Both the position numbers and the translations under genes were made by a program. This document shows, piece by piece, positions 1-64,000 of a stretch of DNA of 64,000 bases. The notes under the pieces are model-generated. The model saw only the letters and a list, made by a program, of their open reading frames with translations, made no database searches and was not told the DNA's origin. The DNA comes from Methylococcales bacterium (GTDB lineage Bacteria > Pseudomonadota > Gammaproteobacteria > Methylococcales > Methylomonadaceae), in NCBI GenBank assembly GCA_026399075.1, contig JAPLRR010000040.1:1-64000 (forward strand), in the 5' to 3' direction. Position 1 is the stretch's first letter, and every line of letters begins with the position of its first letter.

Positions 1-145
1 GGTGGAAATGGTAATGCCGGGGGACAATATTTCCGTCAAGGTTAAATTGATTTCACCGATTGCTATGGAAGACGGCTTGCGTTTTGCAATCCGTGAAGGT
101 GGTCGTACCGTCGGTGCGGGTGTTGTTGCATCAATCATTGAATAA
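1..145 (+). CDS. tuf: Elongation factor Tu, 3' end only (tuf copy 1)
   Basis: This is the last 47 codons of a tuf gene whose start lies before the window. It encodes the end of EF-Tu domain 3, which helps hold aminoacyl-tRNA. The reading frame starts at base 2 and reads VEMVMPGDN, ending VVASIIE and TAA at 143-145. The first 141 bases are identical to the second tuf copy (16431-16571), as expected for duplicated tuf genes kept alike by gene conversion. The copies diverge only at the last sense codon, GAA here and GAT in copy 2. Its place before tRNA-Trp and secE matches the tufB position in gammaproteobacteria. Confidence 0.97.
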
Positions 146-194
146 TACTTTAATTTAGTATATCATAGTAAGTTCTGTAAAGTTTTGTCTGAAT

Positions 195-270
195 AGGTCA
201 GTAGTTCAATTGGTAGAATGGCGGTCTCCAAAACCGCTGGTTGGGGGTTCGAGCCCCTCCTGGCCTGCCA
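195..270 (+). tRNA. trpT: tRNA-Trp (anticodon CCA)
   Basis: A full cloverleaf can be folded. The acceptor stem is AGGTCAG (195-201) with CTGGCCT (260-266), including one T-G wobble. The anticodon stem is GCGGT/ACCGC around anticodon CCA at 228-230. The T-loop GTTCGAG and an encoded CCA end (268-270) are present. A tRNA-Trp between tufB and secE is a common gammaproteobacterial arrangement, so it is probably co-transcribed with one or both neighbours. Confidence 0.97.
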
Positions 271-317
271 CTCAGATAAAGCAAGTCGATATTTTCTATT
301 ATAATAATAACTAACAC

Positions 318-716
318 ATGAATACTCAAGCAGAGCCAGCGGCATCAGTTGCTGATATTGTCAAGCAAGTTTTTTCTGTCGTTTTTGTCGTTGCGGGAGT
401 GGGTGGATTTTATTATTTCTCCACAGATCATTCCTTTATTAAAGAAGTTGGGCTCCTATATAGGGTTTTAGGCTTGCTTGCTATTGTATTGATGGCTCTC
501 GGCATGTTTTTAACTACAAATTTGGGTCGTTCAGTTTGGGCTTTTGTCCTCGAGTCGAAGCAAGAGGTTAGAAAAGTCGTTTGGCCTACGCGTGACGAAA
601 CTACTAGAACCACTTTGCTAGTGTTTGCAATGGTTTTTATCGTTGGGTTGATCCTTTGGTTTCTTGATATGTTCCTCTTTTGGGGTGTGCGTTTTTTGAC
701 TGGTCAGGGCGGGTAA
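318..716 (+). CDS. secE: Preprotein translocase subunit SecE
   Basis: This 132-residue protein has three predicted membrane helices (about residues 15-32, 47-66 and 98-120), the long proteobacterial form like the 127-residue E. coli protein. The conserved cytoplasmic amphipathic segment before the last helix, ending [13 protein letters not shown], is clear. SecE clamps SecY (encoded at 25585) in the inner-membrane Sec channel. It sits 4 nt before nusG, the usual secE-nusG pair. Confidence 0.95.
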
Positions 717-720
717 GGAA

Positions 721-1254
721 ATGGCGTTGCGCTGGTACGTTGTGCATGCCTACTCAAACTTTGAAAATAAAGTTAAGCAAGCATTAGAGGAAAGGATAAA
801 GCGTGAGGGTCTTGAGCAATTTTTTGGCAAGATTCTGGTGCCAACTGAAGAAATTGTTGAAATGCGTATGGGGCAGCAGCGAAAAAGTGAAAGAAAATTT
901 TTTCCTGGTTATGTGCTCGTACAGATGGAGTTGACAGATGAAACTTGGCACTTGGTAAAGGATGTTCCTAGGGTTTTAGGTTTTATTGGTGGCACATCTG
1001 ATCGTCCGGCGCCAATATCTGAAAAGGAAGCGATGTCTATATTAAATCGCGTGGAAGAAGGGGTGAATAAGCCTAGGCCAAAAATCCTGTTTGAAGCGGG
1101 TGAGGTTATCCGGGTAATTGATGGCCCATTTAAAGATTTTAACGGCGTTGTTGAAGAAGTAAATTACGAAAAAAATAAATTAAAAATTTCAGTGCTCATA
1201 TTTGGCCGATCAACATCAGTTGAGTTAGGCTTTGGGCAGGTTGAAAAGAGCTAA
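721..1254 (+). CDS. nusG: Transcription termination/antitermination factor NusG
   Basis: The 177-residue product has an N-terminal NGN domain (starting [12 protein letters not shown]) and a C-terminal KOW domain (about residues 125-177, with the signature [13 protein letters not shown]). NusG binds RNA polymerase and links it to Rho or, through S10, to ribosomes. That partner matters here because rpsJ in this window appears damaged at its 5' end. The length is close to the 181-residue E. coli protein. The start follows secE closely with an AAGGA-type ribosome binding site. Confidence 0.97.
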
Positions 1255-1370
1255 TAGCATAAAACGCAAATTGCGTTTCTGTTGCATTACTGAATCTCTG
1301 TCTGAATAAGATAGGGATTTTTGTGTCTAGGGGGAGCTGAAAAGCGTTTGGACCCATATTGGAGTAAAAA
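1255..1370 (+). promoter_or_regulatory. nusG-rplK leader, possible attenuator and L1 target
   Basis: This 116-nt spacer contains a short hairpin, AAACGC (1262-1267) with GCGTTT (1273-1278), just after the nusG stop, which could be a weak terminator or processing site. The part next to rplK is GA-rich and precedes L11-L1. In other bacteria that mRNA region is bound by excess L1 protein for feedback control. I infer such a site from position only and do not recognise a definite L1 motif. Confidence 0.35.
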
Positions 1371-1802
1371 ATGGCAAAAAAAATAACCGCATACATAAAG
1401 TTGCAAGTTAAAGCGGGTGAAGCAAACCCGAGCCCACCTGTGGGCCCTGCATTGGGTCAACGTGGGGTCAATATTATGGAGTTTTGCAAGGCGTTCAATG
1501 CCAAAACACAGGATGTTGAAAAAGGCCTGCCCCTGCCTGTTGTAATAACAGTTTACAGTGACCGTAGTTTTACATTTATAACTAAAACGCCACCTGCTTC
1601 GATTCTTTTGAAAAAAGCGGTAGGCATTAAAAGTGGCAGCAGCAATCCGAATACTAAGAAAGTTGGTACAGTAACCTTGGCTCAGTTGGAAGAAATTGCA
1701 AAAACTAAAATGGAAGATTTGAATGCTGCAAATCTTGAGGCGGCAGTTAAAACAATTGCAGGCAGTGCGCGTAGCATGGGCCTGAATGTTGAGGGGTTAT
1801 AA
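1371..1802 (+). CDS. rplK: 50S ribosomal protein L11
   Basis: The 143-residue protein is one residue longer than E. coli L11. It has the proline-rich N-terminal domain ([24 protein letters not shown]) that contacts elongation factors and stringent factor RelA, and a C-terminal 23S rRNA binding domain ending [12 protein letters not shown]. It forms the GTPase-associated centre with L10 and L12. The stop codon overlaps the rplA start by one base (TAATG), suggesting translational coupling in an L11-L1 operon. Confidence 0.97.
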
Positions 1803-2497
1803 TGGCAAAGCTATCAAAAAAAGCAAAACTTATTAAAAGCAAGGTTGATAGGGCTAAGCAGTACTCAGTTACTGAAGCTGTGGCGATTCTGAAAGAACTT
1901 ACAACCACAAAATTTAATGAAGCTATAGATGTCAGTGTTAATTTGGGTGTAGACCCACGTAAATCTGACCAAAATGTCCGTGGTGCAACGGTATTACCTA
2001 ACGGAACGGGTAAAACAGTACGGGTAGCCGTTTTTACCCAAGGCCCTAGTGCAGATGCCGCAACAGCAGCTGGCGCAGATATTGTTGGTATGGAAGATTT
2101 GGCGGAGTTGGTCAAAAAAGGTGAAATGAATTTTGACGTGGTTATTGCTTCACCAGATGCTATGCGGGTGGTTGGTCAATTAGGCCAAATTTTGGGTCCT
2201 AGGGGTTTAATGCCAAATCCGAAAGTGGGGACAGTTACAGCGGATGTTGCTACGGCAGTCAAAAATGCAAAGTCTGGTCAAGTTCGCTACCGTACCGATA
2301 AATCAGGTATTATCCATTGCACACTAGGTAAAGTGACCTTTGGGGCAGCAGAAATTCAAGGAAACTTAGAAGCCTTGTTGTCTGACTTAAGAAAAGCTAA
2401 GCCAACAGCAGCAAAAGGTGTTTATATCAAAAAAATAACATTGTCTTCCACAATGGGTCCAGGTTTGTGGCTAGATCCAAGCAGTATTTCAAGCTAA
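1802..2497 (+). CDS. rplA: 50S ribosomal protein L1
   Basis: The product is 231 residues, close to E. coli L1 (234). The family signature around [15 protein letters not shown] is present near residue 140. L1 forms the mobile stalk that helps E-site tRNA release and, in known systems, represses its own L11-L1 mRNA. The start codon overlaps the rplK stop by one base. The C-terminus ([13 protein letters not shown]) is typical in form. Confidence 0.97.
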
Positions 2498-2514
2498 GAA
2501 TTTTAGAACTTTGG

Positions 2515-2698
2515 GTTGCCGCTTAACCCGGTAACCGTCAAAGACCGCAGGTGTGAAAACTTAATACTGGCATAGCTAAAAGCTATGCTCCTGCGCAGGC
2601 GGGGATGGAACCTATAAAGGGGACAAGAGCCGTAAGGGGCATCCATCAGGATGTGTTTTATCAATCCTGGAATATCCAGAAAATACCGGAGCTAAGCT
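2515..2698 (+). ncRNA. L10 leader (ribosomal protein autoregulatory RNA)
   Basis: The mRNA leader before rplJ carries the core of the gammaproteobacterial L10 leader. AAAGACCGCAGGTG is followed by CTTAAT, then CCTGCGCAGGCGG pairs back to the ACCGCAGG strand, and GAGCTAAGC lies directly before the GTG start. In E. coli the L10-L12 complex binds this region and blocks translation of rplJ and rplL. A predicted ORF at 2605 inside the leader is not a real gene. Confidence 0.85.
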
Positions 2699-3196
2699 GT
2701 GGCACTAAATTTAGATGGCAAAAAAGCTGTCGTAGAAGAAGTTGCTCAATTCGCTGCAAAAGCGCATTCTGCTGTGGTGGCAGAATACCGTGGCTTAACC
2801 GTTACGGAATTGACAGAACTGCGAAAAACGGCTAGAGAAACAGGCGTTTATTTGCGTGTTGTGAAAAATACACTAGCAAGACGGGCTATTGCTGGGACAG
2901 AATTTGAATGTATGCAAGAGGCGCTAGTAGGCCCCTTGATTATTGCATTTTCAATGGAAGATCCTGGTTCAGCAGCACGTTTGATTAATGACTTTGCAAA
3001 AACGCACGACAAATTAATCACCAAGATTGTTGCTATTGGCGGTCAAGCATTTGATGGGTCTGAATTGGCTCGATTGGCAAGATTGCCAACGCGTAATCAA
3101 GGCATCAGTCTGTTGATGTCGGTTATGAAGGAACCTGTTGCAAAATTGGTTCGTACAATTGCCGCAGTCAAAGATAATATGCAAGAAGCCGCATAA
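2699..3196 (+). CDS. rplJ: 50S ribosomal protein L10
   Basis: I take the GTG at 2699 as start because the protein then begins [15 protein letters not shown], aligning with E. coli MALNLQDKQAIVAEV, and the length (165) equals the E. coli protein. L10 is the stalk base: its N-terminal domain binds 23S rRNA and L11, and its C-terminal helix carries L7/L12 dimers. The L10 leader directly upstream suggests autogenous control. The next gene, 41 nt later, is its partner rplL. Confidence 0.96.
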
Positions 3197-3237
3197 TTCA
3201 TATCCAGTTAATACCAATTATTTTAGAGGAATACAAA

Positions 3238-3603
3238 ATGGCGATTACACAAGCCGACATCATTGAAGCAGTTTCTAACATGACCGTTATGGAAATCGTT
3301 GATCTAATTTCAGCGATGGAAGAGAAGTTTGGTGTGACTGCGGCTGTTGCAGCGGCAGCACCAGCGGCAGCAGCAGCTGTTGTTGAAGAACAAACAGAAT
3401 TTGATGTTATTTTGACTTCATTTGGCGACAATAAAGTGGCCGTTATTAAAACAGTGCGTGGTATCACTGGATTGGGCCTTAAAGAAGCCAAAGATGCAGT
3501 TGAGGGCGTACCAACTGTATTGAAAGAAGGCATTCCAAAAGCTGAAGCAGAAGACATTAAAAAGCAGCTTACTGAAGCGGGCGCTACTGTCGAAGTTAAA
3601 TAA
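3238..3603 (+). CDS. rplL: 50S ribosomal protein L7/L12
   Basis: The product is 121 residues, the same as E. coli. It has an N-terminal dimerisation helix, an alanine-rich hinge (about residues 36-52, [12 protein letters not shown]) and the factor-binding C-terminal domain ([13 protein letters not shown]). L12 recruits EF-Tu, EF-G (both encoded in this window), IF2 and RF3 to the ribosome. A GAGGA ribosome binding site precedes the ATG. Confidence 0.98.
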
Positions 3604-3622
3604 CTAAGATTTTGACACCATT

Positions 3623-3700
3623 GAAGGGATGCCTAACGGCATCCCTACTTAAAGTATGGCTGGTGGCTTGTGCCACCGGCCTTTTACTGTTTGTAACAAA
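3623..3700 (+). terminator. rplL-rpoB attenuator region with two hairpins
   Basis: Two hairpins lie between rplL and rpoB. The first is AGGGATGC with GCATCCCT around a short loop, and the second is GGCTGGTGGC with GCCACCGGCC followed by TTTT. In E. coli this spacer holds a partial terminator and an RNase III site that lower rpoBC expression relative to the ribosomal protein genes. The same role is inferred here. The second hairpin with its short T run is the better terminator candidate. Confidence 0.6.
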
Positions 3701-3743
3701 TACACAGTAGAAATAATTCATGACGAAAAGGTTTGGAAGCGAT

Positions 3744-6700
3744 ATGTCCTACTCTTTTACCGAAAAAAAGCGTATTCGAAATAACTTTGGAAAAAGTACT
3801 GAAGTACTTGATGTTCCTTATCTCCTAGCAACTCAAATTAATTCATACGCTGGTTTTTTACAATCCGGTGTATCACCAGAAAGGCGTGCTGACATTGGTT
3901 TGCACGCCGCATTTTCCAGTGTGTTTCCAATTGAAAGCCACTCAGGCTATGCTGTATTGGAATATGTGAAGTATCGGTTGGGGGAGCCAACTTTTGACGT
4001 AAGGGAGTGTCAACAAAGGGGGGCGACTTACGCTGCACCCCTACGCGTATTGGTGCGCTTAGTTATCTATGATAAAGAAGCAGCAGCTAATGCCAAAGTT
4101 GTTAAGGATATTCGCGAACAAGAAGTGTACATGGGCGAATTGCCGCTGATGACAGATAACGGCACTTTTGTGATCAATGGCACGGAGCGCGTTATAGTTT
4201 CCCAGTTACATCGTTCTCCGGGTGTGTTTTTTGACCATGATAAAGGTAAGACACATTCATCTGGTAAGTTATTGTTTAACGCTAGGGTGATCCCTTATCG
4301 CGGATCTTGGTTAGATTTCGAATTTGACCACAAAGACTGCGTATATGTGCGTATCGACCGCCGACGAAAAATTCCTGCAACTATCTTGCTAAGAGGTTTA
4401 GGTTACGATAACGAGGAAATGATCAACATTTTCTTTGAGTTCAATAAATTTACCTTGACGGCCGACAAGTGCCTTTTTCATATTGTCCCTGAAAGAATGC
4501 GGGGTGAAATTGCGGCATTCGACATAAAAAACAACGATCAGGTTTTGGTGGAGGAAGGTCGTAGGATTACGGCAAAGCATATTCGTGAAATGAATAAAGC
4601 TGGCTTGACTCAAATCATTGCGCCAAAAGAATATCTGGTTGGAAAGATTTTGGGGCACAATCTGATAGACCAATCGACAGGTGAATTGGTGGCAAGCGTC
4701 AATGACGAATTGACAACTGCTTTGGTGGACCGCTGTATAGAGAGTGGCATCACTGAAATTAACACGCTGTTCGTTAATGATTTAGATAATGGTCCGTACA
4801 TTAGCAATGCTATGAGGTTGGACACAACCACAAATGCACTGGAAGCATTGGTTGAAATTTACCGCATGATGCGGCCTGGCGAGCCACCAACGAAAGAATC
4901 GGCTGAGAATTTGTTTCAAAACTTATTTTTTACCAGCGAACGATATGACCTATCGACCGTGGGTAGAATGAAGTTTAATCGGCGGTTAGGTCGTAATGAC
5001 AGTACAGGGCCAGGTACATTAACCAAAGATGACATCATAGATGTCCTTAAAGAACTGATTGCAATTCGTAATGGCAACGGAATCGTTGATGACATCGATC
5101 ATTTGGGCAACAGACGGGTTCGTTCAGTTGGTGAAATGATAGAAAATCAATTTCGCGTTGGCTTAGTCAGGGTTGAGCGTGCAGTTAAGGAGCGACTGAC
5201 TTTGGCTGATTCTGAAGGCTTAATGCCCCAAGAAATTATTAACGCAAAGCCTGTGTCTGCTGCTGTAAAGGAATTTTTTGGTTCCAGCCAGTTGTCCCAA
5301 TTTATGGACCAAAACAATCCATTATCACAGGTGACGCATAAGCGCCGTGTTTCTGCATTAGGGCCAGGGGGCTTGGCACGTGAGCGGGCGGGATTTGAAG
5401 TTCGGGACGTACATGCAACCCATTATGGTCGGGTTTGCCCCATTGAAACACCTGAAGGCCCAAACATTGGTTTGATTAATTCGTTGTCAGTGTATGCACG
5501 CACTAACAATTATGGGTTTTTAGAAACGCCTTACAGAAAAGTAATTGACGGTATAGTGACGGATCAAGTTGACTATCTGTCAGCAATTGAAGAAGGCGAG
5601 TTTGTTATTGCCCAGGCCAGTGTGGCGGTTGATAAAAATGGAAAGCTGGTAGAAGGATTGGTGTCATGCCGACATAAAGACGAATTTGCTTTGGCAATGT
5701 CTGATACGGTTCAGTATATGGACGTATCCTCAAAACAAATCGTTTCTGTCGCGGCGTCAATTATTCCGTTCTTGGAACATGATGATGCTAACCGTGCATT
5801 AATGGGTTCGAATATGCAACGCCAAGCAGTTCCTACTTTGCGTGCTGAAAAACCATTGGTTGGTACAGGTATGGAAAGGACGGTTGCCAAGGATTCAGGT
5901 GTAACTGTCGTGGCTGCCCGTGGTGGTAGTATTGAGGCCGTGGATGCCGCAAGAATTGTGGTGCGGGTAAATGACACGGAAACCGAAACTGGTGCGCCAG
6001 GGGTTGATATTTACAACCTAACAAAATACACCCGCTCTAACCAAAATACTTGCATCAATCAAAAGCCATTGGTAAAACCGGGGGATATAGTTAATGCGGG
6101 GGATATTTTAGCTGACGGCCCGTCTACCGATATGGGCGAGCTAGCCTTGGGGCAAAATATGTTGGTCGCGTTTATGCCGTGGAACGGATATAACTTTGAA
6201 GACTCAATTTTGGTTTCAGAGCGTGTTGTTAAAGAAGACCGTTTTACTACAATACACATCGAAGAAAAAACCTGTGTAGCACGTGATACCAAACATAGCC
6301 CAGAAGAAATTACGGCGGATATTCCAAATGTCAGTGAAGAGGCTTTGTCCAAGCTTGATGAATCAGGCATAGTTTATGTTGGCGCCGAAGTAAAAGGCGG
6401 TGATATTCTGGTGGGTAAAGTCACTCCTAAAGGTGAGACGCAGTTGACACCAGAAGAAAAATTATTGCGGGCGATTTTTGGTGAAAAAGCGGCTGATGTG
6501 AAGGATACTTCGTTGCGTGTTCCTGGAAGTATAGAAGGTACCGTTATTGACGTACAAGTATTTACCCGGGACGGAGTAAAGAAAGATAAGCGTGCCCTTG
6601 ATATTGAGCAAGAAGAAATTAAACGTTACAGAAAGGATCTTGATGACCAGCTAAAAATTCTTGAAGAAGATATTTTTGCCCGTGTTGCCAAATTGCTGAT

Positions 6701-7835
6701 AGGTAAAGTTGCGCAGTCGGGGCCTGGTGGTCACAAAGCCGGCAATGAAATAAGCCAAGATTATTTGAATGGGCTAAAGCATTCCGAATGGTTAAAAATC
6801 AAAATGAAGGATGAAGATATAAATCTTCAATTGGAAACAGTTGTCGCGCAAATTGAGCAGCAACGGAAAGATTTTGATGAAAAGTTTGAAGTCAAGCGGA
6901 AGAAGATCACCATGGGTGATGATTTGGCGCCTGGTGTGCTTAAAATGGTCAAAGTGTATTTGGCAGTAAAAAGGCGCATACAGCCCGGTGACAAAATGGC
7001 GGGGCGTCATGGCAATAAAGGTGTTATTTCCATGATTAGGCCGATTGAAGATATGCCCTATACTGCCGATGGTAATCCAGTAGATATAGTATTAAATCCA
7101 TTGGGCGTACCTTCCCGGATGAATGTTGGGCAGGTGCTTGAAACACATTTGGGTTGGGCGGCAAAAGGCTTAGGTATCAAGATTGGCAAAATGTTGGAAG
7201 CGCAGTATGAGCAGGAAAAAGCTAAAGTCACGGCAATAAGGGAATACCTGGATAAAATATATAACAGTAGCGGCCGCAAGGAAGACTTGGACTCATTTAC
7301 AGACCAAGAAATTTTGGAGATGGCTGGCAATCTGGTGGCTGGAGTACCAATGGCTACCCCAGTATTTGATGGTGCCAGCGAGGAAGATATCCGGACAATG
7401 TTGAAGTTGGCCGATTTGCCAGAACATGGCCAGATTACGCTTTATGATGGCTTGACAGGTGAGCCTTTTGAGCGCGAAGTGACAGTTGGTTATATGTACA
7501 TGTTAAAGTTGAACCACTTGGTGGATGATAAAATGCATGCGCGTTCAACAGGCCCATACAGTCTTGTTACACAACAGCCATTAGGTGGTAAAGCCCAATT
7601 TGGGGGGCAGCGTTTTGGGGAAATGGAAGTCTGGGCTTTAGAAGCTTATGGGGCAGCCTATACATTACAGGAAATGCTCACTGTCAAGTCAGATGACGTT
7701 ACGGGGCGTACCCGCATGTATAAAAATATTGTTGATGGTGACCATAAGATGGAGGCAGGAATGCCAGAATCATTTAACGTATTAATTAAAGAAATCCGTT
7801 CACTAGCGGTCAACATAGAGCTGCAACGGGAATGA
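3744..7835 (+). CDS. rpoB: RNA polymerase beta subunit RpoB
   Basis: I place the start at ATG 3744 rather than 3720, because [17 protein letters not shown] aligns with the start of E. coli RpoB and a GGAAG box lies just before it. The upstream ATG has no ribosome binding site. The product is then 1363 residues. The rifampicin-binding cluster is present with sensitive-type residues ([21 protein letters not shown]). The C-terminal [17 protein letters not shown] and [12 protein letters not shown] motifs are conserved. It pairs with RpoC to form the polymerase catalytic cleft. Confidence 0.98.
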
Positions 7836-7984
7836 TGTTCAGAGGGCGGGGAAAGAAATATTAACTCCTGCCTTCCGATTGCAGTCGAATATGCTGGACA
7901 ACACAAACAGAAGCCAAAGGTTGAAAGCAGGGAATACCCCTAATTCGGCCTTCCGTCTTCTGACATCTGAATGAGGACAAACTC

Positions 7985-10900
7985 TTGAAAGATTTAATGA
8001 ATTTCTTAAAGCGCCAAGGTCGTGCCGATGACTTTGACGGTATCAGTATTGGCTTGGCTTCCCCAGATATGATTCGATCATGGTCTTATGGTGAAGTAAA
8101 AAAACCAGAAACTATAAATTACCGTACGTTTAAACCGGAACGTGATGGCTTGTTTTGTGCCAAAATTTTTGGCCCGGTTAGTGATTATGAATGTCTCTGT
8201 GGCAAATATAAGCGGCTGAAGCACCGTGGTGTTATTTGTGAAAAATGCGGCGTGGAAGTCACTTTATCAAAAGTCCGCCGCGAAAGGATGGGGCATATTG
8301 ATTTGGCTAGCCCTGTCGCACACATCTGGTTTTTAAAATCATTGCCATCAAGGATCGCATTGTTGTTGGATATGACACTTCGAGAAATTGAGCGTGTTTT
8401 ATATTTTGAATCTTTTGTCATTCTTGATCCGGGCATGACCCCCTTGGATCAAGGGCAATTGTTGACCGATGATGAATATTTAGATGCCGTTGAGCTACAT
8501 GGTGATGATTTTGTTGCCAAAATGGGGGCTGAGGCAATTTATGATTTACTAAAGGCGATCAACTTAAAGGAACAAGTTGAGACTTTACGCGAAGAAATTA
8601 ATTCAACAAATTCAGAAACAAAGATAAAAAAATACTCAAAGCGCTTAAAAGTGATGGATGCGCTATTGAGTTCAAAAAATCGGCCAGAATGGATGATACT
8701 AAAGGTTCTTCCAGTATTGCCACCTGAATTACGCCCACTTGTCCCATTGGATGGTGGTCGTTTTGCAACATCTGATTTAAATGATTTATATCGTCGTGTC
8801 ATAAACAGGAATAACCGGTTAAATCGTTTGTTGGATTTAAACGCGCCCGACATTATTGTCCGCAATGAAAAACGCATGTTGCAGGAATCAGTTGATGCCC
8901 TGCTTGATAACGGACGTCGTGGCCGTGCAATTACAGGAACAAACAGGCGGCCTTTGAAATCACTTGCCGATATGATTAAAGGCAAGCAGGGGCGTTTTAG
9001 ACAAAACTTGCTAGGAAAGCGGGTAGATTATTCTGGTCGGTCAGTTATCGTGGTGGGGCCAACTTTAAGGTTGCATCAATGTGGATTGCCAAAAAAAATG
9101 GCGCTGGAATTATTTAAACCATTTATTTTTAGCAAACTACAATTCAGGGGGCTTGCCACAACCATAAAAGCTGCAAAAAAAATGGTTGAAAGGGAGGGTG
9201 CGGAAGTATGGGATATCCTTGAAGAAGTGATTCGTGAACATCCAATTTTATTGAACCGCGCACCTACGTTGCACCGCTTAGGAATCCAAGCATTTGAACC
9301 AACTTTGATTGAGGGTAAGGCGATACAGCTGCACCCCTTGGTTTGTAGCGCGTTCAACGCCGATTTTGACGGCGACCAGATGGCAGTACATATCCCTCTG
9401 TCCATAGAGGCACAGCTGGAAGCCAGGACTTTAATGATGGCGACCAATAATATTTTATCGCCAGCCAATGGCGAGCCGGTTATTAACCCGTCCCAAGACG
9501 TGGTGTTGGGTCTATATTACATTAGCCGTGAAAAAATAAATGCCAGGGGAGACGGCAGCATCTTTGTAAGCGTCGGTGAAATCCATAAAGCATTATTGGC
9601 CAAATCAGTGGAGCTGCAATCGAAAATTCAGCTCCGCATTACTGAAAAAGTAGTCAATGAGAACGGTGAGTCTATAGATAAAACCTACCGTGTAAAGACT
9701 ACCGTTGGCCGTGCATTGATTTGGGAAGTTGTGCCAGATCGTATGCCTTATGAATTGGTTAATTGTGATATGACTAAAAAGAACATATCTCGGTTGATCA
9801 ATTACAGCTATCGATATTTAGGGAATAAAGACACTGTCATATTGGCTGACCAATTGATGTATTTAGGTTTTAGGTACGCAACAATTTCGGGTGTGTCTTT
9901 CGGCATTGAAGATATGGCGATACCAGCTAAAAAGATTGATATTATTAAGGCCGCTGACATGGAAGTTAGTGAAATTCAAAGCCAATATGCATCAGGTTTG
10001 GTAACCGATGGCGAACGTTATAACAAAGTTGTGGATATTTGGTCGCACGCAAATGATCAAGTTGCCAAAGTTATGATGGATGGTTTGGGTGAAGAATCGG
10101 TCATTGATGCCGATGGCAATACGGTGAAACAAAAATCATTCAATTCAATTTTTATGATGGCTGAATCAGGGGCTAGGGGTTCAGCGGCCCAGATTCGTCA
10201 GTTAGCTGGTATGCGTGGTTTGATGGCAAAGCCAGATGGTTCAATTATCGAAACCCCAATTACAGCAAACTTTAGGGAAGGGTTGGACGTATTACAATAC
10301 TTTATTTCAACGCATGGTGCGCGTAAAGGTCTGGCTGATACCGCATTAAAAACAGCAAACTCAGGGTATTTGACGCGCAGGTTGGTAGATGTTGCCCAAG
10401 ATTTAGTAATAACAGGTAATGACTGTGGAACTTCTAACGGTCTTATTATGACCCCAATCATTGAAGGTGGTGATGTTGTTGAGCCATTGTCTGAACGGGT
10501 ATTAGGTCGGGTTGCAGTAAATGACATTATGGACGCGGCAGGGGAAAATATAATAGTTCCTGCGAAGACACTATTGGATGAGCACTGGGTTTCTATACTC
10601 GAAGAACAAAGTATCGATCAAGTATTAGTAAGATCCATAATAACTTGTGAAAATAGGCACGGTGTTTGTGCAGCGTGTTATGGTCGCGATCTAGGGCGTG
10701 GACATCTTGTAAATATCGGTGAAGCGGTCGGCGTAATAGCCGCACAATCAATCGGAGAGCCTGGTACTCAGTTGACAATGCGTACTTTCCATATTGGGGG
10801 TGCTGCATCAAGATCAGCGGCAATAAGTAATGTACAGGTAAAATCAGCTGGTACAGTCCGCCTTAATAACCTCAAATCTGTGGTCAATCGCGAAGGCAAT

Positions 10901-12190
10901 TTGGTTGCAGTTTCCCGGTCTGGGGAAGTGGGGGTTGTTGATGACTACGGTCGTGAGAGGGAGCGTTATAAAATTCCTTATGGTGCTGTGCTTTCGGTTC
11001 AGGAAGGGACTAAAATTAACTCAGGTGACATAATTGTCACTTGGGATCCACATACCCACCCTGTAATAACTGAAGTTGATGGGGTTGTGGAGTTAATCCA
11101 TTTCGTTGATGGGGTCACCGTTCAGAAGCAATCAGATGAGGTTACGGGGTTAAGCTCACTGGTGGTCACTGATCCAAAGCAGCGTGGTTCAGCAGGTAAA
11201 GAATTACGGCCTATGGTTAAACTACTTGACGGTAATGGCGAGACAATCTATCTGCCTGGTACAGAGATTCCGGCCCAGTATTTTTTACCTGCTGGAGCTA
11301 TTGCGGGTATTAAAGACGGAGGTGAGGTAAAGGTTGGTGATGTATTGGCTAGGATTCCTCAAGAATCCAGTAAAACCCGCGATATTACCGGTGGTCTTCC
11401 AAGGGTTGCGGATTTATTTGAAGCCCGTAAAACCAAAGATCCGGCCATACTTGCTGAAACGAGTGGCACCATATCATTCGGTAAGGAAACCAAAGGCAAG
11501 CAGCGGGTAATTATTACCGATGCAGCAGGTGAGCAAATTGAAACGTTGATACCTAAGTGGCGTCATATAACAGTATTTGAGGGTGAATACGTAGAAAAAG
11601 GGGAAACGATTGCAGAAGGTGAATTGACACCACATGATATTTTGCGGTTGAGGGGTATTGAGGAGTTGGCAAATTACTTGGTAAAGGAAATTCAAGATGT
11701 TTACCGTTTGCAAGGTGTGAAAATTAATGACAAGCATATTGAAGCGATAATACGGCAAATGCTAAGGAAAGTTGAAATTACAGCTTCTGGAGACACAAGC
11801 TTCGTTAAAGGGGAGCAGATTGAAAGGGCAGTGATGCGGGTTGAAAATGATAAGATGGAAAGTGAAGGAAAAATTCCAGCAAGTTACGAATCAATATTAT
11901 TAGGTATCACAAAGGCATCATTGGCAACAGAATCATTTATATCGGCAGCCTCATTCCAAGAAACCACACGTGTATTGACTGATGCGGCTGTGCGTGGTCT
12001 TAGTGATGGGCTTCAAGGTTTAAAAGAAAATGTGATTGTAGGTAGATTGATTCCGGCAGGGACTGGCTTAGCATTCCATGAAAATAGAAAAAATAGATTT
12101 GCCTTGAATCAAGCAGTAGAGGCTGATGGTTTGATCGTTGATGATGCAGTTGATGTTGAAGAGGCGTTAAAACAAGCTCTGAATGTTTAG
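7985..12190 (+). CDS. rpoC: RNA polymerase beta' subunit RpoC
   Basis: The gene starts with TTG at 7985, preceded by a GAGGA box. The protein begins [11 protein letters not shown] and aligns with E. coli RpoC, which also lacks an ATG start. It has 1401 residues. The catalytic magnesium loop NADFDGDQ falls at residues 458-464, giving Asp460, Asp462 and Asp464 exactly as in E. coli. The N-terminal zinc cysteines lie in [19 protein letters not shown]. The spacer of 149 nt from rpoB holds no recognised site. Confidence 0.98.
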
Positions 12191-12218
12191 GGCAATAAGA
12201 AGTATTAAAAAAATCGAC

Positions 12219-12247
12219 TTGACCTGTTGAGTAATAGCTAGTATTAT
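12219..12247 (+). promoter_or_regulatory. Sigma70-type promoter for the str operon
   Basis: TTGACC (12219-12224), a 17-nt spacer and TATTAT (12242-12247) match the sigma70 consensus in 5 of 6 and 5 of 6 positions. It lies 29 nt after rpoC and about 120 nt before rpsL, so it probably drives rpsL-rpsG-fusA-tuf. The 11-mer CTTGACCTGTT around the -35 box recurs in the candidate cobQ promoter at 38475. Confidence 0.7.
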
Positions 12248-12272
12248 GTTTTGCTCACATAAGCCGCCGTGC

Positions 12273-12330
12273 TTAGGTCAGGCCAAAAAGAAATTATTAG
12301 GTCAGGATTTCTGGCCTATTAAAATTTTAT
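12273..12330 (+). promoter_or_regulatory. rpsL leader with repeated box and attenuator-like hairpin
   Basis: The 10-mer TTAGGTCAGG occurs twice, at 12273-12282 and 12297-12306. The second copy pairs with CTGGCCTA (12311-12318) to make an 8-bp hairpin with one G-T pair. The first copy could compete for the same strand. A T-rich stretch follows. This could be an attenuator or protein-binding leader for the str operon; no function has been shown. Confidence 0.4.
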
Positions 12331-12369
12331 TATCTGACAGTTAAATTGTATATCGGAGTAAACAAAGAT

Positions 12370-12744
12370 ATGGCCACGATCAACCAATTAGTTCGTAAGC
12401 CGCGTGCTAAGAGAATAGAAAAGAGCAATGTCCCGGCATTGGAGGCATGCCCTCAACGTCGGGGAGTATGTACACGCGTATATACAACAACCCCAAAAAA
12501 ACCAAACTCAGCCTTGCGTAAGGTTGCAAGGGTAAGGTTGACAAATGGGGCGGAAGTAAGTAGTTACATTGGTGGTGAGGGGCATAATCTTCAAGAGCAT
12601 TCTGTGGTTTTGATTAGGGGTGGTCGTGTAAAGGATTTGCCGGGTGTGCGGTATCACGTTGTGCGTGGTAGTTTGGATGCTTCAGGCGTGAACAATAGAA
12701 AGTGTGGTCGCTCCAAATATGGAACTAAACGCCCTAAAAAGTAA
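12370..12744 (+). CDS. rpsL: 30S ribosomal protein S12
   Basis: I choose ATG 12370 ([11 protein letters not shown]), which gives 124 residues, the E. coli length; the in-frame codons upstream are leader. S12 sits in the decoding centre and controls accuracy. The streptomycin-sensitive lysine in TTPKKPNSA (residue 43 counting Met) and the segment [12 protein letters not shown] are intact. Asp89 (Asp88 in mature numbering) is the known methylthiolation target of RimO, encoded at 42557. Confidence 0.98.
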
Positions 12745-12758
12745 AACTAAGTTGGTGA

Positions 12759-13232
<474 letters not shown>

Positions 13233-13264
13233 TCATTGAATAACGTTGAACTGTATAGTGCATT

Positions 13265-15358
13265 GTGCGTAAAACTCCAATAGATCGTTATCGTAATATT
13301 GGCATCATGGCTCATATTGATGCGGGTAAAACAACTACAACAGAACGTGTTTTGTACTATACGGGTGTGTCCCACAAAATAGGTGAGGTGCACGATGGTG
13401 CCGCTACAATGGATTGGATGGCGCAGGAGCAGGAAAGGGGAATAACAATAACTTCGGCAGCTACCACTTGCTTTTGGAGTGGCATGGAAAAGCAGTTTCA
13501 GCAACATCGTATCAATATTATTGATACGCCGGGTCACGTTGATTTTACAATTGAGGTGGAGCGGTCGTTGAGGGTGTTGGATGGCGCATGTGCGGTATTT
13601 TGTGCGGTAGGTGGGGTTGAGCCGCAGTCTGAGACGGTTTGGCGTCAAGCTGATAAGTACCAAGTGCCCCGATTGGTGTTCGTTAACAAAATGGATCGTT
13701 CTGGAGCAGATTTTTTACGTGTAATAGCGCAAATAAAAGTGCGGCTAGGAAGTACGGCAATACCTATGCAGTTACCTGTGGGTGCTGAAGAAAGTTTTTC
13801 GGGTATTGTTGACTTAATAAAAATGAAAGCCATTTATTGGAACGAAGCGAATTTAGGGATGACTTTTGAGGAAAAAGAAATACCTGAAGAAATGCAAGGG
13901 ATTTGTGAGATTTGGCGTTCCAAATTGGTCGAAGCAGCAGCGGATGCCAATGAAAGCTTGATGGAAAAATACCTTATGGAAGGGGAGTTGACAAATGAAG
14001 AGATAAAACAAGGAATTCGTCTTCAAACGTTAGCCAACAAAATCGTCCCTGCATTTTGTGGATCCGCCTTTAAAAATAAAGGTGTGCAAGCAATGCTAGA
14101 TGCGATCATTGAATACATGCCTGCGCCGACAGATGTTAAGGCAATAAAAGGTGTGCTTGAAGACGACGTTACTGAAGCGCAAAGAAATGCGTCTGATGAT
14201 GAGCCATTTTCAGCGTTGGCTTTTAAAATTGCAACTGATCCATTCGTTGGGACATTAACTTTTTTTAGGGTATATTCAGGAGTTTTAAATGTTGGAGATA
14301 CCATTTACAACTCGGTGAAAATGAAAAAGGAAAGGATAGGCCGAATAGTGCAAATGCATGCAAATAGCCGGGAAGAAGTTAAGGTTGTTTGTGCGGGAGA
14401 TATTGCTGCGGCTATTGGTCTTAAAGATGTTACAACAGGCGATACATTATGTGATCTTAAATCAGTTATTGTCCTAGAGCGAATGCAATTTCCCGATCCA
14501 GTTATTTCTGTTGCGGTGGAGCCTCGGACAAAGGCTGATCAAGATAAAATGGGTATGGCTTTAAGTAAGCTGGCCCAAGAAGACCCTTCTTTTCGGGTGC
14601 ATACTGATGAGGAATCTGGGCAAATAATAATATCCGGAATGGGTGAGTTGCATCTGGAAATTATTGTTGACCGAATGAAGAGGGAGTTTAATGTAGAGGC
14701 CAATGTAGGCGCGCCACAGGTGGCTTATAGGGAAACAATCCGTAAAGTAGTTGAACAGGAAAGTAAATTTATTAGGCAGTCAGGTGGGCGCGGTCAATAC
14801 GGTCACGTTTGGTTGCGGATAGAGCCACAAGAAGCAGGCGCAGGTTACTTGTTTGTCAACGAAGTTGTAGGTGGGGTAATTCCAAAAGAATTCATTCCTG
14901 CTGTTGATAAGGGAGTTCAAGAGCAGTTAAAGAGCGGAGTGTTGGCTGGTTATCCTATGCTTGATGTAAAGGTGTCTATATTTGATGGTTCATATCATGA
15001 CGTAGATTCTAATGAAATGGCTTTTAAGATTGCCGGTTCAATGTGTTTCAGGGAAGGTGCAAGAAATGCAAGCCCTGTTTTGCTTGAACCTATAATGAAA
15101 GTAGAGATTGCAACACCTGAAGAGTATATGGGTGATGTTGTTGGTGATATCAATAGGAGGCGAGGAATAATTCAAGGTATGCATGATGAGCCATCTGGTA
15201 AATCACTTAGCTGTGAAGTTCCGCTTTCTACGATGTTTGGTTATGCAACAGATTTGCGTTCAATAAGCCAAGGGCGCGCAACTTACAGTATGCAGTTTGA
15301 AAAATACAATGAAACGCCTGCTCATATAGCAGAAGCTATAATTAAAAAATCTTCATAA
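13265..15358 (+). CDS. fusA: Elongation factor G
   Basis: EF-G is the GTPase that drives ribosomal translocation. The 697-residue product starts at GTG 13265 ([25 protein letters not shown]), aligning with E. coli MARTTPIARYRNIG. No strong ribosome binding site is visible. The P-loop [10 protein letters not shown], switch I around [10 protein letters not shown], and switch [10 protein letters not shown] are present, as is the domain IV segment around [10 protein letters not shown]. It lies 32 nt after rpsG and 26 nt before tuf. Confidence 0.98.
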
Positions 15359-15384
15359 AATTGAATAACACAAGGTATTAAATC

Positions 15385-16575
15385 ATGGCCAAAGAAAAGT
15401 TTTCACGCAGTAAGCCCCATGTAAACGTAGGCACAATCGGCCATGTTGACCATGGCAAAACAACGTTAACGGCGGCATTGACCACGGTAATGGCAAAATT
15501 GCATGGTGGCGCGGTAAAGGCGTTCGATCAAATCGACAATGCGCCAGAAGAGCGCGCACGCGGTATTACCATTGCAACCTCACATGTTGAATATGAATCG
15601 GCAACACGCCATTATGCGCACGTTGACTGCCCAGGCCATGCTGACTATGTAAAAAACATGATCACAGGCGCCGCGCAAATGGATGGCGCGATATTGGTCT
15701 GTTCGGCAGCAGACGGCCCGATGCCGCAAACTCGCGAGCACATCCTGCTGTCAAGGCAAGTAGGCGTTCCATACGTTGTCGTCTTCTTGAACAAAGCAGA
15801 CATGGTTGATGACGAAGAGCTGATCGAACTTGTTGAGATGGAATTGCGCGAATTGCTGGACATGTATGAATTCCCTGGCGATGACACGCCAATTATTCGG
15901 GGTTCAGCGTTGCTTGCCTTGCAAGGTGATGAAAGCGAAATCGGCATGCCATCAGTAGTAAAATTGGTTGAAGCGTTGGACAGCTACATCCCATTGCCAG
16001 AGCGTGCGGTTGACGGGGCGTTCCTGATGCCTATCGAAGACGTGTTCTCAATTTCAGGCCGTGGTACAGTTGTTACTGGCCGTATTGAGCGTGGCGTTAT
16101 AAAAGTCGGCCAGGAAGTTGAAATAGTCGGTATTCGTCCAACGGTCGCAACCACCGTAACGGGTGTTGAAATGTTCCGCAAATTGCTGGATCAAGGCGAG
16201 GCGGGCGACAACGTGGGTCTGCTGTTAAGGGGCACAAAAAGGGACGACGTCGAGCGTGGCCAAGTATTGGCGCACAAAGGCACCATCAAGCCCCATTCCC
16301 ATTTCAACGCGGAAATATACATTCTGTCAAAAGAGGAAGGTGGACGACATACGCCGTTTTTTGATGGCTACCGCCCGCAGTTCTACTTTCGGACGACGGA
16401 TGTGACAGGTGCGGTTGCGTTGCCTGAGGGGGTGGAAATGGTAATGCCGGGGGACAATATTTCCGTCAAGGTTAAATTGATTTCACCGATTGCTATGGAA
16501 GACGGCTTGCGTTTTGCAATCCGTGAAGGTGGTCGTACCGTCGGTGCGGGTGTTGTTGCATCAATCATTGATTGA
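15385..16575 (+). CDS. tuf: Elongation factor Tu (tuf copy 2)
   Basis: The 396-residue EF-Tu delivers aminoacyl-tRNA to the ribosome. It has P-loop GHVDHGKTT, switch [10 protein letters not shown] and the NKAD guanine motif. Codon choice is noticeably richer in G and C at third positions than in fusA or rpsJ, as in copy 1. The gene ends ATT GAT TGA, giving a final Asp where copy 1 has Glu. The stop appears to come from the junction with rpsJ rather than from a normal tuf end. The last codons overlap the best available rpsJ start. Confidence 0.96.
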
Positions 16576-16846
16576 TCATAAATTGATTGATCAATCGGCT
16601 GGTGAGATAGTAGAAACAGCAAGAAGAACAGGTGCCCAAGTTAAGGGGCCTATTCCTTTGCCTACTAAGAAAGAGCGTTTTACAATTTTAATTTCACCGC
16701 ATGTAAATAAAGATGCACGTGATCAATATGAATTGAGAACATATAAAAGATTGCTGGATATTGTTGAGCCAACTGAAAAAACAGTAGATGCATTGATGAA
16801 GTTGGATCTTGCAGCTGGTGTTGATGTCCAAATAAAATTGAATTAA
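16568..16846 (+). CDS. rpsJ: 30S ribosomal protein S10, 5'-truncated
   Basis: From [22 protein letters not shown] onward the sequence aligns with E. coli S10 to the C-terminus. The normal first 13 residues, which form the first beta strand (consensus IRIRLKAF), are absent. In their place is the tuf 3' end read in another frame. The closest possible start is TTG 16568, giving a 92-residue protein against the usual 103, with no ribosome binding site. S10 is essential, packs in the 30S head and is NusE, the partner of NusG and NusB. The normal tuf-rpsJ spacer and S10 leader are also missing. Either a deletion or an assembly fault is possible. Confidence 0.85.
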
Positions 16847-16864
16847 AAGTAGAGGAATTGGCAG

Positions 16865-17515
16865 ATGTCAATAGGTCTTATAGGTCGTAAATGTGGTATG
16901 ACCAGAGTTTTTTGTGAAGATGGTTCTTCAGTACCTGTTACTGTTCTCCAGATTGACTCAAACAGAGTTACTCAGGTTAAAAGTGTTGAGGTAGATGGTT
17001 ATCGTTCAATTCAGGTTGCAGCGGGCGAAAAAAAATCTTCAAGAGTAAATAAAGCAATGGCAGGTCATTATGCGGCGGCTAATGTGACAGCTGGGCGTGG
17101 TCTTTGGGAGTTTCGACTCGAAGAAGGCGAAGGCACTGAGTTATCTGCCGGTTCCGAGTTATCTCTGGATATTTTTCAAGCAGGACAAGTGGTTGATGTC
17201 CAAGGCCGTAGTATTGGTAAAGGTTTTGCTGGCGGTATTAAAAGACACCATTTTAGTATGCAGGATGCCACACACGGTAACTCACGCTCACATAGGGTAT
17301 TGGGTTCTATCGGTATGTGCCAAACTCCAGGCCGGGTTTTTAAAGGTAAGAAAATGGAAGGTCACTTGGGTAATACAAAAACAACTATCCAAAACCTGAC
17401 TATTCATGCCATTGATACAGCAAGAAATTTAATTTTAGTTAAAGGCGCAGTGCCTGGTGCTAAGGGTGGTGATGTCGTTATCACGCCTGCGATGAAATTG
17501 CGAAATAAAGGTTAA
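16865..17515 (+). CDS. rplC: 50S ribosomal protein L3
   Basis: The 216-residue product is slightly longer than E. coli L3 (209). It begins [16 protein letters not shown] and has the characteristic long loop around [11 protein letters not shown] and [12 protein letters not shown] that reaches toward the peptidyl transferase centre. The Gln in FSMQDATHG corresponds to the residue methylated by PrmB in E. coli. It lies 18 nt after rpsJ, and a GAGGA box is present. Confidence 0.97.
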
Positions 17516-17518
17516 GTC

Positions 17519-18139
17519 ATGGGAATGCAAATACCAGCTTTAAATGAACAAGACTCTGCCGGTAATGCACAAGTAGCAGAAAGTGTATTTGGTCAGTCTT
17601 ACAACGAGACGTTAGTTCACCAATTAGTAACGCGCTATCTTGCTGGAGCAAGGGCCGGGACAAAGGCGCAGAAGACACGCTCGGATGTAAGTGGTGGTGG
17701 ATCTAAACCATGGCGCCAAAAAGGCACTGGACGTGCTCGGTCAGGTACTACACGAAGCCCTGTTTGGCGGACGGGTGGTGTTGCTTTCGCAGCAAGGCCA
17801 CGTTCTTATGAGCAGAAGTTAAACAAGAAAATGTTTCGTGTTGGTATACGATCAATTTTGTCGGAATTACTCAGGCAAGATCGTTTGGTTGTAAGCAGTG
17901 ACATTATTCCTGCTACAGTTAAAACAAAAGAATTAAATGAAAAATTAAAACTGATTAATGCAAAACGCATACTGATAGTTGTTGAGAATGTAGATGAAAA
18001 TTTAGCGTTGGCTTCAAGAAATATTCCATATGTTGAAGTGATTGAGGCAATAAATTTAAATCCTGTATTATTGGTGTCTGCCGATAAAGTAATTGCTACG
18101 CCAGGTGCGTTGAAGCAACTAGAGGAGCGTTTAGCGTGA
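17519..18139 (+). CDS. rplD: 50S ribosomal protein L4
   Basis: The 206-residue product carries the extended loop [19 protein letters not shown] (about residues 60-80) that lines the exit tunnel near L22. In E. coli L4 also represses the S10 operon by acting on the leader before rpsJ. That leader is not visible here because of the tuf/rpsJ junction. Only 3 nt separate it from rplC, and it overlaps rplW by 4 nt. Confidence 0.97.
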
Positions 18140-18435
18140 GTATAAACAAATTTCAGTTGTCAGGAGTTCTTGAGTCTCCAATTATTTCTGAGAAAAGTAC
18201 ATTATCCGCAGAAAAGAACAAACAATTTGTCTTTAAAGTTGTAAAAAGCTCAACAAAAAAACAAGTTAAAAGTGCGGTTGAATTAATGTTCGGAGTTGAG
18301 GTTGATTCAGTACATGTCTTGAATGTTAAGGGCAAACAAAAGAGAGTCGGTAAATCTTTGGGTCAAAGATCTGATTGGAAAAAAGCTTATGTAAAGCTGA
18401 AACCCGGTCATGATATTGAATTCTCTGCTGCGTAA
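18136..18435 (+). CDS. rplW: 50S ribosomal protein L23
   Basis: The start is GTG 18136, overlapping the rplD stop (GTGA), so translation is probably coupled. The 99 residues compare with 100 in E. coli. L23 lies at the tunnel exit and docks trigger factor and the signal recognition particle. The motif PIISEKST near the N-terminus and the basic loop KGKQKRVG are typical. Confidence 0.96.
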
Positions 18436-18474
18436 TTTATTAAAGTGATAGATCAATAGGAAACGGTAGAAAGC

Positions 18475-19302
18475 ATGGCGATTGTAAAGTCAAAACCGAC
18501 ATCACCGGGATCACGGTTTGTAGTCCGCATCAAGAATGATGAGTTGCATAAAGGCAAACCTTATGCCCCTTTGTTATCTAAACTTAGCAAAAGTGGCGGT
18601 CGTAATAATCAGGGACGTATAACAACACGTCATATCGGTGGTGGACATAAGCAACACTACCGCATTATTGATTTCAAAAGAAATAAAGTTGATATACCTG
18701 CTGTAGTAGAACGTTTGGAGTATGACCCAAATAGAACTGCTAATATAGCCCTTATCTTATTTAAAGATGGGGAGCGCAGATACATCATTGCTCCAAAAGG
18801 GATAGTGGTGGGGCAGGAGATTGTTTCGGCAGAAACTGTACCTGTAAAAGCAGGAAATTGTATGCCACTGAGAAACATTCCAATGGGAACTACAGTTCAT
18901 TGTGTCGAATTGAAACCTGGTAAGGGTGCCCAATTAGCAAGAAGTGCGGGTACATCAGTACAGTTGGTAGCAAGAGATGGCGCACATGCAACCATAAGGC
19001 TGCGTTCAGGTGAGATGCGCAAAGTTATGGCTGATTGCAAAGCTGTAATTGGAGAAGTATCAAACTCAGAGCATAATCTTGCATCTTTGGGTAAAGCTGG
19101 TGCAACTAGATGGCGTGGAGTTCGCCCAACCGTGCGTGGTGTGGTAATGAATCCAGTTGACCATCCACATGGTGGTGGTGAAGGAAGAACATCAGGTGGT
19201 AGACATCCAGTATCACCTTGGGGTATGCCAACTAAGGGATACAAAACAAGAAAAAATAAGCGTACTGATAATATGATTATTAGGCGTCGTAAGCAGAAAT
19301 AG
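18475..19302 (+). CDS. rplB: 50S ribosomal protein L2
   Basis: The 275-residue product matches E. coli L2 (273). The C-terminal signature [21 protein letters not shown] is complete, including the conserved His needed for peptidyl transferase assembly. L2 joins the subunits and contacts 16S rRNA. A GGAAACGG-type box precedes the ATG. Confidence 0.98.
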
Positions 19303-19313
19303 AGAGAAAACTC

Positions 19314-19586
19314 ATGCCGCGTTCAATTAAAAAAGGTCCGTTTATTGATCATCATCTTCTAAAAAAAGTAGAAGATGCTGTAAGTAGCAATAATCGGAAA
19401 CCGATTAAAACATGGTCAAGAAGATCAATGATAATTCCTGACATGCTAGGCTTAACAATTGCAATTCACAATGGTCGTTTGCATATTCCAGTTCTAATAT
19501 CTGAGAATATGGTGGGACATAAACTTGGCGAATTTGCGCCTACAAGAACATATAAAGGCCACGTGGCTGATAAGAAATCTAGGTAA
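19314..19586 (+). CDS. rpsS: 30S ribosomal protein S19
   Basis: The 90-residue product (E. coli 92) begins [18 protein letters not shown] and contains the signature [11 protein letters not shown] and [17 protein letters not shown]19 binds the 30S head beside S13 near the A-site tRNA. It follows rplB after 11 nt and is followed by rplV after 7 nt. Confidence 0.97.
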
Positions 19587-19593
19587 GGCAGTG

Positions 19594-19929
19594 ATGGAAA
19601 TTTCAGCAAAATTAAATAATGCCCCCTTGTCTGCGCAAAAAGCACGGTTAGTTGGCGATCAAATTCGTGGTTTGCCAGTTGAAAAAGCACTGAATATTTT
19701 GAAGTTCAGTTCTAAAAAAGCTGCTGCAATCATCAAAAAAATTCTTGAATCTGCGATTGCAAATGCAGAACACAATGAAAGTGCAGATATTGATGAGTTA
19801 CGAGTGTCGACTGTTTATGTTAATGAAGGGGCGACCATGAAAAGATTTAAGGCAAGAGCTAAAGGAAATGCAAATCATATCCTTAAAAGAACCTGCCATA
19901 TTACAATAAAAGTCGCAGAATTCGAGTAG
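19594..19929 (+). CDS. rplV: 50S ribosomal protein L22
   Basis: I start at ATG 19594 ([20 protein letters not shown]), which gives 111 residues against 110 in E. coli. A longer reading from 19525 overlaps rpsS and is not credible. L22 has a beta hairpin lining the exit tunnel, seen here as [21 protein letters not shown]. Changes in this loop give macrolide resistance in other species, and none of the known deletions is evident. Confidence 0.95.
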
Positions 19930-19938
19930 GGGTATAAA

Positions 19939-20610
19939 ATGGGTCAAAAGGTACATCCAACAGGTATACGGCTTGGTATTGTAAAAGATTGGAATTCAAG
20001 ATGGTATGCAAGCAGTCAAGATTACTCTGTTTTTTTACATCAAGATTTGACAGTGCGGGCATTTATTAAGAAAAAGTTAGCCCATGCTTCAGTAAGCAAA
20101 ATTCAAATTAACCGTCCAGCTAACAACGCGCATATTACAATTCATACAGCTCGACCTGGTATTGTTATTGGAAAAAAGGGCGAGGATATTGATGTATTAC
20201 GCCAAGAAATATCAAAAATGATTGGTGTTCCAGTTCAGTTAAATGTTGAGGAAATAAGGAAGCCTGAATTAGATGCGCAACTGGTAGCTGAAGGAGTGGC
20301 TCAGCAGTTGGAAAAAAGAATAATGTACCGCCGGGCTATGAAACGCGCAGTAACAAATACGATGCGTTTAGGTGCAGAAGGAATAAAAATCAATGTTGGT
20401 GGTCGGCTCAACGGTGCAGAAATTGCCCGTAGCGAATGGTATCGGGAAGGTCGTGTACCTTTGCATACTTTAAGGGCTGATATTGACTATGCAACAGCAG
20501 AAGCGCATACAACCTACGGGATTATCGGCATTAAAGTGTGGATTTTTAAAGGTGAAGTATTCGATATGGACGCACATATCGCATCCATTAATTCTGAAAC
20601 CAAAAAATAG
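19939..20610 (+). CDS. rpsC: 30S ribosomal protein S3
   Basis: The 223-residue product (E. coli 233) starts [18 protein letters not shown]. The KH domain (about residues 39-107) carries [10 protein letters not shown], and the C-terminal domain has [27 protein letters not shown]3 forms part of the mRNA entry tunnel and helicase. It follows rplV by 9 nt. Confidence 0.97.
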
Positions 20611-20626
20611 TTGAAGGAATATAACC

Positions 20627-21040
20627 ATGCTTCAGCCAAAAAGAACCAAATTCCGTAAACAACACAAAGGCAGAAATAACGGTACTGCTGTACGTGGCTC
20701 ATCAGTTAGTTTTGGTGAGTATGGCTTAAAGTCAGTCAGCAGAGGAAGATTAACTGCAAGACAAATTGAGTCAGCAAGAAGAACAATTACACGCCATGTA
20801 AAACGTGGTGGAAAAATATGGATAAGAGTGTTCCCCGATAAGCCAATTACTAAAAAACCTTTAGAAGTTCGTATGGGAAAAGGAAAAGGTAGTGTAGAAT
20901 ACTGGGTTGCTCAAGTAAGGCCAGGAACAATGTTGTATGAAATACAGGGTGTTTCTGAAGAATTGGCACGTGAAGCCTTCACGTTAGCAGCTGCTAAGCT
21001 CCCATTAAAAACACTTTTTACCGCTCGGACAATAATGTAA
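20627..21040 (+). CDS. rplP: 50S ribosomal protein L16
   Basis: The 137-residue product (E. coli 136) starts [18 protein letters not shown]16 binds near the A-site and is needed for late 50S assembly. The Arg in the segment [14 protein letters not shown] corresponds to the arginine hydroxylated by YcfD/RoxA in E. coli. The stop overlaps rpmC by one base. Confidence 0.97.
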
Positions 21041-21231
21041 TGAAAGCAAGTGAATTACGTCAAAAATCAAAAGATGAATTAGGGAGCTTATTGCTCGATC
21101 TCTCACGGGAACGGTTTAACCTAAAAATGCAAAAAGGTACGGGTCAATTGTCAAAGCCAGATCAAGTAAAAAAGGTTAGGCGCGAAGTGGCTCGGATTCA
21201 AACCATAATAAATGAAATGGCGAGTGCATAA
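21040..21231 (+). CDS. rpmC: 50S ribosomal protein L29
   Basis: The 63-residue product equals E. coli L29 in length. It is two helices, beginning [14 protein letters not shown], with the signature [15 protein letters not shown]29 sits at the tunnel exit next to L23. The start overlaps the rplP stop (TAATG), indicating coupling. Confidence 0.95.
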
Positions 21232-21232
21232 G

Positions 21233-21496
21233 ATGGGTGAGAATGTAACTAAATTACGTACAATCACTGGTCGGGTTGTTAGTAATAAAATGGATAAGTC
21301 AATTACGGTTTTAGTTGAGCGAGTTGTAAAACATCCGATTTACGGGAAGTATATAAAACGTTCTACAAAAATGATGGCTCATGATGAACATAATATTTGC
21401 CAAGAAGGTGATGTGGTATCTATAACATCATGCAGACCTCTATCTAAGAATAAAACATTTAAATTGGTTCAAGTCTTAGAAAGTGCTAACAAATAG
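21233..21496 (+). CDS. rpsQ: 30S ribosomal protein S17
   Basis: I start at ATG 21233 ([23 protein letters not shown]), giving 87 residues against 84 in E. coli; the longer reading from 21212 overlaps rpmC. S17 is an OB-fold primary 16S rRNA binder. It is the last gene of the S10 operon, one base after the rpmC stop. Confidence 0.95.
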
Positions 21497-21532
21497 CATC
21501 AACTATTTATATACAGAGTGTAGGAATAAATC

Positions 21533-21901
21533 ATGATTCAGATGCAAACTAACCTTGACGTCGCCGATAATAGTGGTGCCAAAAGGGTCATGTGTATCAA
21601 AGTATTGGGGGGGTCACACCGTCGTTATGCGGGCATTGGTGATATTATCAAAGTCAGTATTAAAGATGCAATTCCCCGTGGAAGAGTAAAAAAAGGAGAA
21701 GTTTATAACGCCCTTGTTGTAAGGACGCGCAAAGGTGTACGTAGGCCTGATGGTTCTGTTATACGTTTTGATGGCAATGCTGCTGTTATTTTAAATAACA
21801 ATCTCCAGCCTCTTGGAACCCGAATTTTTGGCCCTGTAACACGTGAGCTTAGAGGTGAAAAATTTATGAAAATAATTTCGCTGGCTCCTGAAGTTTTATA
21901 A
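21533..21901 (+). CDS. rplN: 50S ribosomal protein L14
   Basis: The 122-residue product (E. coli 123) starts [27 protein letters not shown]. It lies at the subunit interface by L3 and L19 and is the docking site of the silencing factor RsfS. It opens the spc gene block. A 36-nt spacer separates it from rpsQ, with no strong promoter visible. Confidence 0.97.
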
Positions 21902-21915
21902 GGTAGGGTTTAAAA

Positions 21916-22233
21916 ATGGCAAAAATTAAAAAAGGCGATGATGTAATTGTTCGTACCGGAAAAGATAAAGGTAAGAGCGGTAGGGTTACACAAGTTTTAA
22001 AAAATGACAAAGTTTTGGTTGAAGGAATTAATCAAGTCAAGAAGAACCAAAAACCGAATCCAAATGCAGGAGTTTCGGGTGGAATAATTGTTAAGGATAT
22101 GCCAATCGATATTTCAAACATCGGCTTGTATAATCCAACGACGAAGAAAGCGGATAGGGTCGGCTTTAGATTTCTTGAAGATGGAAAAAAAGTCAGATAT
22201 TTTAAATCAACAAATGAAGTTGTTGATGTGTAA
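21916..22233 (+). CDS. rplX: 50S ribosomal protein L24
   Basis: The 105-residue product (E. coli 104) begins with a KOW motif, [24 protein letters not shown]24 is an assembly initiator that binds 23S rRNA early. It lies 14 nt from both neighbours, in the standard spc order. Confidence 0.96.
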
Positions 22234-22247
22234 GGTGCAGATGAATC

Positions 22248-22787
22248 ATGGCTAGATTAGAAACCGTATATAAAGAAAAAATCCTTCCGGCATTAGTAGA
22301 GCAATTTGCTTATAAGTCTATTATGCAGGCTCCTCGCATCACAAAAATAACACTCAATATGGGTGTGGGTGGTGCGGTAGCTGATAAAAAGGTTCTACAG
22401 TCTGCACTTTCTGACATGGAAAAAATTTCCGGTCAAAAACCTATAGTTACGTTAGCAAGAAAATCAATTGCTGGTTTTAAAATTCGCGATGATATGCCTA
22501 TAGGATGTAAAGTTACATTGCGTAGCGACAGGATGTATGAATTTTTGGATAGGTTAATTAGTATTTCCATTCCTAGAATTCGTGATTTTAGAGGTTTAAG
22601 TTCAAAAAGTTTTGATGGGCGTGGAAATTACTCTATGGGTGTTAAAGAACAAATCATATTTCCTGAGATTGACTATGATAAGATCGACACTTTACGAGGT
22701 ATGGATATCACTATTACAACTACAGCACAGACCAATGAAGAAGGTTTGGCTTTGTTAAAGCTGTTTAATTTTCCATTTAAGAGCTAA
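22248..22787 (+). CDS. rplE: 50S ribosomal protein L5
   Basis: The 179-residue product has the E. coli length. The signature [16 protein letters not shown] and the P-site loop around [16 protein letters not shown] are present. L5 carries 5S rRNA in the central protuberance with L18 and contacts S13, also encoded here. Confidence 0.97.
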
Positions 22788-22801
22788 GGGGCAGTTTTAA
22801 C

Positions 22802-23107
22802 ATGGCAAAAAAATCAATGATCGCACGTGAAGAAAAACGAAAAAAATTAGTCAAAAAATTTGATGCTAGGCGTAAATCCTTAAAAGAAATTATCAAGGAT
22901 ATCGGTGCATCTTATGAAGATAAAGAAGCTGCTCATTTACAGCTCCAAAAATTACCAAGGGACTCTAGTGGTTCAAGGGTTCGTAATCGCTGTAATTTAA
23001 CTGGACGTCCTCATGGTTATTACCGCAAGTTTGGCCTTAGCAGAAATAAATTAAGAGAGGCAACTATGCGCGGTGATGTTCCTGGTGTAGTCAAAGCAAG
23101 TTGGTAA
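22802..23107 (+). CDS. rpsN: 30S ribosomal protein S14
   Basis: The 101-residue product is the long zinc-free form, as in E. coli. The motif [21 protein letters not shown] has only one cysteine rather than the two CxxC pairs of the short zinc form. S14 packs in the 30S head near S10 and S3. Confidence 0.97.
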
Positions 23108-23138
23108 GATCTGTTAGATCAAGTTTGGAGAAAAGAAA

Positions 23139-23534
23139 ATGAGTATGACAGACCCAGTTGCAGATATGCTGACACGTATAAGAAACGGTCAATCTGCAGG
23201 AAAAAAAAGTATAAAACAGCCTTCATCAAAGCTAAAAGTATCGATTGCTAAAGTTCTAAAAGCAGAAGGTTATATTACAGATTTCACCACTGAAACCAAT
23301 GGTAGTCATACAGAAATGACTATTGAGTTAAAATATTACAAAGGTGCTCCTGTAATTGAAGCTATAAAAAGAATTAGTAGGCCTGGTTTACGTATTTATA
23401 AATCTAAAGACGAATTGCCAAAAGTACTTGGCGGCTTAGGGATTGCTATTGTATCAACATCAAACGGTGTAATGACGGATAGGGCTGCACGTGCAATTGG
23501 TCACGGCGGCGAAGTTATTTGTACTGTTTGTTAA
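23139..23534 (+). CDS. rpsH: 30S ribosomal protein S8
   Basis: The 131-residue product starts [19 protein letters not shown]8 binds helix 21 of 16S rRNA. In E. coli it represses the spc operon by binding the rplE start region, and I see no obvious copy of that fold here. The signature [20 protein letters not shown] is intact. Confidence 0.97.
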
Positions 23535-23546
23535 TGTAGGTGTGTC

Positions 23547-24080
23547 ATGTCAAGAATTGCAAAAGCCCCAGTTGCCATACCCAATGGTGTTGAAGTAAAG
23601 TTGGATGATGGCAAGATGACTGTAAAGGGAAGTAAAGGCCAGTTATCCCATGTTCTTAATTCAGCGGTTAGTATAGATATTGCTGAAAGTACTATTGTAA
23701 TGCAATGGAATAAGGACGATAAAAAAGCGACTGCCCAAGCAGGTACTGCAAGAGCCATTTTAAATAATATGGTAATTGGCGTATCAGCTGGTTTTGAAAA
23801 AAAGTTATCCCTTGTTGGTGTTGGATATAGAGCGCAGGCAAAAGATAATGTTCTTAGTCTTTCGCTGGGTTTTTCTCACCCTGTGGATTTTATAGTTCCT
23901 GCTGGAATTAATATAGAAACACCTACACAAACTGAAATTCAGATAACAGGTACTGATAAGCAATTGGTGGGAGAAACAGCTGCAAAAATTCGGGCTTATC
24001 GTCCACCAGAGCCCTATAAAGGCAAAGGTGTGAGATACTCAGATGAGCATGTTGTCAGAAAAGAAGCCAAGAAAAAGTAA
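23547..24080 (+). CDS. rplF: 50S ribosomal protein L6
   Basis: The 177-residue product equals the E. coli length and has two repeated L6 folds. The C-terminal one carries the signature [25 protein letters not shown]6 supports factor binding near the sarcin-ricin loop. It follows rpsH after 12 nt. Confidence 0.97.
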
Positions 24081-24089
24081 GGTAGCGTG

Positions 24090-24443
24090 ATGGATAAGAA
24101 ACAAGCAAGAATGAAGAGAGCGTTAAAATTACGTTCAAAAATAAAAAATGTAAATGCTACAAGGCTATCAATCCATAAAACTTCCTTGCATATTTATGCA
24201 CAAGTTATAAGTGAAGATGGTTCGACTACATTGGCTAGTGCATCTACAAACCAAGCAGATATAAAAGCCTTGTTAAAATATACTGGTAATGTGGAAGCAG
24301 CGGTTCAAGTGGGTAGAACAATTGCAGAAAAAGCATTGGCAGTTGGAGTGACAGAAGTTGCATTTGATCGCTCTGGATTTAAATACCATGGCCGCGTTAA
24401 AGCATTGGCCGATGCTGCGCGTGAAGCCGGCTTGAAATTTTAG
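24090..24443 (+). CDS. rplR: 50S ribosomal protein L18
   Basis: I use ATG 24090 ([17 protein letters not shown]), giving the E. coli length of 117; a GTG lies one codon earlier. L18 binds 5S rRNA with L5. The C-terminal [26 protein letters not shown] is nearly identical in form to E. coli. Confidence 0.96.
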
Positions 24444-24452
24444 GAGAATAAA

Positions 24453-24959
24453 ATGGCTACAGCACCTGCTCAAGGCAGTACTGACGGTTTACAAGAAAAA
24501 TTAGTAAATGTAAGGCGAGTTGCAAAGGTTGTTAAAGGTGGTAGGGTTTTTGGCTTTACAGCATTAACTGTCGTTGGGGATGGTGAAGGCCGTGTTGGCT
24601 ATGGTGTCAGCAAGGCAAGAGAAGTTCCTATAGCCATTCAAAAGTCTTTAGAACAGGCCCGTAAAAATATGCGCAAAGTTTCTTTGAAAGGCGATACTTT
24701 GCAGTACCCGATTATGAATACTACTGGAGCTGCAAAAGTATACATGCAACCAGCATCTGAAGGGACTGGTATTATTGCCGGAGGCGCAATGCGGGCAGTA
24801 TTTGAAGTTGTTGGTGTGCACAATGTTCTAGCAAAATGTATTGGTACAAGTAATCCAATTAATGTTGTAAGGGCAACGATTAATGGGTTGACAGGGATGC
24901 ATAATGCTAATCAAATTGCCGCAAAACGCGGCCTGACAATAGATCAAATTATTGGATAG
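24453..24959 (+). CDS. rpsE: 30S ribosomal protein S5
   Basis: The 168-residue product (E. coli 167) has the double-stranded RNA-binding-like N-terminal domain with [28 protein letters not shown] and the C-terminal domain with [16 protein letters not shown]5 helps form the mRNA entry pore and affects accuracy. A GGAGA box precedes the ATG. Confidence 0.97.
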
Positions 24960-24964
24960 TAGTA

Positions 24965-25150
24965 ATGTCTGGAACAAAATTAAGTGTAACAATGACAAAA
25001 AGCAAGTTTGGACGGTTACCACGCCATCAAGCGTGTTTGACTGGACTGGGTTTGCGAAAAATTAACCAAACTGTTGAGGTGCTTAATACGCCAGAAAACA
25101 GGGGTATGATTAACAAGATATCATACATGTTAAAAGTTGAGGAGCTGTAA
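24965..25150 (+). CDS. rpmD: 50S ribosomal protein L30
   Basis: The 61-residue product (E. coli 59) includes [28 protein letters not shown], the family signature. L30 is a small 23S rRNA binder. Its stop overlaps the rplO start by one base, indicating coupled translation. Confidence 0.95.
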
Positions 25151-25584
25151 TGTATTTAAATACTATACAATCAAGTGAAGGATCACGAAAGAAATCCAAA
25201 CGTGTTGGCCGTGGAATTGGTTGTACCCTCGGAAAAACATGTGGTAGAGGCCATAAAGGCCAAAAAGCACGAAGTGGAGGATTTCACAAAGTGGGTTTTG
25301 AAGGTGGTCAAATGCCATTACAACGGCGTTTACCTAAAGTTGGATTTAAATCCCACATGTCGAAGTTCTCAGCTGAAGTTCGTTTAAGCGAACTTAATGG
25401 TTTGGATAGTGATCTAATAGACCTTAGTGTTTTGATCGACTCAAATATAGTTCCAGTTTTTACCAAAACCGCCAAAGTTATTCAATCTGGTGATATAAAA
25501 AGGGCTGTGACGATAAAAGGCATTAAAGTTACAGCTGGGGCAAGAATTTCTATAGAAAGTGCTGGCGGCACAGTAGAGGCTTAA
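25150..25584 (+). CDS. rplO: 50S ribosomal protein L15
   Basis: The 144-residue product equals E. coli L15. The long glycine and lysine-rich N-terminal extension (GRGIGCTLGKTCGRGHKGQKARSGG) that threads into 23S rRNA is present. The stop is directly followed by the secY start with no gap. Confidence 0.96.
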   Translation: MYLNTIQSSEGSRKKSKRVGRGIGCTLGKTCGRGHKGQKARSGGFHKVGFEGGQMPLQRRLPKVGFKSHMSKFSAEVRLSELNGLDSDLIDLSVLIDSNIVPVFTKTAKVIQSGDIKRAVTIKGIKVTAGARISIESAGGTVEA

Positions 25585-26907
25585 GTGAGTAATTCAAGGG
25601 CTCAAATGGCTAACAAATCCAGCGGTTTTTCAGAGCTTAAAGCGCGATTGCTTTTTGTTTTAGGTGCTCTTTTTGTATATAGAATTGGATCGCATATACC
25701 TGTTCCTGGTATAGATCCAAAAGCACTAGCTGTAATGTTTGAACAACAAAGTGGATCCATTTTAGACATGTTTAACATGTTTTCGGGTGGGGCTTTAATG
25801 CGCTTAAGTTTATTCGCGCTAGGTATTATGCCATATATCTCTGCATCAATTATTATGCAGTTGATGACAGTCGTAATACCAGCAATGGAGCAAATGAAGA
25901 AAGAAGGTGAATCAGGGCGTCGTAAGATTTCTCAGTTTACACGTTACGGAACAGTTGTTCTTGCTACATTTCAAGCCATTGGAATTTCAATTGCTCTGCA
26001 AAATCAAACGGCTGGCGGGCTTTCAGTGGTTTTAAACCCCGGCATTGGATTTATTGCCATAACAGCAATCACATTAGTGACAGGTACAGTTTTTTTAATG
26101 TGGCTTGGTGAGCAGGTTACCGAGCGTGGCATTGGAAATGGTATTTCCATGATTATTTTTGCAGGTATTGTTTCTGGGTTGCCCAAGGCTATTGGTGGGA
26201 CTTTAGAGTTGGCACGTACTGGTGAAATGAATGGTGCTTTTATTATCCTTTTGTTTCTGTTGTCACTTTCAGTCACTGCCCTTGTTGTTTTTGTTGAGAG
26301 GGGTCAGCGTCGAATTTTAATAAATTATCCGAAGCGTCAGCAAGGCCGTAAATTATATGGTGGTCAAAGTAGTTTTTTGCCCTTAAAATTAAATATGGCT
26401 GGTGTAATACCACCAATTTTTGCTTCAAGTATAATTTTATTTCCTGCAACTATAGCGGGATGGTTTGGCAACAGTGAAGGGTTTTCTTGGTTGCAGGATA
26501 TAGCAACCATGTTGTCACCTGGCCAACCAGTTTATGTAATGTTTTACGCCACGGCTATAGTATTCTTTTGTTTTTTTTATACGGCCTTGGTATTTAATTC
26601 AAAAGAAACCGCTGAAAATTTAAAAAAATCTGGTGCTTTCTTGCCAGGTATCAGGCCCGGATTGCAAACGTCATCATATATTGATAAAGTTATGACCCGT
26701 TTAACTTTAGTAGGGGCTTTTTATATTACATTGGTTTGTTTATTGCCTGAATTTTTAATAGTTTATTGGAATGTTCCTTTTTATTTTGGCGGCACTTCCT
26801 TATTAATTATTGTTGTGGTTGTTATGGACTTCATTTCTCAAATGCAGACCCATGTAATGTCGCAGCAATATGAAGGCTTAATGAAAAAAGCTAATTTAAA
26901 AAAATAA
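25585..26907 (+). CDS. secY: Preprotein translocase channel subunit SecY
   Basis: The gene starts at GTG 25585 and encodes 440 residues with ten predicted membrane helices. It forms the Sec channel with SecE (encoded at 318) and SecG. Family motifs include [14 protein letters not shown] in the second helix region and the cytoplasmic loop [21 protein letters not shown] that contacts ribosomes and SecA. It abuts rplO, so it is translated from the spc mRNA. Confidence 0.97.
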
Positions 26908-26937
26908 TTATTGCACAAGAACAGTTAGGAGTTAGCA

Positions 26938-27051
26938 GTGAAAGTTCGTGCTTCAGTAAAAGCAATTTGTAGAAATTGCAAAATAGTAAAAAGAAATGGT
27001 GTTGTTAGGGTTATATGTGTTGATGGAAGACATAAACAAAGACAAGGCTAA
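26938..27051 (+). CDS. rpmJ: 50S ribosomal protein L36
   Basis: This 37-residue gene starts with GTG and reads [19 protein letters not shown], then [17 protein letters not shown]. The zinc ligands of the C+ form are present (Cys11, Cys14, Cys27 and His32). E. coli L36 has 38 residues. It ends the spc block, and an AGTTAGGAG box precedes it. The zinc-containing form is the version usually replaced by a paralogue under zinc starvation. Confidence 0.95.
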
Positions 27052-27057
27052 AATTTA

Positions 27058-27086
27058 TTGCGTCATTATTGCTACAATGCTATAAT
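27058..27086 (+). promoter_or_regulatory. Extended -10 promoter for the alpha operon
   Basis: A perfect TATAAT (27081-27086) preceded by TGC (extended -10) lies 42 nt before rpsM, with TTGCGT (27058-27063) at a 17-nt spacing as a weak -35. This probably drives rpsM-rpsK-rpsD-rpoA-rplQ. The following leader would be where S4 represses the operon in known enterobacteria; I did not verify a pseudoknot. Confidence 0.65.
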
Positions 27087-27127
27087 TAAACGCTTAACTT
27101 TAGAGTACTACTCAGGGGAGTATCTAG

Positions 27128-27484
27128 ATGGCACGTATTGCCGGGATAAATATACCAGATCATAAGCATGCAGTTATAGCATTGACAGCTATTTATGGTG
27201 TTGGTCGTCAAACTGCAAGTGAAATTTGCGAAAAGGTTGGTTTTGAGCCTAGCGTAAAAATTAAAGAACTGACTGAAGAGCAATTAGAAGCTATTCGTAA
27301 TGTGGTTTCGAAGATGACAGTGGAAGGTGATCTGCGTCGTGAAGTTTCAATGAATATCAAGCGTTTGATGGATCTAGGTTGCTATCGCGGAATTAGGCAC
27401 CGTCGTGGTTTGCCATTAAGGGGGCAGAGGACGAGAACAAATGCTCGTACTCGGAAAGGCCCTCGTAAACCAATTAGAAAATAA
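27128..27484 (+). CDS. rpsM: 30S ribosomal protein S13
   Basis: The 118-residue product equals E. coli S13. It starts [26 protein letters not shown] and ends with the basic tail [18 protein letters not shown] that touches P-site tRNA. A GGGGAG box lies before the start. It is the first gene of the alpha operon. Confidence 0.97.
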
Positions 27485-27507
27485 GAATCCCTTAAGAGGC
27501 TGATGTA

Positions 27508-27894
27508 ATGGCTAGTCCAAATCGTTCGAGAAAACGTATCAAAAAAGAAGTGGCAGATGGCATTGTTCATGTTCATGCGTCATTTAATAATACAATAATA
27601 ACTATAACTGACAGAAAAGGTAATGCTTTGTCTTGGGCAACTTCTGGTGGTTCAGGGTTTCGTGGTTCAAGAAAAAGTACTCCCTTTGCTGCACAGGTTG
27701 CTGCTGAAAAAGCTGGTATCGTCGCGCAAGAATTTGGTATGAAGAATCTCGATGTGATGATTAAAGGCCCTGGGCCTGGCCGTGAATCTGCTGTTCGATC
27801 ATTGAATAATCTGGGTTTTAAAATTAATAATATTGTTGATGTGACGCCGATTCCTCATAACGGATGCCGTCCACCAAAAAAACGCCGCGTATAA
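27508..27894 (+). CDS. rpsK: 30S ribosomal protein S11
   Basis: The 128-residue product (E. coli 129) has [33 protein letters not shown] and the C-terminal [19 protein letters not shown]11 lies on the 30S platform beside the Shine-Dalgarno helix. The Asn-Gly pair in HNGC corresponds to the isoaspartate site known in E. coli S11. Confidence 0.97.
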
Positions 27895-27912
27895 AGAATC
27901 TGGAGTAGTAAC

Positions 27913-28533
27913 ATGGCAAGATATCTTGGACCTACCTGTAAGCTCAGTCGAAGAGAAGGTACTGATCTTTTTTTAAAAAGCAGAGGGAAATCCTTAGAAA
28001 ATAAATGTAAATTAGATCAGAGACCTGGTCAACACGGTACGAAAAGAACTAGAAGTTCTGATTATGCCATGCAATTGAGGGCAAAACAAAGATTACGTCG
28101 CATTTATGGAATTTTAGAGAAACAATTCAGAAATTACTATAAGTCTGCTGACATGAAAAAAGGAGCGACTGGTGAAAACTTATTGAATCTACTTGAGTCC
28201 AGATTAGATAATGTTGTTTACCGGATGGGGTTCGCTTGCACTCGAGCCGAAGCAAGACAGTTGGTCTGCCACAAATCAATTCAGGTTAATGGTGTTCTAA
28301 TTAATGTGCCTTCATTTCAGGTGTCTGCTGGTGACATTTTATCTGTTAGGGAAAAGGCTAAAAAACAACAAAGAATCCAAGATGCTTTAACTGTGACAGA
28401 GCAATATGGATTCCCTTCGTGGGTGGAAGTAAATTCTAAAACCATGTCTGGAACTTTTAGTTCATTGCCTGATCGGGTAGATTTAGGAAGCGACATTAAT
28501 GAGCAGTTGGTTGTCGAGCTTTACTCCAAATAA
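27913..28533 (+). CDS. rpsD: 30S ribosomal protein S4
   Basis: The 206-residue product equals E. coli S4. It begins [20 protein letters not shown] and has an S4 RNA-binding domain (about residues 94-157, [21 protein letters not shown]). S4 starts 30S assembly and, in E. coli, represses the alpha operon. Confidence 0.97.
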
Positions 28534-28554
28534 TTGCAGTTCTGAGGGATATAA

Positions 28555-29571
28555 ATGCAGAATTCTATTTCTGGCTTATTAAAGCCTCGTTTAGTCGAGG
28601 TTGTAAGTAAATCTCCAAATCATTCAAGGATAGTTATTGAGCCTCTTGAGAGAGGATTTGGTCATTCTCTTGGTAATGCTTTGCGGCGCGTACTTTTATC
28701 AACAATCCCCGGTTGTGCTGTAACCGATGTTGAAATTGAGGGTGTACTTCATGAGTACACTACCATTGAAGGTGTTCAAGAAGATGTAATCGACATTTTA
28801 TTAAACCTTAAGAAATTAGCGGTCGTCTTGCACTCTAAGGATGAGGTTGAATTAACGCTATCAAAAAATGGTGCTGGATGCGTAACAGCCGCAGATATTA
28901 ACTTGCCCCACGACGTAGAAATAATAAATCCAGATTTAGTCATCGCCAACTTAACGCAGGCGGGTGTATTAAATATGAAAATTCATGTTAAACGTGGTAG
29001 GGGTTATGAGCCTGTTAGTCTGCGCAAGCTAAACTTGGAGCATAGTTTGGTTGTTGGTGCCTTGCAGTTAGATGCTTCTTATAGCCCTATCGTTAAGGTT
29101 GCTTATCAAGTAGAAAGTACACGAGTTGAACAACGTACAAATTTGGACAAGCTAGTCATAGAGTTGGAAACAAATGGAACAGTTGATCCAGAAGAGACAA
29201 TCAAATTAGCTGCCACCATATTGCATGACCAGTTGTCTGTTTTTGTTGATTTTGAAAAAGTCGATAACAAGGTTGATGATGTTGTTGTTGAAGTTGTAGA
29301 GGTTTTTGATCCTGTTTTGCTGAGGCCGGTAGATGATCTTGAGCTTACTGTCCGTTCTGCAAATTGTTTAAAAGCTGAAAATATATTTTATATTGGCGAC
29401 TTGATTCAACGCACTGAGGTTGAGCTACTAAAGACACCAAACCTTGGGAAAAAATCTTTAACTGAAATAAAAGACATTCTAGCATTAAAAGGTCTGTCAT
29501 TGGGTATGCGATTGGAAAACTGGCCACCTGATAACCTAGCAGATCAATCACACGCAATATCAACACATTAA
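28555..29571 (+). CDS. rpoA: RNA polymerase alpha subunit RpoA
   Basis: The 338-residue product (E. coli 329) has an N-terminal dimerisation domain with [17 protein letters not shown]. The C-terminal domain carries [16 protein letters not shown], where the Arg corresponds to E. coli Arg265 for UP-element DNA contact. It assembles with beta and beta', both encoded in this window. It lies in the standard place between rpsD and rplQ. Confidence 0.98.
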
Positions 29572-29588
29572 CATTAGGTCTTCTAATA

Positions 29589-29951
29589 ATGAGACATCGT
29601 AAGTCAGGTAGAAAATTTAACATTAATAGTAGCCATCGTAAGGCTCTATTTAGTAATATGGCAAGTTCTTTATTTAAACATGAGCTTATAAAAACAACTT
29701 TGCCAAAAGCTAAAGAATTAAGAAGTTTTGCCGAACCTCTAATTACTTTATCTAAAGATGATAGTGTTGCTAAAAGACGTATAGCATTTGCAAGATTACG
29801 TGATCGTGAAATTGTAACTAAGCTATTTAATGAGCTTGGCCCACGATATAAGAACAGGGCAGGTGGTTATTTGCGCATTATGAAGTGTGGTTTTAGATCA
29901 GGCGATGATGCTCCAATGGCCTATGTTGAGTTAGTTGATAGGCCAGAGTAA
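29589..29951 (+). CDS. rplQ: 50S ribosomal protein L17
   Basis: The 120-residue product (E. coli 127) starts [20 protein letters not shown] and has [20 protein letters not shown]17 is at the exit side of the large subunit. It is the last gene of the super-cluster and is followed by a strong terminator. Confidence 0.97.
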
Positions 29952-29963
29952 TCTGCCTCATCT

Positions 29964-29994
29964 TAAAAAAAGTCGGTTTACCGACTTTTTTTTT
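29964..29994 (+). terminator. Rho-independent terminator after rplQ
   Basis: AAAAAAAGTCGG, loop TTTA, CCGACTTTTTTTTT forms a short hairpin with long A and T arms, so it could act in both directions. It closes the ribosomal super-cluster 13 nt after rplQ. Confidence 0.9.
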
Positions 29995-30034
29995 GTGTTG
30001 AGCAGTATGCGCCCTATAAAGCACGCTATTGAAT

Positions 30035-30480
30035 TCTGAACATTCGTTAGGTCGTTGGGCTGGAGAAACAGCAAGGCAACAATGCTTCAAAGTCTCCGGC
30101 AGTTTTCTTGTGCTAAATGTCAGTACAACTCAGCCAGATAAGTGTAAGGTTCGATGCCGTTGGCCTTGCTAGTTTCAATATGCGTGTAGTGATTCGGGCA
30201 GGCATTGGCAACGGCTACTGTGTCGCAGAAACACAAGTTGCGTCGGCGTATGGCGTTATCACAGTAGTGGTTGTCTATTGGACAAGCAACATTTTCGCCA
30301 ATATCGGTTTGCTTTACTGTTGGCGTTGTTGCTCGCGCTGTTCGGCACTGAAATCTTTTGCTTTGGCCTCAATGGCATACGACCCACCTATCGCCGTAAT
30401 AAACTGCGTCGCCTGTTGTTCCGGCCTGTTGAAAAGGGCGCAAGACTTTGTTGGGCCCTAGGGAAGAGAGCGTTGAAAAG
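30035..30480 (-). mobile_element. IS66-family transposase (TnpC) C-terminal relic
   Basis: Read on the - strand, the region shows IDNHYCDNAIR (the IDNN..ENAIR motif of IS66 transposases), then IETSKANGIEPYTYL. After a frameshift it shows KTAGDFEALLPC, the usual C-terminus. Further upstream is GGSYAIEAKAKDFSAEQRE, another IS66 segment. Stops and frameshifts break it repeatedly. No inverted repeats were identified. Predicted ORFs on + at 30117 and 30278 are shadows of this relic. Confidence 0.85.
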
Positions 30481-31150
30481 TTTCCATCCCAAGTTGTTAA
30501 ATGTCCGGTTTTTTACCCGAAAATCTTAGATTCTTAGTAATGGATATTATTGCCTAAATCAGATGGCGTCATTTTATTGGGAATGAGGCGATCATCTCTC
30601 CAGCGGAAGCCTTTAACCTAAAAAGAGCACTCACATGGCTTATGATGGTACTGGAAAACAATTTGGTGGTTACGGCTGACGCCCCCCGAGATACTTCACC
30701 AGTACCACACTTAGAATTCGGCATCATCGCTGGAGTGTCGACAACTGCTCCGCAGTTGCCCCAGCAATTCTCATTATGGCTATATGAGCCGTCTTTTTGG
30801 CAGGGATGACAAAATCCAGTGCCATGGATGGTAGCGTAGATAAAGCGTAGGTGCTTGATTTAGCAATACCATCACTTTGAGACTTCAAAATCCCCGCTGC
30901 GCTCTCCTTGTGACTGGATATTGGCAACCGCCAGTATGACGGTCGATTTAAACTCTGTAAATGCCATAATGAGAATTGCTACAGTTGCCCAAAGCTCCCT
31001 GAAAATGGTTGAAATTCTACGATAATATTCTTCCTCCTTTCCTGCTTCTGAATGTGTGTGACTCACTTTGAGTTTGATTTGACCTGAATGACGGGTTTGT
31101 TTGGCGATGGCATAAAGCATCTGCTCTATATGGATTCAAAGGTCTTTTGA
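30481..31150. other. Stretch without an intact gene; possible broken protein gene on -
   Basis: About 670 nt without an intact gene. Two adjoining open frames on - (31120-30872 and 30927-30724) overlap near a shared segment, AVANIQS, as if one frameshift split a single protein of about 130 residues. It has a hydrophobic run (about FRELWATVAILIMAF). I do not recognise the family. The remaining sequence on the left (30481-30720) shows nothing clear. Confidence 0.3.
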
Positions 31151-31162
31151 TAGAGTGAGCGG

Positions 31163-31755
31163 ATGGAAAACCCAATCATGACAATCAAACAACTGGTTAG
31201 TGAAGCCCAATGTTACCTACCATCCGTCAACTGCGTTGGGCTAATGGTGTCAACTGCCCACAATGCGACAGTGGCAGTACGATCCGGCGAGGCTATGATA
31301 GTCCGCAACGCGTTTGTCAACGCTACCAATGCAAGGTCTGTGACAAACGGTCTGATGCCCTGACCGGGACAATCCTGTCAGTGCATCACCAGCCTTAGTC
31401 AACCTGGGTGCTATGCCGATTCTTTATTGGGCTGAACTTGTCCAACCAGCAGATTGCCCAAGAACTTGACTCGAACAAGGACGACTTGCAGTACATGTTC
31501 GAACACTGCGTACTGGCATCGATAAAAAAAGAGCCTGTAACCCTCTGTCCGGGGTGGTCGAATGCGACGAAGTCTATTTCGTGGCAGGCCACAAAGGGCA
31601 ACCCGAAAAAGTCGCCGAAGCCTGACTCAAACCCCGTTGCCGCCGCCTGAAGGGCGCGCGGGGCCGTGGCACGCTGGCAACGGAGAAACCGTCTGCTTTT
31701 GGCATGATCTTACGCACAGGGGAAGTCGTCATCAGGATGCTCGGCTGTAAAACAG
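31163..31755 (+). mobile_element. IS1595-family transposase relic
   Basis: On + the frames read MENPIMTIKQLVSEAQ, then LRWANGVNCPQCDSG with a zinc-ribbon CPQC and CKVC, and TGTILSVHHQP. After a stop come LCRFFIGLNLSNQQIAQEL and then VECDEVYFVAGHKG, which includes a catalytic Asp, and GERGRGT-like KGARGRGTLATEKP. These match IS1595/ISXO2 transposases in order. At least two frameshifts and two stops inactivate it. It breaks off into an IS630 fragment near 31755. Confidence 0.85.
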
Positions 31756-32083
31756 CGTGGAAAATGTCAGCAGGCTCTGGTTCTTTGGTTTCCAGATGGC
31801 CTTGATCGAACACGTGGGCAACCAATGGTGGTGATTCTGGATAATGCCTCCATACACAAAACTAAGAAACTGAAACCTTATTGGGAATTGTTGGAAGTAA
31901 AAGGCATGTAATTTTATTTTTTGCCGCCTTACAGTCCGGAACCGAACCGCATTGAGCTGCTGTGGCGCAAAATGAAATATGAATGGTCGCCCTTCAAAAC
32001 GGTTGCTCCCAGACGAACTGGAACAAGCCATTGATGAAATTTGAAGTGGGTTTGGCTCAAAGTACACCCTAACTTTTTACTAA
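31756..32083 (+). mobile_element. IS630-family transposase 3' relic
   Basis: The + strand reads MVVILDNASIHKTKKLKP, then FYFLPPYSPEPNRIELLWRK, then KMKYEW, and after a frameshift ELEQAIDEI and GFGSKYTLTFY ending at TAA 32081-32083. These are the last two catalytic motifs (the DNA.IH Asp and the LPPYSPE.N.IE Glu) of IS630 family DDE transposases. The 5' part is missing, and an internal stop plus frameshifts disable it. It sits directly against the IS1595 relic. Confidence 0.85.
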
Positions 32084-32128
32084 GCGCTTAACAAGCATTT
32101 AAACGCCAGAATAATTAATTATGAGGTA

Positions 32129-32157
32129 TTCAAACCTCTAATCATTTCTGTTAATAT
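32129..32157 (+). promoter_or_regulatory. Candidate promoter and small hairpin before fdxA
   Basis: TTCAAA (32129-32134), a 17-nt spacer and TAATAT (32152-32157) each match the sigma70 boxes in 4 of 6 positions. A small inverted repeat, GAGGT (32123-32127) with ACCTC (32134-32138), overlaps the -35 box and could be an operator. The evidence is weak and positional. Confidence 0.35.
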
Positions 32158-32203
32158 AGAAAGTCAATCAAACATTCCCTTTAAACCTTTCTTGGTATGA
32201 ATT

Positions 32204-32533
32204 ATGGCCTTTGTAGTTACTGATAACTGTATAAAATGTAAATTTACTGACTGTGTTGATGTATGTCCTGTCGATTGTTTTCATGAAGGGCCAGAATTTC
32301 TTGTGATTGATCCCGATGAGTGCATAGATTGCACTTTATGCGAGCCAGAATGCCCTGCAAATGCAATTTTCGCTGAAGATGAAGTGCCTGACGATCAAAA
32401 AATGTTCATAGACTTAAATGCTCAACTATCAAAAGATTGGCCGGTAATTACTGAGGTTAAGCCACCACTTGCTGATGCTGACGAATGGAATGGAAAGCTA
32501 AATAAATACAACTTAATCAGTCAGACTAAATAG
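32204..32533 (+). CDS. fdxA: 7Fe ferredoxin FdxA
   Basis: The 109-residue protein aligns with the Azotobacter FdI type. Cys9, Cys17 and Cys50 fit the 3Fe-4S cluster, and Cys21, Cys40, Cys43 and Cys46 fit the 4Fe-4S cluster. The order C-x2-C-x4-C-x3-C-P and [12 protein letters not shown] is typical. It is a small soluble electron carrier whose partner here is unknown. It is intact although IS relics flank it on both sides, which suggests it has been kept by selection. The ribosome binding site is poor. Confidence 0.93.
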
Positions 32534-32559
32534 CAATACTGCCTTGTAATAAAACGAAG

Positions 32560-33180
32560 GCTCTATGTGAAATTCAGCGGATAATCAAATTTTGATTTTC
32601 CGCACAGGATGTAATCATATTGATGAAATTAATAATATCGCGGTAGCTTCTGGCTCGCCGTTTAGCCATCTGAATCTTACTATTGATGCCTTCGAGAATA
32701 CCATTGGTAATGTTCGACTCAACTAAACTATCAATCCTCAACCAATACGGCCAGTCAGTATTGGCGGACTTAATACATGATGGACTCTTAGCTGCATCCT
32801 CCTCGCTGCATAATTTCCTCAAAAAAGCGTCTGCTGCCGGGCATTTCACATAAATCATTGAATAACTACTTTAAGCGCTATACTTCGACCATCGCGGGGT
32901 AGAACACAATCAGCTCATCCAGCCCATTGTTCTTTTTTGTCGAATAGGTTTTCCCCGTTCTTTAAGAATGTATATTTACGGTCTCTCAGAGTATCTTGTT
33001 CTTTGCGTTTGGCAATACTTACCTCGCTCAATAACTTGTCAACATGGAACCGTTCAAAGGTATCTGTGCTTACAGGAACTACTCGACGTTATCGGCAATC
33101 AATGACTATGACAAATCCATGCTGATTTGCCCGATTCAATGGCGGGGCGCATCACCACCGTCATCGCAACACCTCTAGCT
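32560..33180 (-). mobile_element. ISL3-family transposase relic
   Basis: On - the sequence reads FERFHVDKLLSEV, IAKRKEQDTLRDRKYTFLKNGENL, and later SNITNGILEGINSKIQMAKRRARSYRDIINF. These match the central FH...KL segment and the conserved NGxxEGxNxxIQxxKRRARGYR motif of ISL3 transposases. Stops and frameshifts interrupt it, and the N-terminal part is unclear. It begins 26 nt past fdxA in convergent orientation. Confidence 0.8.
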
Positions 33181-33200
33181 ACTGTTTGAGCAAGCCCATC

Positions 33201-33383
33201 CTAGCCAATCCCCGTCACCCGGGTGCCATCCCGAAGGCACAAGGACAAGCCCGGCGTCGCGGGTGTGAAGTCAGGCAGCGCTTGTTGGCAGCAGTAGTTT
33301 GTCAGGGACAAGCCAGACCCTTGCCATTGCGTGAGGTGTTGTCGCCAAAAGTTCTGGCAGGTGTTGCGGTTTTCTGATGCCAT
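33201..33383 (-). mobile_element. IS66 accessory protein (TnpA-like) relic
   Basis: The open frame begins MASENRNTCQNFWRQHLTQWQGSGL, then SLTNYCCQQAL, resembling the first small ORF of IS66 elements (helix-turn-helix region). The expected continuation after YC..H.L is lost. It is on the same strand as the IS66 TnpC fragment at 30,035-30,480, so both could come from one disrupted element, although fdxA and others lie between them. Confidence 0.7.
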
Positions 33384-33484
33384 GGATAACCCCCAAATTG
33401 TTAATGTCGGGTAAGCTTGACATGGCAAGAACTGCTTGGGAATTATGCGGGGAATTGAGCGCTACCCCAAAGATAACTTGGGTC

Positions 33485-33945
33485 AGAGTATACTTAATTG
33501 CCCAACCCAACGCGCCCCACCCAAGTACGGTGGGCAGACGGCTTTATCGTCTGCCCACACTTTTTCCGTTTTTTCTGGTTCTGGCGTAGATCTTTCCAGA
33601 TCGGTACCGTCCTGCCGTCTGTCATACCAGCATGCTGGTAGATGCGCTCGTGGTTGATGCGGATGCCCCGACGGCTTTTCTGCCCGCCAGATACCAGTTC
33701 GGGATTCCAGTCCAGACTGAGTTTCTCTCCGATAGCCGCCATCTGCTGTGGAGGCATCTTGTCGGCCTTGGCTTGAGCTTGCCCGGCACCGTAACCCTGC
33801 TCGCCCGGTTCTTCCCAAACTACTTTGATATGGTTGGAGCTGACACGCTGAGCACTCTTGTTAAGTCGTCCTGCTTATTTCCCGCTGCTTTTAATGGCGC
33901 AATCTGGTATCTTTGTCCTTCGGTTAGCTGCATATACTGTTTCAT
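33485..33945 (-). mobile_element. IS30-family transposase N-terminal relic
   Basis: On - it starts MKQYMQLTEGQRYQIAPLKAAG and has LSVSAPTISK, a helix-turn-helix. After a frameshift it continues EQGYGAGQAQAKADK, KLSLDWNPELVSGG, INHERIYQH and RQNQKKRKKCGQ. This order matches IS30 transposases (W.PEQI.G..., I.HE.IY, R...RRKRYG). The catalytic C-terminal half is missing. A long + strand ORF at 33632 is its shadow. Confidence 0.85.
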
Positions 33946-34115
33946 ACGCGCTCTCGTCTTTGGTTGGATTGAAAAGGTGCTGACTATGGCCGCTAACCTC
34001 CACTTTTCCTTTATTTGGCGATTGCACTTATGGGTTGAATGTAAGATTGATTTTTTGCTTCACCCATAATATCAGTTTGAAATCTAATAATTAATTAGCC
34101 ATATCCCATACTATC

Positions 34116-34355
34116 ATGTCACAAAAAAATAACTCCCCTCTACCTGTTGAAGTTGAAGCAGGAAAAAAATACGGCTGGTGTAGTTGTGGCCATAGCCAAA
34201 CTATGCCCCTATGCGATCATGCACACAGGACACTATCAGATAAAAAATCCGTTAAATTTTTCCCAGAGGAAACTGGGACAATTTATTTATGCGGCTGCTC
34301 GAAAACACTGACCCCGCCCTATTGTGATGGCACAAATAACTGTAAGGAAATCTAA
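34116..34355 (+). CDS. Tandem CDGSH-type iron-sulfur protein
   Basis: The 79-residue protein has two CDGSH-like motifs. The first has Cys22, Cys24, Cys33 and His37 (CSC...PLCDHAH), fitting the three-Cys one-His ligand set of a 2Fe-2S cluster. The second has Cys59, Cys61, Cys70 (CGC...PYCDGTN), but Asn74 replaces the ligand His, with Cys76 nearby. Proteins of this family handle 2Fe-2S clusters or redox; the exact role here is unknown. The stop overlaps the next start by one base, so the CYTH protein is probably co-translated. Confidence 0.85.
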   Translation: MSQKNNSPLPVEVEAGKKYGWCSCGHSQTMPLCDHAHRTLSDKKSVKFFPEETGTIYLCGCSKTLTPPYCDGTNNCKEI

Positions 34356-34831
34356 TGGCTATTGAAATCGAACATAAATTTTTATTAACCAATGAGGATT
34401 GGCGCGAACAGGTAAGCCATGCTGTTAAATATCGGCAAGGTTACTTAAGTTCTTTAGCCACCAGTTCCATCAGAGTCAGAATAAGCGACAATCACGCATG
34501 GTTAAATATAAAAAGCGCAACGATTGGCACTCAAAGGCATGAATTTGAATATGAAATTCCTCTGCCTGATGCCGAGGAGATTATTAATAATTTGTGCGGA
34601 AAGCCTATCATTGAAAAAACTCGTTATATTGTGATTGACGATGACAATACTTGGGAAATAGATGAGTTTGAAGGATGTAACAAGGGATTAGTCGTTGCTG
34701 AAATTGAATTATCAGAAATAGGTAAGCCATTTTCAAAGCCGCAATGGCTTGGCAAGGAAGTCACGCAGGATTTGCGATATTACAACAACAACCTTGCTAA
34801 ACACCCCTACCTTGAATGGATTGATGGCTAA
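34355..34831 (+). CDS. CYTH-domain protein (triphosphatase/adenylate cyclase class IV-like)
   Basis: The 158-residue protein starts with the CYTH signature ExExK as EIEHKFLL (Glu4, Glu6, Lys8). It continues with the basic and acidic strands of the tunnel fold, such as SSIRVRISDNHAWLNIKS and WEIDEFEG. The domain binds triphosphates, and bacterial stand-alone members are often inorganic triphosphatases, so cyclase activity is less likely. It is coupled to the CDGSH gene upstream. An IS6 relic begins 13 nt after its stop. Confidence 0.85.
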   Translation: MAIEIEHKFLLTNEDWREQVSHAVKYRQGYLSSLATSSIRVRISDNHAWLNIKSATIGTQRHEFEYEIPLPDAEEIINNLCGKPIIEKTRYIVIDDDNTWEIDEFEGCNKGLVVAEIELSEIGKPFSKPQWLGKEVTQDLRYYNNNLAKHPYLEWIDG

Positions 34832-34843
34832 TTGTTTCATAGG

Positions 34844-35171
34844 GGTTCTGTCGCAAAGTTTGTCAGTTTGAGTGAGACAATCAACCGATTTTCCAATAGG
34901 TGTCATTTTTACCTTTTTTTCTATGGCCGTTATGACATAACTTATCGCAATCTGGATGAAATAATGGCGGAGCGTCGTGTTTGATTGGATCATGCAACCC
35001 TTACGGCTAGGCCCCCGTTGATTATGGCAGTAGCCAACATACGTAAGCGTGGCGTTGCGCCATCCCATCTTGGCGGATGGATGAAACCAACCTTACAGTA
35101 AAGGGCAGTTGTACCAAACCGTCGATAAATTTGGCGGCACTGTAGCTTTTATGCTGTTTGAACGCCTAGAT
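34844..35171 (+). mobile_element. IS6-family relic with left inverted repeat
   Basis: GGTTCTGTCGCAAAGTT (34844-34860) matches the well-known terminal repeat style of IS6 elements such as IS431 and IS26. After it the + frames read YDITYRNLDEIMAERRV, LDHATL, ANIRKRGVAPS and VDKFGGTV-like remains, ending FMLFERLD. These match IS6 transposases in order. Stops and frameshifts break it, and the right half and right repeat are missing. It ends at the hda stop codon. Confidence 0.85.
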
Positions 35172-35894
35172 TTAGGGTCGTTTATCTGAAATGGCAACAG
35201 CCCCTAGTATTTGTTTTAAAAATGGGATGGTTAATTTGCGTTTGGCCGCCAACGAAGCCTTGTCGAGCTTGGTCAATAAAGACCATAACGAAGACAAGTC
35301 ACGGTCATAATGTGACAGTAAAAACCGCCCGGCTTGGGGCGATATTTCAAAGCCCATTTGCCCTGCCTTGAAAATTAAGGCAGTGATCCGGTCGGTATCA
35401 CTTAAAGGCTGTATTTTTAAGGAAAGTCCCCAGTTAAACCGGGTTTTGAGGTCGGGTAGTTGGATGGCGATTTTTTTTGGTGCACAGGCGGCTGATAAGA
35501 TTAGTGTGTGGCCTTGGTCGCGATGCTGGTTAAAAAAATTAAAAAAGGCAATTTCCCAAGGTCGGTCGCCTGCGATGTGTTCAATGTTGTCAAAGCAGAC
35601 GACATCAAATTTATCCAGTCCTGATAACAATTCAGGGTCAGGTAATTCCATCGGCGATAAAGCAAAATAGAATGACTCTAGTTTCAAGCTTTGTGCACGC
35701 TGACAACAAGCTTGTAACAGATGGCTTTTGCCTAATCCTGGGTCGCCCCAGATAAAAATTTGTCGTTCGCCGTTTCCCGCGATACTAGTTTCTAGGTGTT
35801 TGATGATTTCTACGTTACTGCCTGGAAAAAAATCATCAAACGTTTGGTTTGCTCTAAATTCAAATTGTAGGGGCAGTTGTTTAGGCTGCGTCAT
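35172..35894 (-). CDS. hda: DnaA regulatory inactivator Hda
   Basis: The start at 35894 (MTQPKQLPLQFEFRANQTFDDF) gives 240 residues against 233 in E. coli, and its ATGA overlaps the DUF2069 stop. QLPLQF near the N-terminus fits a beta-clamp binding motif. The AAA+ domain has a Walker A GDPGLGKSHLL, and DVVCFDNIEHIAG stands for Walker B. Hda with the clamp stimulates DnaA-ATP hydrolysis after replication starts. The extreme C-terminus (AVAISDKRP) abuts the IS6 relic and may have been altered by it. Confidence 0.93.
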   Translation of the reverse strand: MTQPKQLPLQFEFRANQTFDDFFPGSNVEIIKHLETSIAGNGERQIFIWGDPGLGKSHLLQACCQRAQSLKLESFYFALSPMELPDPELLSGLDKFDVVCFDNIEHIAGDRPWEIAFFNFFNQHRDQGHTLILSAACAPKKIAIQLPDLKTRFNWGLSLKIQPLSDTDRITALIFKAGQMGFEISPQAGRFLLSHYDRDLSSLWSLLTKLDKASLAAKRKLTIPFLKQILGAVAISDKRP

Positions 35895-36244
35895 CCTTGT
35901 TTTCCTGAGTAATGTACATAAAGCGTGCAACCGAAAAACAACATCAAGCTAAATGAGACTTCCAGTACGGGATATAAAAGTCCAGAGTCGTTAACGTAAG
36001 TTTCTATAGCGCCGTGTATGAAATAGGCTAAGCTAATATAAGCCATCCATGCACAGCTTTTGGCGGTGCGGGACAGGAAGCCGCGCAAAGGCAATAATAA
36101 TGGGCTGACGGTGAGCAATAGTTTTAAAGCGACCGGCAGTGTTGATGCGGATGCCAATACGGTGTTCCATAGCATTAATAAAGCAAATAGCCCTAAAAAC
36201 CCTAGCAACGCAATGTAGTGATAATAATCTGGTTTTATATTCAT
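35891..36244 (-). CDS. DUF2069 family membrane protein
   Basis: The 117-residue protein has about four membrane helices (roughly residues 10-27, 38-53, 64-80, 92-110). The family is found next to hda or wrbA in gammaproteobacteria but has no known function. It overlaps hda by 4 nt and follows wrbA by 10 nt on the same strand, so the three are probably one transcript. Confidence 0.8.
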   Translation of the reverse strand: MNIKPDYYHYIALLGFLGLFALLMLWNTVLASASTLPVALKLLLTVSPLLLPLRGFLSRTAKSCAWMAYISLAYFIHGAIETYVNDSGLLYPVLEVSFSLMLFFGCTLYVHYSGKQG

Positions 36245-36254
36245 TGGGCCGGCA

Positions 36255-37209
<955 letters not shown>

Positions 37210-37248
37210 AGTCGATACAGCCAAAGGCCACCTGATGAAATAAAAAGC

Positions 37249-37254
37249 TATAAT
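37249..37254 (+). promoter_or_regulatory. Candidate -10 box in the arsC-ubiA divergent region
   Basis: A perfect TATAAT lies 98 nt before the ubiA start in the spacer shared with divergent arsC. No good -35 box is seen at the usual distance, so this is only a candidate. Confidence 0.35.
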
Positions 37255-37352
37255 AGCATTTTTATCAATATCCCCGCTTGAAAAGCATAGGGCTTGTAAA
37301 GACGGATTTTTTGCGATTCTTAGCGGTGATTAATAGGGGTAAGCGAGTGGAA

Positions 37353-38219
37353 ATGTCACATATTAAGGATAGGTTTAAGCAATACTGGATTTTAGCTAGG
37401 TTCGATCGGCCTATTGGCATTCTGATTTTATTGTGGCCAGCTTTGTGGGCGCTTTGGGTGGCGGGTGAAGGACACCCCGATGGCTTTGTGTTAATGGTTA
37501 TTTGCTTAGGTGTTGTATTGATGCGTGCAGCTGGGTGTGTGATTAATGATTATGCTGACCGGGATTTTGACCCGCATGTGACCCGTACCAAACAACGCCC
37601 GATCGCTGCGGGCAAGGTAAGCCCAAAGGAAGCTCTGCTTGTTTTCGTGGTCTTATGTTTGTGTGCCTTTGCCTTAGTTTTGCAACTCAATATCTATACG
37701 ATATTACTGTCTTTTGTAGCCGCCTTTTTGGCCGCAAGCTACCCCTTTATGAAGCGCTACACCCAGTTGCCCCAAGCTTATTTAGGCATTGCCTTTGGTT
37801 GGGCTGTGCCCATGTCTTTTTCCGCACAGCTTAACCAAATTCCACCGGTAGCTTGGGTGATGTATTTGGCCGTGGTGTTATGGGCGTTAGTTTATGACAC
37901 GATGTATGCCATGGTTGATAAAGACGATGACCTAAAAATTGGCATTAAGTCAACCGCCATCCTTTTCGGTGAATACGATAGGCATATTATGGCGGTGTTG
38001 CAAATAGTCATTTTAGGGCTGTTGATTATCGTAGGCCAGATGCGGCAGTTAAGCTGGCCCTATTATGCAGGTCTTATTGTTGCGGCTGGTTTTTTTGTAT
38101 ACCAACAAAAATTAATTTTTAATCGGGACAAGACACAGTGCTTTAAGGCGTTTTTAAATAATAATTGGTTTGGTGTTGCGGTTTACGTTGGCTTGGTTAT
38201 GGCTTATTGGCTGCGTTAA
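37353..38219 (+). CDS. ubiA: 4-hydroxybenzoate polyprenyltransferase UbiA
   Basis: I choose ATG 37353 ([22 protein letters not shown]), giving 288 residues, close to the E. coli 290; a possible TTG start at 37278 would add an odd 25-residue extension. About eight membrane helices are predicted. The first Asp-rich motif is NDYADRDFD and the second is [13 protein letters not shown]. The enzyme attaches the prenyl chain in ubiquinone synthesis. Chorismate lyase ubiC, often adjacent, is absent here. Confidence 0.95.
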
Positions 38220-38620
38220 TCTTAAGGGTTTGTTCGATGTATCCACGGTAGGATTAGTTTACGGTGCTTTAAGCACGGCTTTTTTATCGGCAGCTTTTAT
38301 GTTGGCAAGCTTATGGGGGCTTGATAGTTTATTTTTTGGCTGTTTGTGGCGTTGATAATGTTTTTGTTGAAGATCAGTTTGCTTAACGGTATAACTAGCG
38401 GCAAATTGGCATAGTCAGGCTGACACGATTATATTGCTGATGTTACGTAGCGCTTGCTAACAGGCAAGTGTCAGCTTGACCTGTTTTATTGATAGAATGA
38501 TAGTGCTCGGCAGGGCCAAAAACGATGGTTTGGCTGGGGTGTTTCCACCTTTAAAGCTTTGCCTCTAACGATTTAGTAACTTTACAATTCCAGGTCTTTA
38601 TTTACTTTGAAGGATTATAG
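38220..38620. other. Intergenic region with inverted repeats before cobQ
   Basis: No gene is seen. A small hairpin with GTGC/GCAC (38262-38274) followed by T's could end ubiA transcription. Further on, GTCAGGCTGACAC (38414-38426) and GTGTCAGCTTGAC (38468-38480) form a 13-bp stem with one G-T pair, enclosing a smaller hairpin CTTGC/GCAAG. I looked for a cobalamin riboswitch because cobQ follows, but no B12 box was recognised. Confidence 0.5.
38476..38504 (+). promoter_or_regulatory. Candidate promoter for cobQ
   Basis: TTGACC (38476-38481), a 17-nt spacer and GATAGT (38499-38504) fit sigma70 in 5 of 6 and 4 of 6 positions. The -35 box overlaps the right arm of the inverted repeat, so folding or a bound protein could affect it. 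The surrounding 11-mer CTTGACCTGTT is shared with the str promoter. Confidence 0.45.
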
Positions 38621-40021
38621 ATGAAACCATTAGCTGTTTTGGGTACGGGCTCAGATGCGGGGAAAACGACCTTAGTTATGGCGCTGTGCAGGATTTTTGC
38701 AGACCAAGGGATTAAGGTCGCCCCTTTTAAGGCACAAAATGTTTCCAATAATTCAGCGGTAACCCAAGAGGGGCGGGAAATTTCCAGGGCACAATGCCTA
38801 CAGGCTGAGGCGGCAAGGATTGAGCCTAGTTATTTGTTTAACCCCGTGTTGCTTAAGTCACAGGGAAGTCATGCTGTGCAAGTGATAGTCAACGGCTTGG
38901 TGTATAAAAGCCAAACTACTGTCGACTATTATGAGGAAATCGACAGCTTAAAGCAGCATGTCCAGCAGGCTTTTTCCCGCCTACAGCAAGATTATGAGCT
39001 GGTGATTGCAGAAGGTGCGGGATCGCCAGTGGAATTAAACCTGTTGGATAAGGATCTATCGAACACCTACGTCACCAATACCTTTAACACCAAAAACATT
39101 TTAGTGGCTGACATTGAACGCGGGGGGGTGTTCGCGTCCATATACGGTACGATGGCTCTGATGGATCCGGTTATGCGCAGCAATTTGATTGGTGTCATCA
39201 TTAATAAATTTCGGGGTGACAGGCAGTTTTTTGATGAGGGTGAAAAAATTATCCGTGATCGTTTTGGCCTGCCAGTTTTGGGTGTGTTGCCTTTCCTGCC
39301 CTTAAACATTGATATGGAAGATATCCAGTCGTTAAAGAATTACCAGCAGCGGGTTGGTGATGTCAAAATCCGCATTGCGGTGATTGTTTACCCTGGATTG
39401 AGTAATTACAACGACCTTGATGTGTTGATGGCTGATCCTGAGCTTTATGTTGAATTGGTCCATGGCAATTGTTTGTTGGGCAGCTTTGATATGGTGCTGT
39501 TGCCTGGCAGCAAAACCGTTATCCGTGACTTGCAGTGGCTAAAACAGCAGGGCTTATTTACTCAGATATTACAGTTTACTAAACCGATTTTTGGGCTTTG
39601 TGGGGGGTTCCAAATGCTTTGTCAAAGCCTACATGACCCTGATGCTTTGGATTATGATGTGGCCATTGTAGAAGATGGCTTGGGCGTTATTGATGATATT
39701 GTCACTTATCAAAATCCTAAGATACTTCAGAGCGGTTATTATCAGCTGTTTTCTTACACGGCAATAAAAGGCTATGAAATCCATTGCGGTCGTATGGGCA
39801 AATATCCTTTGTTTTATCAGGGTGGAAATTTCACAGCGACGCATGTGCATGGTGTTTTTGATGACGATGCTTTTCGAAATGATTACTTTAAGGCGATTAA
39901 CCCTAGCTATCATGGGTTTAATTATGGGCAGTACCGCGAAGCGCAGATACAAGGCTTCGCGGATAGGGTGGTGGAAAACTTGGATGTCAACTCTATTTTG
40001 CTGGCGCTACAGGCAGATTGA
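38621..40021 (+). CDS. cobQ: Cobyric acid synthase CobQ
   Basis: The 466-residue enzyme amidates four side chains of adenosylcobyrinic acid a,c-diamide. The N-terminal ATP-binding half begins GTGSDAGKTTLV. The C-terminal glutaminase half has the nucleophile Cys327 in PIFGLCGGFQML and a final HVHG. Length fits the family. No other cobalamin gene is in the window, but B12-dependent metH lies at 47819. An AAGGA box precedes the ATG. Start and family seem sure; operon partners are lacking. Confidence 0.92.
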   Translation: MKPLAVLGTGSDAGKTTLVMALCRIFADQGIKVAPFKAQNVSNNSAVTQEGREISRAQCLQAEAARIEPSYLFNPVLLKSQGSHAVQVIVNGLVYKSQTTVDYYEEIDSLKQHVQQAFSRLQQDYELVIAEGAGSPVELNLLDKDLSNTYVTNTFNTKNILVADIERGGVFASIYGTMALMDPVMRSNLIGVIINKFRGDRQFFDEGEKIIRDRFGLPVLGVLPFLPLNIDMEDIQSLKNYQQRVGDVKIRIAVIVYPGLSNYNDLDVLMADPELYVELVHGNCLLGSFDMVLLPGSKTVIRDLQWLKQQGLFTQILQFTKPIFGLCGGFQMLCQSLHDPDALDYDVAIVEDGLGVIDDIVTYQNPKILQSGYYQLFSYTAIKGYEIHCGRMGKYPLFYQGGNFTATHVHGVFDDDAFRNDYFKAINPSYHGFNYGQYREAQIQGFADRVVENLDVNSILLALQAD

Positions 40022-40101
40022 CTGAGGGCGGGTCTTCACCGATTTTGGGATGATATTGCCAAAAGTAAATAATGTTGTGAATCTGGGCAAACAGCGTTAG
40101 C

Positions 40102-41910
40102 TTAGCTGTCTTTTTTGGCTTTATTAAGGGTTCCATTGCCTATGTCAATCAGCGGCAGTGCCGATTGCCTGGCAAGTCGGCGCGCACCTGTATGGTTGTC
40201 CACGTCAAGTGACAAGAAAGCTCCTGGAATGTTCATTACTTTACTTAACGGAGGTAAGGTTAAGTCGGTTAGTAAGGGTAATGCAGCTTGCTGCCCAAAT
40301 TGGGCGGATGAGGGTTTCCTTTCCAACAGCCCGCTGCTTATTTTTACGGGCATAGGCCCGTCTAAAAACTGGGCAATACTCGTTAGCTGTTGATGCAATT
40401 GTTTGGCATTGGCCGGCGGCAGGAAAAAGGTAAATGGCCCGTCTGCGGCTAATTTTGGGTTGAGGTAGCCTGGGTTAAGGCGGTTGAATTGCTCATAACT
40501 CAAATTGGCAAGTTGTGCAACCTCCTTAAAATCCTTTTCGGCCAAGTAGTCGACATCATGTTTACGGTCAATTTTGACTTTAACGAAGTAGGGCTCATTT
40601 CTAACGGGAGCAAGCTTTAAGCCATGTGCGGCAGGATCGGCAAATATGCTGGACAATGCGAGAAAGCGGGGTACGTATTCTTGGGTTTCTTCAGGCAACT
40701 GCAAAGACCAGTAATCGGTCGCTAGACCCTCGGCAAGATTGCGCTTAATCGCATTATCAACTGTGCCCAAGCCACAATTATAGGCGGCCAAGGCGAGCAG
40801 CCAGTCACCATTAAAATGCTGCTTAAGGAATGATAGGAAGCGCATGGCCGCTTGAGTGGAGGCGGTAATATCAAGCCTGGCATCATAGTTTTCATTTTGC
40901 TGCAAATCAAATTCTTGGCCTGTGCTGGGGATAAATTGCCAGAGCCCAGCGGCGCTTTTTGGGGACAGTGCGGTGGGTTGGTAAGCGCTTTCCACAATAG
41001 GCAGTAAAGCCAATTCGTAAGGTAACTTATGTTGGCTGAGGCTTTCGACAATATGGTAAAGATAAGGGCGTGCGCGTTCAGCAACTTGGCTTAGGTAATC
41101 ACGGTGTTGGGTGTGCCAGACAATATGTTTTTTAACACGGTCATACATAATTTGTTGTTTGGCTCGTTCCGCAGCCGCAGCCGCCAAATCTTGTTCTGAG
41201 GGGGTGGGCGCTGGGGTTGGATTTGCTTTGGGCACGCCATCAACTGATTTGGCTGGCGCTAGGGTGGGGGTAAGCGGTACAGTGGCGATAGTTATGTTGG
41301 GCTTAGGATGCAGTGAATGCGGCTCTATTCGGGTGCGCACCCGTGATTGTCCCGTAGCTTGGACCTGAAACAGATTGTCTTTTGATGGGCCCGCTTGTTT
41401 TTCAATCAACATGTCCTTACGGATTTTTAAAGCGATAGCGGAATTAAGCTTAAGACGGCCATAAGGCGTGTAATTATAATAAGGTGCCGATGGCGATTTG
41501 GAAGCCTTGATTTTAATGGTTGCTGGGGCAATGCTTGCCGATTGGGCAGATGGTGGGATTCCCTTAGTCATCGGAGAATTGCTGGTGTCAGAAAGGATGT
41601 TATTGGTGGGGCGGGCTGTGGGCAGCAGGGCGTTATTATTTTTTGTTGGCGTATTCTCTGCTTGAATCTGTACTGGGCTAGGGCGGGGTATTTGCATACC
41701 TGAACGGATACGTACCCAAACGTCGCCTGGATTGTGTGGGGCTTTTTGCTTAACCGTGTGCGCTTTTACGTTTTTGTTTTTTCCATGCACATGTGGGGAA
41801 TGTCCAAGCCGTACATTGTTTTTATCTGTTGAGGCCGCCAGAATGTCAGCAGATTGGGCCAATAAGGACGAGCCAACCAAAAAATTTAACATTAAAATGA
41901 ATAATCGCAT
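40102..41910 (-). CDS. MltD-like membrane-bound lytic transglycosylase
   Basis: The 602-residue protein has a signal peptide (about residues 1-18) and a long Pro/Ser/Ala-rich linker (residues 40-245). An SLT domain (about 290-400) carries catalytic Glu307 in LLPIVESAYQP, plus GLWQFIPSTG and LALAAYNCG. A weak LysM-like stretch (about 465-520) follows. It cleaves peptidoglycan glycan chains in the periplasm. E. coli MltD has 452 residues, so this one is longer in its linker. No lipobox Cys was noted after the signal. Confidence 0.88.
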   Translation of the reverse strand: MRLFILMLNFLVGSSLLAQSADILAASTDKNNVRLGHSPHVHGKNKNVKAHTVKQKAPHNPGDVWVRIRSGMQIPRPSPVQIQAENTPTKNNNALLPTARPTNNILSDTSNSPMTKGIPPSAQSASIAPATIKIKASKSPSAPYYNYTPYGRLKLNSAIALKIRKDMLIEKQAGPSKDNLFQVQATGQSRVRTRIEPHSLHPKPNITIATVPLTPTLAPAKSVDGVPKANPTPAPTPSEQDLAAAAAERAKQQIMYDRVKKHIVWHTQHRDYLSQVAERARPYLYHIVESLSQHKLPYELALLPIVESAYQPTALSPKSAAGLWQFIPSTGQEFDLQQNENYDARLDITASTQAAMRFLSFLKQHFNGDWLLALAAYNCGLGTVDNAIKRNLAEGLATDYWSLQLPEETQEYVPRFLALSSIFADPAAHGLKLAPVRNEPYFVKVKIDRKHDVDYLAEKDFKEVAQLANLSYEQFNRLNPGYLNPKLAADGPFTFFLPPANAKQLHQQLTSIAQFLDGPMPVKISSGLLERKPSSAQFGQQAALPLLTDLTLPPLSKVMNIPGAFLSLDVDNHTGARRLARQSALPLIDIGNGTLNKAKKDS

Positions 41911-42556
41911 TGTTTACCTTAAGGTTACAGATTGGTATGAATATTCCTGGATATAATGGACGCTGGTGCTTATGATAAAAGGATGTTAAAAATTCACCAA
42001 AGCTTTTATCTGCCGACCTTATTACAAAACAACAAGCAACGGATCAAGCCTTAAGGTTTTGAAGTCGGCCAATTTTTAGCCTCGGGCAGTTGGATCATCT
42101 GATCAAAATAGGCGGTTAAATGTTTATAATGTACCCCTTTTGGATAAATTAGGGTATTAAAAATTTCAGTTTTGTCGCAGCTAATCGCCTATGATTGTCC
42201 CTAAAGCGGTCTTAAATGGGCTGTGGGCACTTAAGCTTTAAGGTGGATTTTTGTTATTCCACCCAGAATGACCAGCACTGTAAGCCACTAAGATCCTGTC
42301 TGGATTACTTGGTCTCAAGGCTTTGTTTATCCGTCCGTTCCCCTAAGGTGATAAAATATAGCCACTAGGCGATCAGTGGTTGTAGTGGCCAGATAGTCTC
42401 CAAAACATTGGCTGATTGGGCACATAGTGGCCGAAGAGCCGTTTTTCACGAATGCACATAAATAAATGGAACGAGGGGTGGAATGCTACGCGTATCTATC
42501 AAAATAATGTGCCTGAGTTAACCCCCCCCCATTACTTTTTATATATCACCTAAATT
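41911..42556. other. Intergenic region before rimO with hairpins and a C9 run
   Basis: The 646 nt hold no supported gene. Visible features are a GGTGGA/TCCACC hairpin near 42242-42263, a TATAAT at 42125-42130, GCCACTA (42361-42367) pairing with TAGTGGC (42383-42389), and a run of nine C's at 42522-42530, 26 nt before the rimO start. Further TAGTGGCC copies lie at 42383-42390 and 42426-42433. Confidence 0.5.
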
Positions 42557-43870
42557 ATGACAAAAATCCCTACTGTCGGTTTTATTAGCTTAGGCTGCCC
42601 TAAGGCACTGGTAGACAGCGAAAAAATTTTAACCCGGCTTCGTTCTGAAGGCTATGAGATTTCCCCGACCTATCAAGATGCTGATTTGGTGGTTGTTAAT
42701 ACCTGCGGCTTTATTGATGCAGCAGTGGAGGAGTCCTTGGACAGTATTGGCGAAGCGTTGGCAGAGAACGGCAGGGTAATAGTGACTGGCTGTTTGGGTG
42801 CCCGGGAAGATGAGATTAGGGCGCGTTATCCCCATGTGTTAAAAGTGACTGGCGCACATGCCTTGGAGGCGGTTGTTGATTCAGTGCATGAACATCTGCC
42901 GCCTAGGCATGATCCATTTACCAATCTCTTGCCGCCACAAGGAATAAAATTGACGCCTAAGCACTATGCGTACTTAAAAATTTCAGAAGGCTGCAATCAT
43001 CGTTGTACTTTTTGCATTATCCCTTCACTGCGCGGCGATTTAGTGAGCCGACCGGTTGATGAGGTGCTTTTGGAAGCCGAACAACTAGTGAAGGCAGGGG
43101 TTAAGGAGTTATTGGTGGTTTCACAGGACACCAGTGCTTATGGCCTCGACTTAAAGTATCAGACTAGGGATTGGCGGGGACGCTCCGTGAACACCCGTTT
43201 TTATGAGTTAGCAAAGGAATTGGGTGAATTGGGTGTGTGGGTGCGGATGCACTATGTTTACCCTTATCCCCATGTGGACGACGTTATCCCATTAATGGCG
43301 GAGGGCAAAATCTTGCCCTATTTGGATATCCCCTTCCAACATGCTAATAGCAGGATCCTTAAATTAATGAAGCGGCCAGCGGCTAGCCAAAATAATTTGG
43401 AACGCATTAGGGCATGGCGGGAAATTTGTCCCGATATTACTTTACGTAGCACTTTTATTGTTGGGTTTCCGGGGGAGACTGACCAAGAGTTTGAACAATT
43501 ATTGGACTTTATGAGCGAGGCTCAACTCGACAGGGTTGGCTGTTTTGCCTATTCACCAGTAAAAGGGGCGGTCGCCAATGACTTGCCTGGATTGGTTCCA
43601 GAAGAAGTTAAACAAGAACGGTTGGCGCGGTTTATGGCGCATCAAGCCGAAATTAGTGCTGAACGTTTACAGCAACGCGTAGGCAGAATTGAAACGGTAC
43701 TGGTTGATGAAGTTGTCGAAGAAGGGGCCGTTGCCAGAAGCAAAGCGGATGCACCGGAAATTGATGGGCAGGTCTTTATTGATGGGGCGACACACCTTAA
43801 AGTCGGTGATTTTGTTGAGGTTGAGATGGAAGAGGCTGACGACTATGATTTATGGGGGCGATTGGTTTAG
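42557..43870 (+). CDS. rimO: Ribosomal protein S12 methylthiotransferase RimO
   Basis: The 437-residue radical SAM enzyme adds a methylthio group to the Asp of S12 (encoded at 12370). The N-terminal cluster Cys residues are C14, C50 and C79. The radical SAM Cys residues are C146, C150 and C153 in GCNHRCTFC. The C-terminal TRAM domain lies at about 370-437. The length fits E. coli RimO (441). It is preceded by a C9 tract and followed by a clear terminator. Confidence 0.96.
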
Positions 43871-43895
43871 CGACCCGCTTGGAGGGTGGCAGAAA

Positions 43896-43926
43896 CAAAA
43901 AACCCAGCGGTAAAGCTGGGTTTTTT
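43896..43926 (+). terminator. Rho-independent terminator after rimO
   Basis: AAAAACCCAGC, loop GGTAAA, GCTGGGTTTTTT forms a stable hairpin with a T run. The A run on the other side allows it to work also for the convergent small lipoprotein gene on -. Confidence 0.9.
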
Positions 43927-43946
43927 GGTTTTACAAAGTGTTCTGC

Positions 43947-44060
43947 TTATAAGGATATAGAGCTAGAAACTTTTTGTTTTGAACCATCTTGCTCGTCGAT
44001 GCAGCCAGTTAATCCAACGATCATTAATGCCATCGCCAAAAGTGCTAAGATTTTTTTCAT
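43947..44060 (-). CDS. Small predicted lipoprotein (37 aa)
   Basis: A short open frame starts at ATG 44060 with a strong GGAGGA box just before it. The product starts MKKILALLAMALMIVGLTGC, a classical lipoprotein signal with lipobox LTGC and lipidated Cys20. It is followed by a short polar mature part, IDEQDGSKQKVSSSISL. The mature peptide is only 18 residues, and Ile rather than Asp follows the Cys, so outer membrane sorting is likely. The family is not recognised, and it differs from LptM and entericidin in sequence. Confidence 0.7.
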   Translation of the reverse strand: MKKILALLAMALMIVGLTGCIDEQDGSKQKVSSSISL

Positions 44061-44189
44061 AAATATATCCTCCAAAAGGGGTTTAAATTATTTTATTTAT
44101 TGTGCGCCAATTTTTAAAAAGCACAGACAATTTATATCATGACTCGAATAATGATGCAATACTAAAAGTAGATTGGCCTCCAACGGCCT

Positions 44190-46094
44190 TTATAAGGTGT
44201 TGATGTTTTCGGGTAAGTCATAGGAAATCAAATGCCCTGACCATTTGACGGTGCCGATGTCGATCCAAGGCCCCGAGAAGTTTTGGTGCAATTGGTCATA
44301 AACCCAGTATGAGGGTGCATTTATTCTTTTCATCTTTATATGGAACACGGCGTTTTCAAGGTTTAAGCCAGTTTTTGGCCCCCAAAATGCCGTCACTTTC
44401 ATAATGAATTTTTTTAAGCGTGTATTGTTGATAGTGGGTGTGACCGCAATATTTGCCCACATGGAATGTACCCGCCCCCAATTTGGGGCCAGCAACCGCC
44501 CTTGTTCGTTGACAAAGGGTAGCCATTGTTCATTGCCATTTTGGTCAGTGTAGGTAATCGCCAAAATACGGTCATAGCCGGCAAAATGATCATGCAGATA
44601 CAGCGCATGTGGGGTAATGCCCAAAAACGTCAAGGAGACCATGAGCAAGGAATTGCTGGCTTCAGCAATCGGTGCACTTAGTGGGCTATTTTTGAAGGGA
44701 TTGTCCAAACGGTAAAAAAGCCCGTAATGGATGGTACTGTTAAGTTGTAGGACAACAATGGCAATAAGGATTTTTGCTAGCTTCCTGGAAAAGGCTTTGG
44801 GTTTTTGGACGGCAAAATTTTCAAACACCTGTTGGTATAAAGTATTTTTTTGAGATTTTGTTGGGATAAGACATGCAGTGGTGCAAGGGATGCGGATGCG
44901 CGAGTCGGCAATGGCGCGGTATTTTTTTTCGGCAATCCCATGGATGCCTGGCAAGCTTAAAATCAGCCCTATAGGTAGCAAATAGCGCATTTTCAGAAAA
45001 ATTTGAATATAGGTGTCAACTCCTGAATAAATGCGGTTGCCGCTGTCTACAGCATACAAATCCTGTAACAGGGTTTCCGGGCTTATTGCGGCCAGCGCAG
45101 GGTGCTGTGCGGCATGGCCTTGGGCGCCTTTAAAGTCTATGCAGCTAAAGATATCGAAATGGTTAAGGGTTAATACCGTGCGGTTACATAAGGGGCACTG
45201 TTCGTCAAAAAACACAGTCAAAGTTGGGTGTTTGGCCTTTAGTAGGCTAGCGGCTGCCCGCCACCAGCTAAAAGGCACGAGTAGGGTATAACAAATCAGC
45301 ATACCCATGCCAAAAGGGTAGATGTTTAATGACAGGGTGATGCCTAAATGCAATCCGAGGCCAACCAATAAATACACGCACCGTAAGCGGCGTTTGGAAA
45401 AAAGGAACAAGAAGGTGAATTGAAAAACCAGTACCGTATAGCCTATGGTTTTTTGCAGCCATTCGTTATTAAGCAAAGCCGACATGTCAATGGCGGAAAC
45501 ATAATAAGGCTGGGTGGAGGGTAGCCAAGAACCCAAGCCATTGCGCCAATGTTCGGCAAATAATTTATGGACGGCTGAGTCAAAATAGAGGAATCCTAGG
45601 CAAATCAGGACGGGCAGGTAGTAAGCAAGGCTGCTGGCCGTCGCTTTCGGATAACTGGCGTAATGCGTGAACGGTGTGCTAAGTTTGTGCCTGAGGTTAT
45701 CCAGCGAAAATGCGCGGTCTCCCGGCATAAACAACAGGAAAAAGCCAATGCCTGTCATAAACGAATCAAAGCCGCCGTCAAAGTCACGCTGCATCGGCGT
45801 GAAATTAACAAAAACAATCCAAAAGATGTAATTACAGGCCATGGCTAACTGGTATCGGTAGCCGACAACAATAAAGCCGGCAACTATTGCCCAGAGGCAC
45901 AAGAAAAACGGGATCATTGGAAATTCGACATCTATATAGGGGATAGGGTCGAAAATTAAGTGATTGAAATAAAGGAGGAAAAATATTTCCTGTAAGGTAA
46001 CCAAACCATAAAGTAGGCGGAACAAACCGATTCCGGTGGCTGGTACTTGTTTGGCGCGCAGTTCTAAGATTTTTGTGATTAATAATGTATACAT
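44190..46094 (-). CDS. HTTM-domain membrane protein fused to a DCC thiol-oxidoreductase domain
   Basis: The 634-residue protein has an N-terminal HTTM-type region related to vitamin K-dependent carboxylase (residues 15-285, about eight helices, with LLYGLVTLQEIFFL and HKLF). A DCC/DUF393 domain follows, with FFDEQCPLCNRTV (Asp297, Cys300, Cys303). A third C-terminal part (about 430-634) has one or two helices and a long soluble domain. Such fusions are known, but the substrate is not. Carboxylation has not been shown for HTTM proteins like this. It appears to be a single transcription unit. Confidence 0.8.
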   Translation of the reverse strand: MYTLLITKILELRAKQVPATGIGLFRLLYGLVTLQEIFFLLYFNHLIFDPIPYIDVEFPMIPFFLCLWAIVAGFIVVGYRYQLAMACNYIFWIVFVNFTPMQRDFDGGFDSFMTGIGFFLLFMPGDRAFSLDNLRHKLSTPFTHYASYPKATASSLAYYLPVLICLGFLYFDSAVHKLFAEHWRNGLGSWLPSTQPYYVSAIDMSALLNNEWLQKTIGYTVLVFQFTFLFLFSKRRLRCVYLLVGLGLHLGITLSLNIYPFGMGMLICYTLLVPFSWWRAAASLLKAKHPTLTVFFDEQCPLCNRTVLTLNHFDIFSCIDFKGAQGHAAQHPALAAISPETLLQDLYAVDSGNRIYSGVDTYIQIFLKMRYLLPIGLILSLPGIHGIAEKKYRAIADSRIRIPCTTACLIPTKSQKNTLYQQVFENFAVQKPKAFSRKLAKILIAIVVLQLNSTIHYGLFYRLDNPFKNSPLSAPIAEASNSLLMVSLTFLGITPHALYLHDHFAGYDRILAITYTDQNGNEQWLPFVNEQGRLLAPNWGRVHSMWANIAVTPTINNTRLKKFIMKVTAFWGPKTGLNLENAVFHIKMKRINAPSYWVYDQLHQNFSGPWIDIGTVKWSGHLISYDLPENINTL

Positions 46095-46172
46095 TTCATT
46101 ATAGAAAATGTGTAAATTATAATACGTTGTTGTGCTTGTGTGGTGAAAAATTGAGTTAATGTTGAAAAAATA

Positions 46173-46210
46173 AGGCCGCTAAGCACCCCTTAATGGGGGC
46201 TTAGCGGCCT
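46173..46210 (-). terminator. Strong hairpin terminator for the 43-aa gene
   Basis: AGGCCGCTAAGC and GCTTAGCGGCCT pair, extended by CCCC/GGGG across one mismatch, around a small loop. On - the hairpin is followed by TTATTTTTT, so it ends transcription of the gene at 46240-46371. It is one of the strongest hairpins in the window. Confidence 0.85.
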
Positions 46211-46239
46211 AAGGTATAACCGAAACCGGTGGGCTACGC

Positions 46240-46371
46240 TTATTTTTCGTCGTCTGGATGCTCTGCGAATACCCATTTCAAAAGGGCGTATACAGCACCA
46301 ACAACAACAACAGCGCCGACCATGCCAGCTGGTGTTTTTAATGTTTCAGTCAGATCTAAAATAAATCCCAT
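46240..46371 (-). CDS. Small single-helix membrane protein (43 aa)
   Basis: The frame from ATG 46371 has an AGGAGA box 7 nt upstream and its own strong terminator. The product reads MGFILDLTETLKTPAGM, then a helix VGAVVVVGAVYALLKWVF, then an acidic tail AEHPDDEK. With about one helix, it resembles small membrane subunits or regulators in size, but I recognise no family. A well-defined ribosome binding site and terminator make it a real expressed gene rather than chance. Confidence 0.75.
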   Translation of the reverse strand: MGFILDLTETLKTPAGMVGAVVVVGAVYALLKWVFAEHPDDEK

Positions 46372-46547
46372 GTATGTGTCTCCTACCTAATAATTTTTAT
46401 ATTTGAGAAAATGCTAATTTCATAGCAAGCGGAAGTTGCATGATACTTTAGGCAACGTTAAAGTCAAGGCTTATTGTTGATGACCTTTAAATTAGTAGGG
46501 AAAAGCAAATATTCCTGACTATAGTTGTTAAAGCTGGATAAGCGATG

Positions 46548-46556
46548 TGGTATAGT
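46548..46556 (+). promoter_or_regulatory. Candidate extended -10 promoter before the lipocalin-like gene
   Basis: TGGTATAGT is an extended -10 box 46 nt before the ATG at 46602. The -35 is weak (TTAAAG at 17 nt or TTGTTA at 20 nt spacing), so only the -10 is supported. Confidence 0.4.
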
Positions 46557-46601
46557 TTGAGTTCTGTTTTTTGAAGCTGAGCGATTAGGGGCATAATAAT
46601 A

Positions 46602-46988
46602 ATGAAAAAATACGTTAAAATATTACCGTTGGCAGCGTTTTTTTGGGCGTTTTCAGCGTATGCAGACATTGCATTGAAAGATAGTTCTGAGATCCTTGGT
46701 AGATGGAAGCTGAATGCTGAATCGACTAAGCTGGACGGTGAAAAAAAGCCGCTTACGGTTGAATGGGAGTTTAAGGACAATGGTATCCTTAAACAAACCG
46801 CAACAGATTCGGTTGGGCGGACTGGAGAAATGAAAATAGATATGAAATACTCGGTCGAGAATGGGGAGATCAAAAAACAGGCCAAGTTGGGGCAAGAAAA
46901 GTATGAGTCATGCAAGGTTGTTGAGAAAGACGGCGCCAGCATGATCTTAAAATGCCCGTTCCTATACTATTTTTTAACAAAAATATAA
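46602..46988 (+). CDS. Secreted hypothetical protein, possibly lipocalin-like
   Basis: The 128-residue protein has a signal peptide ending FSAYA before residue 22. The mature part has beta-strand-like runs (GRWKLNAESTKL, KPLTVEWEFKDNGILKQTA) typical of small lipocalin-like proteins. Two Cys residues (in YESCKVV and ILKCPF) could pair in the periplasm. No family is recognised with confidence. It is followed by a membrane protein after 33 nt, suggesting an operon. Confidence 0.65.
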   Translation: MKKYVKILPLAAFFWAFSAYADIALKDSSEILGRWKLNAESTKLDGEKKPLTVEWEFKDNGILKQTATDSVGRTGEMKIDMKYSVENGEIKKQAKLGQEKYESCKVVEKDGASMILKCPFLYYFLTKI

Positions 46989-47021
46989 TTAAATAATAAT
47001 GCAAATGAAGGGGTATAAATT

Positions 47022-47441
47022 ATGATAAGCGGTATGGTGATGATTTTTGTGGCGCTTTGGTTTTACCAATCAGCCATAAAAGCAAAGGCAAGTAATGTTT
47101 TGTTGTGGGTTGCAGTGGGCGCAGTGGGTTTTTTTGTTTTGCAGTTGGTTTTAGTGAACCTAAACATCTACATATTGGAGTCGTTTAGGGCTAGTGAGGG
47201 CGGTGCGGGCTACGAAGCCATCCAAGGCGCAGACAGAAAAAATGAAGGTGATTTTTTGGGTTTTGCCGGTATTTTAAAGTCGCTTTATTTGGAATTGTCG
47301 CCATCAATTGTCGGTTTTATAGCAATTGCTTTTGTGCGTTTAAAATTCGTCACTAAAGAAGCCCTTTCAGTGGGCAATCTGTTCAGTGGCCTTAAAGAAA
47401 TGTTTCAAAACATTAAGCAAAGCTTTAAAGCACCCGAATAA
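47022..47441 (+). CDS. Hypothetical membrane protein (139 aa)
   Basis: The protein has an N-terminal helix starting MISGMVMIFVALWFY, a second helix around LLWVAVGAVGFFVLQLVLV, and a third near PSIVGFIAIAFVRL. A soluble middle region and a Lys-rich tail lie among them. I do not recognise a family. It follows the secreted protein closely and is closed by a terminator, so the two genes probably form one unit. Their joint function is unknown. Confidence 0.65.
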   Translation: MISGMVMIFVALWFYQSAIKAKASNVLLWVAVGAVGFFVLQLVLVNLNIYILESFRASEGGAGYEAIQGADRKNEGDFLGFAGILKSLYLELSPSIVGFIAIAFVRLKFVTKEALSVGNLFSGLKEMFQNIKQSFKAPE

Positions 47442-47463
47442 CAAAGATCAAAACAAAATTATA

Positions 47464-47492
47464 AAAGCTCAAGCTGTGCTTGGGCTTTTTTT
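47464..47492 (+). terminator. Rho-independent terminator
   Basis: AAAGCTCAAGC, loop TGT, GCTTGGGCTTTTTTT forms a hairpin with one G-T pair and a T run. It ends the two-gene unit upstream. Confidence 0.85.
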
Positions 47493-47535
47493 ATAGCAAT
47501 CGTTTTTACATGATGGGGTATGCCGCTTCGGAATT

Positions 47536-47721
47536 CTATACGATAGTGGAAACAAGTAGAATGATGGTCCCAACGAATAGCACGGTAAAAATCACCCCTG
47601 CAATGACATAAGTTTTCATCGAGCCTGTTTCAAATGCTTTTTTCCGGTTGGACTCGCTTTGCACACCAATAAAAGCCGCGAAAACGCTCTTGATAATTTC
47701 TGTGATTGTTGGTTTTGACAT
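47536..47721 (-). CDS. DUF2970 family small membrane protein
   Basis: I prefer the second ATG (47721, MSKPTITEI), because the AGGAG box is then 6 nt away; the first ATG at 47727 lies directly on it. The 61-residue protein has VFAAFIGVQSESNRKKAFE, typical of DUF2970, and one C-terminal helix, YVIAGVIFTVLFVGTIILLV. Function is unknown. It is divergent from metH. Confidence 0.75.
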   Translation of the reverse strand: MSKPTITEIIKSVFAAFIGVQSESNRKKAFETGSMKTYVIAGVIFTVLFVGTIILLVSTIV

Positions 47722-47818
47722 GTTCATCTCCTAAATATTTAGTGACAAAAATAATAGTGCTAGCCCGCTTTTTAAGCAATGATTATCTTCAGACAACAAA
47801 ACTACCTTGGCATACGCA

Positions 47819-50800
47819 ATGAGTAATACAGAATTATTTAAACGCCAGCTGTCCCAAAGAATCCTGTTTCTTGATGGGGCAATGGGGACGATGATCCAAA
47901 GTTATAAGCTTGAGGAAAAGGATTACCGTGGCGACCGGTTTGCCCAATGGGAGGTAGACCTCAAAGGCAATAATGACTTGTTGTCGTTGACCCAGCCAGA
48001 TATTATCAAGTCTATCCATAGTGCTTATTTTGAGGCCGGCACTGATATTGTCGAAACCAACACCTTTAATTCGACCAGCATTTCCATGGCCGATTACAAG
48101 ATGGAGGCCTTGGCCTATGAGCTTAATGTCGCATCCGCACGCGTGGCTAGGTTGGCGGCGGATGAATACACTCAAAAAACGCCGGAAAAACCGCGTTTTG
48201 TGGCGGGTGTTTTAGGGCCGACTGCCCGTACTGCTTCAATGTCCCCTGATGTGAACGACCCAGGCTTTCGTAATGTTTTCTTTGATGAATTGGTTGTCGC
48301 CTACAATGAAGCAACACGTGGTTTGATAGACGGTGGTGCAGACCTGATTTTAATTGAAACCATTTTTGACACCTTGAATGCCAAAGCGGCCATTTTTGCC
48401 GTGGAACAGGTTTTTGAAAGCATTGGCTATAAATTGCCAGTGATGATTTCGGGTACGATCACTGATGCGTCGGGGCGGACATTGTCCGGGCAAACAGTAG
48501 GTGCGTTCTGGAATTCTTTAAAACATATTGAACCCATCTCTTTTGGCTTTAACTGTGCTTTAGGTGCCACCGAGTTACGCCAATATATAGCGGAATTGTC
48601 CGCCATAGCGGATACCCATGTGTCAGCCCATCCTAATGCCGGCTTGCCTAATGAATTTGGCGAATATGACGAAACGCCTGAGGCGATGGCCCAAGAATTG
48701 GCGGATTGGGCCCAAAACGGTTATCTAAACATTATCGGTGGCTGTTGCGGTACGTCACCTGCGAATATCAAAGCCATCGTTGAGGCTGTGCAAGGCTTCC
48801 CGCCACGCACGGTTCCCAGCATTGCCAAACAATGCCGTCTGGCTGGCCTTGAGGCCATGGCCATAGGCCCAGACAGTTTGTTTGTCAATGTTGGCGAGCG
48901 CACCAATGTGACTGGTTCGGCGGCTTTCAAACGGCTGATCATTGAAGGTGATTTTGAGGCCGCATTGGATGTTGCCAAGCAGCAGGTTGAAAACGGCGCA
49001 CAAATTATCGACATCAACATGGATGAAGGCATGTTGGAGTCAAAAGATGCGATGGTGCGCTTTTTGATGTTGATCGCGTCTGAACCGGATATAGCCAAAG
49101 TACCCATCATGTTGGATTCGTCCAAATGGGATATTTTGGAAGCTGGGCTAAAATGTATCCAAGGCAAAGGCGTGGTCAATTCCATCTCGCTTAAAGAAGG
49201 CGAAGCCGCGTTTGTTAAACATGCCAAACTCGTCCGCCGTTATGGTGCGGCTGTTATTGTTATGGCCTTTGATGAAGAGGGGCAAGCCGATACCAAAGCC
49301 CGGAAAGTCGAGATTTGCCAACGCGCTTATAAAATTCTTACTGAACAAGTTGGGTTTCCGCCAGAAGACATTATTTTTGACCCTAACATTTTTGCCATTG
49401 CCACGGGTATTGATGAACACAATAACTACGGGCTAGATTTCATTGAAGCCACCCGCGAGATCAAACAAACACTGCCTTATGCGCTAATTTCAGGTGGCGT
49501 ATCGAATGTGTCTTTTTCATTTCGTGGTAATAACCCCGTGCGCGAAGCCATCCATGCGGTGTTTTTATACCATGCCATAAAAGCGGGCATGAGTATGGGT
49601 ATCGTTAATGCAGGGCAATTGGCGATCTATGAAGATATTCCCTTGGATTTACGCGATGCTGTAGAGGCTGTGGTGTTGAACCGCCATGACGGTAGTGGCA
49701 CGGATAAATTACTGGAGCTGGCGGCAAAATACCGGGGCGATGGCAGCAGTAGTGAAGTTAAGCAAGAGAATCTGGAGTGGCGTGAATGGCCAGTCAGTAA
49801 ACGCTTGGAGCACGCATTGGTCAAAGGTATCACTGATTATATCGACGAAGACACCGAACAAGCGCGGCAAGAGGCAGAGCGGCCTTTGCACGTTATTGAA
49901 GGGGCGCTGATGGACGGTATGAACGTGGTTGGTGATTTGTTTGGTGCCGGAAAAATGTTTTTGCCGCAAGTGGTTAAATCGGCACGGGTGATGAAAAAAG
50001 CTGTCGCCTATCTAATGCCCTTCATGGAAGCGGACAAAGCAGGCGGTGATCGGCAAACCAACGGTAAGATCCTGATGGCAACCGTTAAAGGTGATGTCCA
50101 TGATATTGGTAAAAATATTGTTGGTGTCGTTTTACAATGCAATAACTACGATGTGATTGATTTGGGGGTCATGGTGTCTGCCGAAAAGATTTTGCAAACA
50201 GCCCGCCTTGAAAATGTTGATATTATTGGTTTAAGCGGCCTGATTACCCCGTCTTTGGATGAAATGGTGCATGTAGCCAAAGAAATGCAGCGGCAAGGTT
50301 TTACTATCCCTTTGATGATCGGCGGAGCCACCACTTCACGCGCCCATACTGCCGTTAAAATAGCCCCCCATTATCAAGGTGCAACGGTTTATGTGACGGA
50401 TGCTTCGCGCGGTGTTGGTGTGGCCAGTAATTTGTTGAGTGCTGACTTAAAAGATGATTTTGTCAAAAGTGTTCGTGCGGAATATGAAGAAGTCAGGGAT
50501 CGGCATAAAGGTCGGGAAGCGAAAACCAAACAGCATTCATTAGCAGATGCCAGAAGCAACAAACACGTATGGGCTGGTTATGAACCTGTGCAACCAACGT
50601 TTACAGGCATTAAGGTCATCGACCAATTTTCGCTGGCAACCCTAGTCGATTATATTGATTGGACACCCTTTTTCCAAACCTGGGAAATGGCAGGCAGCTA
50701 CCCTAAAATTCTTGATGATGAAGTGGTTGGTGTAGAGGCCAGAAAATTATTTCATGATGCGCAAGCCATGCTCAAGCAAATTATTGGCGAGGACTGGCTG

Positions 50801-51499
50801 TCTGCAAAAGCGGTTATTGGCTTTTTTCCGGCTAACAGCGAAGAAGATGATGTCATCCTCTATACGGATGATAGCCGCACACAACGCCTGGAAACCCTGC
50901 ATCATTTGCGTCAGCAAAATATTAAGGCGCCAGGTCGCCCCAATTATTGCCTGTCTGATTTCATTGCGCCTGTTGGTAGCGGTAAGGCGGATTATATCGG
51001 GGCCTTTGCGGTAACCACTGGCATCGGCATAGAGGCCAAGCTACAGCAATTTGAGCAAGACCACGACGATTATAGCGCCATTATGCTCAAAGCCTTGGCA
51101 GATAGGTTGGCGGAAGCGTTTGCAGAATATCTGCACCTATTGGTCAGAAAAGATTTCTGGGGTTATGCCCAAGATGAGGCCCATGACGCCAAGCAATTAA
51201 TTAACGAGGCTTACCAAGGTATACGCCCTGCACCCGGCTATCCAGCTTGTCCTGACCATACCGAAAAAGGTAAGTTGTTCGCCTTATTGGGGGTTACCGC
51301 AAATACCGGCATAGAGCTGACTGAGAGTTATGCCATGTATCCCGCATCTGCTGTCAGCGGCTGGTATTTTTCCCACCCTGAATCGCAGTACTTTAATGTC
51401 GGTAAAATCGATAAGGACCAGTTACAAGATTACGCCAGACGCAAAGGGATGGCCGAAGAAGTCGCAGAGCGTTGGTTGGCCGCGCATTTGCACCATTAA
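47819..51499 (+). CDS. metH: Cobalamin-dependent methionine synthase MetH
   Basis: From ATG 47819 ([10 protein letters not shown]) the product is 1226 residues, one less than E. coli. The modules are in order. The homocysteine domain has [10 protein letters not shown] and zinc ligands in NCALGA and GGCCGT. The folate domain is next, around [12 protein letters not shown]. The B12 domain has the axial His in DVHDIGKNI, and the activation domain ends with [16 protein letters not shown]. It makes methionine from homocysteine and methyl-folate. A TTG at 47807 is less likely. No ribosome binding site is obvious. Confidence 0.97.
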
Positions 51500-51507
51500 G
51501 GTAGGCT

Positions 51508-52014
51508 ATGTCGCTACAGAAAAAAATAGAATTTAGCTTGGAACGGCTAATGTATGCCAGCCGGTGGGTGCTTGCGCCCATTTATTTAGGGCTAAGCCTT
51601 GCCTTATTGGCGCTGTTCCTAAAGTTCTTTCAGGAGCTTTTTCATTTTATGCCCTTAATTTTGGAGCTTGATGAATCCCAGTTAGTGCTAAAGTTGCTGT
51701 CCTTGATTGATCTGACTTTAGTGGCTAGCTTAATCGTCATTGTCATGTTCAGCGGCTATGAAAACTTTGTCTCCCGCATGGATATTGGTGAGGCCACCGA
51801 AAAACTGGAATGGCTGGGCACCCATGATTATGGCTCGCTAAAGATGAAAGTTGCGGCGTCCATAGTGGCCATCTCCTCCATCCATTTGCTAAAAATATTC
51901 ATGAACATCGGTACCACCGATAACGACAAAATCATGTGCTATGCCTTAGTCCACCTGACCTTTGTCATCTCGGCGCTGTTAATGGGCTATCTTGACAAGC
52001 ACACCAAGCATTAA
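51508..52014 (+). CDS. YqhA family (UPF0114) inner membrane protein
   Basis: The 168-residue protein has about four helices. It contains [16 protein letters not shown] and the segment [13 protein letters not shown], characteristic of the UPF0114/YqhA family. The function is unknown. It begins 8 nt after metH and ends overlapping the next gene (TAATG), so the three genes are likely cotranscribed. Confidence 0.85.
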
Positions 52015-52277
52015 TGTTGAACTTACTGCTGTTGGGCACTTCCGCTTGCCATCTTTGTGAACAGGCGGAGGAAATTATCGCTGCCTACTTGGCAGATAAT
52101 GCCGGATTGGCTGTAGAGTCCGTTGATATTGCCCTACAGGAACAGTGGCAAGGGCGATACGCCTTACGCATCCCCGTTTTATATCACGCTAATAGCCAAA
52201 AAGATCTGGGCTGGCCATTTGACCAAGCCCAAGTTGAAGCATTTATTAAAGGGTTACCACCCGGATTGGGATCGTAA
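52014..52277 (+). CDS. Glutaredoxin-like protein (DUF836)
   Basis: The 87-residue protein has a CxxC redox motif at Cys12-His-Leu-Cys15 (GTSACHLCEQAEE). The conserved cis-proline is in RIPVLY. These fit the small glutaredoxin-like DUF836 family. It overlaps the YqhA gene by one base. Its thiol partner is unknown. Confidence 0.85.
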   Translation: MLNLLLLGTSACHLCEQAEEIIAAYLADNAGLAVESVDIALQEQWQGRYALRIPVLYHANSQKDLGWPFDQAQVEAFIKGLPPGLGS

Positions 52278-52329
52278 AGCCTCCTAGCGGCTTTAATATT
52301 AAGGTATTATTGCTTTTTTGGATTCCTAG

Positions 52330-53277
<948 letters not shown>

Positions 53278-53307
53278 CCAACAGTACCAGATGAAAAAGG
53301 ACACCTG

Positions 53308-54126
53308 ATGCAGGGACTATTAAAAAAGATGCACACCCGGCTTGATAGCCCGGTCCAGTATGATTTGCTGCTTGGCGACCAAAGCGTGGCCCTAAACCCC
53401 CTGTTGGGCAAATCGGTCAATCTGACCTATACCGGCCATATTTTTTGTGTACACTGTAATCGGGCGATTAAAAAAAGCTTCAACCAAGGTTATTGTTATC
53501 CTTGTTTTACTTCTTTGGCCCAATGTGACCTTTGTATCATGAAGCCCGAAACTTGCCATTATGAGGCGGGCACTTGCCGGGAGCCTGATTGGGGGCAGGC
53601 CTTTTGTTTCCAGCCACATATTGTTTATCTCGCCAATTCCAGCGGCATTAAAGTGGGCATTACCCGAGAAACGCAAACGCCGACCCGATGGATAGACCAA
53701 GGTGCGGTACAGGCATTGCCAATCTTTAAGGTGCAGTCCCGCTATATGTCTGGGTTGATTGAAATTGCCATAGGCAAACACGTCAGTGATAAAACCAGTT
53801 GGCAAAAGATGCTAAAAAGCCAGGTGGCAGCTATTGATTTGGCCGCAAAACGCGATGAATTGGTTGATTTATGTAAGCTTGAGTTGGCGAAAATCAGCCA
53901 ACGATTTGGGCCGCAAGGGATCGCCTTTTTGCCTGACGCGCCAGTCGTGGATATTTATTTTCCGGTGGATACTTACCCTGTCAAGGTAAAATCCTTTAAC
54001 CTTGATAAAGACCCTAAAGTGTCCGGGGTTTTACACGGTATTAAAGGCCAATATTTGTTATTGGATACTGGGGTCATAAACATCCGCAAGTATGCCGGTT
54101 ATGAAATAGATTTTTCAACAGAGTAA
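53308..54126 (+). CDS. DUF2797 domain protein
   Basis: The 272-residue protein has a Cys-rich N-terminal zinc-cluster region (CVHCNR, CYPCF, CDLC, around residues 47-90). A GIY-YIG-like segment follows (HIVYLANSSGIKVGITR with TPTRWIDQGA), then a C-terminal beta part. This order is that of DUF2797, a family of unknown function. It follows hemF after 30 nt and has an AAGGA box. Confidence 0.8.
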   Translation: MQGLLKKMHTRLDSPVQYDLLLGDQSVALNPLLGKSVNLTYTGHIFCVHCNRAIKKSFNQGYCYPCFTSLAQCDLCIMKPETCHYEAGTCREPDWGQAFCFQPHIVYLANSSGIKVGITRETQTPTRWIDQGAVQALPIFKVQSRYMSGLIEIAIGKHVSDKTSWQKMLKSQVAAIDLAAKRDELVDLCKLELAKISQRFGPQGIAFLPDAPVVDIYFPVDTYPVKVKSFNLDKDPKVSGVLHGIKGQYLLLDTGVINIRKYAGYEIDFSTE

Positions 54127-54171
54127 CTTAGCCCCTTTTTATATATTTTAAACCTGAACCGCTAACAAACC

Positions 54172-55044
54172 ATGAACGAAGTGCCCAATCAAAATCCAAG
54201 TACCAACGACAAAGTGGAGCTACCTTACTTCGATGATCTGCTGGCGCTATTAAAAGAAGGCAATGCGGCGGTAGAGCAAAGCTTTGGCCGTCATGTGCAT
54301 TGGGGGTTTTGGGGGCAACCAAAATTAGCGGATTTAACAGCAGCTGATTTTGAGCAAGCCACCGAAAATCTAAGCAAACAAGTTTGCCTGGCAGGCGGCA
54401 TTAAAAATGGCCAGCGGGTGTTGGATGTGGGTTGCGGTTTTGGTGGCACGGTGGCTGTTATCAATGAGCATTACACGGGTATGGAATTGGTGGGTTTAAA
54501 CCTCGATGAACGCCAGTTGGCCAGGGCCCGTGACATCGTTTTGCCGCTAGCTGATAACACCATCCAGTTTCAACAAGGCAATGCCTGTGCCTTGCCCTAT
54601 CCTGACCAGTCCTTCGATGTGGTTTTGGCGGTTGAATGTATTTTCCATTTCCCTGATCGTGGTCAGTTTTTCAGGGAAGCTTACCGGGTGCTGAAACCTG
54701 GGGGGTTTTTGGCTTTGTCTGATTTTATCCCCACAGCCTGGGTCGTGCCAATTGCCAAAATCAAGCTGCCGGCAGTGTTCAGCTTGGGCTTTTATGGGCA
54801 TTGTAATATGCAGTGCAGCATTAAACAGTATTGGCAATTGGCTGAACAGACCCACTTTGACCTTCAAGTGATACGCGATATTACGGCCAATACCCTGCCA
54901 ACTTATCCTTATTTGCGGCAACTGGCCAAGAAAGCACCCGTTGCCAACAAATTGGCAGTGCTTGAAACAACCGTCATTGAGTTGTCAAGCCGGCTCAGGT
55001 TGATCAACTACCATATTTTGGGGTTTCAAAAGCCCGGCAACTAA
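54172..55044 (+). CDS. SAM-dependent methyltransferase
   Basis: The 290-residue protein has a class I fold with motif I VLDVGCGFGG (residues 83-92), the acidic residue after strand 2 (ELVGLNLDERQL), and motif III-like AVECIFHFPDRGQFFREAYRVLKPGG. It resembles methyltransferases acting on small hydrophobic molecules (tocopherol or sterol type). The substrate is unknown. It follows DUF2797 by 45 nt, perhaps in the same transcript. Confidence 0.82.
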   Translation: MNEVPNQNPSTNDKVELPYFDDLLALLKEGNAAVEQSFGRHVHWGFWGQPKLADLTAADFEQATENLSKQVCLAGGIKNGQRVLDVGCGFGGTVAVINEHYTGMELVGLNLDERQLARARDIVLPLADNTIQFQQGNACALPYPDQSFDVVLAVECIFHFPDRGQFFREAYRVLKPGGFLALSDFIPTAWVVPIAKIKLPAVFSLGFYGHCNMQCSIKQYWQLAEQTHFDLQVIRDITANTLPTYPYLRQLAKKAPVANKLAVLETTVIELSSRLRLINYHILGFQKPGN

Positions 55045-55091
55045 TTGTGCCGCTTAGTTAAAAGCGTTAGGGCTCTGGTAGTTTACATTAA

Positions 55092-55142
55092 GACGAAGCG
55101 GTGGACTTCCCCCATAATGGACAGTCAGTCCACCGCTGCGTC
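55092..55142. repeat. Long perfect-core inverted repeat
   Basis: AGCGGTGGACT (55097-55107) and AGTCCACCGCT (55127-55137) are exact reverse complements. The stem extends by GACG/CGTC across one mismatch, with a 19-nt loop. No T run follows, so it is not a simple terminator. It lies in a 327-nt spacer that holds no gene, between the methyltransferase and the penicillin-binding protein. It may be a small mobile repeat or a processing site. Confidence 0.65.
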
Positions 55143-55371
55143 GGGCTAGGCAGAACCGCCATTTCGAAAGTTACTTAGGCAATGCCAACTCAAAATTATC
55201 GTTATAGTTTGGTATAATTAGATATTCCTTATTATTGTATTTCGGCAGGTTTTTGCAAGTGATCCTACCGACTAGAATTTCAAACTCAAATTTTTTGGTC
55301 TACATGTTGAAGACAACCCCCCTGGATAACGTCATCCTGTTATTCTTTCGTATTATTGGAATCAATTAACC

Positions 55372-58300
55372 ATGCGCAGCCGTAGTCGAGTCATTAGCCG
55401 ATTTTTGCTGGTGTACAATGTTGTTGTATTGCTGGTTATTGGTTTTGTTATTTTTAAGCTAGTGCGGGATGAGGTTCAAACCTCCAAGTACCAGGCCCGT
55501 TATCTTTCAGCCATCAGCGAACAACTCAGCTTTAAATTGGCCCCAGGGCCGAGCTCGTCAATCCGTTATCCTGAATATGGGCCTTATGACGAAAGGCTGG
55601 GTTATACCCTATTGCCGGAAGTCATTAAACGTTTGGAGCAGTCAGGCTTTAGCGTCACCTCACAGGCTGCTTTTTCACCCATGATGAACGAGCTTGCCGA
55701 TTATGGTTTGTTCAACATTTATCATGAGAAAACCCAAGCAGGCCTGCGGATTACCGACAAAGCTGACCAAGTTGTTTTTAACGCGGTTTATCCGCAGTAT
55801 GGTTACCCAAACTTTAAGTCTATCCCGCCGTTAATTCTGCAAACCTTGCTTTATATAGAAAACCGGGAATTGCTCAACGAAACCCACACAACCGTAAATC
55901 CTGCCATAGAATGGGATAGGTTGGGTTTTGCCGGCTTACAGCTGATGGCCCACAAATTGGGCGCCACTAGTGCCGTTCCAGGTGGCAGCACCTTGGCAAC
56001 CCAGTTGGAAAAATATCGCCACTCAAAAAACGGCTATACCAATTCAATCGTTGATAAGTTCCGCCAGATGGGCACGGCATCGGTACGGGCTTATTTGATG
56101 GGCCCTGATACCCTGGAAATGCGGCAAGAAATCGCCTTGTCCTATTTAAATACCATGCCGCTAGCGGCGACCCCAAAATTAGGTGAAATCCATGGTTTGG
56201 GTGATGGCTTGGCAGCTTGGTTTGGTGCTGATTTTGCTGAAACCAATAACTTGCTGAGTACCGATGCACTTAAGCCAAATGCCCCGGTTAGCCCGCAACA
56301 GGCCTTAGCGTATCGGCAGGTTTTGGGCGTGTTGTTGTCGCAACGCAGACCGTCGTACCTGCTTGGAAAAGGCTTTGATGCCTTACAGCGATTAACTGAC
56401 AGTTATTTACGCCTCATGGCAGACCAAAAGGTCATTTCCCTAGAGCTTAGGGATGCCGCTTTGCAAGTGTCTTCAGCGCGTATGCCCAAGCCGGCCAGTG
56501 TGCCCACCAAATTTATGACCGAAAGGAAGACGCAAAACGTTTTACGTACCCGTCTTGCCAGGACTTTGGGGGTAAAATCCAACTATGAGTTGGACCGTTT
56601 GGATTTAACGGTAAAAACGACCTTGGATTACAACACCCAACAAGCGGTCACCAGCGCGCTAAAGCTGTTAAACCAGCCCGCTGAGGCACGTAACGCAGGC
56701 CTACTTGGGACTAGGATGTTAAACCAAAGCACCGATCTTGCCCCTATTGTTTACAGCTTGATGCTGTTTGAGCGCGGTAAAACAGGTAACCTGTTGCGGG
56801 TGCAAACCGATAATTATGACCAGCCTTTGGATATTAACGAAGGTATCCGGCTGGATTTAGGCTCCACCTCAAAACTTCGTACCATGGTGCATTATCTGGA
56901 GCTGATTACGGATACCTATCAACTCTATAAAGACCGTCCGGTTCAGGAATTGAACAAAATTGAACTGCATCCCCGTGACTATCTGACGGCCTGGGTTTTG
57001 GAGCGTTTGCGTGCCAACCCCAAAATCAGTTTGGAAGATCTGCTTAACCAAGCATTGGACAGAAATTATTCAGCCAGCCCAGGCGAGTATTTCTTCACAG
57101 GCGGCGGCTTGCATCATTTTAACAATTTTACTAAAGCTGAAAACGGCAAGATTATGTCGGTGCGACATGCTTTGCGTGATTCTGTCAATTTGGTTTTTAT
57201 CCGCTTGATGCGGGACATTGTTTATCACCACCTGTATAAGCCGGAAGGTATCGCCCGGTGGTTGGAAAGTACGGATAATCCAAAGCGCGAAGAATACCTG
57301 CAACGTTTTGCTGACACCGAAGGGCGTGTGTATTTGCAACGTTTTTACGCCAAATACAAGGGTAAGAGCCCAGAAGAAATGCTCGACAAACTCACCAAAA
57401 GGGTTTTTGCCAAACCTTCACGCCTGACTATGCTCTATAGGGCGGTTTACCCTGACCATGATGAAATGGCCTTGACGGCTTACCTTAATGCCCATTTGGA
57501 CAAATCAGTCTTGGCCAATGAAGATATTTACGAGTTATACGATAAATACTCGATAGAAAAATTTGATTTGCAAGACCAAGGCTATATCACCAAAATCCAT
57601 CCATTGGAATTATGGCTGGTGGGCTATTTGGCGCAAAACCCCAAAGCGACCAATGAAGAGGTCATGGAGGCCAGTGCTGAGCAACGCCAAGCCGTATACC
57701 GTTGGTTGTTCAAAAACCACCGGAAAAATGCCCAGCAACGCCGCATCATGACTATGCTGGAAGAAGAAGCCTTTAAAGAAATCCATCAGGCTTGGAAACG
57801 CGTGGGTTATCCATTCAGTGCATTGACACCGTCTTATGCTACGTCCATCGGCGCTTCGGGTGACAGGCCAGCGGCACTGGCTGAACTTACGGGTATATTG
57901 CTGAATGACGGTGTTAGGTTGCCTATCGTTAGGTTTGATAGCTTGCATTACGCCCAAGGTACGCCTTATGAAACGATCATGAGCAAAACCCCTTCAGAAG
58001 GTGAGCGTATTTTTGCGCCGGAAATTGCTAAAGTGGCACGCGGGGCGATGGTAGGTGTGGTTGCTGGCGGGACGGCAAACCGTCTGAATGGGGCTTATAC
58101 CGACATTAACGGTAAAGCCCTTGCTGTGGGCGGCAAGACGGGGACTGGCGATCATCGCAAGCAAGCTTGGGGGCCGGGTGGACGGTTATTGGAGTCAAAA
58201 TTTATCAGCCGTGCCGCCGTGTTTACTTTTTTTATCGGCGAGCGTTTTTTTGGTGTTATCACTGCATATGTGGAAGGCGACAATGCGGGGCTTTACCACT

Positions 58301-58959
58301 TCACCAGTTCCTTGCCTGTGCAGATAGTCAAGTTTTTAAAGCCCGTACTGACACCATTGATAAACAATATCCCGCCAGTTAAGAAACCGGAAAATCCTGA
58401 GGCTAAACCAGTCGCTAAAGTAGAAGTGGCCGAAACCGTGATACCAGTTGTTGCCCCTCCCGTTATTAAAAAGCCTAAGCCTTTGGCTAAGCCGTTAACG
58501 GTTAAAGCCGCTAAGCCCGCACTTAAAGAAGGGATGCCCAAGCAGGTTAAACCTTCGGTTAAAGTTGTAAGCGCTACGACAGCCAAGCAACCAATTAAAG
58601 ACGTAACCGTTAAGGCGCTTACACCTCAAGTTAAGGGCGCTACCGCGAAGGTGGAAAAGCCTATAGTTAAAGCTGCACCTGCGGGAGTTGCAAAGGCGCA
58701 AGTTAAGGAAGTGCCTGAGGTAACGTCCAAGCCGCCAGTAAAAGCGGTGGTCGATAAAGTGGCCAAACCACCCGTTAAAGTGACACCTGCCGCCAATGTG
58801 GCCAAACCGAAGGTTAAACCTAGTCCGGCTAAAGTAGTGCCCACAGATAAAAGTGACAGCGCAACGCGGTATTATAAATATCCAACACCACCAGTCCCTG
58901 TTGCGCCGCCGCCACTAAGCCCCATTAAACCTAAACCGCAGCCCGCCCAACTATTCTAG
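55372..58959 (+). CDS. Large bifunctional penicillin-binding protein with Lys/Pro tail
   Basis: The 1195-residue protein has an N-terminal membrane anchor (residues 10-32). A GT51 transglycosylase domain carries candidate catalytic Glu163 in LLYIENREL and GGSTLATQLEK. The transpeptidase domain has Ser498-x-x-Lys501 (STSK), Ser604-Val-Asn606 and Lys922-Thr-Gly924. The SxN to KTG gap is over 300 residues, much more than in E. coli PBP1b, so a large insert (about 640-840) is present. The C-terminal 185 residues are a Lys/Pro/Ala/Val repeat rich in KPxVK units. It builds peptidoglycan. Confidence 0.85.
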   Translation: MRSRSRVISRFLLVYNVVVLLVIGFVIFKLVRDEVQTSKYQARYLSAISEQLSFKLAPGPSSSIRYPEYGPYDERLGYTLLPEVIKRLEQSGFSVTSQAAFSPMMNELADYGLFNIYHEKTQAGLRITDKADQVVFNAVYPQYGYPNFKSIPPLILQTLLYIENRELLNETHTTVNPAIEWDRLGFAGLQLMAHKLGATSAVPGGSTLATQLEKYRHSKNGYTNSIVDKFRQMGTASVRAYLMGPDTLEMRQEIALSYLNTMPLAATPKLGEIHGLGDGLAAWFGADFAETNNLLSTDALKPNAPVSPQQALAYRQVLGVLLSQRRPSYLLGKGFDALQRLTDSYLRLMADQKVISLELRDAALQVSSARMPKPASVPTKFMTERKTQNVLRTRLARTLGVKSNYELDRLDLTVKTTLDYNTQQAVTSALKLLNQPAEARNAGLLGTRMLNQSTDLAPIVYSLMLFERGKTGNLLRVQTDNYDQPLDINEGIRLDLGSTSKLRTMVHYLELITDTYQLYKDRPVQELNKIELHPRDYLTAWVLERLRANPKISLEDLLNQALDRNYSASPGEYFFTGGGLHHFNNFTKAENGKIMSVRHALRDSVNLVFIRLMRDIVYHHLYKPEGIARWLESTDNPKREEYLQRFADTEGRVYLQRFYAKYKGKSPEEMLDKLTKRVFAKPSRLTMLYRAVYPDHDEMALTAYLNAHLDKSVLANEDIYELYDKYSIEKFDLQDQGYITKIHPLELWLVGYLAQNPKATNEEVMEASAEQRQAVYRWLFKNHRKNAQQRRIMTMLEEEAFKEIHQAWKRVGYPFSALTPSYATSIGASGDRPAALAELTGILLNDGVRLPIVRFDSLHYAQGTPYETIMSKTPSEGERIFAPEIAKVARGAMVGVVAGGTANRLNGAYTDINGKALAVGGKTGTGDHRKQAWGPGGRLLESKFISRAAVFTFFIGERFFGVITAYVEGDNAGLYHFTSSLPVQIVKFLKPVLTPLINNIPPVKKPENPEAKPVAKVEVAETVIPVVAPPVIKKPKPLAKPLTVKAAKPALKEGMPKQVKPSVKVVSATTAKQPIKDVTVKALTPQVKGATAKVEKPIVKAAPAGVAKAQVKEVPEVTSKPPVKAVVDKVAKPPVKVTPAANVAKPKVKPSPAKVVPTDKSDSATRYYKYPTPPVPVAPPPLSPIKPKPQPAQLF

Positions 58960-59027
58960 CGAGTGGTGGAGGTCTAGCTTAATTGCATAAACCCGCCATC
59001 GGCATAGGAAAAGTGGGGCCGGGATGT

Positions 59028-59061
59028 CGCCGTCATTCTGGTGGGGTGACGGCGGTTTTTT
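59028..59061 (+). terminator. Rho-independent terminator
   Basis: CGCCGTCA (59028-59035) pairs with TGACGGCG (59047-59054), followed by GTTTTTT. It ends transcription from the penicillin-binding protein gene, about 70 nt after its stop. Confidence 0.85.
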
Positions 59062-59100
59062 GAACTATGCAACGCTTACCCATCCCCGCAAATTCTTTAC

Positions 59101-59622
59101 TTAGCCTGGCAAAATTTTTCGGAATGTCAAATTGATCCGTGGTGATTTAGGTTTTTTGGTTTTAGGTATTGAGTGCAGCCAGTGATGTTGTAGCGAACCT
59201 CCCATCAGCAACAAATCGCCATGCGCCAAGTTAATGTTTACGGTTTGTTTACTGGTTTTATGGTGTAGTTTAAACAGCCGCTCATCACCTAAACTAAGAG
59301 ACGCAATCACTGGATTAGGCCCTAATTCTTTTTCGTCATCGGCATGGCAGCCCATAGAGTCTCTGCCGTCCCGATAAAGGTTTGCCAAAACGCTGTTAAA
59401 ATTATGTTGACAATGCTGTTCAAGCTTTTCCCTTATGGCTTGTAGTTCGTCAGTCCAAGGCAAAGGCTGATGGTTTACCCCAGAATAGCGGTAATAGGCC
59501 GCTTTATCGCCATACCAGCACATCAAGCGCGGCACTTTATGCCACTTACCGTAAATAAACAGGCGCTCTTCCTGCCAAGCGAGACTTGACGCTAGCACGC
59601 TAAATAGCTGGTCAGCAGCCAT
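59101..59622 (-). CDS. alkB: AlkB-like 2-oxoglutarate/iron dioxygenase
   Basis: The 173-residue reading has the iron ligands His93 and Asp95 (MGCHADDE), His150 (HWLHSI) and Arg162 with Arg168 (RINLTFRK) for 2-oxoglutarate. These proteins remove methyl groups from DNA or RNA bases by oxidation. The N-terminus is doubtful. The frame continues upstream for another 26 codons that look protein-like (INFPIENIAP, VDGELYLTKQFFNV), but with no ATG, GTG or TTG. The ATG at 59622 may be a remnant start. Gene decay or a rare ATT start are options. Confidence 0.8.
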   Translation of the reverse strand: MAADQLFSVLASSLAWQEERLFIYGKWHKVPRLMCWYGDKAAYYRYSGVNHQPLPWTDELQAIREKLEQHCQHNFNSVLANLYRDGRDSMGCHADDEKELGPNPVIASLSLGDERLFKLHHKTSKQTVNINLAHGDLLLMGGSLQHHWLHSIPKTKKPKSPRINLTFRKILPG

Positions 59623-59702
59623 TACGTTAAAAAATTGTTTGGTAAGGTAGAGTTCGCCATCAACGGGGGCGATGTTTTCGATGGGGAAATTAATTTTATG
59701 AA

Positions 59703-60222
59703 GCCGATAAAATTAGTTGACTTGAAAAAGCCAAAGGTTGTTGGGTATCAAATGGTTTAAGCAGTTAAGTGAAGAGGGTGTTTGTAGTTTTATACTAGTG
59801 GGTTTCGGGTCACTATGTCAATCCATCACGATGGATTATCATTTGCCAGTACGAAATTTTGGCGAGGTATTGGCACTCGGTGAATTGGGGATTAGGCTTG
59901 TATTGAGCTCGCAACCATACCAATTTTGTGGGCTGGCATTAGTTATGCGGATAAGTGGCCCATCCAAGTCTGGTTTAGCCAATGTGAACAACGGCTAATT
60001 AAATTGCCATGGGCAGTGTCGGTTTTGTAAAGGGATTGCTGCCTGAGTATCGTGATATTCCTGCAAGAGATGTTTCCCATGTCTTGCTTATTGATAATAC
60101 GTATGAACTTAGCAACTCTATCTGACTTTGGGTTGAAAAAGTAGGGCAACCCTTAAAAATAGTTATCACTTGTAAATACCTCCTGAATCCTAAGACTCAG
60201 AAGGTTTTATAGTGCGGAAAAA
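59703..60222. other. Intergenic stretch without an intact gene
   Basis: About 520 nt between alkB and sodB hold no convincing gene. A + frame near 59738-59998 codes for up to 86 residues with no recognised motif. Another + frame nearby reads SYADKWPIQVWFSQCEQRLIK, perhaps a relic. A weak hairpin with CCT..CTGA and TCAG.AGG lies at about 60177-60202 and could act as a terminator for sodB on -. Confidence 0.4.
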
Positions 60223-60804
60223 TTAAGCAGCGAAGTTTGCAGCAGCAAATTCCCAGTTCACCAATGCCCAAAACGCCTCCAGATAAGCTGGACGTGCATT
60301 ACGGTAATCAATGTAATAGGCATGTTCCCAAACATCACAGGTTAATAAAGGTTTTTGTCCCGTTGTTAAAGGACAGCCAGCATTGCTGGTGCTAACCAAA
60401 GCCAAGCTGCCGTCAGTGTTTTTTACTAACCAAGCCCAACCTGAACCAAAAGTGGTGACTGCCGTTTTTGCAAATTCTTCCTTAAATTTTGCAAAACTTC
60501 CCCAAGTGGCGATAATTGCATCCGCCAAGGCGCCAGTGGGTTCGCCACCTGCATTAGGGGCTAAACTATTCCAATAAAACGTGTGGTTCCAAACTTGGGC
60601 GGCATTATTAAAAATAGGGCCGGAAGATTTTACGATAATTTCTTCCAGTGTTAAGCTTTCGAATTCGGTACCTGGAATAAGGTTATTTAAATTAGTCAAG
60701 TAAGTTTGGTGATGCTTACCATAATGAAATTCTAAAGTTTCTTCCGAAATATAAGGCACCAATCTGTTATTAGCGTACGGTAAAGCAGGAAGTTCAAAAG
60801 CCAT
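60223..60804 (-). CDS. sodB: Iron superoxide dismutase
   Basis: The 193-residue enzyme has metal ligands His27, His74, Asp157 and His161. Gln70, in [11 protein letters not shown], marks the iron rather than manganese type. It removes superoxide in the cytoplasm. The C-terminal [20 protein letters not shown] is standard. Both length and start are as in E. coli SodB (193). Confidence 0.96.
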
Positions 60805-60939
60805 TAGTCTGTCCCCAAAAAGATAAAAGTGAGTTAACGAATCGGTAGGTTAAAAAATAAATACCTAGTAATTTTATAAACTATAACTTTAGCATTGCTA
60901 GCAAATTAAATAAAGCACGATGTTAATCCTATTATAGTG

Positions 60940-61690
60940 GCCCCTAACAATCCGGACAATAATTTAAGCTATACCCAGCCATGAAAAAGAGGGCAAAAAA
61001 GAGTGCAGGCTAACGAAAAACTGTTGCTGGAGCAGAAAATGCCAAGGGAAACCCTCAATGGGGCAGCTTAAGAAGACGGTGTCCACCACCTAGGTGAACC
61101 ATTGGAAGGATGGGGGTGGTTTGACAACGGCAGGCCAAGCCTGATGAAGCCAAAAATGATCCTGAGCACCCAAATAAGTCAAAAAAAACATGGGGATGGA
61201 CTGGTTAAATTGTCACGGGACGGTCTGACGCGGAATGGCGGCAGTGGGTTAGGCCAGAAACGGCGTACTTGTCCTGCCAGCATAATGCAGGCTGCCCGCG
61301 CGTTGGTCTGGTTGGTTGTTTACGCCCCCAATGAGACGCGTAGGCAGAAAGCCACCCCGACAACTGGGTGTCTGCTGCTACCATTGCTGGACGAAGAATG
61401 CAGGCGGCATCCGTATTATGGCACACAGCGCATGATCCAATACCTGCGAGGCTTTAGGGTATTTGGTCAGCCGAAAACAGGTACGGCGGCTCAGGCAAAC
61501 GTTGGGCTAGTCAGGCATGGGGCCGTGGCCGAACACCAGCAAACTGCGCCCGCTGCACAAGCTATACCCGTATTTGCTGCGGGGTGTCGGGGCCGTCCGC
61601 CCAAACCAAGTTTGGAGTTCCGACATCACTTGTCCGGCTGCGGCAAGGCTTTGTGTCTTTGGGTGCCATCATCTTACAAACCATAGGGTT
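60940..61690 (+). mobile_element. IS3-family element relic
   Basis: On + the frames show LLPLLDEECRRHPYYGTQRMIQYLRG, then KLYPYLLRG and RPNQVWSSDIT, which match OrfB of IS3 transposases up to the first catalytic Asp (W..DIT). The later catalytic part (second Asp and Glu) is lost. Upstream frames have a possible OrfA tail. TGGCCCCTAACAATCCGGACA (near 60939) is a candidate left end. Many stops and frameshifts are seen. The 88 nt after it to mepA hold nothing clear. Confidence 0.8.
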
Positions 61691-61778
61691 AGTAACTAGG
61701 GCGTGAGTAATGTCATAAACCTGAATAATCCTTGTTTTCAACTGAACAAGCCCTAAAATATTGGGTTATAGCCAATTT

Positions 61779-62615
61779 TCATTCTGTCAACACACCACTG
61801 CACAAGGCTGGCAATACTGGCGGCTTAGGTGGTTTTTGAGGGTGGGCGGGGTGTTTGGCTTCTTCGCTGAACCACCAGTTTAGCCCAGCATCACAACCAT
61901 CACCGGGCGGTAAGGCTTCTTGGCTTTGGCAGGCTTTGCTGTCTTTGGGGCATTTGAGGCGGACGTGGAAATGGTCGTCATGTTTCCACCAAGGGCGGAT
62001 TTTTCTTAACCAATCATGGTTGGTTTTGCGGGAGCACAACTCCCGTTTTACACTGGCATTAACAAAAATCCGGTCTACGGCCGGCATCCGTGATGCCGCT
62101 TCCAGAATGCTTTCATTGGCTTTTGACCACGCTGAGTAATTTATGTTGTCGGAATGCCCCACCAAAACGGATGGTGCTCCCCACGATTCCCGCTCGCTGG
62201 CAGATAATTGGCGATTGGCTAATAAAAACCAAATGTCCACATCCAGTCCGGTTTGGTGGCTGCGGTGGCCGCTCAAGGTCGGGCCACCGCGAGGTTGGCC
62301 TAAGTCCCCAATTAACAAAGACCCCAGTTGCTGCATCGCAGCGGTTTGCCCCAGTTGTTCAATAAATTGTTTTAAGTCCTGATGGCCATAATAGCGCTTC
62401 CTGGATAAACGCATCATTTGATAGCCTGTGCCGTTAATGGGCACTAAAACAGCACCACTAATGCAGCCGGCGTTATAAGACCCAATGCTTTGGGGGCTCG
62501 TAAGGCTAGGCGAAGTGACACCCGCCCATTTTTGCGCTTCGCTTATTGCGTGGCATTCTGAATACAGGCCGGATAATAAAATAAGGGCAACCACTAAGGC
62601 TTTAATTTTTAACAC
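61779..62615 (-). CDS. mepA: Penicillin-insensitive murein endopeptidase MepA
   Basis: The likely start is GTG 62615 (MLKIKALVVALILLSGLYSECHA), which gives a signal peptide and 278 residues against 274 in E. coli; a longer frame starting at 62747 lacks a signal. Zinc ligands are expected at His120, Asp127 (GHRSHQTGLDVDIWF) and His215-x-His217 (HDDHFHVRLKCP). It cuts peptidoglycan crosslinks in the periplasm. Six or more Cys residues may form disulfides. A GGTGGT box precedes the GTG. Confidence 0.9.
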   Translation of the reverse strand: MLKIKALVVALILLSGLYSECHAISEAQKWAGVTSPSLTSPQSIGSYNAGCISGAVLVPINGTGYQMMRLSRKRYYGHQDLKQFIEQLGQTAAMQQLGSLLIGDLGQPRGGPTLSGHRSHQTGLDVDIWFLLANRQLSASERESWGAPSVLVGHSDNINYSAWSKANESILEAASRMPAVDRIFVNASVKRELCSRKTNHDWLRKIRPWWKHDDHFHVRLKCPKDSKACQSQEALPPGDGCDAGLNWWFSEEAKHPAHPQKPPKPPVLPALCSGVLTE

Positions 62616-62800
62616 ATGACCACCAGACACAAGACCGCGTAAAATAACAAAAGTGGGTATTTTACCAAAATTCAAAACACTAGGGCTGTTGCATTTAATG
62701 AAAATGGCCGATAGTCTGTGCCTACTTGGGTTCGTGTCGAGTAACAACGGGTTAGGGAGCGCACTTGGATTTTTCTGTTTGCCCTTAAAATGAGGATGGA

Positions 62801-63202
62801 ATGAGTAAATACTATTACAACGAGCTAGAATTCACGCTGTTTTACGATGGTTTATGCCCTATTTGTAGTCGGGAAGCCGCATGGCTGATTAAAAAAAATA
62901 AGCGCGGGCGCTTAGGCTTCCAAGATATTAACGATGCGGGATTTGATCCGTCGCTTTATGGTACAACACTGGCTGGGATGATGGCCGAAATCCATGGGGT
63001 TTATCCAGATGGCCGACTTGTCAAAGGGATGGATGTGTTCCGCGCCGCCTATACCGCAGTGGGTTTGGGATGGTTGCTTGAACCTACAGACTGGCCGGTA
63101 GTAAAACCGATGTTTAATTTGTTGTATTGGCTGTTCTCAAAATACCGTATCCGGTTGGCGCGTTTAGTTGTTGATGACGAGCCTTGCAATTGCGGCAAGT
63201 GA
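62801..63202 (+). CDS. DCC family (DUF393) thiol-disulfide protein
   Basis: The 133-residue protein begins with the DxxCPxC motif, FYDGLCPICSREA (Asp16, Cys19, Cys22), and ends with CNCGK, a second Cys pair. This family has a thioredoxin-like fold and an unproven redox role. It lies 19 nt before sbcD and is divergent from mepA. A second DCC domain in the window is fused to the HTTM protein at 44190. Confidence 0.85.
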   Translation: MSKYYYNELEFTLFYDGLCPICSREAAWLIKKNKRGRLGFQDINDAGFDPSLYGTTLAGMMAEIHGVYPDGRLVKGMDVFRAAYTAVGLGWLLEPTDWPVVKPMFNLLYWLFSKYRIRLARLVVDDEPCNCGK

Positions 63203-63221
63203 CATTTATTTAAGGAAACCT

Positions 63222-64000
63222 ATGTTAAGGCTATTACACACCGCAGATTGGCATTTGGGCCATAGTTTGCATGGCGTATCCCGGCATTTGGAGCATCAGT
63301 TGTTTTTGGATTGGCTGCTGGCTGAACTAAAAACCAAACAGGCCGAAGCACTGATCGTCGCAGGGGATATTTTTGATTCGGCCAACCCTTCTGCCGCCGC
63401 CCAAACCCAGCTCTATGAGTTTCTTGTTAAAGCCAAGGCGCAGCAACCGACGCTGGACATCCTATTGATAGGTGGCAACCATGATTCTGCCAGCCGTTTG
63501 GATGCGCCGTGCTCCATCCTGAATGCCTTAGGTGTTAGTGTGGTCGGTGGGTTGATAAATGATGGCAGCAGAATTAATTGGGACAGGTTGATTGTGCCGC
63601 TGACCGACAGCAAGGGGGTAATTAAAGCCTGGTGCGGTGCCATGCCTTTTTTGCGTAACGCAGACTTGCCTGCCAGTGACCAAGAGGGGCAGCACCTAAT
63701 TGCCGGTGTCCAGTCATTGTATGCACAATTGCTATGCCATATGCAGGCCCAAGCCAGCCCTGGCCAGGCCCTAGTCATGACGGGGCATTGTTATATGGCG
63801 AATGGTGCGTTGTCGGAACTTAGCGAACGTAAAATACTGGGCGGCAACCAACATGCTTTACCTGCGGAATTGTTTCCGGCCGAGATTGCTTATGTTGCCT
63901 TAGGGCATTTGCATTTGGCGCAAAAAGTCGGTGGACATGACCACATCCGCTATAGCGGTTCGCCTATCCCCTTGTCGTTTGATGAAAGCACTTATCAGCA
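63222..64000 (+). CDS. sbcD: Exonuclease subunit SbcD, 5' part (runs past window)
   Basis: The first 259 codons are seen and the stop is beyond the window. The product begins MLRLLHTADWHLGHSLHG. Metallophosphatase motifs are Asp9-x-His11 (DWH), Asp49 (AGDIFD), Asn86-His87-Asp88 (GGNHDS), the GH in TGHCYM, and GHLH in YVALGHLHLAQ. SbcD with SbcC cuts hairpins and processes DNA ends. SbcC is expected downstream. An AAGGA box precedes the start. Confidence 0.94.
   Translation, partial: MLRLLHTADWHLGHSLHGVSRHLEHQLFLDWLLAELKTKQAEALIVAGDIFDSANPSAAAQTQLYEFLVKAKAQQPTLDILLIGGNHDSASRLDAPCSILNALGVSVVGGLINDGSRINWDRLIVPLTDSKGVIKAWCGAMPFLRNADLPASDQEGQHLIAGVQSLYAQLLCHMQAQASPGQALVMTGHCYMANGALSELSERKILGGNQHALPAELFPAEIAYVALGHLHLAQKVGGHDHIRYSGSPIPLSFDESTYQ

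Follow-up and report, generated by a model that had tools for sequence, protein, structure and literature searches.

Does a living methanotroph make ribosomal protein S10 without its first strand, or has a contig been joined wrongly where the gene for EF-Tu meets rpsJ? S10 is essential, and the question arose when an earlier note on this DNA reported that the second tuf copy runs straight into rpsJ and that S10 lacks its first 13 residues. We analysed the window, a stretch of 64,000 nucleotides that corresponds to bases 1-64000 of contig C75 (113,473 nt) in the draft genome G000 (4.08 Mb, 111 contigs, 93% complete). With the L3 protein as query, the nearest named relatives were Methylobacter, Crenothrix and other Methylococcaceae methanotrophs (best match 98%). 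The genes of the window follow each other as tuf copy 1 end, tRNA-Trp, secE, nusG, rplK to rpoC, rpsL, rpsG, fusA, tuf copy 2, rpsJ, rplC and the remaining S10 cluster; the tRNA-Trp gene after tuf copy 1 marks what we take to be the usual tufB neighbourhood.

Table 1 Features of the window that bear on the tuf-rpsJ join
Feature	Position	Strand	Remark
tuf copy 1, 3' end	1..145	+	contig begins within gene; bases 1-141 identical to 16431-16571 of copy 2
tRNA-Trp	195..270	+	downstream of tuf copy 1
tuf copy 2 (EF-Tu, 396 aa)	15385..16575	+	crossed by the contig unbroken; last codon and stop formed across the join
Candidate GTG-started frame	16544..16846	+	from inside tuf into S10; SD-like GAAGGUGG upstream; matters only in the case of a real deletion
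12-mer ATTGATTGATCA, across the join	16567..16578	+	one of two copies in the window
Join	16571..16572	.	16571, last base common with tuf copy 1; 16572, first rpsJ base
rpsJ sequence present	16572..16846	+	S10 residue 14 (DHKLIDQ...) to stop; only S10 match in the genome; Pfam 8-98 of 98
12-mer ATTGATTGATCA, second copy	16582..16593	+	native rpsJ sequence coding LIDQ
rplC (L3)	16865..17515	+	intact gene after rpsJ; query for finding named relatives

The join between tuf and rpsJ

At the point where tuf copy 2 passes into rpsJ, 16571/16572, the window reads ...GCATCAATCATTGA|TTGATCATAAATTGATTGATCAATCGG... Aligned to its nearest relative, L030 (isolate WB-IL-19), the DNA is otherwise continuous over 6.3 kb with 85% identity and 6 gap openings, about 0.87 kb of which lies on the tuf side as the L030 sequence starts within tuf, and 46 nt are absent at the join. 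The absent segment consists of the last base of the final tuf codon, the stop, a 5-nt spacer, the rpsJ ATG, 11 more codons and one base of codon 13. Relative to L030 the join is blunt, and the right edge of the jump is the second base of the rpsJ Phe13 codon. In the S10 frame, exactly the 13 residues preceding DHKLIDQ are gone (compare MSNQTIRIRLKSF in L030). The junction letters and this frame comparison confirm what had been reported, and it also holds that the two tuf copies are the same up to the join (Table 1), the following base being A in copy 1 and T in copy 2. The last codon of tuf copy 2, GAT, and its stop TGA (16573-16575), which the note had already placed at the join, are both created across it.

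The normal spacer and ribosome binding site had been counted among the losses. Their absence is confirmed, but there was little to lose: the spacer in relatives is only 4-8 nt long (5 nt in 68 of the 78 loci read), and the native rpsJ Shine-Dalgarno (SD) pairing is weak, at -2.2 to -2.5 kcal/mol in six relatives' loci, two of them from one contig.

The 12-mer ATTGATTGATCA, described as sitting at the join and again 15 nt later, is present at both places and nowhere else in the window (chance expectation 0.00). Seven of these 12 bases, TTGATCA, also occur twice at a spacing of 15 nt in relatives with an intact rpsJ, such as L021, and the join contributes to the 12-mer only ATTGA, from the tuf end. 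As a cause of the loss we therefore rejected the repeat, which looks like a by-product. A hairpin fared no better, since the inverted repeats GATTGATCA/TGATCAATC at the join fold no better than shuffled sequences (DNA z -0.95; 35 of 200 shuffles as good).

The start of S10 in this genome and in relatives

What remains of S10 is well preserved. Pfam PF00338 matches it with 111.5 bits (cut-off 21.2) over positions 8-98 of 98, PRK00596 with 146.1 bits (cut-off 85) from profile position 13 of 102 and TIGR01049 with 131.7 bits (cut-off 72.75) from profile position 10 of 99; a complete N-terminus with a start codon is what the window's rpsJ lacks. Of the 91 codons that run from codon 14 to the stop, 21 differ from L030, all of them synonymously, with 0 amino-acid changes. 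Judged by these changes, the remaining S10 is under full purifying constraint and the gene is alive. The lost part is conserved as well: in an alignment of 20 relatives' S10, 10 of the 13 leading columns do not vary.

A full rpsJ start might have been placed elsewhere in the genome. A PF00338 profile search across the 111 contigs found no second S10, and a degenerate DNA pattern for the S10 N-terminus, allowing up to 3 mismatches, gave no credible copy. The one match, C59:8372, had 3 mismatches and was rejected as a stray rpsJ start, compared with 3 matches of a reversed-pattern control. With no second S10, a conserved core and no credible stray N-terminal DNA, there are two options: an error in the contig, or a very recent loss that has been compensated. 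Searches of PMC literature on assembly errors at repeats, S10 N-terminal truncation, NusE structure and collapsed tuf copies, as far as titles and the openings of abstracts go, brought up no comparable S10 truncation.

Is the start normally present in relatives? We searched 34 other same-genus genomes by PF00338, and the S10 match spans Pfam positions 1-98 of 98 in all 25 that have one, the other 9 giving no match. At the level of loci (25 same-genus plus 80 named records, sets that overlap in organisms), 104 of 105 carry rpsJ with a standard N-terminus, and the remaining one, L031, begins after rpsJ. Comparison with relatives thus shows a normal start in all examined loci that carry rpsJ. By pattern, GAG plus stop was found 4-8 nt upstream of the rpsJ ATG in 78 of 79 named loci with a readable start; in one of these loci, L107, the preceding sequence does not resemble a tuf end. 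The exception is L062 (CAIUVX010000151.1), where the usual tuf GAG and stop are missing and the tuf end seems to be extended.

A wider draw from the family comprised 201 genomes, 173 with S10 and 28 without (20 of the latter named). For genomes other than G000 it provided the best E-value per genome, with coordinates among the matches listed. The clear low scorers by best E-value were G000, G152 and G197; the latter two were dismissed as similar truncations as their S10 is cut by contig ends. Among the matches listed in this draw, G000 is the only genome with S10 shortened inside a contig. At the end of contig C269 of G152 (L131), the rpsJ contig starts at the S10 His15 codon, at most 5 nt from the point where rpsJ starts in the window. 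This near-coincidence may be chance, or may have a shared cause in lost reads. In any case, rpsJ contigs without their start do occur, as G152 shows.

Four family genomes (G080, G120, G158 and G184) carry two S10 matches each. In the two-contig genome G120, two full-length matches lie about 0.8 kb apart on the same strand (C1:2429172-2430273), possibly a tandem rpsJ duplication. Such second matches leave room for a real deletion that affects only a part of the population or one of several rpsJ copies, the assembly then showing a minority or non-functional version and lacking the working gene, and the 9 of 34 same-genus genomes without a match suggest that working copies do drop out of drafts. 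We nevertheless regard this as very unlikely for G000, in which there is a single S10 region, no credible leftover of S10 N-terminal sequence, and a remaining S10 that has taken no amino-acid change relative to L030.

Candidate starts inside tuf

If the 46 nt were truly deleted, and very recently, where would S10 be started now? The best candidate is GTG 16544, in the +1 frame of tuf. Its frame is open from within tuf to the S10 stop and would encode a 100-residue protein, in which ten residues from the alternative frame of tuf would replace the lost first strand. The predicted anti-SD pairing before this GTG reaches -8.0 kcal/mol, far above that of the native rpsJ starts in the six relatives' loci, and beats 20 of 21 correctly placed starts of the window, only rplX being stronger (fusA, listed 22nd, is not counted because its start was placed 3 nt off). 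From its residue 2 the frame aligns gaplessly by phmmer to residue 5 onward of the 103-residue solved S10 10fz_J, presumably that of E. coli, so that the product would have near-native length. The lost segment is also flanked by similar words, AATCATT-GA in tuf and AATCATTTGA in many relatives' rpsJ. A deletion between these words, however, would take 49-50 nt and not the 46 observed, and we rejected microhomology or slippage as its cause.

Further points weigh against a start at this GTG. The jump falls just where the tuf repeat ends; both NCBIfam S10 models that the frame passes match it from residue 10 only, which leaves the new N-terminus unrecognised; none of the relatives examined shares the arrangement; and the SD-like GAAGGUGG is part of conserved EF-Tu codons and would be there even if S10 made no use of it. 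AlphaFold predicted no N-terminal strand for the GTG frame (pLDDT 50.7, low) and a strand at residues 4-9 for an intact control (60.3, low). The inputs were alignments of 20-21 very similar sequences, and these low-confidence models were used as evidence in neither direction. A real, very recent deletion with S10 now started at GTG 16544 is, in our view, very unlikely. The full proposition, that a living methanotroph has lost its rpsJ start and makes S10/NusE from a GTG in tuf, with the first strand encoded in the +1 frame of the EF-Tu C-terminus over an overlap of about 30 nt, we hold to be quite improbable. If it were true, the tuf/rpsJ overlap would tie the synthesis of S10 to the translation of EF-Tu.

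A deletion could also be real with the first strand simply absent, S10 being started from TTG 16568 or 16583 and coupled to the tuf stop. TTG 16568 lies just before this stop and within its reach, as in coupled genes. Such a start would, however, remove residues of which most are invariant in the relatives from a protein known to be essential, and the SD pairing is weak at both positions (-3.3 and +0.6 kcal/mol, respectively), which makes this reading extremely unlikely.

Contig breaks at tuf and comparison with known systems

The two copies of tuf offer a different explanation. Three tuf pieces are found in G000. Copy 2 is complete within C75; copy 1 is split into its first 290 nt, with which contig C86 ends, and its last 141 shared nt, with which C75 starts. 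Only two positions, 126 and 150, set the C86 piece apart from copy 2, and the contig stops exactly 140 nt after the second of them. Copy 1 is hence broken at contig ends that leave k-mer-sized shared stretches of 140 and 141 nt. On its left the jump is bounded by 16571, the last base on which the copies agree, and an exact 141-base repeat, found a second time elsewhere in the assembly, ends at this breakpoint.

In the nearest relative, G010, which we take as one genome with L030 because their junction sequences match, the two tuf copies part within the stretch from EGGRT to the stop at exactly the jump base, the third position of the final codon, which is GAG in copy 2 and GAA in copy 1; 19 mismatches are spread across the 821 nt preceding this stretch. 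In six other same-genus tuf pairs, the copies differ at the jump base and already at least 5 bases before. A jump at the base where the copies naturally diverge is what a misjoin predicts, while a natural deletion starting there would be a coincidence.

Comparable breaks occur at another repeat of this genome. In nine other contigs the terminal part of C75 finds matches of 124-140 nt at 98-100% identity, and in C63 one of 118 nt at 80%. At this 3' end (L111:3380-3474) lies an element that resembles a group II intron (Rfam RF02003, 50.2 bits; gathering 49), and several copies of such an intron are apparently present in G000 and limit its assembly. Seven other contigs that match the repeat were returned as loci; six of them stop at a distance of 139-148 nt from the match edge, and C108 at 262 nt. 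Contig breaks at repeats in G000 typically leave about 140 shared bases, and tuf is crossed only at copy 2, at whose exit the anomaly lies. The pattern resembles the footprint that a k-mer assembly with k of about 141 would leave, a value that fits the default last k of MEGAHIT; the names of some relatives' contigs carry k141. An assembly of this kind would break on both sides of a two-copy tuf, and copy 1 is indeed broken. The start of C86, by contrast, lends the footprint no support, as its first 600 nt match only themselves among the contigs of the genome.

By DNA identity, tuf copy 2 is 80-82% identical to the full-length tuf genes of the same-genus relatives searched, 85% to G010 and at most 90% in short fragments; within G000, the copies are nearly identical where both are present. 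This looks like ordinary gene conversion within the genome, which is described as keeping tuf copies alike (PMC6053082). Repeats in turn are named as the main contributor to misassemblies (PMC9661791).

How could 46 nt be dropped at such a place? With near-identical tuf copies, a short-read k-mer assembler would break or guess there. The contig coming from fusA would have been extended along the tuf sequence shared by the copies as far as their last common base, and would then have been attached to an rpsJ piece without its first bases, so that about 46 nt were dropped. The organism itself most likely has an ordinary full-length rpsJ a few nucleotides past tuf. Since a k-mer graph alone needs a read that spans the join, we have to assume a scaffolding or gap-closing step, a chimeric read, a minor variant or an rpsJ contig lacking its end, and we infer that the drop arose in assembly, scaffolding or gap closing.

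Several observations speak against a misjoin. Identity of the tuf copies up to the break is also expected under a real deletion, and the coincidence with the natural divergence point is demonstrated for the nearest relative G010 only. The right edge has no obvious assembly reason, as in the k-mer picture an rpsJ contig would be expected to start some 141 nt within tuf. Nor do the two joined pieces overlap, the two broken ends of copy 1 retain unequal stretches of shared sequence (140 versus 141), and a frame with a plausible start stays open across the join. Even so, because the jump falls at the last shared tuf base, copy 1 is broken at k-mer-sized ends, the relatives are intact and S10 is conserved, a misjoin is favoured. 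The earlier note had left a deletion and an assembly fault both open; the letters themselves stand, and on the sequence evidence assembled here the junction is very probably an assembly misjoin at the 3' boundary of the two-copy tuf repeat.

The join in the window is therefore not to be reported as an S10 without its first strand unless reads provide evidence for it. As an assembly fault, it would be a useful warning that duplicated tuf goes along with contig breaks in this group's draft genomes, here apparently with a false truncation; tuf pieces lie at contig ends in G010, G012, G013, G016, G019 and G021 as well. Universal genes that appear missing or shortened beside tuf should be given no biological reading without the reads. 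If the loss were real, the first strand of an essential ribosomal protein would have been overprinted by another essential gene.

The locus can be set beside three known systems. The first is repeat-boundary misassembly in short-read drafts, which it resembles in the break at the end of a near-identical two-copy gene and in other contig ends that reach about 140 nt into repeats; it differs in that the dropped bases lie just outside the repeat and that the right edge is explained by no overlap. Second, compared with uS10/NusE (rpsJ; TIGR01049, PRK00596, PF00338), the contig is without the first 13 residues and the start codon, whereas the 90 residues from DHKLIDQ are those of an ordinary bacterial S10. 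The third is the gammaproteobacterial str-S10 region, in which rpsL-rpsG-fusA-tuf-rpsJ-rplC follow each other and a second tuf precedes tRNA-Trp-secE-nusG. Here the window lacks the short tuf-rpsJ spacer found in the 78 read loci, while its gene order and both tuf neighbourhoods are standard.
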